In this document: piece by piece, positions 1 to 54,246 of the stretch | Layout of the letters: each line of letters begins with the position of its first letter | How positions within the stretch are numbered: the first letter of the stretch is position 1 | Source of the DNA: an uncultured Campylobacterales bacterium | Lineage (GTDB): Bacteria > Campylobacterota > Campylobacteria > Campylobacterales > Sulfurimonadaceae | DNA: 54,246 bases | Reading direction: 5' to 3' | Assembly: GCA_903892995.1 (NCBI GenBank) | Contig: CAITKP010000041.1 | Span: forward strand, 1 to 54,246 | Program-made: the position numbers and the translations under genes | The notes under the pieces: model-generated | What the model was told of the DNA's origin: nothing | The model's database searches: none | The model's input: the letters and a program-made list of their open reading frames with translations, nothing else

Positions 1-72
1 TCCATCATCTAATGGTTAGGATTCAAGGTTTTCATCCTTGCCATAGGGGTTCGAATCCCCTTGGAGTCACCA
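1..72 (+). tRNA. tRNA-Glu (anticodon TTC), 5' end cut by the window
   Basis: The T arm is AGGGG-TTCGAAT-CCCCT at 45-61. The 3' acceptor strand TGGAGTC is at 62-68, followed by discriminator A69 and an encoded CCA at 70-72. The anticodon loop TTTTCAT presents TTC, which decodes Glu. The acceptor strand implies a 5' partner GACTCCA, and the window opens with TCCA, so about three 5' bases are missing. The next gene begins 23 bases after the CCA. Confidence 0.93.
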
Positions 73-95
73 CCTCATTCAAAAAGAAAAATCCT

Positions 96-644
96 ATGAA
101 AACATACTCTATAAACCCTCAAACTCAAGAAATTGAAGTTCATGATTTCAATGGACAAGTCAATAGTATCTACACTTTTTTTAACTCTATTTTAGTTGAT
201 AACTCTCAAGCTTTAAATGAGCATATTATCTATACCGATGGGAATGCGCTTATCTCTACTCATATTCCCTATTTTATCGGCGAACAGCTTTTTTTAGGAA
301 GATCGCTTATCATTGGTCAAAATGGCTTTGAAGAAACGGATGTAAAAATCACACTTGAACAATTAAGCTCCCTTATAAACTATGATGTCAATATGTTTTA
401 CAAAAAATCTCTCAACGCACTTGCTACTGAAGATTTAAATCTATACACTCAATTTGAAGTAAGTGATAATGGAGAGCCTTTACATGTAAGCTATGAATGG
501 GTGATTTATACATTTAATATGGCAGATGAAAAAACACAAAACTATTTTATCAATGCTCTTGATACCACGATAATTCAAAAAGAGAGTGTCAAAGAGATTT
601 TTCAAAAGATGGCACAACTTGCCATAAACGCGGGCAATAGATAA
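96..644 (+). CDS. Conserved-looking hypothetical protein, 182 aa
   Basis: I do not recognise this protein. It is acidic and soluble-looking, with no signal peptide or membrane segment, and contains phrases such as IYTFFNSILVDN, HIPYFIGEQL and INYDVNMFYKKSLNAL. An in-frame ATG at 12 lies inside the tRNA, so the ATG at 96, which follows an A-rich leader, is the better start. The only upstream neighbour is the tRNA, so it may be read from the tRNA promoter. It carries one TTACATGTAA palindrome at 480-489, read here as Leu-His-Val-Ser. It ends in a convergent terminator shared with the chemoreceptor. Confidence 0.75.
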   Translation: MKTYSINPQTQEIEVHDFNGQVNSIYTFFNSILVDNSQALNEHIIYTDGNALISTHIPYFIGEQLFLGRSLIIGQNGFEETDVKITLEQLSSLINYDVNMFYKKSLNALATEDLNLYTQFEVSDNGEPLHVSYEWVIYTFNMADEKTQNYFINALDTTIIQKESVKEIFQKMAQLAINAGNR

Positions 645-668
645 ACAAAGAGCTTACACTCTTTGTTT
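643..668. terminator. Bidirectional hairpin terminator
   Basis: A perfect 10-bp stem, AAACAAAGAG at 643-652 with CTCTTTGTTT at 659-668, encloses a 6-base loop and is followed by TATTTAAATTTTT. It sits between two convergent genes and overlaps the stop codon of the upstream one, so it can end transcription from both sides. Confidence 0.75.
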
Positions 669-671
669 TAT

Positions 672-2585
672 TTAAATTTTTGTACTCTCACGAAGCATCT
701 CATCCATCATTGTAAATAACTGTTCACTCGCATGTTCCATCTCTTGGAAGTTGTCAAATATCTCTGTTTTATGTGCTAAAATACTTGCTGTAGGGTCAGT
801 TGCATCTAAAAATTTCATATTTGCGTTTGCATTTTTATGTACGATTGCATGAGGTGGTGAAAATTGTGCATATGTTGAAGTGCTACCAAATCTCTCTTTG
901 CCCTCTCCATCATACCATTTGCCTAAACGACAACCATGATGATCCACCACAGCCAGCACTTGTTTTGCTGTCACAACACTATTGTATGCTCTTGCCTTAT
1001 AAAGAATATGATCCATTTTTGCAAGTACAATAAAGATACTGTTTTCCATACCATACGATGATCGTACGATGTTGCTAGAGTTTTCACTCAAATCAGTTAG
1101 TATCTCTTCAAATTTGTAAATTCTTTGTGTTGATTCTTCTACGACATCTCTCATAACGTCACTACTTGTTTGGATATCACTCATACCTTGTTGTAGTGTT
1201 TTGATCGAAACAGAGATCTCACCTGTTGCTTTGTGTGTACGTTCTGCAAGTTTTCTCACCTCATCAGCTACAACTGCAAATCCTCTTCCATGCTCTCCTG
1301 CGCGCGCCGCTTCTATGGCAGCGTTGAGCGCTAAAAGGTTTGTTTGGTCTGCGATATCTGTAATAAGTTCAATAACCGATGTAATATTTTCTGCTTGAGA
1401 AGCGAGTTCATCTATTGCATTATTGTTGACCCCAACCTGCTCTTTAAGAGACTCTAACTCATTCACAATTACATCAATATTTTGTTTTGAATCATTTGCC
1501 TGCGCGGCAGCTGATCTTGTAGCATTTGTCACACCTTTGAGTGCTTGTATATTTTTTGTCAAATCATCTTGAATAAGAGTCATACTCTCTGTTACACGGA
1601 TGCTTAACTGGCTGACCTGAGCATTGAAACTGTCTTGTTGTTTCTTTTTCTCTTGATCTTCCATCAAGTCAATATTTCCTTTAACAAGAGAGATCGCTGT
1701 TACAAACTCACCCTTCATGGCATTGGCATGAATTTTAAAACTAAAGTCTCCCTGAGAAGCTTTGGAGATCGATGTGCTGATCTGATGCACAAAATCTGCG
1801 ATCTGATCAAGTAAAGAAGTAAGTGCAATTCCCATAACGCCAAACTCAGTATGCTCATTTTTAGTGATCTGTTCATGCTGAAAATTGCCCTCGGCTGTAT
1901 GTTGCATAATCTCTGTAAAAGTTCTGATTTCACTAATTATAGTACGTGCAAGAATTTGAAAGACTATTAAAACAGCAATACCAATCCCAACTCCCGAAAT
2001 AAGTGCTAAATATTTATATATCGCAGTCTCTTTTGACATCGTATCCACTGCACTGTCAAGAGATTTTTGTTTGAGAGATACAACTTTTGCAAAGCTTTCT
2101 CTTGAAGCATCTGCAGAAGGAGTCAAGGTATCTTTATATTTTTTATAGATGCCATCTTTATCATTTTTAATCTGCTCAGGCGTCAAAGATTTCATAAGTG
2201 AAGATGCATTTTTCAAGAAGAACATAGTTGAAGTTTCAGCATCTTCTATGAGTTTACGCTCATCTGCATCAACAGCAGTCTCTTTAAGCTTTTTGAAATT
2301 TGAAGATACATTTTCTATTCGTTTAGCGATCTTCTCAATATCTTTTGCATAATCTCCACCAAGCATAATATCTCTATCTGTTCTACTTACATAGTTCATA
2401 TCTGCTTCGATGGAAAGTGTATATACCTCGCCGGCAACATATTTTTCTTTTAAAGCTGTAAATTTTGTGTTTATACCGCTCAGCACAAAAAAGACAAAAA
2501 TCGCCCCAGAAAAGATTGAAAATGATACAAAAATCAAAAGATAAGTCATTTTTTTGTGAATGCTTATATTGTTAAAGAAATCCAT
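672..2585 (-). CDS. Methyl-accepting chemotaxis protein with C-terminal CZB zinc-binding domain
   Basis: This 637-residue transmembrane chemoreceptor relays a periplasmic signal to CheA/CheW. Membrane segments lie at about 13-35 and 192-213 and bracket a helical sensor region of about 150 residues. A HAMP region and a long coiled-coil signalling domain follow. The hairpin tip reads [19 protein letters not shown] then [18 protein letters not shown]. The C-terminus is a chemoreceptor zinc-binding (CZB) domain with the pattern [16 protein letters not shown] and SPPHAIVH, which supplies the three His and one Cys that bind zinc in this family. CZB receptors are known to respond to zinc or to oxidants such as hypochlorite; the ligand here is unknown. 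The start follows a GGGGT ribosome site. Confidence 0.95.
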
Positions 2586-2643
2586 ATTTACCCCTATCGT
2601 TAAAAAAATTTATCACAATTCTATCACATAATTTTATAAAATC

Positions 2644-3003
2644 TTACCATTGATCGAACATTTCCGCTTTGTGCTTATCTTTTTTATATTTTCGATTGTT
2701 TTTAGTTTTTTCAAGTTTATTTGCCTTATAAGTGATATCACTTTTTATAGATTCTATCGATTCATCACTCGAAGCTTTAGCGATCATCTCTTTGACTAAG
2801 CCCTCAAGATCACTAAATTCTCCTTTATATAAAGCAACACTTGGCACTTTTTGAAAATACTTGAGATTATTCTCTATCTTCTTCACATATCCCTCTTTGC
2901 TAATCCCATCAGGAATACCAAGGTAAGCGATAACGCTTTTTAAAAATCTTTCTAACACCCGAATATACTTTAGCCGCAAAGAGGACTCAATTTTATTTGA
3001 CAT
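2644..3003 (-). CDS. Small basic hypothetical protein, 119 aa
   Basis: Not recognised. The protein is predominantly helical and Lys-rich, with a strongly charged C-terminus (KANKLEKTKNNRKYKKDKHK) and no signal peptide or membrane segment. It lies upstream of the chemoreceptor on the same strand, with 58 bases between them, and is divergent from the rhodanese gene. The ATG at 3003 is the only reasonable start. The C-terminal charge suggests nucleic-acid or membrane-surface contact, but that is a guess. Confidence 0.6.
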   Translation of the reverse strand: MSNKIESSLRLKYIRVLERFLKSVIAYLGIPDGISKEGYVKKIENNLKYFQKVPSVALYKGEFSDLEGLVKEMIAKASSDESIESIKSDITYKANKLEKTKNNRKYKKDKHKAEMFDQW

Positions 3004-3068
3004 TATTTACCTAGTTATTAGTTTATGATAAGTACAATTATATACTAAATCCACATAGGACACCTTAT

Positions 3069-3464
3069 ATGAAAAAACTCTTTTTAACCCTTCTTTTTCT
3101 CACAAGTGCGTTATTTGCAGAAGTTGTAAACAGCTATCCAGATGCAGCTTTTTTAAGCAAAAAAATCCCAACTGTAGATATCCGTACAGCGGGCGAATGG
3201 AAAGAAACAGGCCTTTTAAAAGGTGCTATCCCAATCACCTTTTTTGATGAAAGAGGAGCTTATAATATTCCACTTTTTTTGCAAGAACTCTCTTCTAAAG
3301 TAGATGTTAAAAAACCATTTGCACTTATTTGCCGTTCAGGAAGTAGAACAAAGATCGTTTCCACATTCTTGTCTCAAAAGATGGGATACAAAGTGTATGA
3401 CTTAAATGGCGGTATGATGTACGCCATGGGGAAAAACCTTCCGACTGTTGCTTACAAAAAGTAG
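3069..3464 (+). CDS. Periplasmic rhodanese-like protein
   Basis: This 131-residue protein is a single rhodanese domain with a cleavable signal peptide (about residues 1-17, ending SALFA). The active-site loop CRSGSRT at 89-95 contains the Cys that carries persulfide in this family, and VDIRTAGEW at 36-44 is the usual N-terminal rhodanese signature. Export suggests a role in periplasmic sulfur transfer or sulfide handling, which would suit a sulfur-oxidising campylobacterote. The substrate cannot be read from the sequence. It stands alone, 68 bases before the diguanylate cyclase. Confidence 0.88.
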   Translation: MKKLFLTLLFLTSALFAEVVNSYPDAAFLSKKIPTVDIRTAGEWKETGLLKGAIPITFFDERGAYNIPLFLQELSSKVDVKKPFALICRSGSRTKIVSTFLSQKMGYKVYDLNGGMMYAMGKNLPTVAYKK

Positions 3465-3532
3465 TCAATCACACCTTTATGGCATAAAACTTGCTACCTT
3501 GCTTTAAAGAAGCTGGGAAGTAAGGGGTATAT

Positions 3533-4762
3533 TTGAAATTTATAGATGCTCTGCGCCTTAAAAGTAAACTTTTTTTCCTTTTTATTCTTATCACACTTGG
3601 ACTTAGCTTTGTTGGTGTCCTTGGAACACTCAATCTTATCTCTATGAAAAAAAAGATAGATTCTCTCTATTTTGGTTCATTTATCACTGTTTTAAATCTC
3701 GATGAAATCTTAAACGCGTATCATGTTGAAATCGCGACAAATATCTATCTTGCAAAAGAGAAGATCATAACTTCACAAGAAGCCATAGACTCCATAGATA
3801 CGGGATTGACCAAGATAAATACGAACTGGAACAACTATCAAAACCAATACAAATCAGCTCAAGAACATCCTTTTGTGCAATACACTCAAAAAGAGATTGA
3901 AAACTCAAACCGCTATTTCAAAAACTTAAAAACAGCATGTCAAAAAGGTTGCGATCTCAAAGAGGTCTCCATTGATGCGCTAAATTTACATATAAATCAT
4001 ATGCGTACAATCATCACAAAGCTTAGATCATATGAGATCGCAAATGCGGAGTTCCAACGAAAAGAACTTTTACAAAACTACCATGATACACAGATACAAC
4101 TAGGGCTTATTTTAGGCTTTGTAAGCGGTGGAGTGCTATTTATTTTATGGCGTGTCTTTAAAAGTATTCAAAAAGATCAATCACAACTCGAAACAGTTTC
4201 CAAACAACTCCAAATCGCAAACAAAAAACTCGAAAATGCTTCTTACACCGATGCTCTCACCCACCTTCACAATAGACGCTTTTTCAATATAGTGATAGAA
4301 AGAGAACTCAAGCGAGCCATAAGAGCACAAAACCAGATCACGTTTATGATGCTTGATGTGGATTATTTTAAACAGTACAACGACACTTACGGGCACATAG
4401 AGGGAGACAAAGCACTCTTACATGTAGCCAAAATGCTCAAAGGGATTTTAAAACGTCCAGGTGATTTTGTGTTTAGACTCGGCGGTGAAGAGTTTGGTGT
4501 GATACTAACCCAAACAAATCCTCTAGAGAGTGAATCACTCGCAGCAAAAATCTGCAAAGAGTTACAAGAGCAAGAGATCCCACATATTGGCAATAAAGTG
4601 AGCATATATCTAACTATCTCCATCGGAGTCTTTACATGTAAGGCAAATGAAACACTCAAAGAGGAAGATATCATAAAGCAAGCGGATAAAATGCTTTACG
4701 AAGCAAAAGCAAGCGGAAGAAATAGATACGTCATGAGTGAAAATGGAGGAACTCTCCCATGA
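3533..4762 (+). CDS. Membrane-bound diguanylate cyclase (GGDEF)
   Basis: This 409-residue enzyme makes cyclic di-GMP from two GTP. TM1 is at about 13-35 and TM2 at about 189-207, with a helical periplasmic sensor between them that holds a CQKGC pair at 136-140. A short coiled coil leads to the GGDEF domain (TDALTHLHNRRF from 239; GGEEF at 317-321). An inhibitory I-site RPGD at 308-311 sits exactly five residues before the active site, so product feedback is likely. The start is TTG at 3533 behind AAGGGG. The gene contains two TACATGTA palindromes (4429 and 4633) and ends in a weak 6-bp hairpin. Confidence 0.93.
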   Translation: MKFIDALRLKSKLFFLFILITLGLSFVGVLGTLNLISMKKKIDSLYFGSFITVLNLDEILNAYHVEIATNIYLAKEKIITSQEAIDSIDTGLTKINTNWNNYQNQYKSAQEHPFVQYTQKEIENSNRYFKNLKTACQKGCDLKEVSIDALNLHINHMRTIITKLRSYEIANAEFQRKELLQNYHDTQIQLGLILGFVSGGVLFILWRVFKSIQKDQSQLETVSKQLQIANKKLENASYTDALTHLHNRRFFNIVIERELKRAIRAQNQITFMMLDVDYFKQYNDTYGHIEGDKALLHVAKMLKGILKRPGDFVFRLGGEEFGVILTQTNPLESESLAAKICKELQEQEIPHIGNKVSIYLTISIGVFTCKANETLKEEDIIKQADKMLYEAKASGRNRYVMSENGGTLP

Positions 4763-4789
4763 GAGTGAAGGGTTCTAGACATTATTTAT

Positions 4790-5035
4790 CTATTTATAAC
4801 TATCTTTTCTATGAAGTACCCGACCTATAATCACTGTATCTTCTAGGACATCAAACAATATCCTATAATCACCAACTCTCATTCTATAAGCTGGTTCAAA
4901 TTCTGTTAATTTCTTTATATTTGTTACGTTTGGAAAAATCGCTAATTCTAAAATTTTTTTATGTAGATTTGTTTTGTAGGGTTCACTAATATTTTTTAAA
5001 TCTTTAATTGCACTTTTTCTAATATCTATTTTCAT
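4790..5035 (-). CDS. RelE/ParE-family toxin
   Basis: This 81-residue protein has the compact RelE/ParE fold pattern: an N-terminal KSAIKDLKNI helix, then PAYRMRVGDYRILFDV, the characteristic RxRvGdYRi strand pair, and a C-terminal IGRVLHRKDSYK with the basic residues used for mRNA cleavage in RelE-type enzymes. The gene overlaps its antitoxin by 17 bases, the usual TA arrangement. Whether it cleaves ribosome-bound mRNA or inhibits gyrase cannot be decided from the sequence. Confidence 0.85.
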   Translation of the reverse strand: MKIDIRKSAIKDLKNISEPYKTNLHKKILELAIFPNVTNIKKLTEFEPAYRMRVGDYRILFDVLEDTVIIGRVLHRKDSYK

Positions 5036-5213
5036 TTTTCATATACTCGTCAAATGAGATTGTTTCCTCATTTCGTGTGGAACTAAGAAGTCTTAAATCT
5101 TCTATTTCTTCATTGGACACTATTTCTAATCCATCATTTTTGAAATGACTTAAAAGCCACACAACCTTATCAACTAAGAGTTCATTTTCTATATTTATTG
5201 TTAATGAGTGCAT
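5019..5213 (-). CDS. Antitoxin of the RelE-like pair
   Basis: This 64-residue acidic protein lies directly before the RelE-like toxin and overlaps it. The N-terminus (SLTINIENELLVDKVVWLLSHF) resembles the short dimerisation helix of RelB-like partners. The C-terminal part is charged and would wrap the toxin. An ATG at 5228 is in frame, but AAAGG sits seven bases before the ATG at 5213, which I prefer. No separate DNA-binding domain is visible. Its upstream DNA carries repeat copy 1. Confidence 0.75.
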   Translation of the reverse strand: MHSLTINIENELLVDKVVWLLSHFKNDGLEIVSNEEIEDLRLLSSTRNEETISFDEYMKNENRY

Positions 5214-5240
5214 AAGTTTACCTTTCATCTATAATGAAAA

Positions 5241-5365
5241 CATTTTATCATAAAAAGGAAAAACTTGAAATTGATTTATGCTTACATGCAAAGTATCCTT
5301 TGGGTATAAGGTGTTTTAGTGTGAATGGGAAATCGGATGAGAGGGATTCGCCCGTGAGAGCTGAG
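5241..5365. repeat. Intergenic repeat, copy 1 (upstream of RelE-type TA)
   Basis: This sequence is similar to 5974-6096. The left flank (TATCATAAAAAgGAAAAACT, then AATTGATTT) and right flank (GAGGGATTCGCCCGTGAG) match in direct orientation. The core at 5282-5310 instead matches the second copy as its reverse complement. The core is itself an imperfect hairpin (CTTACATGCAAAG with CTTTGGGTATAAG). It lies immediately 5' of the antitoxin start, so it may hold the TA promoter or operator. Confidence 0.7.
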
Positions 5366-5378
5366 TTTACGGAGATGT

Positions 5379-5465
5379 TTATAAACTCAACTGATATGCA
5401 CCATACGCAAGGGCTGCCAAAACCGAGATAAATGCTAAAACTATCCCAACTGTTATTAATGTCAT
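5379..5465 (-). CDS. 28-residue single-pass membrane peptide after brnA
   Basis: The ORF has ATG at 5465-5463 and TAA at 5381-5379. The peptide is almost entirely hydrophobic (MTLITVGIVLAFISVL then AALAYGAYQLSL) and would span the membrane once. It starts three bases after the brnA stop codon on the same strand, so it is probably the third gene of that TA operon. No strong ribosome site is visible, which suggests translational coupling. Its ending LAYGAYQL closely matches LSYGAYEL in the 27-residue peptide at 8689-8772, which also follows a TA operon. This similarity is the main evidence that it is real. Function is unknown. Confidence 0.55.
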   Translation of the reverse strand: MTLITVGIVLAFISVLAALAYGAYQLSL

Positions 5466-5468
5466 ATT

Positions 5469-5678
5469 CTAAACCGCTAGTTTTTTAGAAATCTCAATAT
5501 CTTGTTTTAGTAATGAGTTGATGATAGAATTTAGAGAAAAATTTTTCTCAGAATTTTTCATTTTTTTCATAAAAAAACTTTTAATCTCATCGTCTAAATA
5601 TATTGGAATATCTAGCTCTTCTAAAGGTCTATAAAATTTACCTTGTTCTGCTTTTGTGAAATCATACTCTTTTTTCAT
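5469..5678 (-). CDS. brnA: BrnA-like antitoxin
   Basis: This 69-residue protein has the typical BrnA opening KKEYDFTKAEQGKFYRP and LDIPIYLDDEIKSFF, followed by a segment (NFSLNSIINSLLKQDIE) compatible with a ribbon-helix-helix dimer. It overlaps the BrnT toxin gene by four bases and follows it; toxin-first order is usual for BrnT/BrnA. BrnA proteins neutralise BrnT and repress their own promoter, which here would lie in the 5974-6096 repeat. Confidence 0.8.
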   Translation of the reverse strand: MKKEYDFTKAEQGKFYRPLEELDIPIYLDDEIKSFFMKKMKNSEKNFSLNSIINSLLKQDIEISKKLAV

Positions 5679-5968
5679 TTTTTACACCTTTCTTCATATA
5701 CTATTACTTCATTTTTCGTTGCATGTCTTGCTGAAATTATTCTAACGATCTCAATTCCATCTTTACCTCTAAAAGTATGCACTACAACCAATATAATTTC
5801 ATTTATAGATTTCCCAAGTAATATCCAACGATCTTCATCTTCTGAGTGCTCATCATCATAGAGACTAAGAGAATGTATATCATTAAACACATATGCTGCT
5901 TGTTCAAACGAAACTTTATGCTTTTTAATATTGGATTTTTCTTTTGCTGTGTTCCATTCGAATTTCAT
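5675..5968 (-). CDS. brnT: BrnT-family toxin (DUF497)
   Basis: This 97-residue protein carries the BrnT hallmarks in order: FEWNTAKEKSNIKKHKVSFE near the N-terminus, SLYDDEHSEDEDRWILLG in the middle, and VRIISARHATKNE near the C-terminus. BrnT proteins are RelE-fold ribonuclease toxins. It is the first gene of an operon continuing into brnA and the 28-residue membrane peptide. The family assignment is firm; activity in this strain is inferred. Confidence 0.9.
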   Translation of the reverse strand: MKFEWNTAKEKSNIKKHKVSFEQAAYVFNDIHSLSLYDDEHSEDEDRWILLGKSINEIILVVVHTFRGKDGIEIVRIISARHATKNEVIVYEERCKK

Positions 5969-5973
5969 AATAC

Positions 5974-6096
5974 CATTCTATCATAAAAAAGAAAAACTGA
6001 AAATTGATTTTTGCTTTATACCAAAGGGCACTTTGCATGTAAGGTTTTTTTGTGTAAGGGAAAATAAAATGGGAGGGATTCGCCCGTGAGGGCGAA
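5974..6096. repeat. Intergenic repeat, copy 2 (upstream of brnT)
   Basis: Partner of 5241-5365. The flanks are direct matches, while the core 6014-6042 (CTTTATACCAAAGGG, CACTTTGCATGTAA) is close to the reverse complement of the copy 1 core. The right end forms a perfect hairpin TTCGCCC/GGGCGAA with a GTGA loop (6079-6096), which in copy 1 is degenerate. It separates brnT from the porin gene and could also serve as the porin terminator. Confidence 0.7.
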
Positions 6097-6119
6097 AGGG
6101 GCTTAACTCTAAGCTTGTA

Positions 6120-7478
6120 TTAGAAGTTTAGTTTTAAGTATGCTTGAACCATGTTAGAGTCTTTTAGAGTAGCTGTATCAGCTTTGCTAAAATCAGTACT
6201 TACATATGCTAAAGTAGCATCAAGTGGTCCGAATTTTTTAGTAGCTGTTACAGCGATTTCTGTCATATCTTTAGCAGCTGAAGCTTTTTGATCTACTGAT
6301 GTTACAGCAATTGCAGCATCAAATAAACCAGCGACTGGAGAAGTTACAGTTACGTTGTAAGATTTTGCTCCAGATTTAGTAACTTGACCATAGTTCCACC
6401 ATGCTTCAGTGTAAAGTTTTGACTGAGCAGTTGCAGAAGAAGTTGCAGTATTTAGACCAGCATATCCTAATGAACCATTGTCATTTACAGCTGAATAAGA
6501 AACTTTTGCAGCAAATACATCTTTCATAGAGTAACCTAACATTAATGCATAAACATTGTCTTCTTTAGTTCCTGTAGCATCTACTTTAACAGCTGAATAT
6601 TGTGCACCTGCAGTTACACCAGCAAGACCAAGCTTAGCTGCATCTAAATCAGCTTGTAACCAGTAAGCTTGAGCAAGTCTAGAAACATCATAGTACCATG
6701 CTTGCGCAGTTAAAGGTTTGAAAGAGTTGTTGATGATACCAGCTGCGTATGCACCATCAGTACCGTAAGTTGTAAAGTTACCATTTGCATTTACAACTGG
6801 ACCCACTGCTAAGCCTAAAATTTGAACATTACTCTGTCCATTTGCATTAGTACCACCATGAGGATTAAAGTTATTTACTCCTGCAGTAGTACCAAATGTT
6901 TCCGTACCATTTCCATTACCAACATACGCAGCTACTAAAGTTGTATCTGGAAGATCTTGGTTGATAAGTACTGCTGCTTCAAATGTATTTTTCTCGATAG
7001 ACCATTTTTCAGTAAATGCAAGTGGAGTATCTAGTTCCATACGACCAACTTTAACAGTTGATTTTGAAAGAGCATTTAAAGACACAGCAACCCATGCTTC
7101 ATTCATCCAATTTGCATTTTCAACTTTTGCACCGTTGTGAGCTGCATTCACATAACCATTACCTTGATTAATACTTGCAGTATGTGCTGCACCCCATACA
7201 TTACTTACCATATTGTTTTCAAGACCTAAAGTTGAAAGAACTGTATAACCAGCACCTGCACTTACAGACACTACACTATTTTTTGCAAGGTCTGCAGATA
7301 CATTTAAGTTTAAACCAGCATCAGCTGCTGAAGCTTCTTTATCAAAAAGTGTTCCAGTTCCTGCATCACTCGTGCTATACATAACTTGAGCATCACCACT
7401 TACTTTTACATTGTCAACAGCGAATGCAGATGCACCTACTAATACAGCTGCCGCTAGACTCATTTTTACTAATTTCAT
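6120..7478 (-). CDS. Major outer-membrane porin
   Basis: This 452-residue beta-barrel protein has a signal peptide (cleavage after ASAFA, about residue 20). It shows alternating amphipathic strands and ends in KLNF, the terminal aromatic used by the Bam machinery. It is rich in Ala, Gly, Asn and Thr. The opening VDNVKVSGDAQVMYST is typical of Campylobacterota MOMP-like and OprD-like porins. A good ribosome site (AAGGAGA) and a long leader suggest strong expression. It is flanked on both sides by TA modules rather than cell-envelope genes. Confidence 0.88.
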   Translation of the reverse strand: MKLVKMSLAAAVLVGASAFAVDNVKVSGDAQVMYSTSDAGTGTLFDKEASAADAGLNLNVSADLAKNSVVSVSAGAGYTVLSTLGLENNMVSNVWGAAHTASINQGNGYVNAAHNGAKVENANWMNEAWVAVSLNALSKSTVKVGRMELDTPLAFTEKWSIEKNTFEAAVLINQDLPDTTLVAAYVGNGNGTETFGTTAGVNNFNPHGGTNANGQSNVQILGLAVGPVVNANGNFTTYGTDGAYAAGIINNSFKPLTAQAWYYDVSRLAQAYWLQADLDAAKLGLAGVTAGAQYSAVKVDATGTKEDNVYALMLGYSMKDVFAAKVSYSAVNDNGSLGYAGLNTATSSATAQSKLYTEAWWNYGQVTKSGAKSYNVTVTSPVAGLFDAAIAVTSVDQKASAAKDMTEIAVTATKKFGPLDATLAYVSTDFSKADTATLKDSNMVQAYLKLNF

Positions 7479-7529
7479 TCATTCTCCTTAAATAGGTTTT
7501 CGACCCATTGTTAAAATTTTGTCGAGACC

Positions 7530-7535
7530 ATTGTA
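7530..7535 (-). promoter_or_regulatory. Porin -10 box (TACAAT)
   Basis: On the minus strand the sequence TGTGCTACAAT precedes the porin by about 50 bases and has an extended -10 look. Two copies of a CGAxxCCATTG-like word at 7501-7510 and 7523-7533 lie between it and the start, forming a short direct repeat in the leader. Confidence 0.45.
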
Positions 7536-7674
7536 GCACACATTTCTTAAAAATTTCTGTAATTAAAACTTGTTGTTATTATTTATGAATCGCCCAATTT
7601 CAGGGGTTTTATCACACTGATATCACATAAAGTAGGTTCTATTATACGATAACAGTATTTTTTTGCTATACTTG

Positions 7675-7680
7675 TATAAT
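7675..7680 (+). promoter_or_regulatory. -10 box TATAAT for the lipoprotein gene
   Basis: TTGCTATACTTGTATAAT is an extended -10 element (TG one base before TATAAT), 33 bases before the ATG at 7714. There is a T-rich tract just upstream, as in campylobacterial sigma-70 promoters. Confidence 0.65.
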
Positions 7681-7713
7681 GTTTCAAATTACTTTAAGTT
7701 TATAGGAGTGAAA

Positions 7714-8127
7714 ATGCGTGTATTAGGGAGTATTGGGTTGTTTACATTTGTAACACTAACACTAAGCGGATGTAGTGGACACACTTTGCAGGATTTGGCA
7801 GATAAACATTTAAACTCTAAAGAGAGTACAAAAAAAGAGGAAAGTGTCTCTGCGACAAAAAATGAGGCGCTCAATAAAGTCTCACCTATCAACCAAAACA
7901 GAAATGATGGAACGATGCAAAAGTCATTAGATAAGTGGCTTGAAACCGACTGGACGCCAACAGTACAAAAAGATGAGAAGATAAAAAAAGTGGATGCAAA
8001 TGAGAGCAGAAACTTCACTCTACAAGAGTACGTGGACAAAGCCGTAGCTTACAGCAAAAACAAACCAGCTTCAACTGAACCATCAAATGTAGAACAACTG
8101 AACAAAATGCCTGTGATTGGGAAGTGA
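7714..8127 (+). CDS. Putative lipoprotein, 137 aa
   Basis: The N-terminus is a lipoprotein signal with the lipobox LSGC, so the mature protein would begin at that Cys. The rest is hydrophilic and rich in Lys, Glu, Asn and Ser, with no fold I recognise. The reading frame extends upstream to 7663, but TATAGGAGTG places the ribosome at the ATG at 7714. It has its own TATAAT promoter and precedes the second RelE-type TA pair. Confidence 0.78.
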   Translation: MRVLGSIGLFTFVTLTLSGCSGHTLQDLADKHLNSKESTKKEESVSATKNEALNKVSPINQNRNDGTMQKSLDKWLETDWTPTVQKDEKIKKVDANESRNFTLQEYVDKAVAYSKNKPASTEPSNVEQLNKMPVIGK

Positions 8128-8163
8128 GTGATATAATTTTAAAATATTAAGTAAAGGTTTGAA

Positions 8164-8385
8164 ATGCAATTAACAATCGATGTAAAAGATTCAGCACTTG
8201 ATAAGATAATGTATCTGCTTGATCACTTAAAATCAGATGTTCGTATAATCGGTAAAGTTAGTGAACATGGCTTAGATATTGAGCCTTTATCTAACGATGA
8301 TTATGAATACATCCTTACATGTAGAGAAGAGAGAAAAAAGCATCCTGAAAATTATGGTAGTTTCAATGATGTAGATTGGAATTGA
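8164..8385 (+). CDS. Antitoxin of the second RelE-like pair
   Basis: This 73-residue acidic protein (MQLTIDVKDSALDKIMYLL) resembles the antitoxin at 5019-5213: a short strand-helix N-terminus with a charged tail ending SFNDVDWN. The AAAGG ribosome site is well placed. It sits three bases before the toxin gene. A TACATGTA palindrome lies inside it (8316-8323), so this module has been resident long enough to carry the host DNA signal, or came from a relative that shares it. Confidence 0.78.
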   Translation: MQLTIDVKDSALDKIMYLLDHLKSDVRIIGKVSEHGLDIEPLSNDDYEYILTCREERKKHPENYGSFNDVDWN

Positions 8386-8388
8386 TTT

Positions 8389-8649
8389 ATGTATAAGATA
8401 GTGCTTCACAAAAGAGTCATTAAGTTCATTAGCAGTCGAAATCCTGAAGATAAAAAGAGAATCAAAGAAAAATTTGAACTTTTGCAACTAAATCCTTATC
8501 CTTCTAATAATCACTTAGACTTAAAAAAGATGAAAGAAAGCATTGGGTTTAGATTGCGGGTTGGAAATTATAGATTTATTTTTGATGTTGAAGATGAAGA
8601 TCTTATCATTTACATGGAAAAAGGTGATAACAGAGGGGATATTTATTGA
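8389..8649 (+). CDS. RelE-family toxin
   Basis: This 86-residue RelE-type protein contains HKRVIKFISSRNPEDKKRIKEKF, then IGFRLRVGNYRFIFDVEDED, the family's central strand motif, and a C-terminus EKGDNRGDIY. The RGDxY ending is common in this toxin group. It is the second gene of an antitoxin-first operon. It resembles the toxin at 4790-5035 in motif but is clearly a different lineage. Confidence 0.87.
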   Translation: MYKIVLHKRVIKFISSRNPEDKKRIKEKFELLQLNPYPSNNHLDLKKMKESIGFRLRVGNYRFIFDVEDEDLIIYMEKGDNRGDIY

Positions 8650-8688
8650 GTATACTTCCTGTGACTGGGAAGTAAACTGAATTTGATC

Positions 8689-8772
8689 CTATTCTCTTAT
8701 GAGCTCGTATGCTCCGTACGACAGTGTTACGATTAAAGCTAGTGCTAAAAAAATAATCATATAAGTAGCCAT
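8689..8772 (-). CDS. 27-residue single-pass membrane peptide after mazF
   Basis: ATG at 8772-8770 follows a strong AGGAGG-type ribosome site (GGAGGATTTATAAG), and TAG is at 8691-8689. The peptide is MATYMIIFLALALIVTL followed by SYGAYELIRE: one membrane helix with a short charged tail. The stop codon of the preceding 51-residue gene lies one base upstream, so it is the last gene of a mazE-mazF-51aa-27aa string. It shares LxYGAY(E/Q)L with the peptide after brnA. The ribosome site and the similarity support a real gene; its function is unknown. Confidence 0.65.
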   Translation of the reverse strand: MATYMIIFLALALIVTLSYGAYELIRE

Positions 8773-8773
8773 C

Positions 8774-8929
8774 TTATAAATCCTCCAATTTTTCGATATT
8801 TTTGTGCATTGACCTTGCAATTAATGCAAAAAGAATCATCAACGATATAATTATAATACTACCTGACCAAAATAGTTCGTCTATTCTGCCATCAATATAA
8901 AGTTTAATAAACTTGATATTGAATGTCAA
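8774..8929 (-). CDS. 51-residue single-pass membrane protein overlapping mazF stop
   Basis: This frame opens with TTG at 8929, which overlaps the mazF TGA stop (ATTGA), and closes with TAA at 8776-8774. It encodes an amphipathic N-terminus (FIKLYIDGRIDELFWSG), one strong membrane helix (SIIIISLMILFALIA) and a basic-to-acidic tail. Translational coupling to mazF would explain the absence of its own ribosome site. The start codon is uncertain; the body of the frame looks coding. Confidence 0.5.
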   Translation of the reverse strand: MTFNIKFIKLYIDGRIDELFWSGSIIIISLMILFALIARSMHKNIEKLEDL

Positions 8930-9258
8930 TTGATAATACTCTCGATAATACCAATAATTTTATTGAAGGTTTCTTCATCTGCTTTTTCTATGAACTTCAC
9001 ATTTCTTGCATTATAATCAATAGACTTCATCTGTTCTGCCATGATGTAGCCCGTTATATTCTCACTACTTACTTTTATATGAAAAGGAAAATCTCTCTTG
9101 GTATTTGTGATAGGACAAGCAAAAGCCAAACCTAAATGTTTGTTGAAAACCTGATTGCTTATGATGATGGCTGGTCGCCTTCCTTTTTGCTCATGTCCGC
9201 TTTGTGGATCAAAGTTTAACGTGACAATGTCGCCTTGAGATGGAATATAACTTACCAT
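8926..9258 (-). CDS. mazF: MazF-family endoribonuclease toxin
   Basis: This 110-residue protein has the PemK/MazF signature: SYIPSQGDIVTLNFDPQ at the start, GHEQKGRRPAIIISNQVFN with the conserved Gly-x-Arg-Arg-Pro-Ala loop, then FACPITNTKRDFPFHI and a late EQMKSIDYNARN. MazF enzymes cut free mRNA at short sequences; the target here is unknown. It overlaps mazE by seven bases. Confidence 0.92.
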   Translation of the reverse strand: MVSYIPSQGDIVTLNFDPQSGHEQKGRRPAIIISNQVFNKHLGLAFACPITNTKRDFPFHIKVSSENITGYIMAEQMKSIDYNARNVKFIEKADEETFNKIIGIIESIIN

Positions 9259-9497
9259 TCTTCTAAACCCGCTTTGGCACTAAATATTTCAGTTGAAGAG
9301 TAGTCATTTGGAATTTGTTTCACAAGATCATTAATATTATAAATATATTTTTTTGTTTTGATAGGCTCAAGGATTATTTTTTGATTTTCTATAGAAATAT
9401 TAACTTTATCTCCGATTGAAAGATGAAGCTCACGCATGATATCTTTTGGAAATCGTAAACCTTGCGAATTTCCCCAATTTGATATAGTAGCTGTCAT
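9252..9497 (-). CDS. mazE: MazE-family antitoxin (AbrB fold)
   Basis: This 81-residue swapped-hairpin DNA-binding antitoxin opens with ISNWGNSQGLRFPKDIM and LSIGDKVNISIENQKIILEPI, the AbrB/MazE fold. The C-terminus is flexible and acidic (SSTEIFSAKAGLEEW) and would occupy the MazF site. It is the first gene of the operon. An AAAGGA ribosome site lies just upstream, and the region upstream holds a TATGATATAC-like -10. Confidence 0.9.
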   Translation of the reverse strand: MTATISNWGNSQGLRFPKDIMRELHLSIGDKVNISIENQKIILEPIKTKKYIYNINDLVKQIPNDYSSTEIFSAKAGLEEW

Positions 9498-9583
9498 AAT
9501 ATATCCTTTGTTAAATGTTTATCCGAAGTATATCATAAAGAGAAAATTTGTGTCAATTTAGGTGAAGGAATTGAATTGTTTTA

Positions 9584-9606
9584 GATCCTGAAACAAGTTC
9601 AGGATC
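9584..9606. terminator. Hairpin downstream of fabI (9-bp stem)
   Basis: GATCCTGAA (9584-9592) pairs perfectly with TTCAGGATC (9598-9606) across a 5-base loop. It lies just beyond the fabI stop and could terminate that operon, although no T-tract follows on the minus strand. On the plus strand GTGTTTTTTA follows. The word resembles a palindrome I recall as dispersed in many bacterial genomes, so it may be a small repeat. Confidence 0.45.
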
Positions 9607-9617
9607 AGAAGTGTTTT

Positions 9618-11159
<1,542 letters not shown>

Positions 11160-11163
<4 letters not shown>

Positions 11164-12365
11164 TCGTCATCCGCCGATTTTACCAAAGGTTCTACGCCTG
11201 GAAGCGTTTTACCTTCTAAAAGTTCAAGTGATGCGCCACCACCTGTTGACATAAAAGTCATCTCTTCATCAAGCCCGATACGTTGTACCAAGTCAGCTGT
11301 ATCGCCACCGCCAACAACTGTTGTTGCGTAAGAGTCTGCTACATAATGAGCGATTTTTGTAGAACCGCGAGAAAAACGCTCCATCTCATAAACGCCCATT
11401 GGTCCATTCCAAAGAACAGTTTGCACGTTGTTAAGCACTTCGCGGTAGAGTCTGACCGTTGCAGGCCCGATATCAAGACCCATCCAACCATCTGGTATCT
11501 CTTGAACAGTTACTGCTTTACTTACAGCCTCTGCATCAAACTTTTCTGCTGCTATAACATCTACTGGAAGGTAAAACTTCACGCCAAGCTTTCTTGCTTG
11601 TTCCATGATGCGACCCGCTTCATCAAGAAGATCATCCTCAACAAGAGAAGCTCCAATATCGTAACCAAGCTTTTTGAGAAAAGTAAATGCCATACCACCG
11701 CCGATGATGATTTTATCTACTTTTGGGAGAAGGTTTACAAGAGCTTCAAGTTTTCCAGAAACTTTACTTCCTCCAACGATTGCCACAAATGGACGTGCTG
11801 GTTTTTTCATAAGTGTTGCAAAAAATTGGATCTCTTTTTGTAGTAAAAAACCTGCTGCTTTAGAGTTTTCATCAAAAAAGTGCGTGATTCCCTCAACAGA
11901 AGCGTGTGCACGATGAGAAACTCCAAAAGCATCATTGATATAGATATCTGCCATTGAAGCTAGTTTTTCTGAAAGCTCTTGAGAGTTTTTTGTTTCACCC
12001 GCTTCAAAACGGAGGTTTTCAAGAAGTAAAACCTCTCCATTTTGTAGCTCATTTGCTTTTTTCGTAGCATCTTCACCGATCACATCTTTAGAGAGTTTCA
12101 CATCTCTTTTTAAGAGAAGTTGCAAACGTCTTTGTACTGGAGCTAAAGAGTATTTCATATCGATCGCACCATCTGGACGACCAAAATGTGATGCAAGTAT
12201 GACAGAACACTCTTGATCGAGACAGTAGTTGATAGTAGAGATCGCAGAGCGAATACGGCGGTCATCTGTGATATTGTTGTACTCATCTGTTGGAACGTTA
12301 AAATCACAACGGATAAAAACTTTTTTATTTTTTAATTCTAAATCTTTTATATTGTATAACTGCAT
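11160..12365 (-). CDS. pgk: Phosphoglycerate kinase
   Basis: Pgk transfers phosphate between 1,3-bisphosphoglycerate and ADP. The 401 residues include the substrate-binding opening [10 protein letters not shown], the central [12 protein letters not shown], the hinge region [11 protein letters not shown] and the nucleotide motif [10 protein letters not shown]. It lies 12 bases after gap and overlaps tpiA, so all three enzymes around the triose-phosphate node are co-transcribed. In an autotroph this set would run mainly toward sugar synthesis; that direction is an inference. Confidence 0.98.
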
Positions 12366-12377
12366 TTAACCGTCCTT

Positions 12378-13379
12378 TTATTTGCTGATGTGAAGTGCCA
12401 TATCGATAAGGCGAGATGAGTATCCCCACTCGTTATCGTACCAAGCCATTATTTTTACCATATTGCCACCGATAACCTGAGTAAGGTCGTCTGCTACGAT
12501 TGCACTGTATTGTGAACCTACAAAATCCTGAGAAACACGCATCTGCTCATCTACAAGAAGCAGACCTTTAAGATCACTCGCTGCTTTTGCTTTGAAAAGC
12601 GCGCTAATCTCCTCTTTTGAAGTGTCACGTCCTACAAGCACATTTAAGTCCACCATTGAGACATCAGGAGTTGGTACACGGACACTTTGTCCATGAAGTT
12701 TGCCAATCAACTGAGGTAAAACAAGACCGATCGCTTTTGCAGCACCCGTCGTTGTTGGGATCATATTTACAGCACCTGCGCGTGCACGGCGTTTGTCTTT
12801 GTTGTGTTTGACATCTAAAATATTTTGATCGTTTGTGTATGAATGGATAGTTGTCATCAAACCTTTTTCGATTTTAAATGCGTCATCAAGCACTTTTGCA
12901 ACAGGTCCAAGACAGTTTGTTGTACATGAAGCGTTTGAAACGATGCGCTGTCCATCATAAAGTTTTTCATTGACACCCATAACAAAAGTTGGTGTTTCTT
13001 TATCGTTTGCAGGAGCTGAAAAAAGCACTTTTTCAATCCCTTTATTGATATGAATCTGTGCCGTTTCTTGCGTTAAAAACACACCCGTACACTCTAAAAC
13101 AATATCTGCACCACATGAAGCAAAGTCAAGATTTTTTGGATCCCTATCACAAAAAACTTTTACTTTATTCTTACCGATTTGCAGATAATTATCTTCTAAA
13201 ACTTCGACATCTTCTCCAAAATTTCCATGAACTGAGTCATTATTTAAAAGATATACCATCATATCAAGAGATGCCGTATCGTTAATGGCAACGATCTCGA
13301 CATCATCTCTTTGTGAAGCGATACGAGTCACACAACGTCCAATACGTCCAAATCCATTAATTGCTATCTTTAGTGACAT
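12378..13379 (-). CDS. gap: Glyceraldehyde-3-phosphate dehydrogenase
   Basis: Type I GAPDH, 333 residues. The NAD-binding loop INGFGRIGRC is at 7-16 and the catalytic SNASCTTNCLGP contains Cys152. The C-terminal WYDNEWGYSSRL is the usual signature. As first gene of gap-pgk-tpiA-fabI it is divergent from nadD, sharing a 70-base intergenic region. An Asp follows the first Rossmann strand region, which fits NAD use, but cofactor choice is not certain. Confidence 0.98.
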   Translation of the reverse strand: MSLKIAINGFGRIGRCVTRIASQRDDVEIVAINDTASLDMMVYLLNNDSVHGNFGEDVEVLEDNYLQIGKNKVKVFCDRDPKNLDFASCGADIVLECTGVFLTQETAQIHINKGIEKVLFSAPANDKETPTFVMGVNEKLYDGQRIVSNASCTTNCLGPVAKVLDDAFKIEKGLMTTIHSYTNDQNILDVKHNKDKRRARAGAVNMIPTTTGAAKAIGLVLPQLIGKLHGQSVRVPTPDVSMVDLNVLVGRDTSKEEISALFKAKAASDLKGLLLVDEQMRVSQDFVGSQYSAIVADDLTQVIGGNMVKIMAWYDNEWGYSSRLIDMALHISK

Positions 13380-13434
13380 ATCTATTCCTTACTGTATAAG
13401 CGTTAAAAATTGGGTTATTTTAGCAAATTCTTGC

Positions 13435-13440
13435 TATAAT
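13435..13440 (+). promoter_or_regulatory. -10 box TATAAT of nadD, very short leader
   Basis: TTGCTATAAT ends nine bases before the nadD ATG at 13450, so transcription would begin only about three bases ahead of the start codon. No ribosome site fits in that space, which points to a leaderless or nearly leaderless mRNA. Confidence 0.55.
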
Positions 13441-13449
13441 TTGGATTAA

Positions 13450-13989
13450 ATGAAAACTATTGCTCTTTTTGGTGGTTCTTTTGATCCGCCTCATCTAGGT
13501 CATAAAGCTGTTGTTGATGCCATTTTATCGACCTTGGATGTTGATGAAGTTGTAGTAATGCCTGCTTATCTCAACCCTTTTAAATCGAAAGTCTATGCAT
13601 CAGGCTCGCTTCGTTTTCAATGGTTGCAAAAAATATTTTCTTCATACAAAAATGTGAAAATAGATGATTTTGAGCTTACATGTAAGCAAAAAGTACCGAC
13701 TCTTCAAACAGTCCGTCATTTACTAGAAAGCTCTCAAAAGATCTATCTCGTCATCGGTGCTGACAATGTCAAAACCCTTGATAGATGGTATGGTTATGAA
13801 GAGCTGCGCACTTTAGTTACATTTGTAGTTGCATCAAGAGATGGTGAGCAGATTCCATCAGAGTTTCTTTGCTTACATGTAAGCGAACCTATCAGTTCGA
13901 CCTACTTAAGAAAAGAGTTAAAAAAAGAGTTTTTACCCGCTTGTGTAGCGGATGAAATAGAAAAATTTTATAAAGAATTGAGGACTTAA
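13450..13989 (+). CDS. nadD: Nicotinate-nucleotide adenylyltransferase
   Basis: NadD joins ATP and nicotinate mononucleotide in NAD synthesis. The nucleotidyl-transferase motif GGSFDPPHLGHK is at 8-19, and the second motif ISSTYLRKEL near the C-terminus is the ISSTxxR class. At 179 residues it is slightly short. It is followed after three bases by rsfS, a common pairing. It has two full TTACATGTAA palindromes: one read as Leu-Thr-Cys-Lys (13676) and one as Leu-His-Val-Ser (13873). This shows that the DNA word rather than a peptide is repeated. Confidence 0.95.
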   Translation: MKTIALFGGSFDPPHLGHKAVVDAILSTLDVDEVVVMPAYLNPFKSKVYASGSLRFQWLQKIFSSYKNVKIDDFELTCKQKVPTLQTVRHLLESSQKIYLVIGADNVKTLDRWYGYEELRTLVTFVVASRDGEQIPSEFLCLHVSEPISSTYLRKELKKEFLPACVADEIEKFYKELRT

Positions 13990-13992
13990 CAA

Positions 13993-14310
13993 TTGGAAAA
14001 AAGACTAGAAAGAATATCTAATGTTTTAGATACACACAAAGCTGAGGCGATAGAGATTTTTGATCTTAGAGGAAAAGATTATTTTGTAGATTATGTTGTG
14101 CTTGCATCATCACTTGGGCAACGCCATACAGAAGCGCTCTTGGAACACCTCAAAAAAGATCTCAAACGTGAGGAAAAATTTCTCTATATAGATGAGAGCA
14201 GTGACTGGATCGTGGCTGATTTAGGCGATATTTTGATCCATATAATGACACCAGAGTTCCGTATCAAATATGATATGGAAAGCTTTTTAAGCGACCTTAA
14301 AAGAGCCTAA
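13993..14310 (+). CDS. rsfS: Ribosome silencing factor
   Basis: This 105-residue RsfS/Iojap protein binds uL14 on the large subunit and blocks subunit joining when nutrients are scarce. It contains the family motifs EAIEIFDLRGKDYFVDYVVL, then DWIVADLGDILIHIM and the closing FYR-like FRIKYDMESF. It starts with TTG three bases after nadD and is probably translated by coupling. Confidence 0.93.
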   Translation: MEKRLERISNVLDTHKAEAIEIFDLRGKDYFVDYVVLASSLGQRHTEALLEHLKKDLKREEKFLYIDESSDWIVADLGDILIHIMTPEFRIKYDMESFLSDLKRA

Positions 14311-14320
14311 TCGCTCTTTT
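14299..14320. terminator. Bidirectional terminator between rsfS and ymdB-like gene
   Basis: AAAAGAGC (14299-14306) pairs perfectly with GCTCTTTT (14313-14320) over a 6-base loop. T-rich sequence follows on the plus strand, and a matching A-to-T run would read on the minus strand. The stem includes the end of rsfS. The genes on either side are convergent. Confidence 0.7.
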
Positions 14321-14327
14321 ATTTGCC

Positions 14328-15137
14328 CTACTTCTCGATCCACGCTTTTGTAACAATCTTCTCTCCATTATCAAACATCTTAATTTTAAATGCATCTTCG
14401 CATTTTCCATCATGAAGCTCATAAACAACCATTTGAAGTATCTTTTTACAGCTTTTTGGAATATCAAAATGCCCTTTAATACCGCTAAAAAAAGCTTCAA
14501 GCGGAACTTTTTTATCCATTCCTATGACATTATCACGGCATCCTGTGAGACCTATATCGCTGAGATATCCCGTCCCTTTAGAGATTTGCAAATCATCACT
14601 ACTGACATGGGTATGTGTGCCGCATATCGCGCTAACTTTGCCCTCAAGCAGCATCATCATCGCACGTTTTTCACTCGTCGCTTCTGCGTGAAAATCTACA
14701 AATATATTTTTAATACTCTTTACATGTAAGGCATTTACACTCTCATCCGCACAAACAAATGCGTTGTTGACATAGGGCATTCCATAGTGTCCCATGATAT
14801 TTAAAACAGCGAGTTTCTCATTGCCGACATCATAGATTTTCATCCCAGTTCCAGCGACACTTGATGGATAATTGTGTGGGCGTAAAATCTCCATCACATC
14901 AAAAAGATCGATGATCTCTTTTTTGTCAAACGTGTGGTTTCCTCCAGTCATCACATCCACGCCAGACTTAAAAAGCTCCTCGGCATTTTTTTTCGTCAAA
15001 CCAAAACCGTGTGAAGCGTTTTCATAATTTGCAACAACAAAATCAATCCCATACTCTGCGCGAAGTTTTTTAAGATGCTCTGCTATCATCACCCGTCCTG
15101 GGCGACCGACGATATCTCCGATAAAAGCTATTTTCAT
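14328..15137 (-). CDS. YmdB-family metallophosphoesterase
   Basis: This 269-residue protein of the YmdB/TIGR00282 family includes 2',3'-cyclic AMP phosphodiesterases that affect biofilm and RNA turnover. Metal ligands are visible: Asp8 in MKIAFIGDIVGRPGR, the Asn-His of TGGNHTFDKKE, NIMGHYGM, and GTHTHVSSDD. It follows mfd by one base on the same strand. One TTACATGTAA lies at 14720. The biochemical substrate is inferred from the family only. Confidence 0.9.
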   Translation of the reverse strand: MKIAFIGDIVGRPGRVMIAEHLKKLRAEYGIDFVVANYENASHGFGLTKKNAEELFKSGVDVMTGGNHTFDKKEIIDLFDVMEILRPHNYPSSVAGTGMKIYDVGNEKLAVLNIMGHYGMPYVNNAFVCADESVNALHVKSIKNIFVDFHAEATSEKRAMMMLLEGKVSAICGTHTHVSSDDLQISKGTGYLSDIGLTGCRDNVIGMDKKVPLEAFFSGIKGHFDIPKSCKKILQMVVYELHDGKCEDAFKIKMFDNGEKIVTKAWIEK

Positions 15138-15138
15138 T

Positions 15139-18129
15139 TTATAAGACCTTTGGTTTTGAATTGCGAAGATAAAAAAGTGTCGCTTTTACGATGTCATCAT
15201 CATCTTTACTTGGCGCACTGATGGTCTCTTTGGAATCGTTTTGATAGACAAACGTGATGTTTTGTGCATAGGAAGTAACCGTTTTTATCTTCTTACCAAG
15301 GCTTAAAAGTTTAATGACCATTAACTCAAAAAACTGTTTTGTCACCTCATCGAGTGCTCCAAAACGATCTACTGTTTCTTCTTCTATCTCATAAATCTCT
15401 GTCACATCTTCTGCTTGTGAGAGACGGCGATACAGATCAAGCCTGAGCCTATCTTCACTCACGACCATATCGGAGATGTAAGCACTGATAGCCAGTTTGA
15501 TATCGACTTTTGCTTTTTTCTCTTCGACTTTGTTGCTGAGTTCCTTAATGGCATCTTCAAGCATTCTGAGATAAAGCGAATACCCGATGTTTTTGATATG
15601 CCCGCTTTGTGCGTCACCCACGAGATTTCCGCCACCTCGAATCTCTAAGTCATGGTATGCAAGCACCGAACCGCTTCCCAAAAATGAGTTTGACTCGAGT
15701 GCGACAAGACGCTTTTTGGCTTCATCAGTGATGGCATCTTTATCTTCGACTATGAAGTACGCAAAACCCTCTACGTTTGAACGTCCAACACGCCCGCGCA
15801 GTTGGTGCAAATCAGCGATACCAAACCTGTCTGCTCCATCGATTATCATCGTATTGACCGATGGCATGTGGATACCTGACTCGATAATAGAGGTTGCGAT
15901 CATAAGATCATATTCACGATTTTCAAACTTTAAAAGCTCTTTTTCTGTATCGGCTGCACTCACTTGGGAGTGTAACATCACCATTCTCAGCTCTGGCAGT
16001 ATCGCTTTGAGTTCGCCATATTTGATCGGCATATGATCGATGGAATTATGCACATAAAACACCTGCCCGCCACGTCGAAGCTCTCGTAGTATCACCTCTT
16101 TGATAAGTTTTTCATCGTAGCTTTTGACAAAAGTTCTCACACCTTGACGCTCAACTGGAGGGGTTTGAAGCGTGCTCATAGTTTTTATGGAGCTTAGGGC
16201 TTGGTTGAGTGAACGAGGGATTGGAGTCGCTGACATGGAGAGCATATGGATATTGTTGTAAAGCTCTTTGATTTTTTCTTTTTGCTTCACACCGAACTTG
16301 TGTTCCTCATCAACGATCACAAGTCCAAGTTTTGCAAAACTCACTCCAAAAATCGCGTGAGTTCCAACGACAACATCGATAATTCCCTCTTTGAGGGCGA
16401 TCTCGATATTTTTTCTCTCTTTTGCACTTATGAAACGGTCAAGTTTCGCCACTCTCACACCCATATCAGCAAAGCGTTTTTCCAAAGATTTATAGTGCTG
16501 AGAACTCAAAAGTGTTGTAGGAACGATAAGCGCACTTTGAAATCCAGCTTTACATGTAGCGTAAATCGCGTTCATCGCGACCTCTGTTTTTCCAAAGCCG
16601 ACATCACCGCTGAGGAGTTTATCCATTATATGCCCATGAGATATTTCACTTAAAATCTCAGCGATGGATTGCTTTTGATCATCCGTATAATCAAATCCAG
16701 CCGAACTTTGAAACTCTTGCATCACTTTTTTTGCCACTTCAATGCGAGGCGCTTTGATAAGTGCGCGCGCTGCTGCGGTATTTACAATAGAGGAAGCGAT
16801 CTCAAAGAGTTTGGTTTTGACACTCTCTTTGAGTTTTGCAAAACTCCCTTTACCAAGTCTATCTAAAACGGGAAGCGAGCCACCACCTGCGATATAGCGA
16901 TCGATATAATCAAGATTTTCAACAGGTAAAAGCACCTTATCATCGCCGATGTAGCGGATAACGATAAAATCTTTCACCCCGCCTAAAATCTCCATCTGCT
17001 CTATCGCTTCAAAGATGCCAACGCCATAATCTTCATGCACGACATAATCGCCTGTTTTTAGATCATCAAGCAGGATAGAAGTTTTACGGCGGCGGCGTTT
17101 TTTCTCTGGTTTGTTGAGTGAAAGGATCAGCTCCTCTTCACCGATAACATTTAAGATGATTGGGCTATAAACGACTTTGATATTTTGAAGTTCAAAGAGC
17201 GCACTTTGTTTTATTTGTGCTTCATTAGATGCGATGAGAGTTATCTTTTTACGCTTGTGAACCTCTAAAATCGCTTTTGCATCAGTCACGACAAGCGAGT
17301 GAAAACGCTGCTCCTCTTGGATGATATCAAGGTTAAAAAACTCCCTTGAGATTTGCGGATCGCTGAGTCCAAAAGCCTCATCAAGCGTGTTTTGCATCTT
17401 TGAAATAAAAAGAGCTTTTTTTCCCTCTAAAAAGTTATCTGCCAAATCATCTAAATGCCAAAATCCCAAAGAGGCAAGGTCTTTGACAAAACTGTCTGAA
17501 TCGCTATTTTTTATCTTCTCTTGCAACTCTTCAAAACGCGCTTCATCTAAAGAGTAAAATGCCGCTGTAATGGTAAAACTCTCTAACTCTTCGCCAAGAG
17601 TTCTTTGTGTTTCAAGCTCAAACTCTTTGATCTGTTCTATCTCATTGTCAAAGAGTGAAACACGAATCGGATTTGGCATGGATGGTACAAAAATATCGAT
17701 AATATCGCCACGAAAGGAGATCTCTCCCTCCATCTGGACGATGTCAACAAACTCATACCCCCAACAAAACATCTGCTCTTTAAAGGATTTTAGCTCTAAA
17801 ATCCCGCCAAACTCAATGCTAATTGATTGTAAAACTTCTGGTTTTGGTAAAGAAAAAAGCAGTGTTTTTAAAGGGGAGATGATAAGCGGTTTTTTTTGCG
17901 CTTGATGGTAACTGCGAAGCGAGGCAAAAAGCTCAAAAAGCTCCTCTTTAAAAGGGCGAAGATCATCTTTGAAACGTGCGCGAAAATCGGGAAAAACTAT
18001 ATGATCAAGTTCAAAAAACTTTGCGACATCAGCGAGTGATGCAGCCTCTTTGGCATCTTGAACTATAAGCAGGTCTAATGCAGGTTTTTTATTGGTTTTG
18101 AGGTATTCAAAGAAGCGTGTTTGTGACAA
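15139..18129 (-). CDS. mfd: Transcription-repair coupling factor
   Basis: Mfd displaces stalled RNA polymerase and recruits UvrA. The 996 residues contain, in order, UvrB-like N-terminal domains, the polymerase-interacting domain (GDYVVHEDYGVGIFEAIE) and the RecG-like motor with Walker A SGDVGFGKTE near residue 510 and DEEH near 606. The DLHQLRGRVGRS helicase motif VI and a C-terminal TRCF domain follow. It is about 150 residues shorter than the E. coli protein, a size I expect in Campylobacterota. One TACATGTA sits just beside the Walker A region. Confidence 0.97.
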   Translation of the reverse strand: MSQTRFFEYLKTNKKPALDLLIVQDAKEAASLADVAKFFELDHIVFPDFRARFKDDLRPFKEELFELFASLRSYHQAQKKPLIISPLKTLLFSLPKPEVLQSISIEFGGILELKSFKEQMFCWGYEFVDIVQMEGEISFRGDIIDIFVPSMPNPIRVSLFDNEIEQIKEFELETQRTLGEELESFTITAAFYSLDEARFEELQEKIKNSDSDSFVKDLASLGFWHLDDLADNFLEGKKALFISKMQNTLDEAFGLSDPQISREFFNLDIIQEEQRFHSLVVTDAKAILEVHKRKKITLIASNEAQIKQSALFELQNIKVVYSPIILNVIGEEELILSLNKPEKKRRRRKTSILLDDLKTGDYVVHEDYGVGIFEAIEQMEILGGVKDFIVIRYIGDDKVLLPVENLDYIDRYIAGGGSLPVLDRLGKGSFAKLKESVKTKLFEIASSIVNTAAARALIKAPRIEVAKKVMQEFQSSAGFDYTDDQKQSIAEILSEISHGHIMDKLLSGDVGFGKTEVAMNAIYATCKAGFQSALIVPTTLLSSQHYKSLEKRFADMGVRVAKLDRFISAKERKNIEIALKEGIIDVVVGTHAIFGVSFAKLGLVIVDEEHKFGVKQKEKIKELYNNIHMLSMSATPIPRSLNQALSSIKTMSTLQTPPVERQGVRTFVKSYDEKLIKEVILRELRRGGQVFYVHNSIDHMPIKYGELKAILPELRMVMLHSQVSAADTEKELLKFENREYDLMIATSIIESGIHMPSVNTMIIDGADRFGIADLHQLRGRVGRSNVEGFAYFIVEDKDAITDEAKKRLVALESNSFLGSGSVLAYHDLEIRGGGNLVGDAQSGHIKNIGYSLYLRMLEDAIKELSNKVEEKKAKVDIKLAISAYISDMVVSEDRLRLDLYRRLSQAEDVTEIYEIEEETVDRFGALDEVTKQFFELMVIKLLSLGKKIKTVTSYAQNITFVYQNDSKETISAPSKDDDDIVKATLFYLRNSKPKVL

Positions 18130-18196
18130 AAAATGATCCTATTGGGTTTAAAAATAGCCGAAAAAGTGGCGAAATTTTAGCATAACTCTCTTAGTT

Positions 18197-19372
18197 TTAG
18201 GAGTTTCGCCACTGCTTTAAAAATGTTTCAGCCACACTAAAGGAGCCAAAAACAAGGTAGTTTTTACTCTCATCTATTGCTTGAAAATCCTTATACCCAA
18301 TGGGCACTTCATATGTGAAAGAGAGTTTGGCGATAGCGTTTTGCAAAAGCTCTTTTGGAGCGATGCGTAAATCCTCTACATGTAAAATCTCAATCTCAGT
18401 AATTATGGGTTTTAAAATGGCTAATATCTCACTGAAATCTTTATCTTTGTAGCTATTATAAATAAGTGTAAACTTTTGACCATCAAGCGCTTTGACTATC
18501 GCTTTTGCAGCTAAGGGATTGTGTCCTACGTCTAAGATGATATTGGGTGCTATTTGGGTGAGTCTGCCAAAGAGCCTTGCATCTTTAAAATCATCCATCT
18601 TCACTTCAAGTCCAAGCTCTTTTACAGCCAAAACTGCTAAAGCAAGATTTTCACTCAAATATTGCGGCAAATGGATAGCATCACTAAAAGCAGATATTTT
18701 TGCCCAAAATGTACTCTGCTGATCTTTTAAATATGAGAGTTTTGCGCCTTTGTTTAGAGCTATTTTTTCGGCGATTGCATAGACTTCTTCAAACTTTTGC
18801 AAGCCGATAATTGCATTTTTTTGCATCGCATTGAGCTTGGTTGTGGCGATACTCTCTAACTCATCCCCTAAAAATGCAGTATGATCAAAACCTATAGGAG
18901 TAAATAGTGTAAGCTCTTTAGCAAATACTGCGGTTGCATCATGCTCGCCTCCAAGTCCTGCTTCAAGGACTATATAATCACACTCCTCATACACGATCAT
19001 CGCCAAAAGTGTCGTGTACTCAAAATAACTCAAAGAATCAGCATCTTTTTGAGAGAGTAAAAAGAGCAGTTTTTCATGAGCATTTTGCAAAACTTCATCT
19101 GTGACATCTCTACCACTAAGCCAGATGCGTTCGTTAAACTTTAGGATATGAGGCGAAGTGTAATGACCTACTTTGTACCCTTTTTTTAAAAGCGCAGTTG
19201 CTAAAAATCGACCTGTTGTGCCCTTGCCATTTGTACCGATAATATGTATGATTTTTGCTCGACTAAGAGAGGATTGTATCTTTTGATAGACTCTTGGCAT
19301 TCTCTCATAATCGATCTCATCATAGTAAAGCGGTTTTAGCTCTAAAAAATCACTTAGTATTGAAATATTCAA
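18197..19372 (-). CDS. folC: Folylpolyglutamate / dihydrofolate synthase
   Basis: This Mur-ligase-like enzyme adds Glu to dihydropteroate or folate. The P-loop IGTNGKGTTGRF is at about 45-56, HYTSPHILKFNERIWL binds folate, and LEAGLGGEHDATAVF is the characteristic metal/ATP motif. The 391 residues are typical. It overlaps the upstream diguanylate cyclase gene by four bases. It carries one variant palindrome, CTACATGTAA, at 18377. Confidence 0.94.
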   Translation of the reverse strand: MNISILSDFLELKPLYYDEIDYERMPRVYQKIQSSLSRAKIIHIIGTNGKGTTGRFLATALLKKGYKVGHYTSPHILKFNERIWLSGRDVTDEVLQNAHEKLLFLLSQKDADSLSYFEYTTLLAMIVYEECDYIVLEAGLGGEHDATAVFAKELTLFTPIGFDHTAFLGDELESIATTKLNAMQKNAIIGLQKFEEVYAIAEKIALNKGAKLSYLKDQQSTFWAKISAFSDAIHLPQYLSENLALAVLAVKELGLEVKMDDFKDARLFGRLTQIAPNIILDVGHNPLAAKAIVKALDGQKFTLIYNSYKDKDFSEILAILKPIITEIEILHVEDLRIAPKELLQNAIAKLSFTYEVPIGYKDFQAIDESKNYLVFGSFSVAETFLKQWRNS

Positions 19373-20874
19373 GATTCTACTTTATTTCTACCATTTTGTT
19401 TTGCAAGGTAGAGCTTTTCATCTGCAAAATTGAGGGTTGCTTTTTTTGATGGAAATTTTGATCGTACACTCACTCCAGCACTCACTGTTACTTTGATTCG
19501 TTGATTTTGGTACATAAATTTTGCTTCTCCTACGTGCTTGCACACTTTTTGAGCGAAAATAAGAGCACCTTCTAAATCTGTTTCACCTAAAATAGCCAAA
19601 AACTCCTCTCCGCCATAGCGCCCAACAATATCAACTGTTCGACACTCTTTTTTCAAAATCGCACCAAAAGCAGATAAAACAGCATCACCCGCTTCATGTC
19701 CAAAAGTATCATTCACTTGTTTGAAATAATCTATGTCAAACATTACAATGCTATAGTCTCTCTCATAACGCAGATACTCACTCTCTTTGATATCCAAATA
19801 ATCTTCTAAGGCTCTTCTGTTGAAAAGTTTTGTCAAAAAATCTTCATTGGAATTTTTTTTCGCATCTTCAAGCTCTTTTTCTAAGATCTCAATTTTTTTT
19901 GCCAAAAATTTCACTTCGTGATCATGCGCTTTGAGATCTTTACTTAAAAGTGCCGTATTTTCTTCAAGTGATATGGCAATAGAATAGAGTTTATTATGCG
20001 CCGTTTTAAAATCAAGATCAGTTTGTTTATTGAGATCCTCTAAATCTCTTTTTATATCTTTAATCTCTGCATTTGAATTATCTGATTTTTCTATCATAGC
20101 GATAAGCCCAACAGAGAGTTTCCCAAGCACACTATCAAGAGATAGGATCATCTCTTTAAGAGCATTTTTATCAAGGGCGATACGCAATTTTATAGCCGCT
20201 TTAATCTCTTTTTCTATCGAATCCATTGTAAGTATTTCTGGATTTTTTCTTAGAGTATTACTTATCTTTATGATCTTTTCATTTATATTTGAAGCAATTG
20301 AAGGAACAAGAGAGGCTATGATAATGGCAGCAATCTGTCTTAAATTTCCCTCTTTTATAATGCTTTTAAAATCATTCTCATGGGAGTTTGCGGTTTTATT
20401 TTGAGCTTTTACATGCGTGGTATCATAGTTAGTGATGAAGTTCATCCATGCTTGACGATACGTTATATACTGCTCTTTTGATGCATTTGATATACTTAAG
20501 AGATCGATACTTTTTTTGGCGAGTTCACATGCTTCTTTATTTCCAAAGAGCTCAACTGATTCTAAAATTCGTTTCATTAAAAGTTGATTTTCTGCTAAAA
20601 GTTCTGCACAATTTGTTGGATTCATTCGATTGAGTTTTGAGATGAGATAGCGCATAAGCTCTTGTGCGGTTTTTAAGCGGTATTGTTTGAGTTCAAGCTG
20701 GAACTCTTTGTTGAGCGTATTGATATAGCGCTCTACTGGATTACACTCTTCAACAAGCATTCCTGCACGTTTCGCCTCTTTACAAAAAGCCTCACCGTAT
20801 GCCTCTGGAGTAATAAGCTTATTCTCATCCTTAAGTCTCTCAAGGGCTTTTTTTATAATTTGGTTAATCGTCAC
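19369..20874 (-). CDS. Cytoplasmic diguanylate cyclase (GGDEF)
   Basis: This 501-residue soluble protein has a long helical N-terminal region of about 330 residues with coiled-coil stretches (KIEILEKELEDAKKNS) and no membrane segment. The C-terminal GGDEF domain contains DFLTKLFNRRALEDY and GGEEF near residue 420. An I-site RTVD lies five residues before GGEEF, so feedback inhibition by c-di-GMP is likely. It sits between lptE and folC in one tight operon, which gives no clear regulatory hint. Confidence 0.92.
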   Translation of the reverse strand: MTINQIIKKALERLKDENKLITPEAYGEAFCKEAKRAGMLVEECNPVERYINTLNKEFQLELKQYRLKTAQELMRYLISKLNRMNPTNCAELLAENQLLMKRILESVELFGNKEACELAKKSIDLLSISNASKEQYITYRQAWMNFITNYDTTHVKAQNKTANSHENDFKSIIKEGNLRQIAAIIIASLVPSIASNINEKIIKISNTLRKNPEILTMDSIEKEIKAAIKLRIALDKNALKEMILSLDSVLGKLSVGLIAMIEKSDNSNAEIKDIKRDLEDLNKQTDLDFKTAHNKLYSIAISLEENTALLSKDLKAHDHEVKFLAKKIEILEKELEDAKKNSNEDFLTKLFNRRALEDYLDIKESEYLRYERDYSIVMFDIDYFKQVNDTFGHEAGDAVLSAFGAILKKECRTVDIVGRYGGEEFLAILGETDLEGALIFAQKVCKHVGEAKFMYQNQRIKVTVSAGVSVRSKFPSKKATLNFADEKLYLAKQNGRNKVES

Positions 20875-20877
20875 ACT

Positions 20878-21408
20878 TTAGCCTTTTGTTGTCCTAGCTC
20901 CCTGCGCAGAGAGTTTTGCCACAAATGATGATATCGCCTTAGCAGCACCATTTTTTATCGCTTCAAAACGGATTTGATCGGATATTATAGCATTTGCTTC
21001 GATAGAAAAATCATAATTTCCCTCAACATCATATTGTTTTACAATCCCCTCATGTTCGCTTGATATCTTAAGATAAACAAGGGTTCTATATCCTGTTACG
21101 TAACCATTAACATCATACTGCAAAGGCGTATAACTTACACTTTTGAGCGTAATAATAAGATGTGTTGTAGAGTGGGCTCTATCACTTAAAGAGGTCTGAA
21201 AGCTTTTGATCACAGCAGCATCAACTGCATCTTTTATCAAAACACTATTTTGCGGATCGATAGCGGAGATAATGATTTGTGTACTCACCTTATCCCCAAC
21301 AACTCCACGTGCAAATTTTGAGCTTGGCTGGTAACCACAGCCAGTTAAAAAGCTTACATGTAAGGCTAAAATAACAAAAAGAGAGATACTCCTTACATGC
21401 TTCATCAT
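20878..21408 (-). CDS. lptE: LptE-like LPS-assembly lipoprotein
   Basis: This 176-residue lipoprotein has lipobox LTGC at residues 21-24 and a mature start CGYQPSS, typical of LptE, the plug partner of LptD in the outer membrane. Its position directly after leuS (same strand, zero bases between) matches the usual leuS-lptE neighbourhood. A TTACATGTAA palindrome at 21354 lies inside the signal peptide and supplies its Leu-His-Val-Ser. That is an odd choice for a hydrophobic core. Confidence 0.82.
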   Translation of the reverse strand: MMKHVRSISLFVILALHVSFLTGCGYQPSSKFARGVVGDKVSTQIIISAIDPQNSVLIKDAVDAAVIKSFQTSLSDRAHSTTHLIITLKSVSYTPLQYDVNGYVTGYRTLVYLKISSEHEGIVKQYDVEGNYDFSIEANAIISDQIRFEAIKNGAAKAISSFVAKLSAQGARTTKG

Positions 21409-23859
21409 CTAACCTTTGATTACAATATTTACAAGTTTATTTGGAATCACGATCTCTTTTACGATCTCTTTATCTTCGATCCATTTTGCAATGCTCTCTT
21501 TGGCAAGAGCTAAAATAGTTTCATTTGTATCGCTAACGCCTACTTCGATCTCGGCGCGTTTTTTTCCATTTACAGAAACACCCATATTGATACTCTCTAC
21601 TTCAAACACTTCGCTGAGTATCTTTTGAGCGCCAAGGTTCTTACATGTAAAGAGTTTTTGGCTTAGTTCCCAACAGATATGCGGTACAACTGGTTCCATG
21701 ATGGAAAGTAATATCCAGTATCCTTCACTCCAAACATCTTTATTTTCTTGTGCACCCAAGGCATTAAGAGCTTCCATAACACCAGCAATCATTGTGTTAA
21801 ACGTATAGCGCTCTTGATACACTTCATCTGCTCTTTGGAGTGCTTCATACACTTTTTTACGTGCAAACTTTTCCTCTTTGCTCAAAGAGCTATGATTGAT
21901 AAGTGGCAAAGTCTGGCAAGTTTTGACATTGACACTGCGGTCATAAAAGCGTTTTAAAAATCGAAACGCTCCCTCAACGGCACTATCATTCCACTCTAAC
22001 TCTTGCGTTGGAGGTGCAGCAAAAAGGATGAAAAGTCTTGCCGTATCTGCGCCATATTTCTCAATAAGTGCATCAGGATCGACCGTATTGCCTTTTGATT
22101 TGCTCATTTTCGCACCATCTTTAAGTACCATGCCCTGTGTCAATAGTTTTTCAAATGGTTCAGTGTTATCAATGTAGCCCAAGTCACGAAGCACTTTTGT
22201 GAAAAATCTTGCATATAAAAGGTGCAATATCGCGTGCTCAATTCCACCGATGTAATGATCGACATTCATCCAGTAATCGACCTCTTTCTTATCAAAGCCC
22301 TTCTCATTCCATGTCGCTTTTGAAGCGGTGTAGCGTAAAAAGTACCATGAAGATTCGACAAAAGTATCCATCGTGTCGGTCTCACGAGTTGCATCGCCGC
22401 CACACTGAGGACATTTACACTCTTTCCAAGTTGGATGGTTGGCGATAGGATTTCCTTCGCCTGTGAACTCTACATCCTCAGGTAAGGTGATAGGCAGGTT
22501 CTCTTTTTTCTCACTCACCGTGCCACATTTTTCACAGTGAATCAAAGGAATCGGCGCACCCCAATATCTTTGGCGTGATATTCCCCAATCTTTGAGACGG
22601 AAATTGATCACTTTTTTACCGATATTTTCTGCTTCAAAATGATCCATCACTTTTTGTTTTGCATCATGAGAAGCGATGCCATCAAATGACTCTGAGTTAA
22701 ATAACACGCCCGTTTCTGTAAAAGCACAAGCAGTTGGGAGCTCACCTTCAAGTGGTTTGATAACTGAGTGAATAGGGAGATCATATTTTTTTGCAAACTC
22801 ATAATCTCTATCATCATGAGCCGGAACCGCCATAACAGCACCACTTCCATAATCCATCAAAACAAAGTTAGCGATCCATACAGGAACTAATTTTCCAGTT
22901 AGTGGATGCTTTACATGTAAGCCAAGTGCAACACCTTGTTTCTCTTTTTGACGGTCGATATTGTTTGAGTTTTTCATATGACGAATGAGCGCAGTTGTCT
23001 CTTCATCAAGAAGATTATTCTCAAGCATATAGCTTACAATCTCATGTTCAGGCGCAAGTGCTGTGTAACTTACACCATAGATAGTATCTGGGCGAGTTGT
23101 AAAAACATCAAACTTTTCAAAATTTCCGCCAAGTTTTTCTTTACTTGCATCATCAAGATAAAGGTCAAACTCCAAGCCTGTTGATTTACCGATCCAGTTT
23201 TCCTGCATCGTTAAAACCTGCTTTGGCCAGCCATTTTCCAAGAGTTTTAAATCATCTAAAAGCTCGTCTGCATAATCTGAAATGCGCAAATAATACTGAT
23301 ACATCTCTTTTTTTACAACTTCTGTATCACATCTCCAACAACACCCATCAATCACCTGTTCATTTGCAAGAACAGTTTGATCATGTGGACACCAGTTTAA
23401 AAACCCTTTTTTACGGTACAAAAGCCCTTTTTCGAACATATCAATGATAAAGCCCTGCTCAAACTTTGTATAGAGGGGATCACTTGTAGCAAAGTCACGC
23501 TCTTGCGAAAAAGAGAGACCAAGAGTTTTAAGCTCTCCACGCATATAATCGATATTTTCATAGGTCCATTTTTTTGGATGAATCCCATTTTTGATTGCAG
23601 CATTTTCAGCGGGCATACCAAAACTGTCAAATCCGATTGGATGAAGAACATTAAAACCTTGTTGGCGGTAGTAGCGTGCAAAAGCATCGCCAATAGTGTA
23701 GTTACGCACATGTCCCATATGAAGTCTTCCACTTGGAAATGGGAACATGCTTAAAATATATTTTTTCTCTTTTGTAAGATCATCGCTTGGCTCAAAGCTA
23801 GAGTTTTCACTCCAAAACTTTTGCCATTTTGTTTCTATATTGGATGGGGCGTATTGCAA
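21409..23859 (-). CDS. leuS: Leucyl-tRNA synthetase
   Basis: LeuRS charges tRNA-Leu. The 816 residues include the HIGH-type motif in [14 protein letters not shown] (about 41-54), the editing insertion with [19 protein letters not shown], zinc-binding CxxC pairs (CPQCGG and similar) and KMSKS near residue 585. The C-terminus ends in the tRNA-contact domain. Two TTACATGTAA sites (21641 and 22911) fall in variable stretches, not motifs. Confidence 0.98.
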
Positions 23860-23921
23860 AAAAAATCTCCTAATTAACAGTTATTCATATTTCAGTATCT
23901 TCTCAATTTAATGAAAAAATA

Positions 23922-24893
23922 TCAGACGATTCCACCCTCAAACTGAGCTCTCATCTTCTCTTTTTCAGCACGCATTTTTACTTTTTTAGCCATTCTTTGA
24001 CGATAATCATCAACACTAAATCCAGTCCAAACGACCAGTTGCGCCGCAACAAAAATAGAGCTATATGTTCCGACGATCACACCGATCAACATCGGAAAGC
24101 TAAAGCTCAACATAATATCGCCACCAAAAACAAAGAGTGTCAATACAACAAAAAAGACAGTCAAAGAGGTCAGTGTCGTACGTGATTGAGTACGAGAGAC
24201 CGCTTCATTGATGATTTGGACAAAATCTGTCTCTTTGGATTCTTCGATATGTTCACGAACACGGTCATAAACGATGATAGTATCATGGATAGAGTATCCT
24301 AAAATCATTAGCAATGCTGCAACACTTTCTATGTTAAAATCAACCTCAAAATAGGAAACAAATCCAAACGTAATAACAATATCATGAATAATTGCGATAA
24401 TCGCTGCTAACGCAAAACGCCACTCATATCGAAATGTCACCGTCGCCATAATCGCCATCAATGTAAGCAAAAAGGCCGTTAAGCCTTTAACTCGGAGTTC
24501 ACTTCCAACTTTTGGCCCGACCATATCAACACGACGGATTTCAAAATCACCCGTCCCTTTTAAAATCTCTTTGGTCATATCACCGATATCGTTGTTCACG
24601 CCCGCTGTCGATGAAGGAGTTTTAATCACAACCTCTTGCGCAGACCCAAATTCAGTAACCACTGCGTGTTCAAACAGTTTACTTTTTTGGAGGCTTTCAC
24701 GAATTTTATCAATCGGAGCAGTTTGCGTATATTTTACTTGGACAACGCTTCCACCAGTAAAATCGATACCAAATGAAAAACCTTTGGTCGCAACAATGGC
24801 AATCGCTAAGAAAAAAAGGATAAAAGAGGCAACAAAAAATATTTTTCCCTTCCCTAAAAAGTTATAGACTTTATCTTCTTTAAATAACTCCAT
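23922..24893 (-). CDS. secF: Protein translocase subunit SecF
   Basis: SecF works with SecD to pull exported proteins across the inner membrane using the ion gradient. The sequence shows six membrane segments, GFSFGIDFTGGSVVQV in the first half and ILGYSIHDTIIVYDRVREH in the second, both family hallmarks. A longer frame begins at 24956 inside secD. The ATG at 24893 follows an AGGAGG box and gives the standard opening MELFKEDKVYNF, so I use that start (323 residues). It begins four bases after secD. Confidence 0.96.
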   Translation of the reverse strand: MELFKEDKVYNFLGKGKIFFVASFILFFLAIAIVATKGFSFGIDFTGGSVVQVKYTQTAPIDKIRESLQKSKLFEHAVVTEFGSAQEVVIKTPSSTAGVNNDIGDMTKEILKGTGDFEIRRVDMVGPKVGSELRVKGLTAFLLTLMAIMATVTFRYEWRFALAAIIAIIHDIVITFGFVSYFEVDFNIESVAALLMILGYSIHDTIIVYDRVREHIEESKETDFVQIINEAVSRTQSRTTLTSLTVFFVVLTLFVFGGDIMLSFSFPMLIGVIVGTYSSIFVAAQLVVWTGFSVDDYRQRMAKKVKMRAEKEKMRAQFEGGIV

Positions 24894-24897
24894 GCTA

Positions 24898-26475
24898 TTA
24901 CGCCTCCTTTCTTCGTGACATTCCAAACCACAATGTGTAGTTTTTACTCTCTTCAATGCGGTTCATATAGAGCTCATAAATCCCGTATGAACATACAATT
25001 GCAGTCAACATCGATGCCAAGAGCCCCATACTGAGCGTTACCGCAAACCCTTTGATTGCACCTGTACCATATACATAAAGAATCGTACATGCCAACAACT
25101 GGGTAATATTGGAATCCAAAATCGCACGCATCGCTTTTGAATAGCCCTCTGCAATCGCTCTACGTGTTGGAAGACCAGCACGCAACCCTTCACGGATTCT
25201 TTCATTGATAATAATATTGGCATCCACCGCGAGCCCAATGTGTAAAACAATACCCGCCATACCCGGCAGCGTCAGAGTTGCTCCCATAAGCGACATCAAT
25301 GCCAAAATAATAAAGAGGTTGACAACAACCGCAAGATTTGCAATCACGCCCGCTAAACCATAATAGAAGACCATAAAAAGGACAACTAATCCAAATCCGC
25401 TCACAAGAGCAAGCAAAGAAGCACGAATACTATCTGCACCCAAGCTCGGTCCTACAGAGCGTTTTTCCATAACATAAATAGGTGCTAAGAGTGCACCTGA
25501 ACGCAATGCAATCGCTAAATCTTGCGCACCTTCCATTGTGTAGTTACCGCTTATCTGTCCGCTTCCGCCACCAATACGTTCATTGATAACTGGAGCAGAA
25601 TAAACCTTTTTGTCAAGTACGATTGCAAGGTGGTTTCCTACATTTTTCCCTGTGAAATCTCCAAAGATTTGGGCACCCTCAGAATTGAGTGTAAAACTAA
25701 TAACAGGCTTATTGTTTTTATCAAATTCAACTCTTGCATCTGTGAGCATTCCACCATCTAAAATAGGGATCTCATGCACGAGATGTTTGACCCCATCAGC
25801 CTCTGCATCTGGAAGAATCTCATCACCCATATTGAGAGCATCTTGGGGTGTTAATGTAGAAACACGAGCCGCACGCCCCTCATCAATAGCCATCAGTTCA
25901 AGTTTTGCAGAACGGGAGATCAACTCACGAGCACGTTGCTCCTCCTCTTGAGTTTTAATTCCTGGAAGTTCTACAAGAATATTATCCTGTCCTTGGCGTG
26001 CCACCACTGGCTCTGAGAGTCCAAACTGATCAAGACGATTACGTATCGTCTCGATTGCTTGTGTAACTGCTTGCTCTTTTGTTTTTGTAATCTCTTCTGG
26101 TGTTAGTGTTAATGTATAATTTTGACCTTTTACATCAACCTTAACGCCTTTCATATCTACAAAAAGTTTTGCAATATTTTTTGCATCATCTTTGTCTAAA
26201 AGAGAGAACTCAACCGTGCTAGCTGTTACCCCTAAAGAATCTATAAGTATCTCATTATGCTCTGTGTAATGTTTCACACTAGAAGCGATAGATTTTACAC
26301 GAGAAACGACTGCTTCATCAGTTTTTACACCCAAAAGTAAGTGTAATCCACCTTGAAGGTCAAGACCTAAAGTAACTTTTGGACCCCATTGCGTTTGAAA
26401 AATCGATGGTATCGAGTAAGCGATTCCAAAAATTATTGAGATCGCAAATATAACTATTCTATAATTAAATTTCAT
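24898..26475 (-). CDS. secD: Protein translocase subunit SecD
   Basis: This about 525-residue partner of SecF has an N-terminal membrane anchor, VTLGLDLQGGLHLLLGV, the periplasmic P1 region, the LPGIKTQEEEQRARELI motif and a C-terminal five-helix bundle with GMAGIVLHIGLAVDANIIINERIREGL (split here into family motifs GMAGIVLHIG and AVDANIIINERI). ATG at 26475 gives MKFNYRI; a TTG two codons earlier at 26481 is an alternative. It overlaps the yajC end, so yajC-secD-secF are one operon. Confidence 0.96.
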   Translation of the reverse strand: MKFNYRIVIFAISIIFGIAYSIPSIFQTQWGPKVTLGLDLQGGLHLLLGVKTDEAVVSRVKSIASSVKHYTEHNEILIDSLGVTASTVEFSLLDKDDAKNIAKLFVDMKGVKVDVKGQNYTLTLTPEEITKTKEQAVTQAIETIRNRLDQFGLSEPVVARQGQDNILVELPGIKTQEEEQRARELISRSAKLELMAIDEGRAARVSTLTPQDALNMGDEILPDAEADGVKHLVHEIPILDGGMLTDARVEFDKNNKPVISFTLNSEGAQIFGDFTGKNVGNHLAIVLDKKVYSAPVINERIGGGSGQISGNYTMEGAQDLAIALRSGALLAPIYVMEKRSVGPSLGADSIRASLLALVSGFGLVVLFMVFYYGLAGVIANLAVVVNLFIILALMSLMGATLTLPGMAGIVLHIGLAVDANIIINERIREGLRAGLPTRRAIAEGYSKAMRAILDSNITQLLACTILYVYGTGAIKGFAVTLSMGLLASMLTAIVCSYGIYELYMNRIEESKNYTLWFGMSRRKEA

Positions 26476-26731
26476 CCTCAAACTTTCTTGATACTGAGTC
26501 TTTTACCAATTTTGCTATATTTTCTTTATCGATTGCTACAGTCAAAAACTTCTCTTCGACTTTTTTAATCTCAACAATAAGTCCACCTGCTGTGATGATT
26601 TTGTCACCTTTTGCGAGAGAGTCTATCATCTCTTTACGAGCTTTTGCCTCTTTTTGTTGAGGGCGAATGATCACAAAATACATGATCGCAATTAAAAATA
26701 TAAACGGGAGTAACTGGCTTAATAGTTCCAT
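26465..26731 (-). CDS. yajC: Preprotein translocase subunit YajC
   Basis: This 88-residue protein has one N-terminal membrane helix (FIFLIAIMYFVIIRPQQKEAK, a family hallmark written here with its RPQQK end) followed by a small cytoplasmic domain with LAKGDKIITAGGLIVEI. YajC associates with SecDF. It is the first gene of the operon, with a TATAAT -10 on the minus strand at 26759-26764, back to back with the lnt promoter. Confidence 0.95.
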   Translation of the reverse strand: MELLSQLLPFIFLIAIMYFVIIRPQQKEAKARKEMIDSLAKGDKIITAGGLIVEIKKVEEKFLTVAIDKENIAKLVKDSVSRKFEDEI

Positions 26732-26758
26732 AGATAACCTTTAGCGTAAAATTGCGCC

Positions 26759-26764
26759 ATTATA
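26759..26764 (-). promoter_or_regulatory. -10 box TATAAT for yajC-secD-secF
   Basis: On the minus strand TTTTGTATAATGGCGC precedes yajC with a leader of roughly 20-25 bases. It is only about 25 bases from the opposite-facing lnt -10 box, so the two promoters overlap in their upstream elements and may compete. Confidence 0.55.
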
Positions 26765-26787
26765 CAAAATCTAAACCTAAAGAGAGA

Positions 26788-26793
26788 TATAAT
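26788..26793 (+). promoter_or_regulatory. -10 box TATAAT for lnt, probable leaderless start
   Basis: GATATAATTGCGCC is followed at once by the ATG at 26800, so the expected transcript start coincides with the start codon. The word ATTGCGCCAT also occurs at 26751-26760, making a short direct repeat in the divergent promoter region. Confidence 0.5.
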
Positions 26794-26799
26794 TGCGCC

Positions 26800-28029
26800 A
26801 TGAAAAAATATTTAACTCCCAAATTACCTTTGTTAAAAGATGTTGCCTTTGCCCTTGTTACTGCGATTTGCTTTAGTGCCTTTATCTATTTGGCCGATTT
26901 TGACCTTACATGTAAGCTATGCGATTCGCTCTTTGCTCTTGTAGCTTTAGCATCGTTGCTTTATGCACCAAAAAGGGTCGTACTTTTCAGCGGTTTTTTT
27001 ATCGGACTACTTTGGTTTTACTGGATAGGATATAGCTTTAAATACTATGGAATGTCTGCCCATGTTGAGCCCTTTGTTGCACTTGGTTTCGCACTTGTTT
27101 ATACACTTTTCTTTGGAACCATGGCTCTTACTCAAAAAGTTTATATTCGCGCTTTTATTCTCTTTGGACTTAGTTTTGTAATTCCAGTTGGTTTTAATTG
27201 GATGAAGCCAGAACTTTTGTTTATCAACAGCTATTTTGGAACTTCTAAAATTGATTTTGTCATTATTCTCGCAGCTCTCACGCTTCCATCATTTTTAAAG
27301 GGCAAATGGAAACTTCTTCCTCTACCCATTTTGGGCTTTGCTCTGTCACTTTCCCATCCAATTCCCAAAGAACCAGCATTAAAAATCGACCTTATTGCAA
27401 CACATATCGGACAGTTTGAAAAATGGAATCCCGATAATTTAGAAGCTATGATCAATATCCATCTTTCATATATAGACAATGCAATTGAACAGGGTTATGA
27501 TGTCGTTGTTTTGCCTGAATCTGCTTTTCCTATGTATCTCAATCAATCTCCGATTTTAATCCAATATTTAAGTGAAAAATCTAAACAGATCTCTATTGTC
27601 GCTGGTGCGCTTATGGATGAAAACAATAAACATTTTAATGTAACTTACCATTTTGAAAATGGTCATTATAGTATTGCAAAAAAAGTTGTTTTAGTCCCTT
27701 TTGGAGAGTATATTCCACTTCCAAAGCCTTTACAAAAATGGGTTAGTGATACCTTTTTTTATGGTGCAAGTGATTTTTCTGTCGCCGCAGAACCTACTGA
27801 TTTTATTGTAAAAGGGGTCAAGTTTAGAAATGCGATCTGCTATGAGGCTACCACAGACGAACTTTACAAAGATCATCCACAGTATATAATAGCAACAAGC
27901 AACAATGGCTGGTTTTTGCCATCAATCGAACCAACTTTGCAAACTTTACTGCTAAAATATTATTCACAAAAATATGGCACTGTGATATTTCATGCAGCAA
28001 ATGGTGCTGGAACGGGAATTGTAAAATAG
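26800..28029 (+). CDS. lnt: Apolipoprotein N-acyltransferase
   Basis: Lnt adds the third acyl chain to lipoproteins at the inner membrane. The N-terminal half is a bundle of membrane helices. The C-terminal carbon-nitrogen hydrolase domain shows the catalytic triad in VVLPESAFP (Glu), KKVVLVPFGEYIP (Lys) and NAICYEATT (Cys). At 409 residues it lacks most of the C-terminal tail of the E. coli enzyme, ending soon after FHAANGAGTG. I cannot tell whether that is normal for this group. The frame extends upstream to 26752, but the ATG at 26800 sits right after the -10 box. Confidence 0.9.
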   Translation: MKKYLTPKLPLLKDVAFALVTAICFSAFIYLADFDLTCKLCDSLFALVALASLLYAPKRVVLFSGFFIGLLWFYWIGYSFKYYGMSAHVEPFVALGFALVYTLFFGTMALTQKVYIRAFILFGLSFVIPVGFNWMKPELLFINSYFGTSKIDFVIILAALTLPSFLKGKWKLLPLPILGFALSLSHPIPKEPALKIDLIATHIGQFEKWNPDNLEAMINIHLSYIDNAIEQGYDVVVLPESAFPMYLNQSPILIQYLSEKSKQISIVAGALMDENNKHFNVTYHFENGHYSIAKKVVLVPFGEYIPLPKPLQKWVSDTFFYGASDFSVAAEPTDFIVKGVKFRNAICYEATTDELYKDHPQYIIATSNNGWFLPSIEPTLQTLLLKYYSQKYGTVIFHAANGAGTGIVK

Positions 28030-28098
28030 CAACTAAATATAATCTCGAAAACGGACAAGTTCATTTTCGTGCATCACATTAGATAGTAAGGATAAAAA

Positions 28099-29022
28099 TT
28101 GAAAATTGCTCAAAATATTACAGAACTCATCGGCAATACTCCACTGGTAAAACTGCAAAAACTTTCCAAGGCCTGTGGAGCTACAATTTTAGGTAAATGT
28201 GAATTTATGAATCCGACAAGTTCAGTCAAAGACCGCATCGGGTTCAATATGATCAAAACTGCCATGGAAGATGGACTTATAAACGCACAAACAACAATCA
28301 TCGAACCAACGAGTGGAAATACGGGAATCGCTTTAGCTTCTATCTGTGCAGCCCTTGATCTCAAACTTATTCTCACAATGCCTGAATCTATGAGTATTGA
28401 AAGACGTAAACTTTTAAAAGCACTGGGAGCTAAACTCGTACTCACACCTGCATCTGAGGGGATGAGAGGTGCTATCAATAAAGCGGATGAACTCACAAAA
28501 ACTATAGAAAACTCTCTTATATTACAGCAATTTTCAAATCCTGCAAATCCTGATATTCATAAAAAAACAACAGCGCTCGAGATACTGCGCGATACAGATA
28601 GAGCAGTAGATGCTTTTGTTGCAGCAGTAGGCACTGGCGGGACACTTACAGGCACTTCAACCATCTTAAAACAGGAACTTCCAGAGATAAAAATCTTCGC
28701 TGTTGAACCAAAAGACTCTGCAATACTTTCTGGTGAGCAAGCTGGAGCACATAAGATTCAGGGGATTGGTGCGGGTTTTATCCCTGATATTTTAGATATC
28801 CATATCTTCAATGAAGTGATAAAAGTAAGCAATGAAGATGCCATTGAAACGGCAAAAATGCTAGCATCAACAGAAGGGCTCCTTGTAGGAATATCAGCAG
28901 GAGCAAATGTTTATGCCGCGATTCAAGTTGCTTCGCGCCCAGAGTTTGCAGGAAAAACTATTGTTACTATTTTGTGTGACACGGGTGAGAGATATCTCAG
29001 CACCTCACTTTTTGATGAATAA
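28099..29022 (+). CDS. cysK: Cysteine synthase (O-acetylserine sulfhydrylase)
   Basis: This PLP enzyme makes cysteine from O-acetylserine and sulfide. Lys44 in NPTSSVKDRIGFN binds PLP, TSGNTGIALAS contacts the substrate, and GTGGTLTGTS is the phosphate loop. The 307 residues fit either CysK or CysM; the CysK-like sulfide route is more likely. The start is TTG at 28099. The last eight bases overlap the start of the next gene, so the two are translated together. Confidence 0.93.
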   Translation: MKIAQNITELIGNTPLVKLQKLSKACGATILGKCEFMNPTSSVKDRIGFNMIKTAMEDGLINAQTTIIEPTSGNTGIALASICAALDLKLILTMPESMSIERRKLLKALGAKLVLTPASEGMRGAINKADELTKTIENSLILQQFSNPANPDIHKKTTALEILRDTDRAVDAFVAAVGTGGTLTGTSTILKQELPEIKIFAVEPKDSAILSGEQAGAHKIQGIGAGFIPDILDIHIFNEVIKVSNEDAIETAKMLASTEGLLVGISAGANVYAAIQVASRPEFAGKTIVTILCDTGERYLSTSLFDE

Positions 29023-29593
29023 TAAGCTGCTTGAAACCATCAAAATAGTTGATGGTGAAGCGCTTCATCTAGACTACCATCAACAAAGGCTTGAAAACTC
29101 CCTCCAAGCTTTACATGTAAAGGCTCAAATTAATCTCAAAGAGCATCTCTTTGCACCAAAAAATGGCACTTATAGATGTAGAGTCATCTACTATGAATCT
29201 GTTTTAAAAGTTGAGTATTTTCCCTACACTTTTTCTGCCATTAACTCTTTAAAACTTATCCAATGTGACAGCATTGACTATCCACTCAAATATGAAAATA
29301 GAGAAAAACTTAATGCTCTTTTTGAACTCAAAGGAGAGTGTGATGATATTCTCATTGTTAAAAACTCCCTTTTAAGCGACACTTCAAAAGCAAATCTCGC
29401 TTTTTTTGATGGCTCAAAGTGGTTTACACCCTCTTCGCCACTTTTGTATGGAACCACGCGTGCTCGACTTCTCGACGAAAAAAAGATCTTTGAAAAAACC
29501 TTACATGTAAGCGATCTTTCAAGTTTTAGCAAGGTAGCTGTTTTAAATGCTTTGGTTGATTTTTGTGTGCTCAAAGATGGTATAATCACGTAA
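29015..29593 (+). CDS. Class IV aminotransferase-fold protein (PabC-like)
   Basis: This 192-residue protein of the fold type IV PLP family, like aminodeoxychorismate lyase, contains HLDYHQQRLENS near the start, PLKYENREKLN with the probable PLP Lys, the DTSKANLAFF region and LLYGTTRARLL near the end. It is shorter than E. coli PabC (about 270), lacking part of the N-terminal domain. Its start overlaps the cysK stop. The role could be p-aminobenzoate synthesis for folate. Two TTACATGTAA copies (29111 and 29511) both read Leu-His-Val. Confidence 0.78.
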   Translation: MNNKLLETIKIVDGEALHLDYHQQRLENSLQALHVKAQINLKEHLFAPKNGTYRCRVIYYESVLKVEYFPYTFSAINSLKLIQCDSIDYPLKYENREKLNALFELKGECDDILIVKNSLLSDTSKANLAFFDGSKWFTPSSPLLYGTTRARLLDEKKIFEKTLHVSDLSSFSKVAVLNALVDFCVLKDGIIT

Positions 29594-29618
29594 AAATTTA
29601 TACCTAGAGGCAGTTTTA

Positions 29619-30077
29619 ATGCTATACGATCTTGTAAAAAATAGAGATTTTCAAAAACTTATGCAACACCATATTGAGGAGTTGATTGTTCATTTCTTTG
29701 AGAGCGAACAAAATTTTGGAATCCTTTGTAAAATCGATGAGATATCTTTTGAACCACCCCTTCCTGATTCGATTAACAATGAGTTTCGTCCAATGACTCT
29801 CTTTTTTTTAGCTGGATATACTTTTGAGACTGCTCATATTGATGGTGATATGCTGATTTTTGAAGCTGGTTTTGGAGTTGAAAATATTGGTAGTTTTGTC
29901 ACCGTGCCACTTTTGAGCATCATGCAGATTATTGTAGATGAAACACCGATTTTTGTAAATGTCGCAACATATACAAAAGAGAAACAGGAGAAAAAAGTTT
30001 CCAATACAAAAGATGGAATAAAAAACTCTATGGAAGCGCTGCTTTCAAATCCCGAAAACAGCAAATTTAAAAAGTAA
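29619..30077 (+). CDS. Hypothetical acidic protein, 152 aa
   Basis: Not recognised. The protein is soluble, with FHxxEQNFGILCKIDEISFEPPLPDSI-type strands in the first half, a hydrophobic core (MTLFFLAGYTFETAHI, VTVPLLSIMQIIVDE), and a Lys- and Ser-rich tail. No signal peptide is seen. It starts 25 bases after the PabC-like gene and may be the last member of the cysK operon. It is convergent with the LysR gene. Confidence 0.7.
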   Translation: MLYDLVKNRDFQKLMQHHIEELIVHFFESEQNFGILCKIDEISFEPPLPDSINNEFRPMTLFFLAGYTFETAHIDGDMLIFEAGFGVENIGSFVTVPLLSIMQIIVDETPIFVNVATYTKEKQEKKVSNTKDGIKNSMEALLSNPENSKFKK

Positions 30078-30086
30078 GTAAAGGTT

Positions 30087-30983
30087 TTAGATTTTAATCG
30101 CTAAAAGAAAGTTCACTACATTATCGATAAACGCATCATGTTTACGCTCTTTTGAGTACGCTACATAAAACTTACGCGTAACTTTAAAATTTTTAATTCT
30201 TGCCTCATAAAGAGTTCCATTTTCAATCTCATTTGCAATAACATGACGAGAAACCACAGAAACTGTCGGACGGCCAGATTTTGATGCATAAGAGATCGAT
30301 TCTTTAATCGCCGTTGGACTCGTTACTACACCAATAACATTAAAGCTACTACACTCTACACCAATCTCTTCAAATACTTCTGAGACAAGTTTTCGCGTGT
30401 GTGAATTTTCATCTCTACAGATCCAGTCAAACTTATAAAGATCCTCTTTTCGAAGCTGTTTTGGAATCGGCTGATTTGAGAATATAACAAGTTCATCCTC
30501 CACCCATTCTCTATAGATGATCCCATCATGAAAAATCGGTGATTCGATAAGTGCTATATCGATTTTTTTATCCTCTAGTTGCTCTATTACTTCAGCAGAA
30601 AGTGCCACTTGAAGATGAACTTCATTGTCGATTTTCTCTTTAATTTGCCCCAAATATGATGGAAGAATATAGTTTCCAATCGCATAAGATGAACCCATAA
30701 CAAAAGTAAAATCTTTATTGATAATCTTTAAAAGCTCTTTTTCACTACTTGCAATAGCTTTTTCTAAACGCGTTGCAATACGAAAAAGATCTTCACCCTC
30801 TTTTGTTAAACGGATACCATTTTTTTTGCGTTCTACTACTTTAGTATCGAGATAATCTTCTATAAATTTGATCTGCTGAGTTACCGCTGGCTGAGAGATT
30901 CCAAGCTTTGCAGATGCTTTGGAAAAACTTTTTTCTTTCACCACAGTCAAAAAAGTTTGTAGTTTTGCAAAATCTTTTAGCAT
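30087..30983 (-). CDS. LysR-family transcriptional regulator
   Basis: This 298-residue regulator has an N-terminal winged helix-turn-helix (FSKASAKLGISQPAVTQQIK at about 20-39) and a two-lobed effector domain. It is divergent from the UvrD-type helicase gene and convergent with the cysK cluster. LysR regulators often act on divergent neighbours, but a helicase target is unlikely, so its regulon is not evident. Its -10 region is rich in TATAAT-like words on both strands (30984-31080). Confidence 0.92.
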   Translation of the reverse strand: MLKDFAKLQTFLTVVKEKSFSKASAKLGISQPAVTQQIKFIEDYLDTKVVERKKNGIRLTKEGEDLFRIATRLEKAIASSEKELLKIINKDFTFVMGSSYAIGNYILPSYLGQIKEKIDNEVHLQVALSAEVIEQLEDKKIDIALIESPIFHDGIIYREWVEDELVIFSNQPIPKQLRKEDLYKFDWICRDENSHTRKLVSEVFEEIGVECSSFNVIGVVTSPTAIKESISYASKSGRPTVSVVSRHVIANEIENGTLYEARIKNFKVTRKFYVAYSKERKHDAFIDNVVNFLLAIKI

Positions 30984-31073
30984 AATAATTCCTATAAGTT
31001 AAATGAATAATAAAATTATAACTCAATATTATAATGAATGCAATAGATTTTTTATAAAGCATATTTTTTAGGA

Positions 31074-31079
31074 TATAAT
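31074..31079 (+). promoter_or_regulatory. -10 box TATAAT before the helicase gene
   Basis: TTTTTTAGGATATAAT lies 33 bases before the ATG at 31113, with a T-run just upstream as in campylobacterial promoters. The same 130-base divergent gap must also hold the LysR gene promoter. Confidence 0.55.
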
Positions 31080-31112
31080 AAAAGAATAAATTAATTAAAA
31101 TGATGTGAAGCC

Positions 31113-33161
31113 ATGGAAAAAATATTTAGTAAGCTCAATGAAGCGCAGGCAAATGCCGTCAAACAAACTGAAGGCCCTGTCCTTATACTCGCAGGAGCAG
31201 GAAGCGGAAAGACAACAACAATCACTTCAAGACTTGCTTACTTGTTAAAAGAGGTTGGTATTCCAGCTGGCAATACTTTGACGCTTACATTTACAAATAA
31301 AGCAGCAAATGAGATGCGTGAACGTGCACTAAATATGATCGAAAATAGATCTTATCCGCCTCTTTTATGTACCTTTCACAAATTTGGTCTGCTATTTTTA
31401 AAATTTAATATCCACCTTTTAGGACGTAACAACAACTTTGTTGTTATCGATACAGATGACAAAAAAAAGATTCTTAAAAAAATCAACTCAGAGCTTCCTA
31501 CTCCGCTGATCGCTAGTGAAATATCACGCTATAAAAACTCACTACTCACGCCTGATGATGCATATAAGCAAGCGGAGATGACTATTTATCAACAGATTGC
31601 CAATGTTTATGAAGAGTATGAAACCTACTTACTTGAAAATAATTTAGTAGATTTTGATGATCTTCTAGCACTTCCGTATAGACTACTTTGCGAAAATGAG
31701 GAGTTAGCTCTTAAAACAAGCGAAAAATATCAATATATTATGATCGATGAGTATCAAGATACAAATGAACTACAACTCAAACTGATTCAAAAACTCTGCA
31801 TGACACACAATAATCTTTGTGTCGTTGGCGATGATGACCAAAGTATCTATGGCTGGAGAGGTGCGCATATACGTAATATCTTGGAGTTTGATCAAGATTT
31901 TGCAGATACTTATGTCGTAAAACTTGAAGAAAACTACCGTTCTCGTGAGCCGATCTTAGAGGTTGCAAATGCACTGATTGAGCACAACCGTTCACGTCTT
32001 GGAAAAAAACTTATCTCAACGCGCGGTGGTGGAGAGGATGTAAAAATCCTTAACTCAAATGATGAAAATGAAGAAGCAAGAAAGATTGCAGATCAGATTA
32101 TAAAACTCATAAACAGTGGCACTTCTCCGCATGAAATAGCTATTCTCTATCGTGTTAATGCGCTCAGCCGTTCCATTGAAGATGGACTCAACCGTGCCAA
32201 TATCCCATACAAACTTGTGGGAGGACTTAGATTTTATGATCGTTCTGAGGTCAAAGATCTTATCTCATATTTAAGAGTTATTACAAACTTTCATGACAAT
32301 TTCTCCTTTAAACGTATTGTCAATAAACCAAAACGCGGACTTGGAAAAGCAACTGTCGATAAACTCGAATTGGCTGCTATTGCCCTTGATATCTCTATGT
32401 TTGAGTATATTGAGCGCCACACCGTTACAGAACTAGAAGATCTTGTAAAAAAGAAAAATGCACAGACTTTAAAAAACTTTATCCAAGAGATCAAAGAGGC
32501 AAAAACAGTTTCAGAGAGTGCGATGTATAACTTTGTAGATTTTTTAGAAGAAACTTTCCATATCAAAGATATCTACAGTTCAACTCCAGATGAACAAGAA
32601 AAGCTGCTCAATATTGATGAATTTTATGGACTTTTCCGCGAGCAGATCAAAAATAAACCAGATCTTACCCTTGATGAATTTTTAAATGAGCTTACCCTTC
32701 AAAGCGATCAAGATGAGATCGAGGGAGAAAGTATCTATATGATGAGTATTCATGCTTCCAAAGGACTCGAGTTTGAGCATGTGTTTATTATCGGCTTGGA
32801 AGAGGGATTTTTGCCGCTCACAGGAGATGGAAGTGATCTTGAAGAGGAGCGTCGCCTTGGATATGTCGCACTCACAAGAGCCAAAGAACATCTCACACTT
32901 TCTCATGCAGCGAGTAGATTTTACAAAGGCAGACGAAGTGATCTCTTAAAAAGCAGGTTCTTTAACGAAGCTGGACTTTGCGAGGGTTCTTTGGTTGTTG
33001 AAAAAAGTACAAGCTTCAAAAAAGGGGATTTAGTTCGCCACAAAATTTTTGGAGCTGGTCGCGTTATGGGTGTGAGTAAAACAGCTAAAGAGTTTAAACT
33101 TAGTATCAATTTTGGAGGCAATACAAGAGAGATATTGGCCTCTTTTGTGGAGAAACTGTGA
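31113..33161 (+). CDS. uvrD: UvrD/Rep/PcrA-type ATP-dependent DNA helicase
   Basis: This superfamily 1 3'-5' helicase has 682 residues. Walker A AGAGSGKT is at 27-34, the FTNKAANEMRER motif follows, and motif II is DEYQDTN. GDDDQSIYGWRGA is motif III, and SIHASKGLEFEHVFIIGLEEG with RRLGYVALTRAKEHL are motifs V and VI. A C-terminal Tudor-like segment (GDLVRHKIFGAGRVMGV) is the RNA-polymerase-binding element of the UvrD/PcrA group. It overlaps truB by four bases. Confidence 0.95.
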   Translation: MEKIFSKLNEAQANAVKQTEGPVLILAGAGSGKTTTITSRLAYLLKEVGIPAGNTLTLTFTNKAANEMRERALNMIENRSYPPLLCTFHKFGLLFLKFNIHLLGRNNNFVVIDTDDKKKILKKINSELPTPLIASEISRYKNSLLTPDDAYKQAEMTIYQQIANVYEEYETYLLENNLVDFDDLLALPYRLLCENEELALKTSEKYQYIMIDEYQDTNELQLKLIQKLCMTHNNLCVVGDDDQSIYGWRGAHIRNILEFDQDFADTYVVKLEENYRSREPILEVANALIEHNRSRLGKKLISTRGGGEDVKILNSNDENEEARKIADQIIKLINSGTSPHEIAILYRVNALSRSIEDGLNRANIPYKLVGGLRFYDRSEVKDLISYLRVITNFHDNFSFKRIVNKPKRGLGKATVDKLELAAIALDISMFEYIERHTVTELEDLVKKKNAQTLKNFIQEIKEAKTVSESAMYNFVDFLEETFHIKDIYSSTPDEQEKLLNIDEFYGLFREQIKNKPDLTLDEFLNELTLQSDQDEIEGESIYMMSIHASKGLEFEHVFIIGLEEGFLPLTGDGSDLEEERRLGYVALTRAKEHLTLSHAASRFYKGRRSDLLKSRFFNEAGLCEGSLVVEKSTSFKKGDLVRHKIFGAGRVMGVSKTAKEFKLSINFGGNTREILASFVEKL

Positions 33162-33982
33162 ATAGACTTTTTGTGGCATACAAGCCAACATGGCTTGGTT
33201 CAAATAAATTTTTATCTCAACTCAAAAGAAAATATAAGGAAAAAAAAGCGGGATTTAGCGGAACACTCGATCCTTTTGCAAAGGGTGTTCTCATAATCGG
33301 TCTAGGCTCACATACAAAGCTATTTCGTTTTTTGAACAAAGCACCAAAAACATACCGTGCGACTCTTTGGCTTGGTGCGCACTCAGACACTCTTGATATT
33401 GAGCTTGTCGATACAATAGCCAACACGCAAACTTTAGACATCGCTACAGTACAAGAGGCTTTAAAAAATTTTGTAGGATCACTTACTTATGAGCCGCCCA
33501 TATTTAGTGCAAAAAAGATAGATGGAGAGCGAGCATATGATCTTGCTCGTGCGGGCAAAGAAGTGGTTTTAAATAAGATAACATCAACTATCTACGAGAC
33601 ACGATTCATCTCTTATTGCCATCCATTTATCACTTTTGAAGCGACTGTTTCAGAGGGGACATATATTCGCTCCTTAGGCTTGCTTTTGGCAAAAAAACTT
33701 GGCGTGCAAGATGGAGTTCTCACTGCGTTAGAGCGCTTGAGCGAGGGACAGTTTCTCTATGAAAATGAAAAAGCATTGGATATAAAAAAATGTTTAAATA
33801 TCCCTCAAAACTTTTATACAGGTGATCTTTTAAATATTTTCTTTGGAAAACCCTTACATGTAAAGGATTTTGATATTCAAGAGGATGGCACCTATTGGAT
33901 CGATAATAATGATACAATTACGATAATAAATTTGTCGCAAAATCAAGTAAAATATGAACTTAACAAGGTTGAAATATGTTAA
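33158..33982 (+). CDS. truB: tRNA pseudouridine-55 synthase
   Basis: TruB makes the pseudouridine of the T loop in tRNAs. The catalytic Asp38 lies in [14 protein letters not shown], and further motifs are [21 protein letters not shown] and [13 protein letters not shown] (substrate stacking region). The C-terminal part (about 200-274) diverges. It starts with GTG overlapping the helicase gene and overlaps csrA at its end. One TTACATGTAA lies at 33854. Confidence 0.95.
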
Positions 33983-34212
33983 TTTTATCTCGCAAAATAA
34001 ATGAATCGATTATGATTGGTGACAACATAGAAGTAAAAATCATCTCTATTGATAAGGGTGTTGTAAAACTTGGTATTGAAGCTCCTACATCTGTGTCGAT
34101 TATGAGGAATGAACTTTTAAAAGAGGTACACGACTCAAATAAAGCGGCATCTGTACATGTAGATGATTCGATTTTAGAAAGTTTTTATAAGAGTTTTTCA
34201 AAAAAAATATGA
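33976..34212 (+). CDS. csrA: Carbon storage regulator CsrA
   Basis: This 78-residue dimeric RNA-binding protein represses translation by covering ribosome sites. [22 protein letters not shown] and [15 protein letters not shown] carry the family's RNA-contacting first and last strands. In Campylobacterota its main antagonist is usually FliW; no fliW is visible here. It overlaps truB by seven bases and ispE by four. The extended tail contains a variant palindrome (GTACATGTAG, 34154). Confidence 0.96.
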
Positions 34213-34988
34213 AATCCTTCAAAGCCTACGCAAAAGTAAATATCTTTTTAAAAATCACAGGAACTCGTGGAGTTTATCATGAGATTATCTCTCGATTTAT
34301 GATAGTGAGTGATCTTTATGATGAACTCTCTTTTGTCAAAAAAGAAAATCAAGAGTTTGAGATTATCGGAAATTTTAATTGTTCTAAGGAACAAAATACA
34401 ATTTTTAAAGCATATAAAGCTCTTTTAGAACATACAAAATCTAAAAACTTAGAAGATTTTTTTAAAGAATATGGCGTACATGTAAAGAAAAATATCCCCT
34501 CGTTTGCTGGACTTGGCGGAGGAAGCAGTGACGCGGCTACTTTCTTGCATATGTGCAATGAATATTTAAAGCTGGGTTTAAATAAAGATGAACTCGCACA
34601 AATCGGCGTAAAAGTTGGTGCAGATGTCCCATTTTTTATTTATGGATTTGAGAGCGCCAATGTAAGTGGAATCGGTGAAATTGTAGAAGCTTTTGATGAA
34701 AAAACGCTACCTCTAAGTATCTATACACCTACACTAGAGATCTCAACACCAAAAGTTTACCAGAGCTATAGAGAACACTATTTTAACCCAATTGATGCAG
34801 CAGAGAGTGAAAAATTTGCACATATGGATTCTCTCGATGTTCTCAAAAATTTCAGTATCGATGAAGCAAATGATCTTTTTAAACCTGCTTTACACAACTA
34901 TCCACAACTCAAAGAGTATCAAAAAGAGGGATATTTTTTTAGTGGAAGCGGAAGCAGTTTCTTTCAAATAAAGGCCAATAATGAGTAA
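34209..34988 (+). CDS. ispE: 4-diphosphocytidyl-2-C-methyl-D-erythritol kinase
   Basis: IspE is the ATP-dependent fourth enzyme of the MEP isoprenoid pathway. The GHMP-kinase phosphate loop [16 protein letters not shown] is at about 96-111. The N-terminal [14 protein letters not shown] and the late [10 protein letters not shown] are the other two GHMP motifs. The 259 residues are normal for this group. It lies in the truB-csrA-ispE-smpB string, with overlapping ends throughout. Confidence 0.95.
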
Positions 34989-35433
34989 AGTAATCGCAAA
35001 CAATAAAAAAGCATATCATGATTATCATATAGAGGAAAAGTTCGAAGCTGGGCTGGTTTTAAAAGGAAGTGAAATCAAAGGCATACGTGCCTCACGCGTA
35101 AATCTCAAAGATAGCTTTATTCGTCTTGTAAAGGGAGAAGCTATCCTTTTTAATGCACACATAGGACGCTTAGAAACAACGCACCACTTTTACGGGCATG
35201 AAGAGAGAGGCAATAGAAAACTTCTTTTACATAAAAGAGAGATTGCTAAACTCAAAAAAGCGATTGAGAGAGATGGCTACACTGTTGTTCCTTTGCAACT
35301 CTATCTTAACGATAGAAATCTTGCAAAGATTCAAATAGGCATCGCAAGAGGGAAAAACCTCCATGACAAACGCCAAGATATGAAAGAAAAAGATATGAAA
35401 CGTGACGTTGAGAGAACTTTAAAAGATTACTAA
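34981..35433 (+). CDS. smpB: SsrA-binding protein SmpB
   Basis: SmpB delivers tmRNA to stalled ribosomes. The 150 residues show [39 protein letters not shown], the [12 protein letters not shown] segment and a basic C-terminal tail ([18 protein letters not shown]) that mimics a codon-anticodon helix. It overlaps ispE by eight bases. No tmRNA gene is seen in this window. Confidence 0.96.
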
Positions 35434-35435
35434 AC

Positions 35436-35831
35436 CTATTTTAAAAGTGCCCTCATCTCCTCTTTTGTTTGATACCCTCTCACACTCTCTTTTATCTTTT
35501 CATCTTTAGGCGTTACAAAATAAACTACAGGAACAGTAGTTGAATCAAACTGCAAAGGAAAATTTCTCTCTTCACGGTTAATGATAATTGGTACATATTT
35601 ACTGTGAATTTTAGCATTGATCTCTTTGTTGCTAAGGGTAAGCTGTTCATACTTTTTACACCAAGGACAGTAGTTTGTCACAAGCAAAAGCATCAACTCT
35701 TTGTTTTGAGACTTCGCTTTTGCAACAGCAACTTTGTAGTCTAGCTCATAACTATTTTGCTGTGCAAACTCTTGGTATGTCTGCGCAAAAACAAAAGTAT
35801 AGAATGTTAGTAGTAGCAATAATGTTTTCAT
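35436..35831 (-). CDS. Periplasmic thioredoxin-fold protein (SoxW-like)
   Basis: This 131-residue exported protein has a signal peptide of about 16 residues (TFYTFVFA) and a thioredoxin domain with active site C55-P-W-C58 in TNYCPWCKKYEQL. The cis-Pro motif is STTVPVVYFV. The domain resembles SoxW and other periplasmic reductants. The ATG overlaps the end of the upstream gene by four bases, so the two exported proteins are co-expressed. The partner is unknown. Confidence 0.85.
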   Translation of the reverse strand: MKTLLLLLTFYTFVFAQTYQEFAQQNSYELDYKVAVAKAKSQNKELMLLLVTNYCPWCKKYEQLTLSNKEINAKIHSKYVPIIINREERNFPLQFDSTTVPVVYFVTPKDEKIKESVRGYQTKEEMRALLK

Positions 35832-36268
35832 TCGTTATCCTCTTTATACTGTTTAGTAAAGCGTTCTAGCATCGAATCAATACTATCATTTAAATCCGCA
35901 TCAAGCTTCGTTATTTGAAATATATCGTCACTTTCATAAGTCATAGCAAAAGTCGCAATCCCATCTGTACGCTTTACCTCTTCACCAATCAGAAACTTTA
36001 CATGTAAGACAGGTTCATCATATACAGACAATCCAGTAATAAGAACTGCTACAGATCTATCTGAGAAATTTTTTGTCTTAATATTTAAAGAGTTCATTGC
36101 TTTTATAACTTTGTTTTTAATAATAGCTACATACTCTTGGGGAACATACTCTGTGTGTATTTCAACTACAGGATAGACCTCTTTAATACCAGTGAGAGTA
36201 AAAGGGGTATATTGCCCATATACAAGTGATGTTAAGAACAAAAAAAGTGACAAGATTTTTATCATCAT
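35828..36268 (-). CDS. Exported hypothetical protein, 146 aa
   Basis: Not recognised. A signal peptide (about 1-18, ending SLVYG) precedes a mixed alpha/beta domain with VVEIHTEYVPQEYVAIIK and VAVLITGLSVYDEPVLHVKF. The second of these carries a TTACATGTAA palindrome (35998) as Leu-His-Val. It ends in an acidic helix. It shares an operon with the periplasmic thioredoxin-like protein, so it may be that protein's substrate or partner. A second ATG one codon later is an equal start. Confidence 0.65.
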   Translation of the reverse strand: MMIKILSLFLFLTSLVYGQYTPFTLTGIKEVYPVVEIHTEYVPQEYVAIIKNKVIKAMNSLNIKTKNFSDRSVAVLITGLSVYDEPVLHVKFLIGEEVKRTDGIATFAMTYESDDIFQITKLDADLNDSIDSMLERFTKQYKEDNE

Positions 36269-36344
36269 GCTTCCTAATATATAAGTAAAAAAAGATTGTA
36301 ACTAAAAAAATTGAAAATGAGGGATAAAAGAAGAGAAGGTTTAA

Positions 36345-36369
36345 CTTAGAAGAATTATTTTCTTCTAAG
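36345..36369 (-). terminator. Hairpin at the end of the rpsP-rplS operon
   Basis: CTTAGAAGAA (36345-36354) and TTCTTCTAAG (36360-36369) form a perfect 10-bp stem around a 5-base loop that contains the rplS stop codon. Only a modest T-run follows on the minus strand, so terminator efficiency is uncertain. Confidence 0.5.
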
Positions 36370-36714
36370 CTCTTGAATACGTGCTTTTTTACCAGCAAGG
36401 TCACGAAGGTAAAACAGTTTCGCACGACGAACACGACCACGACGAACAACTGTAATTTCATTGATGCTATCAGTATAAATTGGGAATATTCTCTCAATTC
36501 CAACACCATTTGCACCGATTTTACGTACAGTAATTGTTCTACCTGTACCTTCACCACGGATTGATATACAAACACCTTCGTAATTTTGGATACGAGTTTT
36601 GTCACCCTCTGTAATTGATACCGCTAAACGAACTGTATCACCAGCACGAAAATCTGGAATGTTTTTCTCAGCTACTTGTGCTTTTTCAAAATTTTCTATG
36701 TACTTATTTCTCAT
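36355..36714 (-). CDS. rplS: Large ribosomal subunit protein bL19
   Basis: This 119-residue ribosomal protein at the subunit interface contains [20 protein letters not shown], the conserved FEGVC-type region ([13 protein letters not shown]), [14 protein letters not shown] and a basic [19 protein letters not shown] tail. It is the last gene of rpsP-khpA-rimM-trmD-rplS and overlaps trmD by 11 bases. Confidence 0.98.
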
Positions 36715-37408
36715 AAGATTTCCTTGTATTATGCTTTAAATGCTTCTCCGGACGAAAGAAGGAGGTTTTGCATTCTGATAAAGCAGATTTTAGTGAGCGA
36801 ATTTTACTATGATTACCCTTTAAAAATTCTGATGGAATATTTTTTTCATTATAAATTTGCGGCTTAGTAAAAGATGGGGCTTCAAGTAGTTCGCTCTCAA
36901 AACTCTCAACCTCCAAGGATTCACTATTACCAAGTACTCCACCAACATTTCGAAGGATGGCATCACACATAACCAGCGAAGGAAGTTCTCCACCTGTTAA
37001 GATATAATCACCTATGCTAAAAACTTCATCAGCAAACTCTTCTATAACTCTCTCATCAATCCCCTCATATCTGCCACTTACAAAGACAAGATGCTTTTTC
37101 TCTGCCAATCGTTTTGCATCATTTTGAATAAATGTTTTTGCAACGGGTGTAGCAAAGATAATATAGGCATTCTCATCTTCCTCTTTAATAGCTTTTAATG
37201 CATCATAAAGCGGTTGAGGGCTCATAAGCATTCCAGCACCGCCACCAAACGCTGTATCATCCACTTTCTTATGCTTAGATACACTAAAATCTCTTGGATT
37301 GATATATTCAACTTTAAAAAGATTTTTTTCTATTGCACGAGAGAGGATAGAGTCTTGAAAATAGCCATCAATAAGGTTTGAAAAAAGAGTTACAAAGGTA
37401 AAACGCAT
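36704..37408 (-). CDS. trmD: tRNA (guanine-N1-)-methyltransferase
   Basis: TrmD methylates G37 next to the anticodon and prevents frameshifting. The 234 residues include the trefoil-knot SAM site in [13 protein letters not shown] and [20 protein letters not shown], with [17 protein letters not shown] upstream. Position and order between rimM and rplS are conserved in bacteria. Confidence 0.97.
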
Positions 37409-37422
37409 ACTTTTGCCTTGAA

Positions 37423-37965
37423 TTATGAAGCTTCGAGGATGTCGATTCCGCCCTTAACCTCGATGATTTTTTTCTCTATATCCACAGAAACCAAGAAATG
37501 CTCTTGATATGGAATAAGAAATGATTTTGGCAGTTTTTTTTCTACAAATACTGTGTCAGTAATTATTTCTAAATAGTCAGTTACTCCGATGCGATCTATT
37601 TGATCTACAACACCGAGCAAAACACCATTTTCATATACTTTACAATTCTCTATATCAAAATAAAAATATTGTCCATCTTTAAGTTTTACACTATCTCGTG
37701 TATCCTCGTAAGTAGTATATATTTTTTCATTTGTAAGACGTTTTGCATCTTCTGGATTGTTGACACCAACAATTTTGATAAGAGAGCGTTCAAGATCGAC
37801 AAAAGAAAGTTCTATAGTGCGTTTTTTAGAAAGTAAAAATTTTGCACCTTTTTTAAACTGTTCTGGGAAGTCACTTTTTATATGAAGTTTTATATCACCT
37901 TGCAGACCGACAGTTTTGCCAATCGTCGCAATATGAAGAAGTTTACTATCTGATTGGTTCGACAT
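37423..37965 (-). CDS. rimM: Ribosome maturation factor RimM
   Basis: RimM helps mature the 30S head. The 180 residues include [18 protein letters not shown], the RimM N-terminal barrel, and a C-terminal PRC-barrel domain with [20 protein letters not shown] and [13 protein letters not shown]. The frame extends to 37986, but the ATG at 37965 gives the natural opening [10 protein letters not shown] and overlaps the KH gene by 20 bases. The N-terminus is therefore uncertain by a few residues. Confidence 0.93.
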
Positions 37966-38185
37966 TGATTCTATAACTCTTGCCATCTTTAGCTTTACAG
38001 CCAGAGATTACTGTTTTAATCGCACCGATCATCTTACCCTCTTTGCCAATCAGTTTACCAACGTCAACTTGATTTGCATAAAGGACAATTTCAACTAAGT
38101 CGTCGCTTTGTGTTGATTCTACCCTAATCTCCTCAGGATGAGTTGCTATTAAACGGGCAAATTCAGCGACGAACTCTGTTATCAT
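37946..38185 (-). CDS. KH-domain RNA-binding protein (KhpA-like)
   Basis: This 79-residue single KH domain carries the GxxG loop within VGKLIGKEGKMIGAIKTVI. Genes of this type sit between rpsP and rimM in many bacteria, and the KhpA name is used for the Gram-positive ones, where it regulates RNA stability and cell length. It is two bases downstream of rpsP. Confidence 0.92.
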   Translation of the reverse strand: MITEFVAEFARLIATHPEEIRVESTQSDDLVEIVLYANQVDVGKLIGKEGKMIGAIKTVISGCKAKDGKSYRINVEPIR

Positions 38186-38187
38186 GA

Positions 38188-38415
38188 TTACTTACCAGTA
38201 ATCTTTTTAACACGGCTACTCATTGTAGCACCAACGCTTAACCAGTAGTCAAGACGCTCAGCATCAACTTTTAATACTTTTTCAGTTCCCATTGGATTAT
38301 AGTAACCAATAAGTTCAATCCAGCCACCATCTCTACGTTTACGAGAATCTGTTACCGCGATACGGTAAAATGGTTTTTTGTTACGACCCATACGAGTTAG
38401 TCTGATTGTTGTCAT
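38188..38415 (-). CDS. rpsP: Small ribosomal subunit protein bS16
   Basis: This 75-residue ribosomal protein opens [20 protein letters not shown] and continues [19 protein letters not shown], both diagnostic. It is the first gene of its operon. The AAGGAAAAAA-type ribosome site on the minus strand is clear. The region upstream (38416-38587) holds a short possible gene on the opposite strand. Confidence 0.98.
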
Positions 38416-38464
38416 TTTTTTCCTTAGAATAATAGTGTATAGGGGAAATGTCGCAAAATAAAAA

Positions 38465-38584
38465 ATGAAAGTTTTATATTGCCTCTTGCCGCCTTTTGGC
38501 GTTATATACAGCTCACAATCACAGAGGGATTATTTTGAGAGCCAAAACGATGCGGAATTGTACTTAAAATTCTGCAAAAAGTAA
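38465..38584 (+). CDS. Possible 39-residue small protein between rpsP and ffh
   Basis: An ATG at 38465 opens a frame ending in TAA at 38582-38584. The product begins [17 protein letters not shown] and ends [11 protein letters not shown], with a charged central part. Amino-acid use looks protein-like rather than random, and it neatly fills the gap between the divergent rpsP start and the convergent ffh end. No good ribosome site is seen; the nearest is AGGGGA about 25 bases upstream. It could equally be non-coding. Confidence 0.35.
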
Positions 38585-38587
38585 AGA

Positions 38588-39943
38588 CTATCTCCTAAGA
38601 GAGTTCAAACTTCCTGGACCACCCATCTGACTGAGCATATTTTGTAAGTCCTGCATCCCTTTTTTACTTGAGAATTTTTTCGCCATTTTTCCAGCATTTT
38701 TAAACTGCTTTAAAATACGGTTTACTTCTACTTGAGAAAGTCCACATCCTTGAGCGATTCTTTGCTTGCGAGAGTTATTTAAAAGTTCTGGATCTTCACG
38801 CTCTTTTTTTGTCATTGAGGAGACCATAGCTTTGATCTGTTTGAGTTCATGTGAGTTGTCTAGATCAAAATCTTTTAGCGCATTGCCAAGTCCTGACATC
38901 CCTGGGATCATTCCCATCAAAGATTTCATACTTCCCATCTTTTTCATACTTTCCATCTGATCTAAAAAGTCATTGAAGTTAAACTCACCCTTTTTGATCT
39001 TTTTTGTCATCTCTTTGGCTTGTTTTGTATCGATAATATTTGCTGTTTTCTCAGCCAATCCCTCGATATCTCCAAGACCCATCAAACGGTTAACAATACG
39101 CTCTGGAATAAACACTTCCAGATCCTCCATCTTTTCACCGCTTCCGATAAAGCGAAGAGGAACCTGTACTTGAGAAGAGAGACCTAAAGCAACACCACCT
39201 TTAGAATCACCATCATATTTACTAAGAATAACTCCATCAATTCCGATCTGTTCTTTAAAGCTAATAGCAGTTCTTACAGAATCTTGTCCCGTTAAAGAGT
39301 CCGCTACATAAAAAATCTCATCTGGAGCAGCAACTTTTTTCACTTCATGAAGCTCACGCATAAGCTCTTCATCAATCGCCAAACGTCCAGCAGTATCTAT
39401 TAAAACAACATCAAAAAGTTTCGTATCTGCGTATTTAAGTGCCGCTTTGACAACCTCTACGGGATTTTTTGTCGCTTCATCTTCAAAGAGTTCAACTTCG
39501 ATCTTTTCTGTGATCTGACGGAGCTGTTCAACTGCTGCTAAACGCTGTAGATCGGCTGCAACAACAAGCACTTTTTTCTTTTTATTTTTAAGATAATACG
39601 CAAGCTTTCCTGTTGTCGTCGTTTTTCCAGAACCTTGTAAACCTGTCATCAAAATAACTGTTGGAGGATTTGGAGCGAAAACAAAACCTTTTTTCCCGCC
39701 TACTTCCAAAATAGAGTAGATTGTCTCTCTAAGTGCATCAAGAAATTGATCTTTTCCTATCCCTTTGGCTTTAGTTTTAAGCTCCACCTCTTGGATAAGG
39801 TCTCGAACTACTTTATGATTTACATCAGCTTTTAATAATGCTTTTTTTAGTTCTCCCGTTGCTTTTGTAAGAGATTTTTCATCATCATGAAAACGTATTT
39901 TTCTAATCGCAGATGTAAACGATTCTGTTAATGTGTCAAACAT
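38588..39943 (-). CDS. ffh: Signal recognition particle GTPase
   Basis: Ffh binds signal sequences and 4.5S RNA for co-translational membrane targeting. The 451 residues comprise the N domain, the G domain (GLQGSGKTTTTGKLAYYL near 104, DTAGRLAIDEELM, and SKYDGDSKGG) and a Met-rich M domain (FLDQMESMKKMGSMKSLMG). It is a separate unit from rpsP in this genome although adjacent. The SRP RNA gene is not in the window. Confidence 0.98.
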   Translation of the reverse strand: MFDTLTESFTSAIRKIRFHDDEKSLTKATGELKKALLKADVNHKVVRDLIQEVELKTKAKGIGKDQFLDALRETIYSILEVGGKKGFVFAPNPPTVILMTGLQGSGKTTTTGKLAYYLKNKKKKVLVVAADLQRLAAVEQLRQITEKIEVELFEDEATKNPVEVVKAALKYADTKLFDVVLIDTAGRLAIDEELMRELHEVKKVAAPDEIFYVADSLTGQDSVRTAISFKEQIGIDGVILSKYDGDSKGGVALGLSSQVQVPLRFIGSGEKMEDLEVFIPERIVNRLMGLGDIEGLAEKTANIIDTKQAKEMTKKIKKGEFNFNDFLDQMESMKKMGSMKSLMGMIPGMSGLGNALKDFDLDNSHELKQIKAMVSSMTKKEREDPELLNNSRKQRIAQGCGLSQVEVNRILKQFKNAGKMAKKFSSKKGMQDLQNMLSQMGGPGSLNSLRR

Positions 39944-40000
39944 AAAACTATCCTATTATATTTATTAAAAGTGCGCAATTATACATGAAGCAAGCTTTTT

Positions 40001-40738
40001 TTATGATTCAAAGTGCTTAAATGCAGTTGGTTCTGCCGCTTCGAAAGTCATGCCTAAAAGGACTACTTTTCTTGCATGAAGCATTACACGTTTATATCTT
40101 CTTCCACCGTACTGCTCATCTCCGATGATCGGAAAATCGATGCTTTTGAGATGCACACGAATCTGGTGTGTACGTCCATGATGGATCACACATTTTACTT
40201 TTGTTTTTTTACCGCTCACGATTTCAGGAGTCACCTCTGTACGTGCTGGTTTGCCCTTTTTAGAGACTTTTGAATAAGCTTTGTTGTTCTTTTTTTCTGT
40301 TATGATCGCTTTGTCAATATCAACATTTTCAACTAAAATCCCATCAACCCATGCCACATACTCTTTATAAACTGTGTCTTTTTTGAACTCTCTAATCGCT
40401 TTTTCTCGAAACTCTTCATTTTTAACAAGCATTAAAACACCGCTTGTTTCACGGTCTAATCTATGAAGAAGTTTTGCATCTTTAAACTGACGCTCTATCT
40501 CATCAGAGTTTACAAATGCAGGCTTATCAACAACAATAATATCGTTGTTTTGAAAAATAGGTTTTATCTTTTCCACTTTTTCAATTTTAAAATTTGTTTT
40601 TGGATCTATATCGCCGCGTGCTATCATTACTTTCTTATTGCCAGCGTACACTAAACCTCTGTCAATAAGAGATTTTGCTTCGGAATTTGAGATTCCCTCT
40701 TGTGTTGCTAAAACTTTATATGCTTTTTCTTTTTCCAT
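40001..40738 (-). CDS. RluA-family pseudouridine synthase with S4 domain
   Basis: This 245-residue RNA pseudouridine synthase has an N-terminal S4-like RNA-binding region (NSEAKSLIDRGLVYAGNKKV) and the catalytic Asp95 in LLHRLDRETSGVLML. HHGRTHQIRVHLKSIDFPIIGDEQY (two adjacent motifs, HHGRTHQIRVHL and PIIGDEQY) is the other hallmark. The target, rRNA or tRNA, is not evident. It overlaps the Kdo transferase gene by one base. Confidence 0.92.
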   Translation of the reverse strand: MEKEKAYKVLATQEGISNSEAKSLIDRGLVYAGNKKVMIARGDIDPKTNFKIEKVEKIKPIFQNNDIIVVDKPAFVNSDEIERQFKDAKLLHRLDRETSGVLMLVKNEEFREKAIREFKKDTVYKEYVAWVDGILVENVDIDKAIITEKKNNKAYSKVSKKGKPARTEVTPEIVSGKKTKVKCVIHHGRTHQIRVHLKSIDFPIIGDEQYGGRRYKRVMLHARKVVLLGMTFEAAEPTAFKHFES

Positions 40739-41922
40739 TATATATTCCTAATATAGTTTATGACTCTGTCTAAATTGATCTTCTCATCCACTGTCGATGG
40801 CGGAAGCTCTTCTGCTTTTAAAAGTGCCTGACACACTTCGCTATTTTCAATATACTGTACATGATGGACATATTTAAAAAGCTCTTTTTGATCGTGAAAA
40901 TGTTTTCCCGTAATGATCTTACAGCCAAAATGTGCAGGTTCGAGTGGATTGTGTCCACCAACATCTTCTCTAAACGCACCGCCTAAAATCGCTATGTCAC
41001 TGATATTATAGATGTTGTTGAGTTCTCCCATCATATCGACTAAAACAATATCGCTTGAGAGACTTTTATCTTCACTAAAACGGCTTACATGTAAAGTGCC
41101 TTTTGAGGATAAGCCTTGTTGTTCACAAAAATTTTGTATCAGTTTATAAACGGTTTCAAATCGCTCGGGATGGCGAGGTACAATAAAGAGCTTTGCTTCT
41201 CTTTTTTTTATAAATTCTGCATACTCATCAAGAATCAACTTCTCTTCACCATCATGTGTGCTTGCGGCAACGATTGTAAGTATTGCGGGCTTTTGGTACA
41301 CTTTATTTTCTTTTATCTCTTGAGCCAATTTAATATTGCCCACGATCTCAATATTTTTAGCACCCAAAGTCTCAAATCTATAAGCATCGATTTCACTTTG
41401 GCAAAAAACGACATCGACATAAGAGAGAAGTCGTTTATAAAACCAACTCATCTTCATATATTTTTTGACACTTTTATCTGAAATGCGCGCATTTAAAAGT
41501 ACGATTTTTGCACCTTTTGCCGACATAATTGCCAGCAGCATATACCAAAACTCTGCTTCTAAAACAACAAGAAGCTTTTGAGGTTTTGCCCAAAAGGGTA
41601 AAAATATCTCAAAAGGCAAGTATCTCAAATCTACTCCATACTTTTTTGCTTCATTGTATCCAGTATGCGTGATTGTCGTGATTTTAACCTCATCTTTTTT
41701 GCAATGATCTAAAATCGGCTTTATCGCTCTTGCTTCTCCAAGAGAACAAACATGAAACCAAATACCCTTACTCTCTTTAAATTTTGGATTATTAAAAAGA
41801 AAAAAACGAGCTGGAAGTGATTCTTTATATTTTTGTTTAAGAGAGAGAGTGATTAAAAGCGGCAGTGCCAAAATGTAGAGCACTGTGCTTATAATAAAGT
41901 AGAGAAAAGAAAATGGCTTCAA
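40738..41922 (-). CDS. waaA: 3-deoxy-D-manno-octulosonic acid (Kdo) transferase
   Basis: WaaA attaches Kdo to lipid A precursors at the inner membrane. It has an N-terminal membrane anchor and motifs typical of the family: IWFHVCSLGEARAI, ITTITHTGYNEAKK, LLNARISDKSVK, HPERFETV and GGAFREDVGGHNPLEP. An ORF from ATG 41976 would overlap the zinc-ribbon gene by 52 bases. I prefer TTG at 41922, three bases after that gene's stop, which gives the natural opening MKPFSFLYFIIS. One TTACATGTAA is at 41085. Confidence 0.92.
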   Translation of the reverse strand: MKPFSFLYFIISTVLYILALPLLITLSLKQKYKESLPARFFLFNNPKFKESKGIWFHVCSLGEARAIKPILDHCKKDEVKITTITHTGYNEAKKYGVDLRYLPFEIFLPFWAKPQKLLVVLEAEFWYMLLAIMSAKGAKIVLLNARISDKSVKKYMKMSWFYKRLLSYVDVVFCQSEIDAYRFETLGAKNIEIVGNIKLAQEIKENKVYQKPAILTIVAASTHDGEEKLILDEYAEFIKKREAKLFIVPRHPERFETVYKLIQNFCEQQGLSSKGTLHVSRFSEDKSLSSDIVLVDMMGELNNIYNISDIAILGGAFREDVGGHNPLEPAHFGCKIITGKHFHDQKELFKYVHHVQYIENSEVCQALLKAEELPPSTVDEKINLDRVINYIRNI

Positions 41923-41924
41923 GC

Positions 41925-42641
41925 CTACGCTTCTTCGCCTTGTGCCATATATAAAATACGACCACAATGTGGACAAGTGACGATCTCTTCGCCTTTAATA
42001 ACATCTGCATAAACTTTGTCATTTACATGCATAAAACAGCCCATACATGCTTGTTCTTTGAGTTCTACTGCAGTTGTATTTTTAGCCCAACGACGAATTT
42101 TTTGGTAAAAAGCTAGACCTTTTTGGTTCATTTCTCCAACAAGTTTCTCTTTTTTTGCAAAAACTTCACGGCGAGCAACTTCGATATTTGCAAGTTTCGC
42201 ATCTACATCAGTTTTGATACCTTCTAGATTTGTATCTAATTCTGCTTTTTTTGCACTTAACTCTTCATGCTTTGCTTTTTTTGCAGAAACAAGTTTGTCT
42301 AAACGTGCGATCTCTTCATTTGCAAAAGTTACTTGTTCTTTTGCAATCTCTTCTTCTAATTGAAGAGATTTCATCTCGCGCTCAGTTTTGATCTCTGAAG
42401 ATTTTTTCTTGTTATCTTCAAGTTTTGCAGAGAGTTCTGCCAAATGAAGCTCATTTTTATGCTTTTTCAACTCTTCATTTTTAATTTCATCTTCTAAAGA
42501 AGAGATTTCACTATCAAGGCTATTTCTTGTTGCAAGAGCTGCCTCGTATTTGTAGTTTGCCTCGTCTATTTGAGGTTCAAAAGCATCTATCTCTTTATCA
42601 ACTTCTGAAAGATCGATTAGTTGTTTTAAGTGTTTGTTCAT
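41925..42641 (-). CDS. Coiled-coil C4 zinc-ribbon protein (DUF164 type)
   Basis: This 238-residue protein is a long antiparallel coiled coil (about 10-170) followed by a C-terminal zinc ribbon with Cys199, Cys202, Cys223 and Cys226 (CMGC and CPHC). The family is widespread and is thought to act in RNA or peptidoglycan-related processes, but no function is established; in Helicobacter a homologue was studied structurally. It sits between nif3-like and waaA, a conserved arrangement in this phylum as far as I recall. Confidence 0.9.
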   Translation of the reverse strand: MNKHLKQLIDLSEVDKEIDAFEPQIDEANYKYEAALATRNSLDSEISSLEDEIKNEELKKHKNELHLAELSAKLEDNKKKSSEIKTEREMKSLQLEEEIAKEQVTFANEEIARLDKLVSAKKAKHEELSAKKAELDTNLEGIKTDVDAKLANIEVARREVFAKKEKLVGEMNQKGLAFYQKIRRWAKNTTAVELKEQACMGCFMHVNDKVYADVIKGEEIVTCPHCGRILYMAQGEEA

Positions 42642-42676
42642 CTATTTCCTTTTTTGGATGCGGTGCGACAAGTTCC

Positions 42677-43405
42677 CTATATATATGTAAAAGGGTTTTT
42701 TGATTGTGAAATTATAACCGCTAATCCTAAATTTTCCAAATATGTTTTTAAAATTTCTCCAAAAAACTGTTCACTTTCATAATGTCCTATGTCTATCATG
42801 GAGAGATTTATAGTTTTTGCTTCCATTGCATCATGATATTTGATGTCACCTGTTAAAAAACAATCAGCATCAATAGAGCGCATCAATGAGGCACCTGAGC
42901 CCGTTGTTAGTGCTACTGTTTTAATTGTTTCATGTGCTTTAACACACTTTACATGTAAGAGATTAAAAGCTTTTGCGACTTTACTAGCAAAATCATCAAA
43001 TTTTTCATCTACTTCCATATAGGCTACAAAACCCTCTTTTTTTGTAATTTTTAAGCCCAATATTTTTGTCGCAACATATTCATTGAGATGTGTTTGATCA
43101 AAATTGGTATGCATCGCGATATTTGAAATATTTTTTTGTATCATTTTTCTTATCAAATGCGCTGGATATTGATTAAATTGAAGCTGTTTGAGGCCTCCAA
43201 AAATTATCGGATGGTGCGTAATGAGAAGAGAGTTTTCCTCCATAGAATCCAAAAGTTTTTCATCTACATCTATACTCAAATATACTCTTTGCACCTCTTC
43301 ACTCAAATCCCCAAGTAAAAGTCCTGAATTATCCCACTTTTCTTGAAGTTCAAAAGGTGATATTTCATCTAAATAGTTATATATTTCTATAATCTTCACA
43401 CTCAA
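42677..43405 (-). CDS. Nif3-like dinuclear metal-binding protein
   Basis: This 242-residue member of the NIF3/YbgI (DUF34) family forms hexameric toroids with two metals per subunit. WDNSGLLLGD is near the start. Metal ligands are in LLITHHPIIFGGLK, AMHTNFDQTH and IDIGHYESEQFF. Proposed roles include GTP cyclohydrolase-like reactions and metal insertion; none is certain. It overlaps the NYN gene by four bases. One TTACATGTAA lies at 42950. Confidence 0.93.
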   Translation of the reverse strand: MSVKIIEIYNYLDEISPFELQEKWDNSGLLLGDLSEEVQRVYLSIDVDEKLLDSMEENSLLITHHPIIFGGLKQLQFNQYPAHLIRKMIQKNISNIAMHTNFDQTHLNEYVATKILGLKITKKEGFVAYMEVDEKFDDFASKVAKAFNLLHVKCVKAHETIKTVALTTGSGASLMRSIDADCFLTGDIKYHDAMEAKTINLSMIDIGHYESEQFFGEILKTYLENLGLAVIISQSKNPFTYI

Positions 43406-44160
43406 CTCCTTTGTCGTATGCAGCGGACATAGACAGATTTTGTCTTGTATCCAGCATCCTCTTTTTTAAACTCAAACATATTTGTGCTTTCCATCAAATC
43501 TACAAGTTTTTTAAAGCCGTAATTACGAGAATCAAACTCTGGTATTTTATTGGCGATTTTTTGCCCCACAGAACCCAGATAAGACCATCCTGCAAAGTCA
43601 GAAGTATCATCAACGGCATTGCGTAAAATAGCTAAAAGACGTATCTCTTTTGAAAGCTCTTTTGGATTTTCTTTCACCTCTTTTGGCTTCATATTTTTAT
43701 TGTCAATCTCACTGATTGCATCATCTCTAAGATTTTCAGTAAATATAAACTTATCACATGCGCTGACAAAAGATTTTGGTGTTTTTTTCTCTCCAAAGCC
43801 ATATACAATCAAGCCACTTTCGCGCAATCTTGAAGCCAAACGTGTAAAATCACTGTCGCTTGAAACGATACAAAAACCATCAAATTTATCCGAATACAAC
43901 AGATCCATCGCGTCAATAATCATCGCCGTATCTGTAGCATTTTTTCCCGTTGTATAAGCAAACTGTTGCATCGGATGGATACCATATTCAAGTAAAATAT
44001 TTTTCCAACCCTTTAACTTTGTATCTGTCCAATCTCCGTAAATCCGCTTTACACTCGCCACTCCATAATTTGCGATCTCATCTAAAAGACCCTCTATAAT
44101 CTTTGGCTGAGAGTTGTCTGCATCTATTAAAACGGCTAATTTTTTCTGTTCACTGCTCAA
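43402..44160 (-). CDS. NYN-domain RNase with C-terminal LOTUS/OST-HTH domain
   Basis: This 252-residue protein has a PIN-like NYN nuclease domain with conserved acids in AVLIDADNSQ, ATDTAMIIDAMDLL and VSSDSDFTRLASRLRE. A C-terminal winged-helix LOTUS domain of about 80 residues follows (LAILRNAVDDTSDFAGWSY and FDSRNYGFKKLVDLM). NYN-LOTUS proteins are RNA-binding or RNA-cutting; the bacterial role is little known. It is bracketed by a TPR protein and Nif3-like, with four-base overlaps on both sides. Confidence 0.9.
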   Translation of the reverse strand: MSSEQKKLAVLIDADNSQPKIIEGLLDEIANYGVASVKRIYGDWTDTKLKGWKNILLEYGIHPMQQFAYTTGKNATDTAMIIDAMDLLYSDKFDGFCIVSSDSDFTRLASRLRESGLIVYGFGEKKTPKSFVSACDKFIFTENLRDDAISEIDNKNMKPKEVKENPKELSKEIRLLAILRNAVDDTSDFAGWSYLGSVGQKIANKIPEFDSRNYGFKKLVDLMESTNMFEFKKEDAGYKTKSVYVRCIRQRS

Positions 44161-44741
44161 AATCTATCCCTTATTTTTTCTATCTCTTCTTTTGCCTCGG
44201 TAAAATTTGGATCTACATGTAAAGCTTTTTCATACATCTCTTTTGCCTCAATGTACTGTTGCATATCCACAAGAAGATTTGCATAATTAAAGTAGCTTAT
44301 TGCATAGTTTGGATCGATGGCTAATGCTTGTTTATAATGTTCTTGCGCTTTATCATACTCTTTTATTTTTCTGTATAAAGAAGCTATGGCATTGTGAAAG
44401 ATATCATTTTTTTGATCTACATGTAAGGCTTCTTGATAATAAGAGATCGCTTCATTTATATGCCCCTCTTTTGCTGAGATAAAGCCAAGTTTACCAAGAA
44501 TATCGGCGTTATTTTGATCTTTGACATTTGCTTCATCAAGTAGAAAAAATGCTTGTTTTAGATCCCCTTTGACAAAAGCTTCATCCGCTCTTTTTACCAG
44601 CATTTGTGGATCATATGAAGCTGAACCTTTGTTGTTTTCATCCTCATTTGGGCTTTTATCTTCAAGAGTTTGAATATGTGAATAAACTTTAAATGAAAAA
44701 AAAGCCGCCATTGCGATCATCAGTATTTGAAACAAACTCAT
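44157..44741 (-). CDS. Membrane-anchored TPR protein
   Basis: This 194-residue protein has an N-terminal membrane helix (FQILMIAMAAFFSFKVYS) followed by an acidic linker and about three to four tetratricopeptide repeats (for example AISYYQEALHVDQKND, AQEHYKQALAIDPNYA, AKEMYEKALHVDPNFT). TPRs are protein-binding scaffolds. It is the first gene of a six-gene run toward waaA. Two of the repeats contain the same CTACATGTAA palindrome (44214 and 44418) at the equivalent LHVD position, so here repeat copying and palindrome use overlap. Confidence 0.85.
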   Translation of the reverse strand: MSLFQILMIAMAAFFSFKVYSHIQTLEDKSPNEDENNKGSASYDPQMLVKRADEAFVKGDLKQAFFLLDEANVKDQNNADILGKLGFISAKEGHINEAISYYQEALHVDQKNDIFHNAIASLYRKIKEYDKAQEHYKQALAIDPNYAISYFNYANLLVDMQQYIEAKEMYEKALHVDPNFTEAKEEIEKIRDRF

Positions 44742-44805
44742 TTAATTCCTTTTTCATAATTCTATCATAAAGAGAATCATAACCATTTTGTAACAATCTC
44801 TGCGA

Positions 44806-44811
44806 TATAAT
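44806..44811 (+). promoter_or_regulatory. -10 box TATAAT before ppk
   Basis: TGCGATATAATC lies 30 bases before the ppk ATG at 44841 and has a plausible spacing. A second TATAAT at 44827-44832 ends only eight bases before the ATG and would give an almost leaderless transcript. Either could be the functional element. Confidence 0.5.
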
Positions 44812-44840
44812 CAGTAAAATTCAATTTATAATGGTTTGAC

Positions 44841-46940
44841 ATGGTAGTAAATTTAAAAGATCCAAGTTTATACAATAACCGTGAGCTTTCATGGCTCCAA
44901 TTTAACACACGCGTTCTCAAACAGGCTCAAGATGATTCTCTGCCTTTGCTTGAGCGACTCAAATTTTTAGCAATTTATGGCACAAATCTTGATGAGTTTT
45001 ATATGATCCGTGTAGCAGGTCTAAAAAAACTTTTTAGTGCAGGAGTTATTGTCTCAGGCGCAGACCGTCTTACGCCTTTGCAACAATTGATGGATATCAG
45101 ACAATATCTCCATCAAGAGCAGCAAGTGCTTGAGCTTTGCATGAGTGATATCTTTAAATCTTTAGAACAAGAGGGGGTCTTTGTTAAAAAATACAAAGAG
45201 CTCAATAGCAATGAAAAGAAAACTGCAACGAAAAAGTTTTTTGAGGGAATATATCCAATTATCATCCCTATCGCAGTGGATGCGACTCACCCTTTTCCAC
45301 ACCTCAACAACCTTAGTTTTGGAACTATCGTCAAGCTTTTAGACAAAGATGACACAACTGTAGAGCGATTTGGAATCGTGCGTGTTCCGCGTGTTCTGTC
45401 GAGATTTGTACAGATTTCGGAGGGCACTTATGTTCCTGTTGAAGATGTCGTCGCAGAGCATATAGAAGATATTTTTCCAGGATACCAACTTATCAAAAGT
45501 GTGCCATTTCGTATCACAAGAAATGCAGATATCGCCATAGAAGAAGAGGAAGCAGATGACTTTTTGGAGATCCTTGAAGAGGGTCTTAAACTGCGTAAAA
45601 AAGGGGAGATTGTCAGACTTGAAGTGGGTTCGGATGCAGATAATGAGATCATCGATTTTTTCAACTCTCACATCAATGTATTTAAAAATGATATCTACAC
45701 TTTTCATACTATTCTCAACCTTTCATCACTTTGGCAGATTGTTGGAAATAAAGATTTTGCACACCTTTTAAATGAACCATTCAATCCAAAACTGCTCGCA
45801 CCACTGAGTTCAAATGAGAATATTTTTTCCATTTTAGAAGCGCAAGATGTTTTACTGTTTCACCCTTATGAAAGCTTTGAACCGATCGTTCGTATGATTC
45901 AAACTGCTGCAAAAGATCCAGATGTCGTAACTATAAAAATGACACTTTACCGCGCAGGACCGCAATCACCAATCGTGCATGCACTCACAAGTGCGGCCGA
46001 AGCTGGCAAGCAAGTGACGGTTATGGTGGAACTCAAAGCAAGATTTGATGAAGAGAACAATCTCATCTGGGCAAAAGCACTTGAAAAGGCTGGAGCGCAT
46101 GTAATATATGGAATCTTTGGGTTTAAAGTCCATGCAAAAGCAACACTTATCACAAGACGCACCAACGGAAAACTCAAACAATATGCCCATATTGGGACTG
46201 GAAACTACAATCCAAGCAGTGCAAAAATCTATACAGATATCAGTTATCTTACAAGTAAAGACGAGATCACAAGTGACTTAACGCGCTTCTTTCACTTTTT
46301 GACAGGATTTAGTAAAAAAGGGAAATTAGAAACCCTCTATATGGCTCCAGCACAGATCAAACCAAAACTACTCTCTCTCATCAACAATGAGACAAGAAAA
46401 GGAAGCGAAGGAGAGATCATCGCAAAGATGAACTCTTTGGTTGATGATGATGTGATCCGAGCGCTCTACAAAGCAAGCCAAGCGGGTGTAAAAATAGAAC
46501 TCATCATTCGTGGAGTATGTTGTTTAAAACCTGGTATCGAGGGTGTAAGTGAAAATATTCGAGTTACATCGATCATTGGAAAATACCTAGAACATGCAAG
46601 GATTTTTTACTTTAAAAGTACAGCTCCACATCTTTTCATCTCAAGTGCGGACTGGATGCCACGTAACTTAGTGAGACGCATTGAACTCCTAACGGGAATC
46701 GCTGATGAGGAGTGTGCGGCGAGACTACTGCGTATTTTACGCCTGCAATGTAAAGACAATATGCTTTCTCACGAACTTCAAATGGATGGAAGCTACCATA
46801 GAGTCAAAATAAACGATCAAGAGAAGATCAATAACCATAAAATGATCGAAGAGTACATTGCAAATCTTTACAAAGCACATAAAAAAGAGTCTCCAAACTC
46901 TGTCCAGCAACTCGCACAAAGACTTTTCAAGGATTCATAA
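44841..46940 (+). CDS. ppk: Polyphosphate kinase 1
   Basis: PPK1 polymerises ATP gamma-phosphate into polyphosphate, an energy and stress store. The 699 residues contain the N-terminal NRELSWLQFNTRVL, the catalytic-domain motifs DPDVVTIKMTLYR, the autophosphorylated His in FKVHAKATLITRR, IGTGNYNPSSAKIYTD, and the second His in LEHARIFYF. Key motifs are intact. It overlaps the next gene by one base. There are no TACATGTA palindromes in this highly conserved gene. Confidence 0.97.
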   Translation: MVVNLKDPSLYNNRELSWLQFNTRVLKQAQDDSLPLLERLKFLAIYGTNLDEFYMIRVAGLKKLFSAGVIVSGADRLTPLQQLMDIRQYLHQEQQVLELCMSDIFKSLEQEGVFVKKYKELNSNEKKTATKKFFEGIYPIIIPIAVDATHPFPHLNNLSFGTIVKLLDKDDTTVERFGIVRVPRVLSRFVQISEGTYVPVEDVVAEHIEDIFPGYQLIKSVPFRITRNADIAIEEEEADDFLEILEEGLKLRKKGEIVRLEVGSDADNEIIDFFNSHINVFKNDIYTFHTILNLSSLWQIVGNKDFAHLLNEPFNPKLLAPLSSNENIFSILEAQDVLLFHPYESFEPIVRMIQTAAKDPDVVTIKMTLYRAGPQSPIVHALTSAAEAGKQVTVMVELKARFDEENNLIWAKALEKAGAHVIYGIFGFKVHAKATLITRRTNGKLKQYAHIGTGNYNPSSAKIYTDISYLTSKDEITSDLTRFFHFLTGFSKKGKLETLYMAPAQIKPKLLSLINNETRKGSEGEIIAKMNSLVDDDVIRALYKASQAGVKIELIIRGVCCLKPGIEGVSENIRVTSIIGKYLEHARIFYFKSTAPHLFISSADWMPRNLVRRIELLTGIADEECAARLLRILRLQCKDNMLSHELQMDGSYHRVKINDQEKINNHKMIEEYIANLYKAHKKESPNSVQQLAQRLFKDS

Positions 46941-47467
46941 TGGTACATAAATTTAAAAATATCACTCCCACTTTGGGAGAAAAAACATGGATCGCGCCCT
47001 CTGCTGATGTCATCGGTGATGTGAGTATAGGAAAGGATTGTTCCATCTGGTTTGGTTGCGTTGTACGTGGCGATGTACACTACATCACTATCGGTGATCG
47101 TACCAATATCCAAGATCTTTCAATGTTACATGTAACGCACTACAAAAAAGAGGACAAAAGTGATGGCAATCCAACTATCATCGGCAGTGATGTCACCATC
47201 GGACACCGTGTTATGCTTCATGGATGTACCATCGAAGATGCCTGTCTTATAGGAATGAGTGCAACAATTTTAGATGGAGCAGTCATAGGAAAAGAGTCTA
47301 TCGTCGGTGCTGGAGCACTTGTTACAAAAAACAAAATCTTCCCTCCTCGCTCACTCATCATGGGAAGCCCTGCAAAACTTGTCAAAGAGCTTAGCGATGA
47401 AGAGGTAGCAGAACTCTATGCATCCGCTTCAAGATATGTAAAATTTAAAGAGGATTATAGAGAATAG
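46940..47467 (+). CDS. Gamma-carbonic-anhydrase-like hexapeptide-repeat protein
   Basis: This 175-residue left-handed beta-helix protein has hexapeptide repeats. Zinc ligands are visible in TNIQDLSMLHVTH (His), and in DVTIGHRVMLHGC (two His), as in gamma-carbonic anhydrases and the YrdA/PaaY group. Activity as carbonic anhydrase is not assured; many members are acyltransferase-like or regulatory. It is co-transcribed with ppk (one-base overlap). A TTACATGTAA at 47126 covers the first ligand region. Confidence 0.88.
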   Translation: MVHKFKNITPTLGEKTWIAPSADVIGDVSIGKDCSIWFGCVVRGDVHYITIGDRTNIQDLSMLHVTHYKKEDKSDGNPTIIGSDVTIGHRVMLHGCTIEDACLIGMSATILDGAVIGKESIVGAGALVTKNKIFPPRSLIMGSPAKLVKELSDEEVAELYASASRYVKFKEDYRE

Positions 47468-48091
47468 ATGCCGCAGCTCGATCCTCTCATTTTTGTTGAT
47501 ATTCTGGGCATTATCGCTTTTACAATTAGTGGATTTCTGGTTGGTGCGAGAAATCATCTTGATATCTTAGGACTTATGATCGCCGCTTCACTTACTGCAT
47601 TGGGCGGTGGGATCGTACGAGATACAATCCTCAGTGTCACCCCGTTTGCTTTTAAAACACTCTATCCCGCAACTGCGCTTTTGATTGTTATCTTTTTATC
47701 ATTTGTCTTTAAAATACACAGATTTGACTCTTTAGAAAAACGGTGGCTATTTGTGATCAGCGACACCATCGGGCTTGTGGCATTTAGTATCACTGGCGCT
47801 CTTTTAGCTTTACATGGTGGGTATAACTTTTTTGGAGTGATAATCCTTAGTTTCATTACCGCGATGGGCGGAGGTGTGATACGAGATATCCTTATAAACC
47901 AAGTCCCTGCCATTCTTATCAGTGACTTTTACGGTTCCATCTCCGTCATCGTTTCTTTGCTTTTACTACTCTTGCATGTAAGCAATTTTTTAAATCAAAC
48001 AAGCATACTCTTGGTCGCAATTTTTTCTATCGCCCTTCGACTTTTAGCATATAAACGCAAATGGCATTTGCCAAAACTGACAAATTTTTAA
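47468..48091 (+). CDS. TRIC/UPF0126-type membrane channel protein
   Basis: This 207-residue protein has seven predicted membrane helices arranged as two homologous halves, each with the signature GGGxxRD (ALGGGIVRD and AMGGGVIRD). Bacterial homologues belong to the trimeric intracellular cation channel family, also annotated as YadS/UPF0126 or glycine transporters; the substrate is not certain. It directly follows the hexapeptide gene. It is the last chromosomal gene before the transposon region, so its 3' side is the apparent insertion point. Confidence 0.85.
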   Translation: MPQLDPLIFVDILGIIAFTISGFLVGARNHLDILGLMIAASLTALGGGIVRDTILSVTPFAFKTLYPATALLIVIFLSFVFKIHRFDSLEKRWLFVISDTIGLVAFSITGALLALHGGYNFFGVIILSFITAMGGGVIRDILINQVPAILISDFYGSISVIVSLLLLLLHVSNFLNQTSILLVAIFSIALRLLAYKRKWHLPKLTNF

Positions 48092-48269
48092 TGCAAGATA
48101 CATAAAATAACGTTTATACATATAAGTTACACTACTTTACAATTTAATCTATTTTCTAAAAATAAATGTTATTAAAAATACTAAATAAAGTGAATTTATT
48201 TAATTTTATAGTAATTAATGTTATTAAATTTGCATGAAAAATAATTATTTATTTTGATATAATTATTTT
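48092..48269. other. AT-rich gap, probable tnsA-side transposon end
   Basis: This 178-base stretch between the TRIC gene and tnsA is extremely AT-rich. It contains the word AATGTTATTAAA twice in direct orientation (48165-48176 and 48217-48228), 52 bases apart, each in a wider AT-rich match. Tn7-like elements place repeated TnsB sites next to tnsA, so these may be such sites, but they are only 12 bases long. The exact transposon boundary and any target duplication cannot be located from this side alone. Confidence 0.35.
48258..48263 (+). promoter_or_regulatory. -10 box TATAAT of tnsA, probable leaderless start
   Basis: TTTTGATATAATTATTTT is followed directly by the ATG at 48270, leaving six bases, so the expected transcription start falls on the start codon. 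There is no Shine-Dalgarno sequence before tnsA. Confidence 0.5.
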
Positions 48270-48917
48270 ATGCCAGTCAGAAAAATTAAAAAGAGCTACA
48301 TTTCTTGTGTTGGATATTTTAAAAGCTATAAGAACAATAAACAGTTAGCTTTTGAATCCATACTAGAAAGAGATTTCTTTACGCTGTTAGAGTTTGATAG
48401 AAACGTTGTTGAATATGAAGAACAGCCGTTGAAGCTCAAATATATGTTAAAAGCTAAAAATACAAGATATACCCCTGATGTATTGGTTATATACAAAGAC
48501 TACTCTAAAAAAATATTTGAAGTTAAATATCAAAGTGATATAGATTCAGATCCAGAGTTACAGCATAAGATATCTATTTTAAAAGAAGAGATTGCTCGAC
48601 AGATGTCAATTCCTTTTGACACATTTACAGATACACAAATAGATAAAATATATTTTAGAAACTGTGTTTTTCTTTATAAAAATGCTTTTATACCTAAGAA
48701 CGATGTTATAACCTCCAAAGTGCTGGATGGACTTAACGATCTTTCTGCTTCTATATCTATTAAATCATTTTTGGAACTTTTATCAAAAAACCAAACTGAA
48801 CAATTACGGATTCTTCCTTATCTTTGGCATGAAATATTTAAAAACACCTCTCTTGTTGATATGCAACAACCGCTGACCATGTCCACTCCAATACAAATAA
48901 GGGGGCATAGTGAGTAA
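48270..48917 (+). CDS. tnsA: TnsA-like transposon endonuclease
   Basis: This 215-residue protein of the TnsA restriction-endonuclease-like family makes the 5' cuts that let Tn7-type elements move by cut-and-paste. The active-site pattern is E33 (FESILERDF), D70 (RYTPDVLV) and the E84-x-K86 pair (FEVKY), followed by a helical C-terminal domain that would contact TnsB/TnsC. Its presence separates this element from TnsA-less types such as Tn5053 or V-K CAST elements. It overlaps tnsB by eight bases. Confidence 0.87.
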   Translation: MPVRKIKKSYISCVGYFKSYKNNKQLAFESILERDFFTLLEFDRNVVEYEEQPLKLKYMLKAKNTRYTPDVLVIYKDYSKKIFEVKYQSDIDSDPELQHKISILKEEIARQMSIPFDTFTDTQIDKIYFRNCVFLYKNAFIPKNDVITSKVLDGLNDLSASISIKSFLELLSKNQTEQLRILPYLWHEIFKNTSLVDMQQPLTMSTPIQIRGHSE

Positions 48918-50766
48918 GCTAAATCTTTCAATAGGTTCAAAAGTTTTTTACAATAACACAGAATATATAATTGTCAGAACAGTTGATTTTCATACACTCT
49001 CAATTGCTCCAGCAGACAATAAAAATGAAATAATCAATGTTGACATAAAAGATCTCTCTTCCAAACGCAAAGAAGAAAAAGTGCAGCTTGATACCTATAG
49101 CGATGCAGAGTGGGATGAAGCTAAAAAGAAATATGAAGCCATTAAAGACCTTGTTTTTAGACAAAAAAGCAGAGAGGAAGTTGAGGAAGTCGCATCAAAG
49201 TGCAATGTTGCAGCGATGACAATATATCGCTGGATAAAAACTTATGAACAGTCAGAAAAAATCAGCTCACTTATCTCAAGCAAGCATAAACGCGGTAAGA
49301 AAGGAAGCCGTCTCGACTCTGTACCAGATAAAGTCATAGAAGATGTTATTGAAGAGCTCTATCTGACCAAACAAAGAATCGGTTTTCCAAAAATATACGA
49401 AACAATCAAAGCCGAATGCAAAAAGCTCAACATCATTCCTCCGCATGAAAATACCGTCCGAAACAGAATAAAAGCGATCGATCCTAAGTTTGCCATGAAA
49501 AAACGGTTTAGTGCAAAAAAGGCAAATGAGAAATATGGCAATTTCGAGGGAGAGTACCCTGAAGGAAACTTTCCTCTTGAAGTTTACCAGATAGACCACA
49601 CACCGCTTGATATCATACTTGTAGATTCAATATCCAGAAAACCAATAGGCAGACCTTACCTAACACTTGCGCTTGACGTATACTCCAGAATGATCGCAGG
49701 GTTTTACTTGTCCTTGCAGGCACCGGGATATTTCAGTGTCAGCCAATGCCTCTATAATGCTTTTTTGCCAAAAGATGACTTTCTCAAAGAACATGGTGTC
49801 AAAGGCGAATGGGAAATCTACGGAATTCCGTCCAAATATGCGGTTGACAACGGCGCCGATCTAATTGGTCTTGATATGCAAAGAGTATGTGACGAATTTA
49901 GTATGACAATGGTAAGACGACCTGTAGGAAGACCGCAGTTTGGAGCTCACGTCGAACGTGTTTTTGGAACGATCAACAAAGAAGTACATAATCTCCCGGG
50001 GAGTACATTTTCCAGTGTTGCTGAAAAAGCCGAATACGATTCCATAAAAAATGCCGCTTTTACCCTTGAAGATATGACACAGTGGCTTACGGAATTTATA
50101 GTCAACAAGTATCACAATCGCATCCATCACGGTATAGGAATGACTCCAAAACAAAAATACCGTTTGGGAGTCTTTGGAGATGATGAACATCCGGGTAGTG
50201 GTTTACCGCCGATCATAGAGGATAAAGAGTCCATTAAAATAGCTCTCTTACCGACATTTTACAGAACCGTGCAAAAAGACGGTATGACCCTTGACGGTAT
50301 CACTTACTATTCGGATGTTCTGAGAACTTGGATAAACAGAGAAGATGAGCAAGGAAACAAACTGAAATTCAAAATAAAAAGAGATCCTCTCAGTATCCAA
50401 AAACTTTACTTCTTTGATCCAGAGCTCAAAGAGTATTTTGAACTACACTATAGGAAACTTCATGCTCCGGATATGACAATTTGGGATCTGTATGCCTCAA
50501 AAAGATATCTAAAAGAACATAGTATCAAAGATACAACCGAAGATGATCTTTTTGACGCTTACGAACGACTCTCACATATAGAACAACAGGCAAAAGAGAA
50601 AACAGCCAAACATAAAATGCGAAAAAGCAAAATGCCAAAAATGAGCAATATCAAATCAAAAAGTAAAACCGAACCTCCTGCTTCAAAAGAAAAAGAGACT
50701 AAACAAGCCGATGATGTTTTTAATGACTTATTTGACAATATCGAAACCTTTAATATCAAAGAGTAA
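48910..50766 (+). CDS. tnsB: TnsB-like DDE transposase
   Basis: This 618-residue transposase is responsible for 3' strand cutting and joining. It has N-terminal helix-turn-helix segments (EEVASKCNVAAMTIYRWIK at about 92-110), an RNase H-fold core with the DD(35)E triad D229 (YQIDHTPLD), D313 (YAVDNGAD) and E349 (GAHVERVFGT), a beta-barrel domain, and a Lys-rich C-terminal tail that would bind TnsC. The start is GTG behind AAGGGGG, overlapping tnsA. The triad is intact, so it is probably active. Confidence 0.93.
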   Translation: MSKLNLSIGSKVFYNNTEYIIVRTVDFHTLSIAPADNKNEIINVDIKDLSSKRKEEKVQLDTYSDAEWDEAKKKYEAIKDLVFRQKSREEVEEVASKCNVAAMTIYRWIKTYEQSEKISSLISSKHKRGKKGSRLDSVPDKVIEDVIEELYLTKQRIGFPKIYETIKAECKKLNIIPPHENTVRNRIKAIDPKFAMKKRFSAKKANEKYGNFEGEYPEGNFPLEVYQIDHTPLDIILVDSISRKPIGRPYLTLALDVYSRMIAGFYLSLQAPGYFSVSQCLYNAFLPKDDFLKEHGVKGEWEIYGIPSKYAVDNGADLIGLDMQRVCDEFSMTMVRRPVGRPQFGAHVERVFGTINKEVHNLPGSTFSSVAEKAEYDSIKNAAFTLEDMTQWLTEFIVNKYHNRIHHGIGMTPKQKYRLGVFGDDEHPGSGLPPIIEDKESIKIALLPTFYRTVQKDGMTLDGITYYSDVLRTWINREDEQGNKLKFKIKRDPLSIQKLYFFDPELKEYFELHYRKLHAPDMTIWDLYASKRYLKEHSIKDTTEDDLFDAYERLSHIEQQAKEKTAKHKMRKSKMPKMSNIKSKSKTEPPASKEKETKQADDVFNDLFDNIETFNIKE

Positions 50767-50769
50767 TGC

Positions 50770-51710
50770 ATGCATATTGAACTGACAGAAGAAACCCTAA
50801 AGATGCTTAATAGCTCTGACGAAGAGAGAATCAAATACATCAATCAGGAATACTGGATCGACTACCCTATCGCTCAAAATATTTTGAAAAAGATGGAAGA
50901 TATCTATAATTTCGGTTACGGAAAAACGAGATATATAAGTATATTGTTGGTTGGCGGAAGCAACAACGGTAAGACTTCCCTTCTCAAACAGTTTTTAGAG
51001 AAACATCCACCATATGACTATAACATTGAAGGCGAACAGCCTGAGTGGATCACAGATGAGTTCTTTGACAAATACACCGGCATCGGCAGACCTGTGCTTT
51101 ATGCCATATCACCAACTGAACCGAGTGAAAGCAGGCTCTACAGTATTATCTTAGAGCAATTGAATATACCCTATAAAACGCGGGACTCTTTGGATGTAAA
51201 AGCAAAACTAGTTGAGTATTACCTCAGAGCGCTCAATGTCAGAGTTCTTATCATCGATGAGATCCACAATATTCTTAATGGGTCGCCTGCCAGACAGAAA
51301 CAGATCATGAGTGCTATAAGAGATTTAAGCAGTAAGTTGACAATGCCTGTCATATTAGCAGGTGTCAAAGAGGCTTTGCGTGCAGTTAATACAGAAGATC
51401 AGATCAGCAGTAGATATCGACCTGAATATCTTACCAAATGGAAGATGGATAAAGACTATATCAGTCTGTTGGCTACTACAATCAGCAAACTACCACTAAA
51501 AAACAATCCACTATTCTCAATACGAACGATGCACAAGAGATTCTTGAGCTATGCAACGGATATATTGGTGAGATCGTAAATCTTATTATAGCAGCTGCTG
51601 TTTATGCTATACAAACAGGCAGTGAAAGAATTACTATAAAAGAGATCAAAGAATGTGGGTTTAACACCCTGCAAAATATCCATAAGACTATGAATTTAAA
51701 AGACATATGA
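50770..51710 (+). CDS. tnsC: TnsC/TniB-like AAA+ ATPase, reading frame shifted near the C-terminus
   Basis: This is the target-selection ATPase that links TniQ to TnsB. Walker A is GGSNNGKTS (62-70) and Walker B VLIIDEIHN (about 159-167). The initial frame stops at 51577-51579 after 269 codons, with a family-unlike tail. From 51504 the -1 frame continues QSTILNTNDAQEILELCNG and YIGEIVNLIIAAAVYAI, the normal end of this family, to TGA at 51708-51710, overlapping the tniQ ATG (ATGA). The switch falls at A AAA AAC (51498-51504) in phase with the first frame. Product by -1 shift: 313 residues. Programmed frameshifting, a one-base loss or a sequence error are all possible. Confidence 0.85.
51498..51504 (+). 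promoter_or_regulatory. A AAA AAC slippery heptamer in tnsC
   Basis: The zero-frame codons are CTA AAA AAC, giving the X XXY YYZ arrangement required for a tandem -1 slip. The frame change needed to restore the TnsC C-terminus is exactly -1 at this point. A small hairpin (CAAGA/TCTTG, 51533-51545) lies about 29 bases downstream, further than usual stimulators. Confidence 0.5.
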
Positions 51711-52840
51711 TAAAAAAGATAAAGTTTCCTGAGCTAAAAAATGAAAACTTTACGATCGTGCCAATCCCTTTTGCGGATGAATTACTTTCATCATGGATTG
51801 TCCGCACTGCATATGCACACAAGACACATCCTCATACTTTCGTCAACCAGTATCTTAATTACAGACCATACTCTTTTTTCCTAACAGAAAGCGATATCAC
51901 CTTAGATAAAACTATGATCAAAATCATCGAAGAAAAAAGTCATCATAAAATCGATGTTCATTCTCTGATGCTAACAACGTACTCCGGATTTCTTCAGGAA
52001 AATATCTATGAGAACAACCCGACTATATTTTTTACCCATCAAAAATACTGTTCAGTCTGTTTGCGTGAAGACAAAGTACCTTATTTTAGAAAAACGTGGC
52101 GAGTAGTTTTTTACAACATTTGTCATACACATCAATGCCGTCTATATGAGTATTGTCCTTCTTGTAAAACAAATCTTGATATCTCCAAGATGTATGAGAA
52201 CGAACTACCTTACACACACTGTCATCACTGTGGTTTTGAACTAAAAAAAGGAAGAAAACTGCCAATCCATAAAAAGTATATTTCAAGTCTTGAATATCAA
52301 AATAAGATTTTTAGAGTTATACACGATGGGTACATTCAGCTTGGAGAAACTTCTATCTACTCATTTTTATTTTTTGAAATTTTCTCAAAACTTTCCAAGC
52401 TCATTCTACTCAATAAAAAACATGTTTTTATCAATAAACATCCCTTGTTTTCTCTCATCAAAAATGCAAAACAACAAAATGTTAACCACCCTATATTCAA
52501 AAAAATAGATGCAAAAGCACAATCGGGACTTTTTGGATTGATAATCTACATCTTCGATGATTTTCCACATAATTTAGAAAGTTATATACTTCAAAACAAG
52601 CTTACATACTACAACATGACCACGAAAGTGCCATATATACCGTTTTGGTATGAAACAACTGTGAATGCAATTTCTCCCCAATATCTGCCACACAGTATGA
52701 TGGTTACAAAAGAAGAAGTTGAATATGCAAAACAATATCTGATGTCTATTGGAAAAGCCATCAACAAAGTCAATCTGACACTTTTATTTGGATGTAACTT
52801 TTACAGTAAAGACAATAATTTGCACTTCTATTTAAACTAA
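51707..52840 (+). CDS. tniQ: TniQ/TnsD-family target-selector protein
   Basis: This 377-residue protein has the TniQ opening PIPFADELLSSWIVRTA and a zinc-binding region with C115/C118 (CSVC), C139-H140/H142-C144, C150/C153 (CPSC) and C172/C175 (CHHC). In Tn7 the equivalent TnsD reads the attachment site; in CRISPR-associated elements a shorter TniQ docks on Cascade. This size is intermediate and no Cascade genes are present here, so direct DNA recognition by its C-terminal part is more likely. The ATG overlaps the -1 frame stop of tnsC. It lacks any neighbouring tnsE. Confidence 0.88.
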   Translation: MIKKIKFPELKNENFTIVPIPFADELLSSWIVRTAYAHKTHPHTFVNQYLNYRPYSFFLTESDITLDKTMIKIIEEKSHHKIDVHSLMLTTYSGFLQENIYENNPTIFFTHQKYCSVCLREDKVPYFRKTWRVVFYNICHTHQCRLYEYCPSCKTNLDISKMYENELPYTHCHHCGFELKKGRKLPIHKKYISSLEYQNKIFRVIHDGYIQLGETSIYSFLFFEIFSKLSKLILLNKKHVFINKHPLFSLIKNAKQQNVNHPIFKKIDAKAQSGLFGLIIYIFDDFPHNLESYILQNKLTYYNMTTKVPYIPFWYETTVNAISPQYLPHSMMVTKEEVEYAKQYLMSIGKAINKVNLTLLFGCNFYSKDNNLHFYLN

Positions 52841-53029
52841 CGTCCGTATACACCGAAAATATATTCGGGCAGTCAGCCGATATTTACCATAGAACCCATC
52901 ACAGGTCATCTCAAATCAAATTACAAATTATCAAGAAACAATCTTAAAAGATTTATCAAATAAAGATCAACCTGCTGCTAACAGTAACTACTTGGAATCC
53001 AAAAAAGTGGATGAATATCTCCTTTTTTA
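52841..53029 (+). pseudogene. Decayed C-terminal remnant of an IS5-type transposase
   Basis: Directly after the tniQ stop, an open stretch reads IEPITGHLKSNYKLSRNNLK, which matches the C-terminal IEPIIGHLK motif of IS5-group DDE transposases. A further fragment in another frame reads NLLLTVTTWNPKKWMN, the typical ending of the same family. At least one stop and frame changes separate them, so it is dead. Only the tail of the gene remains; its 5' part is absent or was replaced. Confidence 0.7.
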
Positions 53030-53431
53030 GGTCAAGCACGGCTTCTCTTGTTGGTAGCACACAGATAATAAAAAGAAAGAAGCATTTGTGAAGCTATTGA
53101 CTTTGAAAATCTCTATGGAATTCTCAAGATATAGTATAGCTTAGTTTTTCAGAAGCGACTATATAAGTTTGAAGTTAAATTTTCAGACAAATTTATTGAA
53201 GATATAAGGGCGGCTTAAGTTTCAAAACGTAACTTTTTTTTGAAGGCAGAATGGACAAGGCTCTTAAGCTATGATACAATCTCATCAACTATCGGAGACT
53301 GACACGAAATTCTGAACACTCTCAAAACCGATTGACAAAAATCTCTCTTAGTGCTGTTAATGTTCAATTCTTTAATATTTTGTTCTCACAAATTGTTTTT
53401 TGAATGGGACATATTTTAAGTGTAAAAGATC
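53030..53431. other. Non-coding stretch with no identifiable gene
   Basis: This roughly 400-base stretch has stop codons in all frames at short intervals. Neither repeats of CRISPR size nor a tRNA or hairpin terminator is evident. It contains TTTTTTTTGAAGG and TTGTTTTTTGAATGG tracts and probably consists of insertion-sequence debris continuing from the IS5-type remnant. It separates the transposition operon from the oppositely oriented hsdS fragment. Confidence 0.6.
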
Positions 53432-54114
53432 TTAAATTTTATATTTACTAATTAAGTTTTCAATATTCTTTTTTATGGTTGCTAAAATTTCATATTCTTG
53501 ATAAATTTTATTTTGCATATCAATATCTATGTTCTCATTCATGTCTACTGGAATATCAACTTCTATATTAGCCATTTGTTCTTCATAAAGCATACCTTGT
53601 GCATCTTTTGCTACTACATGATTATAAACTATTGGCTGTAGCTTTTGTTTTGCCCATGCCAAATTCAACTCTAGCTTTGGAATTAAGACTCCGCAGTGGT
53701 CATTAGGATAAAATTCATAATCTCTATGAAACATAGTCCCACATTTAGCTCCGTCTTTAGTCCATGTTAAACACTCTTTATCAACATAAACCTTTTTGGA
53801 GTTCTTTTCTATATTTGTAAGCCATTTTCTATCCCCATACCAAGCTATACCTTCATTTCTTGTTTGAGAAGTAACGGCTGGAAAATCGCCTGAATTATTG
53901 TATATGTCGTTTTGTGTAATTCTAAGACCTGAAGTAATGTCAAATAGTTCTTTCATTAAAAAGCTTTTACTTTTTGAAATAATTTTTTTACTAATTTGAG
54001 TATTTACTTTTTCTAAAACACTATTTAACAAATTAAGCTTATTCATTCTTATATTGAATTCTTTAACTAGTTTGTCTTGTAAAGTTATATCAATAATATC
54101 AACTTCAATATTAT
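53432..54114 (-). pseudogene. N-terminally truncated type I restriction specificity subunit (HsdS) fragment
   Basis: The about 227 residues contain a coiled-coil spacer (KLVKEFNIRMNKLNLLNSVL), a target-recognition domain (MKELFDITSGLRITQNDIY, then YDGDRKW-like AWYGDRKWLTN and NDHCGVLIPKL) and a closing conserved helix (IYQEYEILATIKKNIENLI). A full HsdS has two such halves; the first recognition domain is missing. The frame opens at ATG 54127, but its first four codons come from the adjacent repeat element, so the gene is broken at about 54114. No hsdM or hsdR is visible. Confidence 0.75.
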
Positions 54115-54246
54115 TGTCCGCGCGCATCCAACTTGGCCACCCCGCGCATTTGCATTTGGCCAGCTAACGCATTATTACTTGGCCACCTCACGCATCCGTT
54201 ATTTGGCCGGCTGATAGATAAAAATGCGCGGCTAAGTTACCATTAA
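54115..54246 (+). mobile_element. Probable insertion-sequence end with TTGGCC repeat array (IS21-like), runs off the window
   Basis: TTGGCC occurs at 54133, 54156, 54179 and 54203, a 23-24 base period. Each copy continues to a (G/A)CGCAT word, for example TTGGCCACCCCGCGCAT and TTGGCCACCTCACGCAT. A truncated first copy TGTCCGCGCGCAT starts at 54115, with TG as the possible terminal dinucleotide. IS21-family elements begin with TG and carry multiple internal repeats of this kind before istA. No transposase is visible because the window ends, so the family is an inference. The GC-rich composition differs sharply from the surroundings. Confidence 0.5.

Follow-up and report, generated by a model that had tools for sequence, protein, structure and literature searches.

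Tn7-like transposons carry tnsA, tnsB, a TniB-type tnsC, and tniQ. In a type I CAST, binding of TnsB by TnsC involves the C-terminal helical bundle and the C-terminal loop of TnsC (PMC13228271). The interrupted tnsC described here, which is the gene for target selection, resembles two known arrangements. In the IS3 and IS1 transposases and in Escherichia coli dnaX, an in-phase X_XXY_YYZ heptamer lies between two overlapping frames, and the same is seen in this gene. Pseudogenes that arise by a 1-nt homopolymer deletion share with it the loss of a single A from a run of seven, the presence of intact orthologues, and linked decay of the element, and here no difference is apparent. The window, that is, the whole stretch of 54,246 nt that was analysed, comes from an uncultured Campylobacterales bacterium. 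Its tnsC very probably represents a 1-nt homopolymer deletion in a decaying, crippled Tn7-like element and not a control switch; as a kind of event, this is ordinary.

Tn7-like element of the window

The window copy has tnsA, tnsB, tnsC, and tniQ in operon order, as judged from Pfam matches and from homology to the operon of genome G094, and shares with Tn7-like transposons this gene order, the Pfam families, and the ATGA junction of tnsC and tniQ. Apart from tnsC, the following features are recognized:

48141..48228, plus strand: two 36-nt repeats (AATGTTATTAAA motif), which resemble repeats upstream of tnsA in relatives
48270..48917, plus strand: tnsA (215 aa), intact (Pfam Tn7_TnsA-like_N and TnsA_C; 77% identity to G094 TnsA, single frame)
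48910..50766, plus strand: tnsB (618 aa), intact (Mu-transpos_C; 85% identity to G094 TnsB along all 618 aa, single frame)
51707..52840, plus strand: tniQ (377 aa), intact, with the ATGA overlap (Pfam TniQ, 7.7e-21; 80% identical to G094)
53432..54127, minus strand: hsdS-like cargo gene, cut by an IS at the contig end (Pfam Methylase_S, 9.7e-17)
54115..54246, no strand assigned: IS21-family copy with terminal repeats, at the contig end (five matches in the genome)

The two 36-nt repeats are probably remnants of TnsB sites. The terminal repeats of the IS21-family copy show a TTGGCCA motif at a spacing of 23 to 24 bp, and an IstA-like ORF adjoins one of its five genome matches. The segment between tniQ and the hsdS-like gene (52841-53431) contains no ORF of 80 aa and several stops in the frame read; it is probably a degraded cargo gene.

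On the left side, a chromosomal gene ends at 48091 and tnsA follows within 180 bp. The terminal TGTCATTTACAA, which in three relatives lies 2 to 3.4 kb upstream of tnsA (about 2 kb in two besides G094), is absent from the interval between them (48092-48269), and a search across the genome with the same pattern found no left terminus. A perfect right end is present on contig C7 (G000:C7:1750-1773), adjoining the stop codon of argJ. A cargo protein near this right end is 78% identical to the right-end cargo protein in G094, and this similarity, together with gene order, indicates that the window and the C7 right end are probably linked; the assembly breaks at the IS. In genome G006, the TRIC-like gene that precedes the element in the window is adjacent to argJ, with no element in between, an arrangement that fits one insertion between these two genes.

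In the intact relative in G094, 5-bp target duplications and TGT..ACA ends are seen. In contrast, the window copy does not show two inverted ends (TGT..ACA) with a 5-bp target duplication and is classified as a remnant. It differs from Tn7-like transposons in having a frameshifted tnsC, an IS in its cargo, and no left terminus. The last two features, the IS and the lost terminus, indicate that the element is decaying.

Mobile relatives and the argJ site

G094 contains two 17.6-kb copies of the element that are 99.99% identical and retain both ends (TGTCATTTACAA...). They are flanked by 5-bp duplications, GTATG for copy A and TTTAT for copy B, the latter at the argJ stop codon. The near identity of these copies and their duplications indicate that the family, with an intact tnsC, moved recently. 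Copy A (L039 62-445; L041, 18036-18971 of the joined stretch) is found inside a gene with an flhF-like start; its position and GTATG duplication show that the family also inserts away from argJ. Directly outside copy B, a second right end (GTAAATGACA) is found at about 380-405 of L040, so that argJ in this genome seems to carry two members of the family in tandem.

In three genomes (the C7 site above, L040 with G094 copy B, and L131 in G002), the right end lies directly against the stop codon of argJ, which suggests that the 3' end of argJ serves as the attachment site of this Tn7-like family. argJ goes unmentioned in the ten papers that ranked best for Tn7-like attachment sites. In G002 (L131 10000-14300), about 4.2 kb separates the TRIC-like gene from argJ and includes a right end of the family; neither a left end nor tnsC was found in this interval, which is another remnant at the same site.

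Reading frames of tnsC and its relatives

The tnsC gene is divided between two frames:

50770..51579, plus strand: zero frame of tnsC, truncated, 269 aa, with residues 245-269 being out-of-frame sequence
51498..51503, plus strand: A6 run, the putative deletion site; the closest relatives have A7 here, one A more (DNA alignment and codon table)
51498..51504, plus strand: A_AAA_AAC heptamer in X_XXY_YYZ phase, a probable by-product of the deletion
51498..51710, plus strand: C-terminal part of tnsC, separated from the rest and lying in the -1 frame, with the C-terminus of the family and TGA at 51708-51710

The zero frame starts at 50770, matches the Pfam domain TniB (6.6e-53, residues 20-225), passes through codons CTA (51496-51498), AAA (51499-51501), and AAC (51502-51504), and stops at TAA (51577-51579). 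Its tail lacks the family C-terminus and has no equivalent among the relatives. From 51453 onward the -1 frame is open, and over residues 244-313 it encodes a sequence with 90% identity to the closest relative; the TGA overlaps the tniQ start (51707) in the sequence ATGA. The initial annotation had described just this arrangement (a premature zero-frame end with a family-unlike tail, an in-phase A AAA AAC, a normal TnsC end in the -1 frame, and an ATGA junction), and each of these observations stands, the junction being present in intact relatives as well.

Relatives of TnsC were found in 22 of the 200 related genomes searched, and a contig scan added others; plasmid matches, all less than 60% identical, were left out of the junction comparison, and a search of viral contigs found no TnsC relative. 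The nearest relatives are encoded in G094 (two copies, 94%), G082 (93%), the Sulfurimonas MAG BM502 (92%), and the Helicobacteraceae MAG L029 (84%). In these closest homologues (84 to 94% protein identity), tnsC is a single open frame of 313 codons with the same ATGA overlap. The codons at the site are CTA AAA AAA CAA in both G094 copies and BM502, CTC AAA AAG CAA in G082, and TTA AAA GAA CAG in L029. About 25 further relatives, with identity down to 24%, keep the frame open across the junction, and when the C-terminal 70 residues were used as a separate query, they fell within a long frame (263 to 324 codons) in every genome except that of the window. When the tns genes are aligned with those of the homologues at the DNA level, the window sequence shows one gap only, of 1 nt, at the A run. 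The gene has the hallmarks of a pseudogene, namely, intact close orthologues and a single frame-breaking indel. A deletion from A7 to A6, which the initial annotation had held in reserve as its second reading, is supported by the intact homologues and the 1-nt gap.

Real deletion or sequencing error

Consensus sequences often contain errors in homopolymer length. A genome with A7 and an intact tnsC, from which the consensus dropped one A, would fit the intact frames of the other tns operon genes and the still largely conserved C-terminal part of tnsC; this reading is unlikely. In a control, 328 kb of the window's assembly (the window included) were compared with the ORFs in 1.2 Mb of G006, a genome of the same genus, and none of the 93 orthologues (90 kb; 39 of the 93 in the window) had a broken frame, which puts the upper 95% limit at about 3 breaks per 90 kb. 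The same script did flag tnsC in the comparison with G094, which served as the positive control. Other in-frame A7 runs of this genome are read as A7, including each of the 23 in-phase A_AAA_AAA_C sites among the sampled ORFs. The lack of other frame breaks in the control makes a real deletion more likely than a base-calling error.

Amino-acid changes private to the window also speak against an error, as they cluster after the break (4 of 68 residues, versus 1 of 242 before it; Fisher p 0.009, with small numbers and a test picked after the data had been viewed). This clustering suggests relaxed constraint. Over its whole divergence, the C-terminal part has evolved mostly under purifying selection (pN/pS about 0.09), so that the break must be young, and the deletion is presumably recent.

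Predicted effect on TnsC

Loss of one A from the run of seven in CTA AAA AAA CAA would break the frame after residue 244 of 313, placing the last fifth of tnsC out of frame and leaving the protein without the helical C-terminal portion of the AAA+ ATPase. In an alignment with ShTnsC, the missing residues correspond to its C-terminal helical part (the GYIG... region). The short TnsC is accordingly predicted to be inactive or a poor partner, and the break would be one step in the decay of a Tn7-like element inserted at the 3' end of argJ.

The deletion might also be real and partly compensated by corrective frameshifting, in which slippage of the ribosome or of RNA polymerase on A6 restores traces of full-length TnsC, so that TnsC activity in trans would be reduced and not abolished. 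Such correction is known at indels in runs, and shifting at A_AAA_AAC occurs in some systems (PMC5009743); the C-terminal part is also mostly conserved still. This reading is nonetheless improbable, as the element has no left end and little left to mobilise, and the clustered private changes suggest that constraint on the C-terminal part has been relaxed. More doubtful again, and close to speculation, is the idea that slippage on A6 yields a small, limiting amount of full-length TnsC along with a short form able to poison TnsC oligomers, so that the deletion would by accident dim transposition in this lineage.

Slippery heptamer

The initial annotation had proposed programmed -1 ribosomal frameshifting at A_AAA_AAC, with two forms of TnsC, of which the short one has 269 aa and the full one 313 aa. 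In its favour, two frames overlap at a correctly phased heptamer, and reading in the -1 frame yields the normal C-terminus. However, the phase is explained by the deletion: removal of one A from CTA AAA AAA CAA leaves CTA AAA AAC AA, from which the heptamer and its exact phase follow automatically. The in-phase A_AAA_AAC is a necessary product of such a deletion and would provide no independent evidence of design or of an evolved slippery site. As a sequence motif, the heptamer is not beyond chance: the window's genome is A+T-rich, 278 of its ORFs (274 kb) contain A_AAA_AAC in phase 53 times and A_AAA_AAA in phase 135 times, and 251 of these ORFs have one or more in-phase X_XXY_YYZ.

In contrast to IS3, IS1, and dnaX, the tnsC heptamer is conserved in no relative, its second frame corresponds to the usual end of a gene that is undivided in other genomes, and it has AAC where efficient bacterial sites have AAG. 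In E. coli, shifting occurs much less readily at A_AAA_AAC than at A_AAA_AAG (2016, PMC5009743). No stimulator was found either: RNA structure 3' of the heptamer is not significant (folding z of -1.1 and -0.3), and inspection by eye of AATCAGCAAACTACCACT, which lies upstream, revealed no Shine-Dalgarno-like element. The proposed comparison of homologues for a conserved A AAA AAC and both endings showed conservation of neither the heptamer nor the break. The frame arrangement was seen in the window alone, and the codons at the site differ across the family. Close homologues have an in-frame AAA AAA CAA, which had been named in advance as speaking against a programmed shift, or AAA AAG CAA or AAA GAA CAG, and with their single open frame they require no shift. 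A literature search for TnsC with programmed frameshifting returned unrelated matches only. With the break absent from every relative, near or far, and with a zero-frame tail that none of them shares, the programmed frameshift is not supported by the sequence comparisons and is scarcely credible.

Implications

Had the shift been programmed, Tn7-like transposition would have gained a new level of control; the relatives show otherwise, and the result removes a false lead on recoding. When a single genome shows an in-phase slippery heptamer beside a frame break, this says little for recoding, since an in-frame A AAA AAA C that loses one A invariably turns into such a heptamer. Of modest use is the description of a Campylobacterota Tn7-like family that appears to target the 3' end of argJ and includes a recently mobile member.
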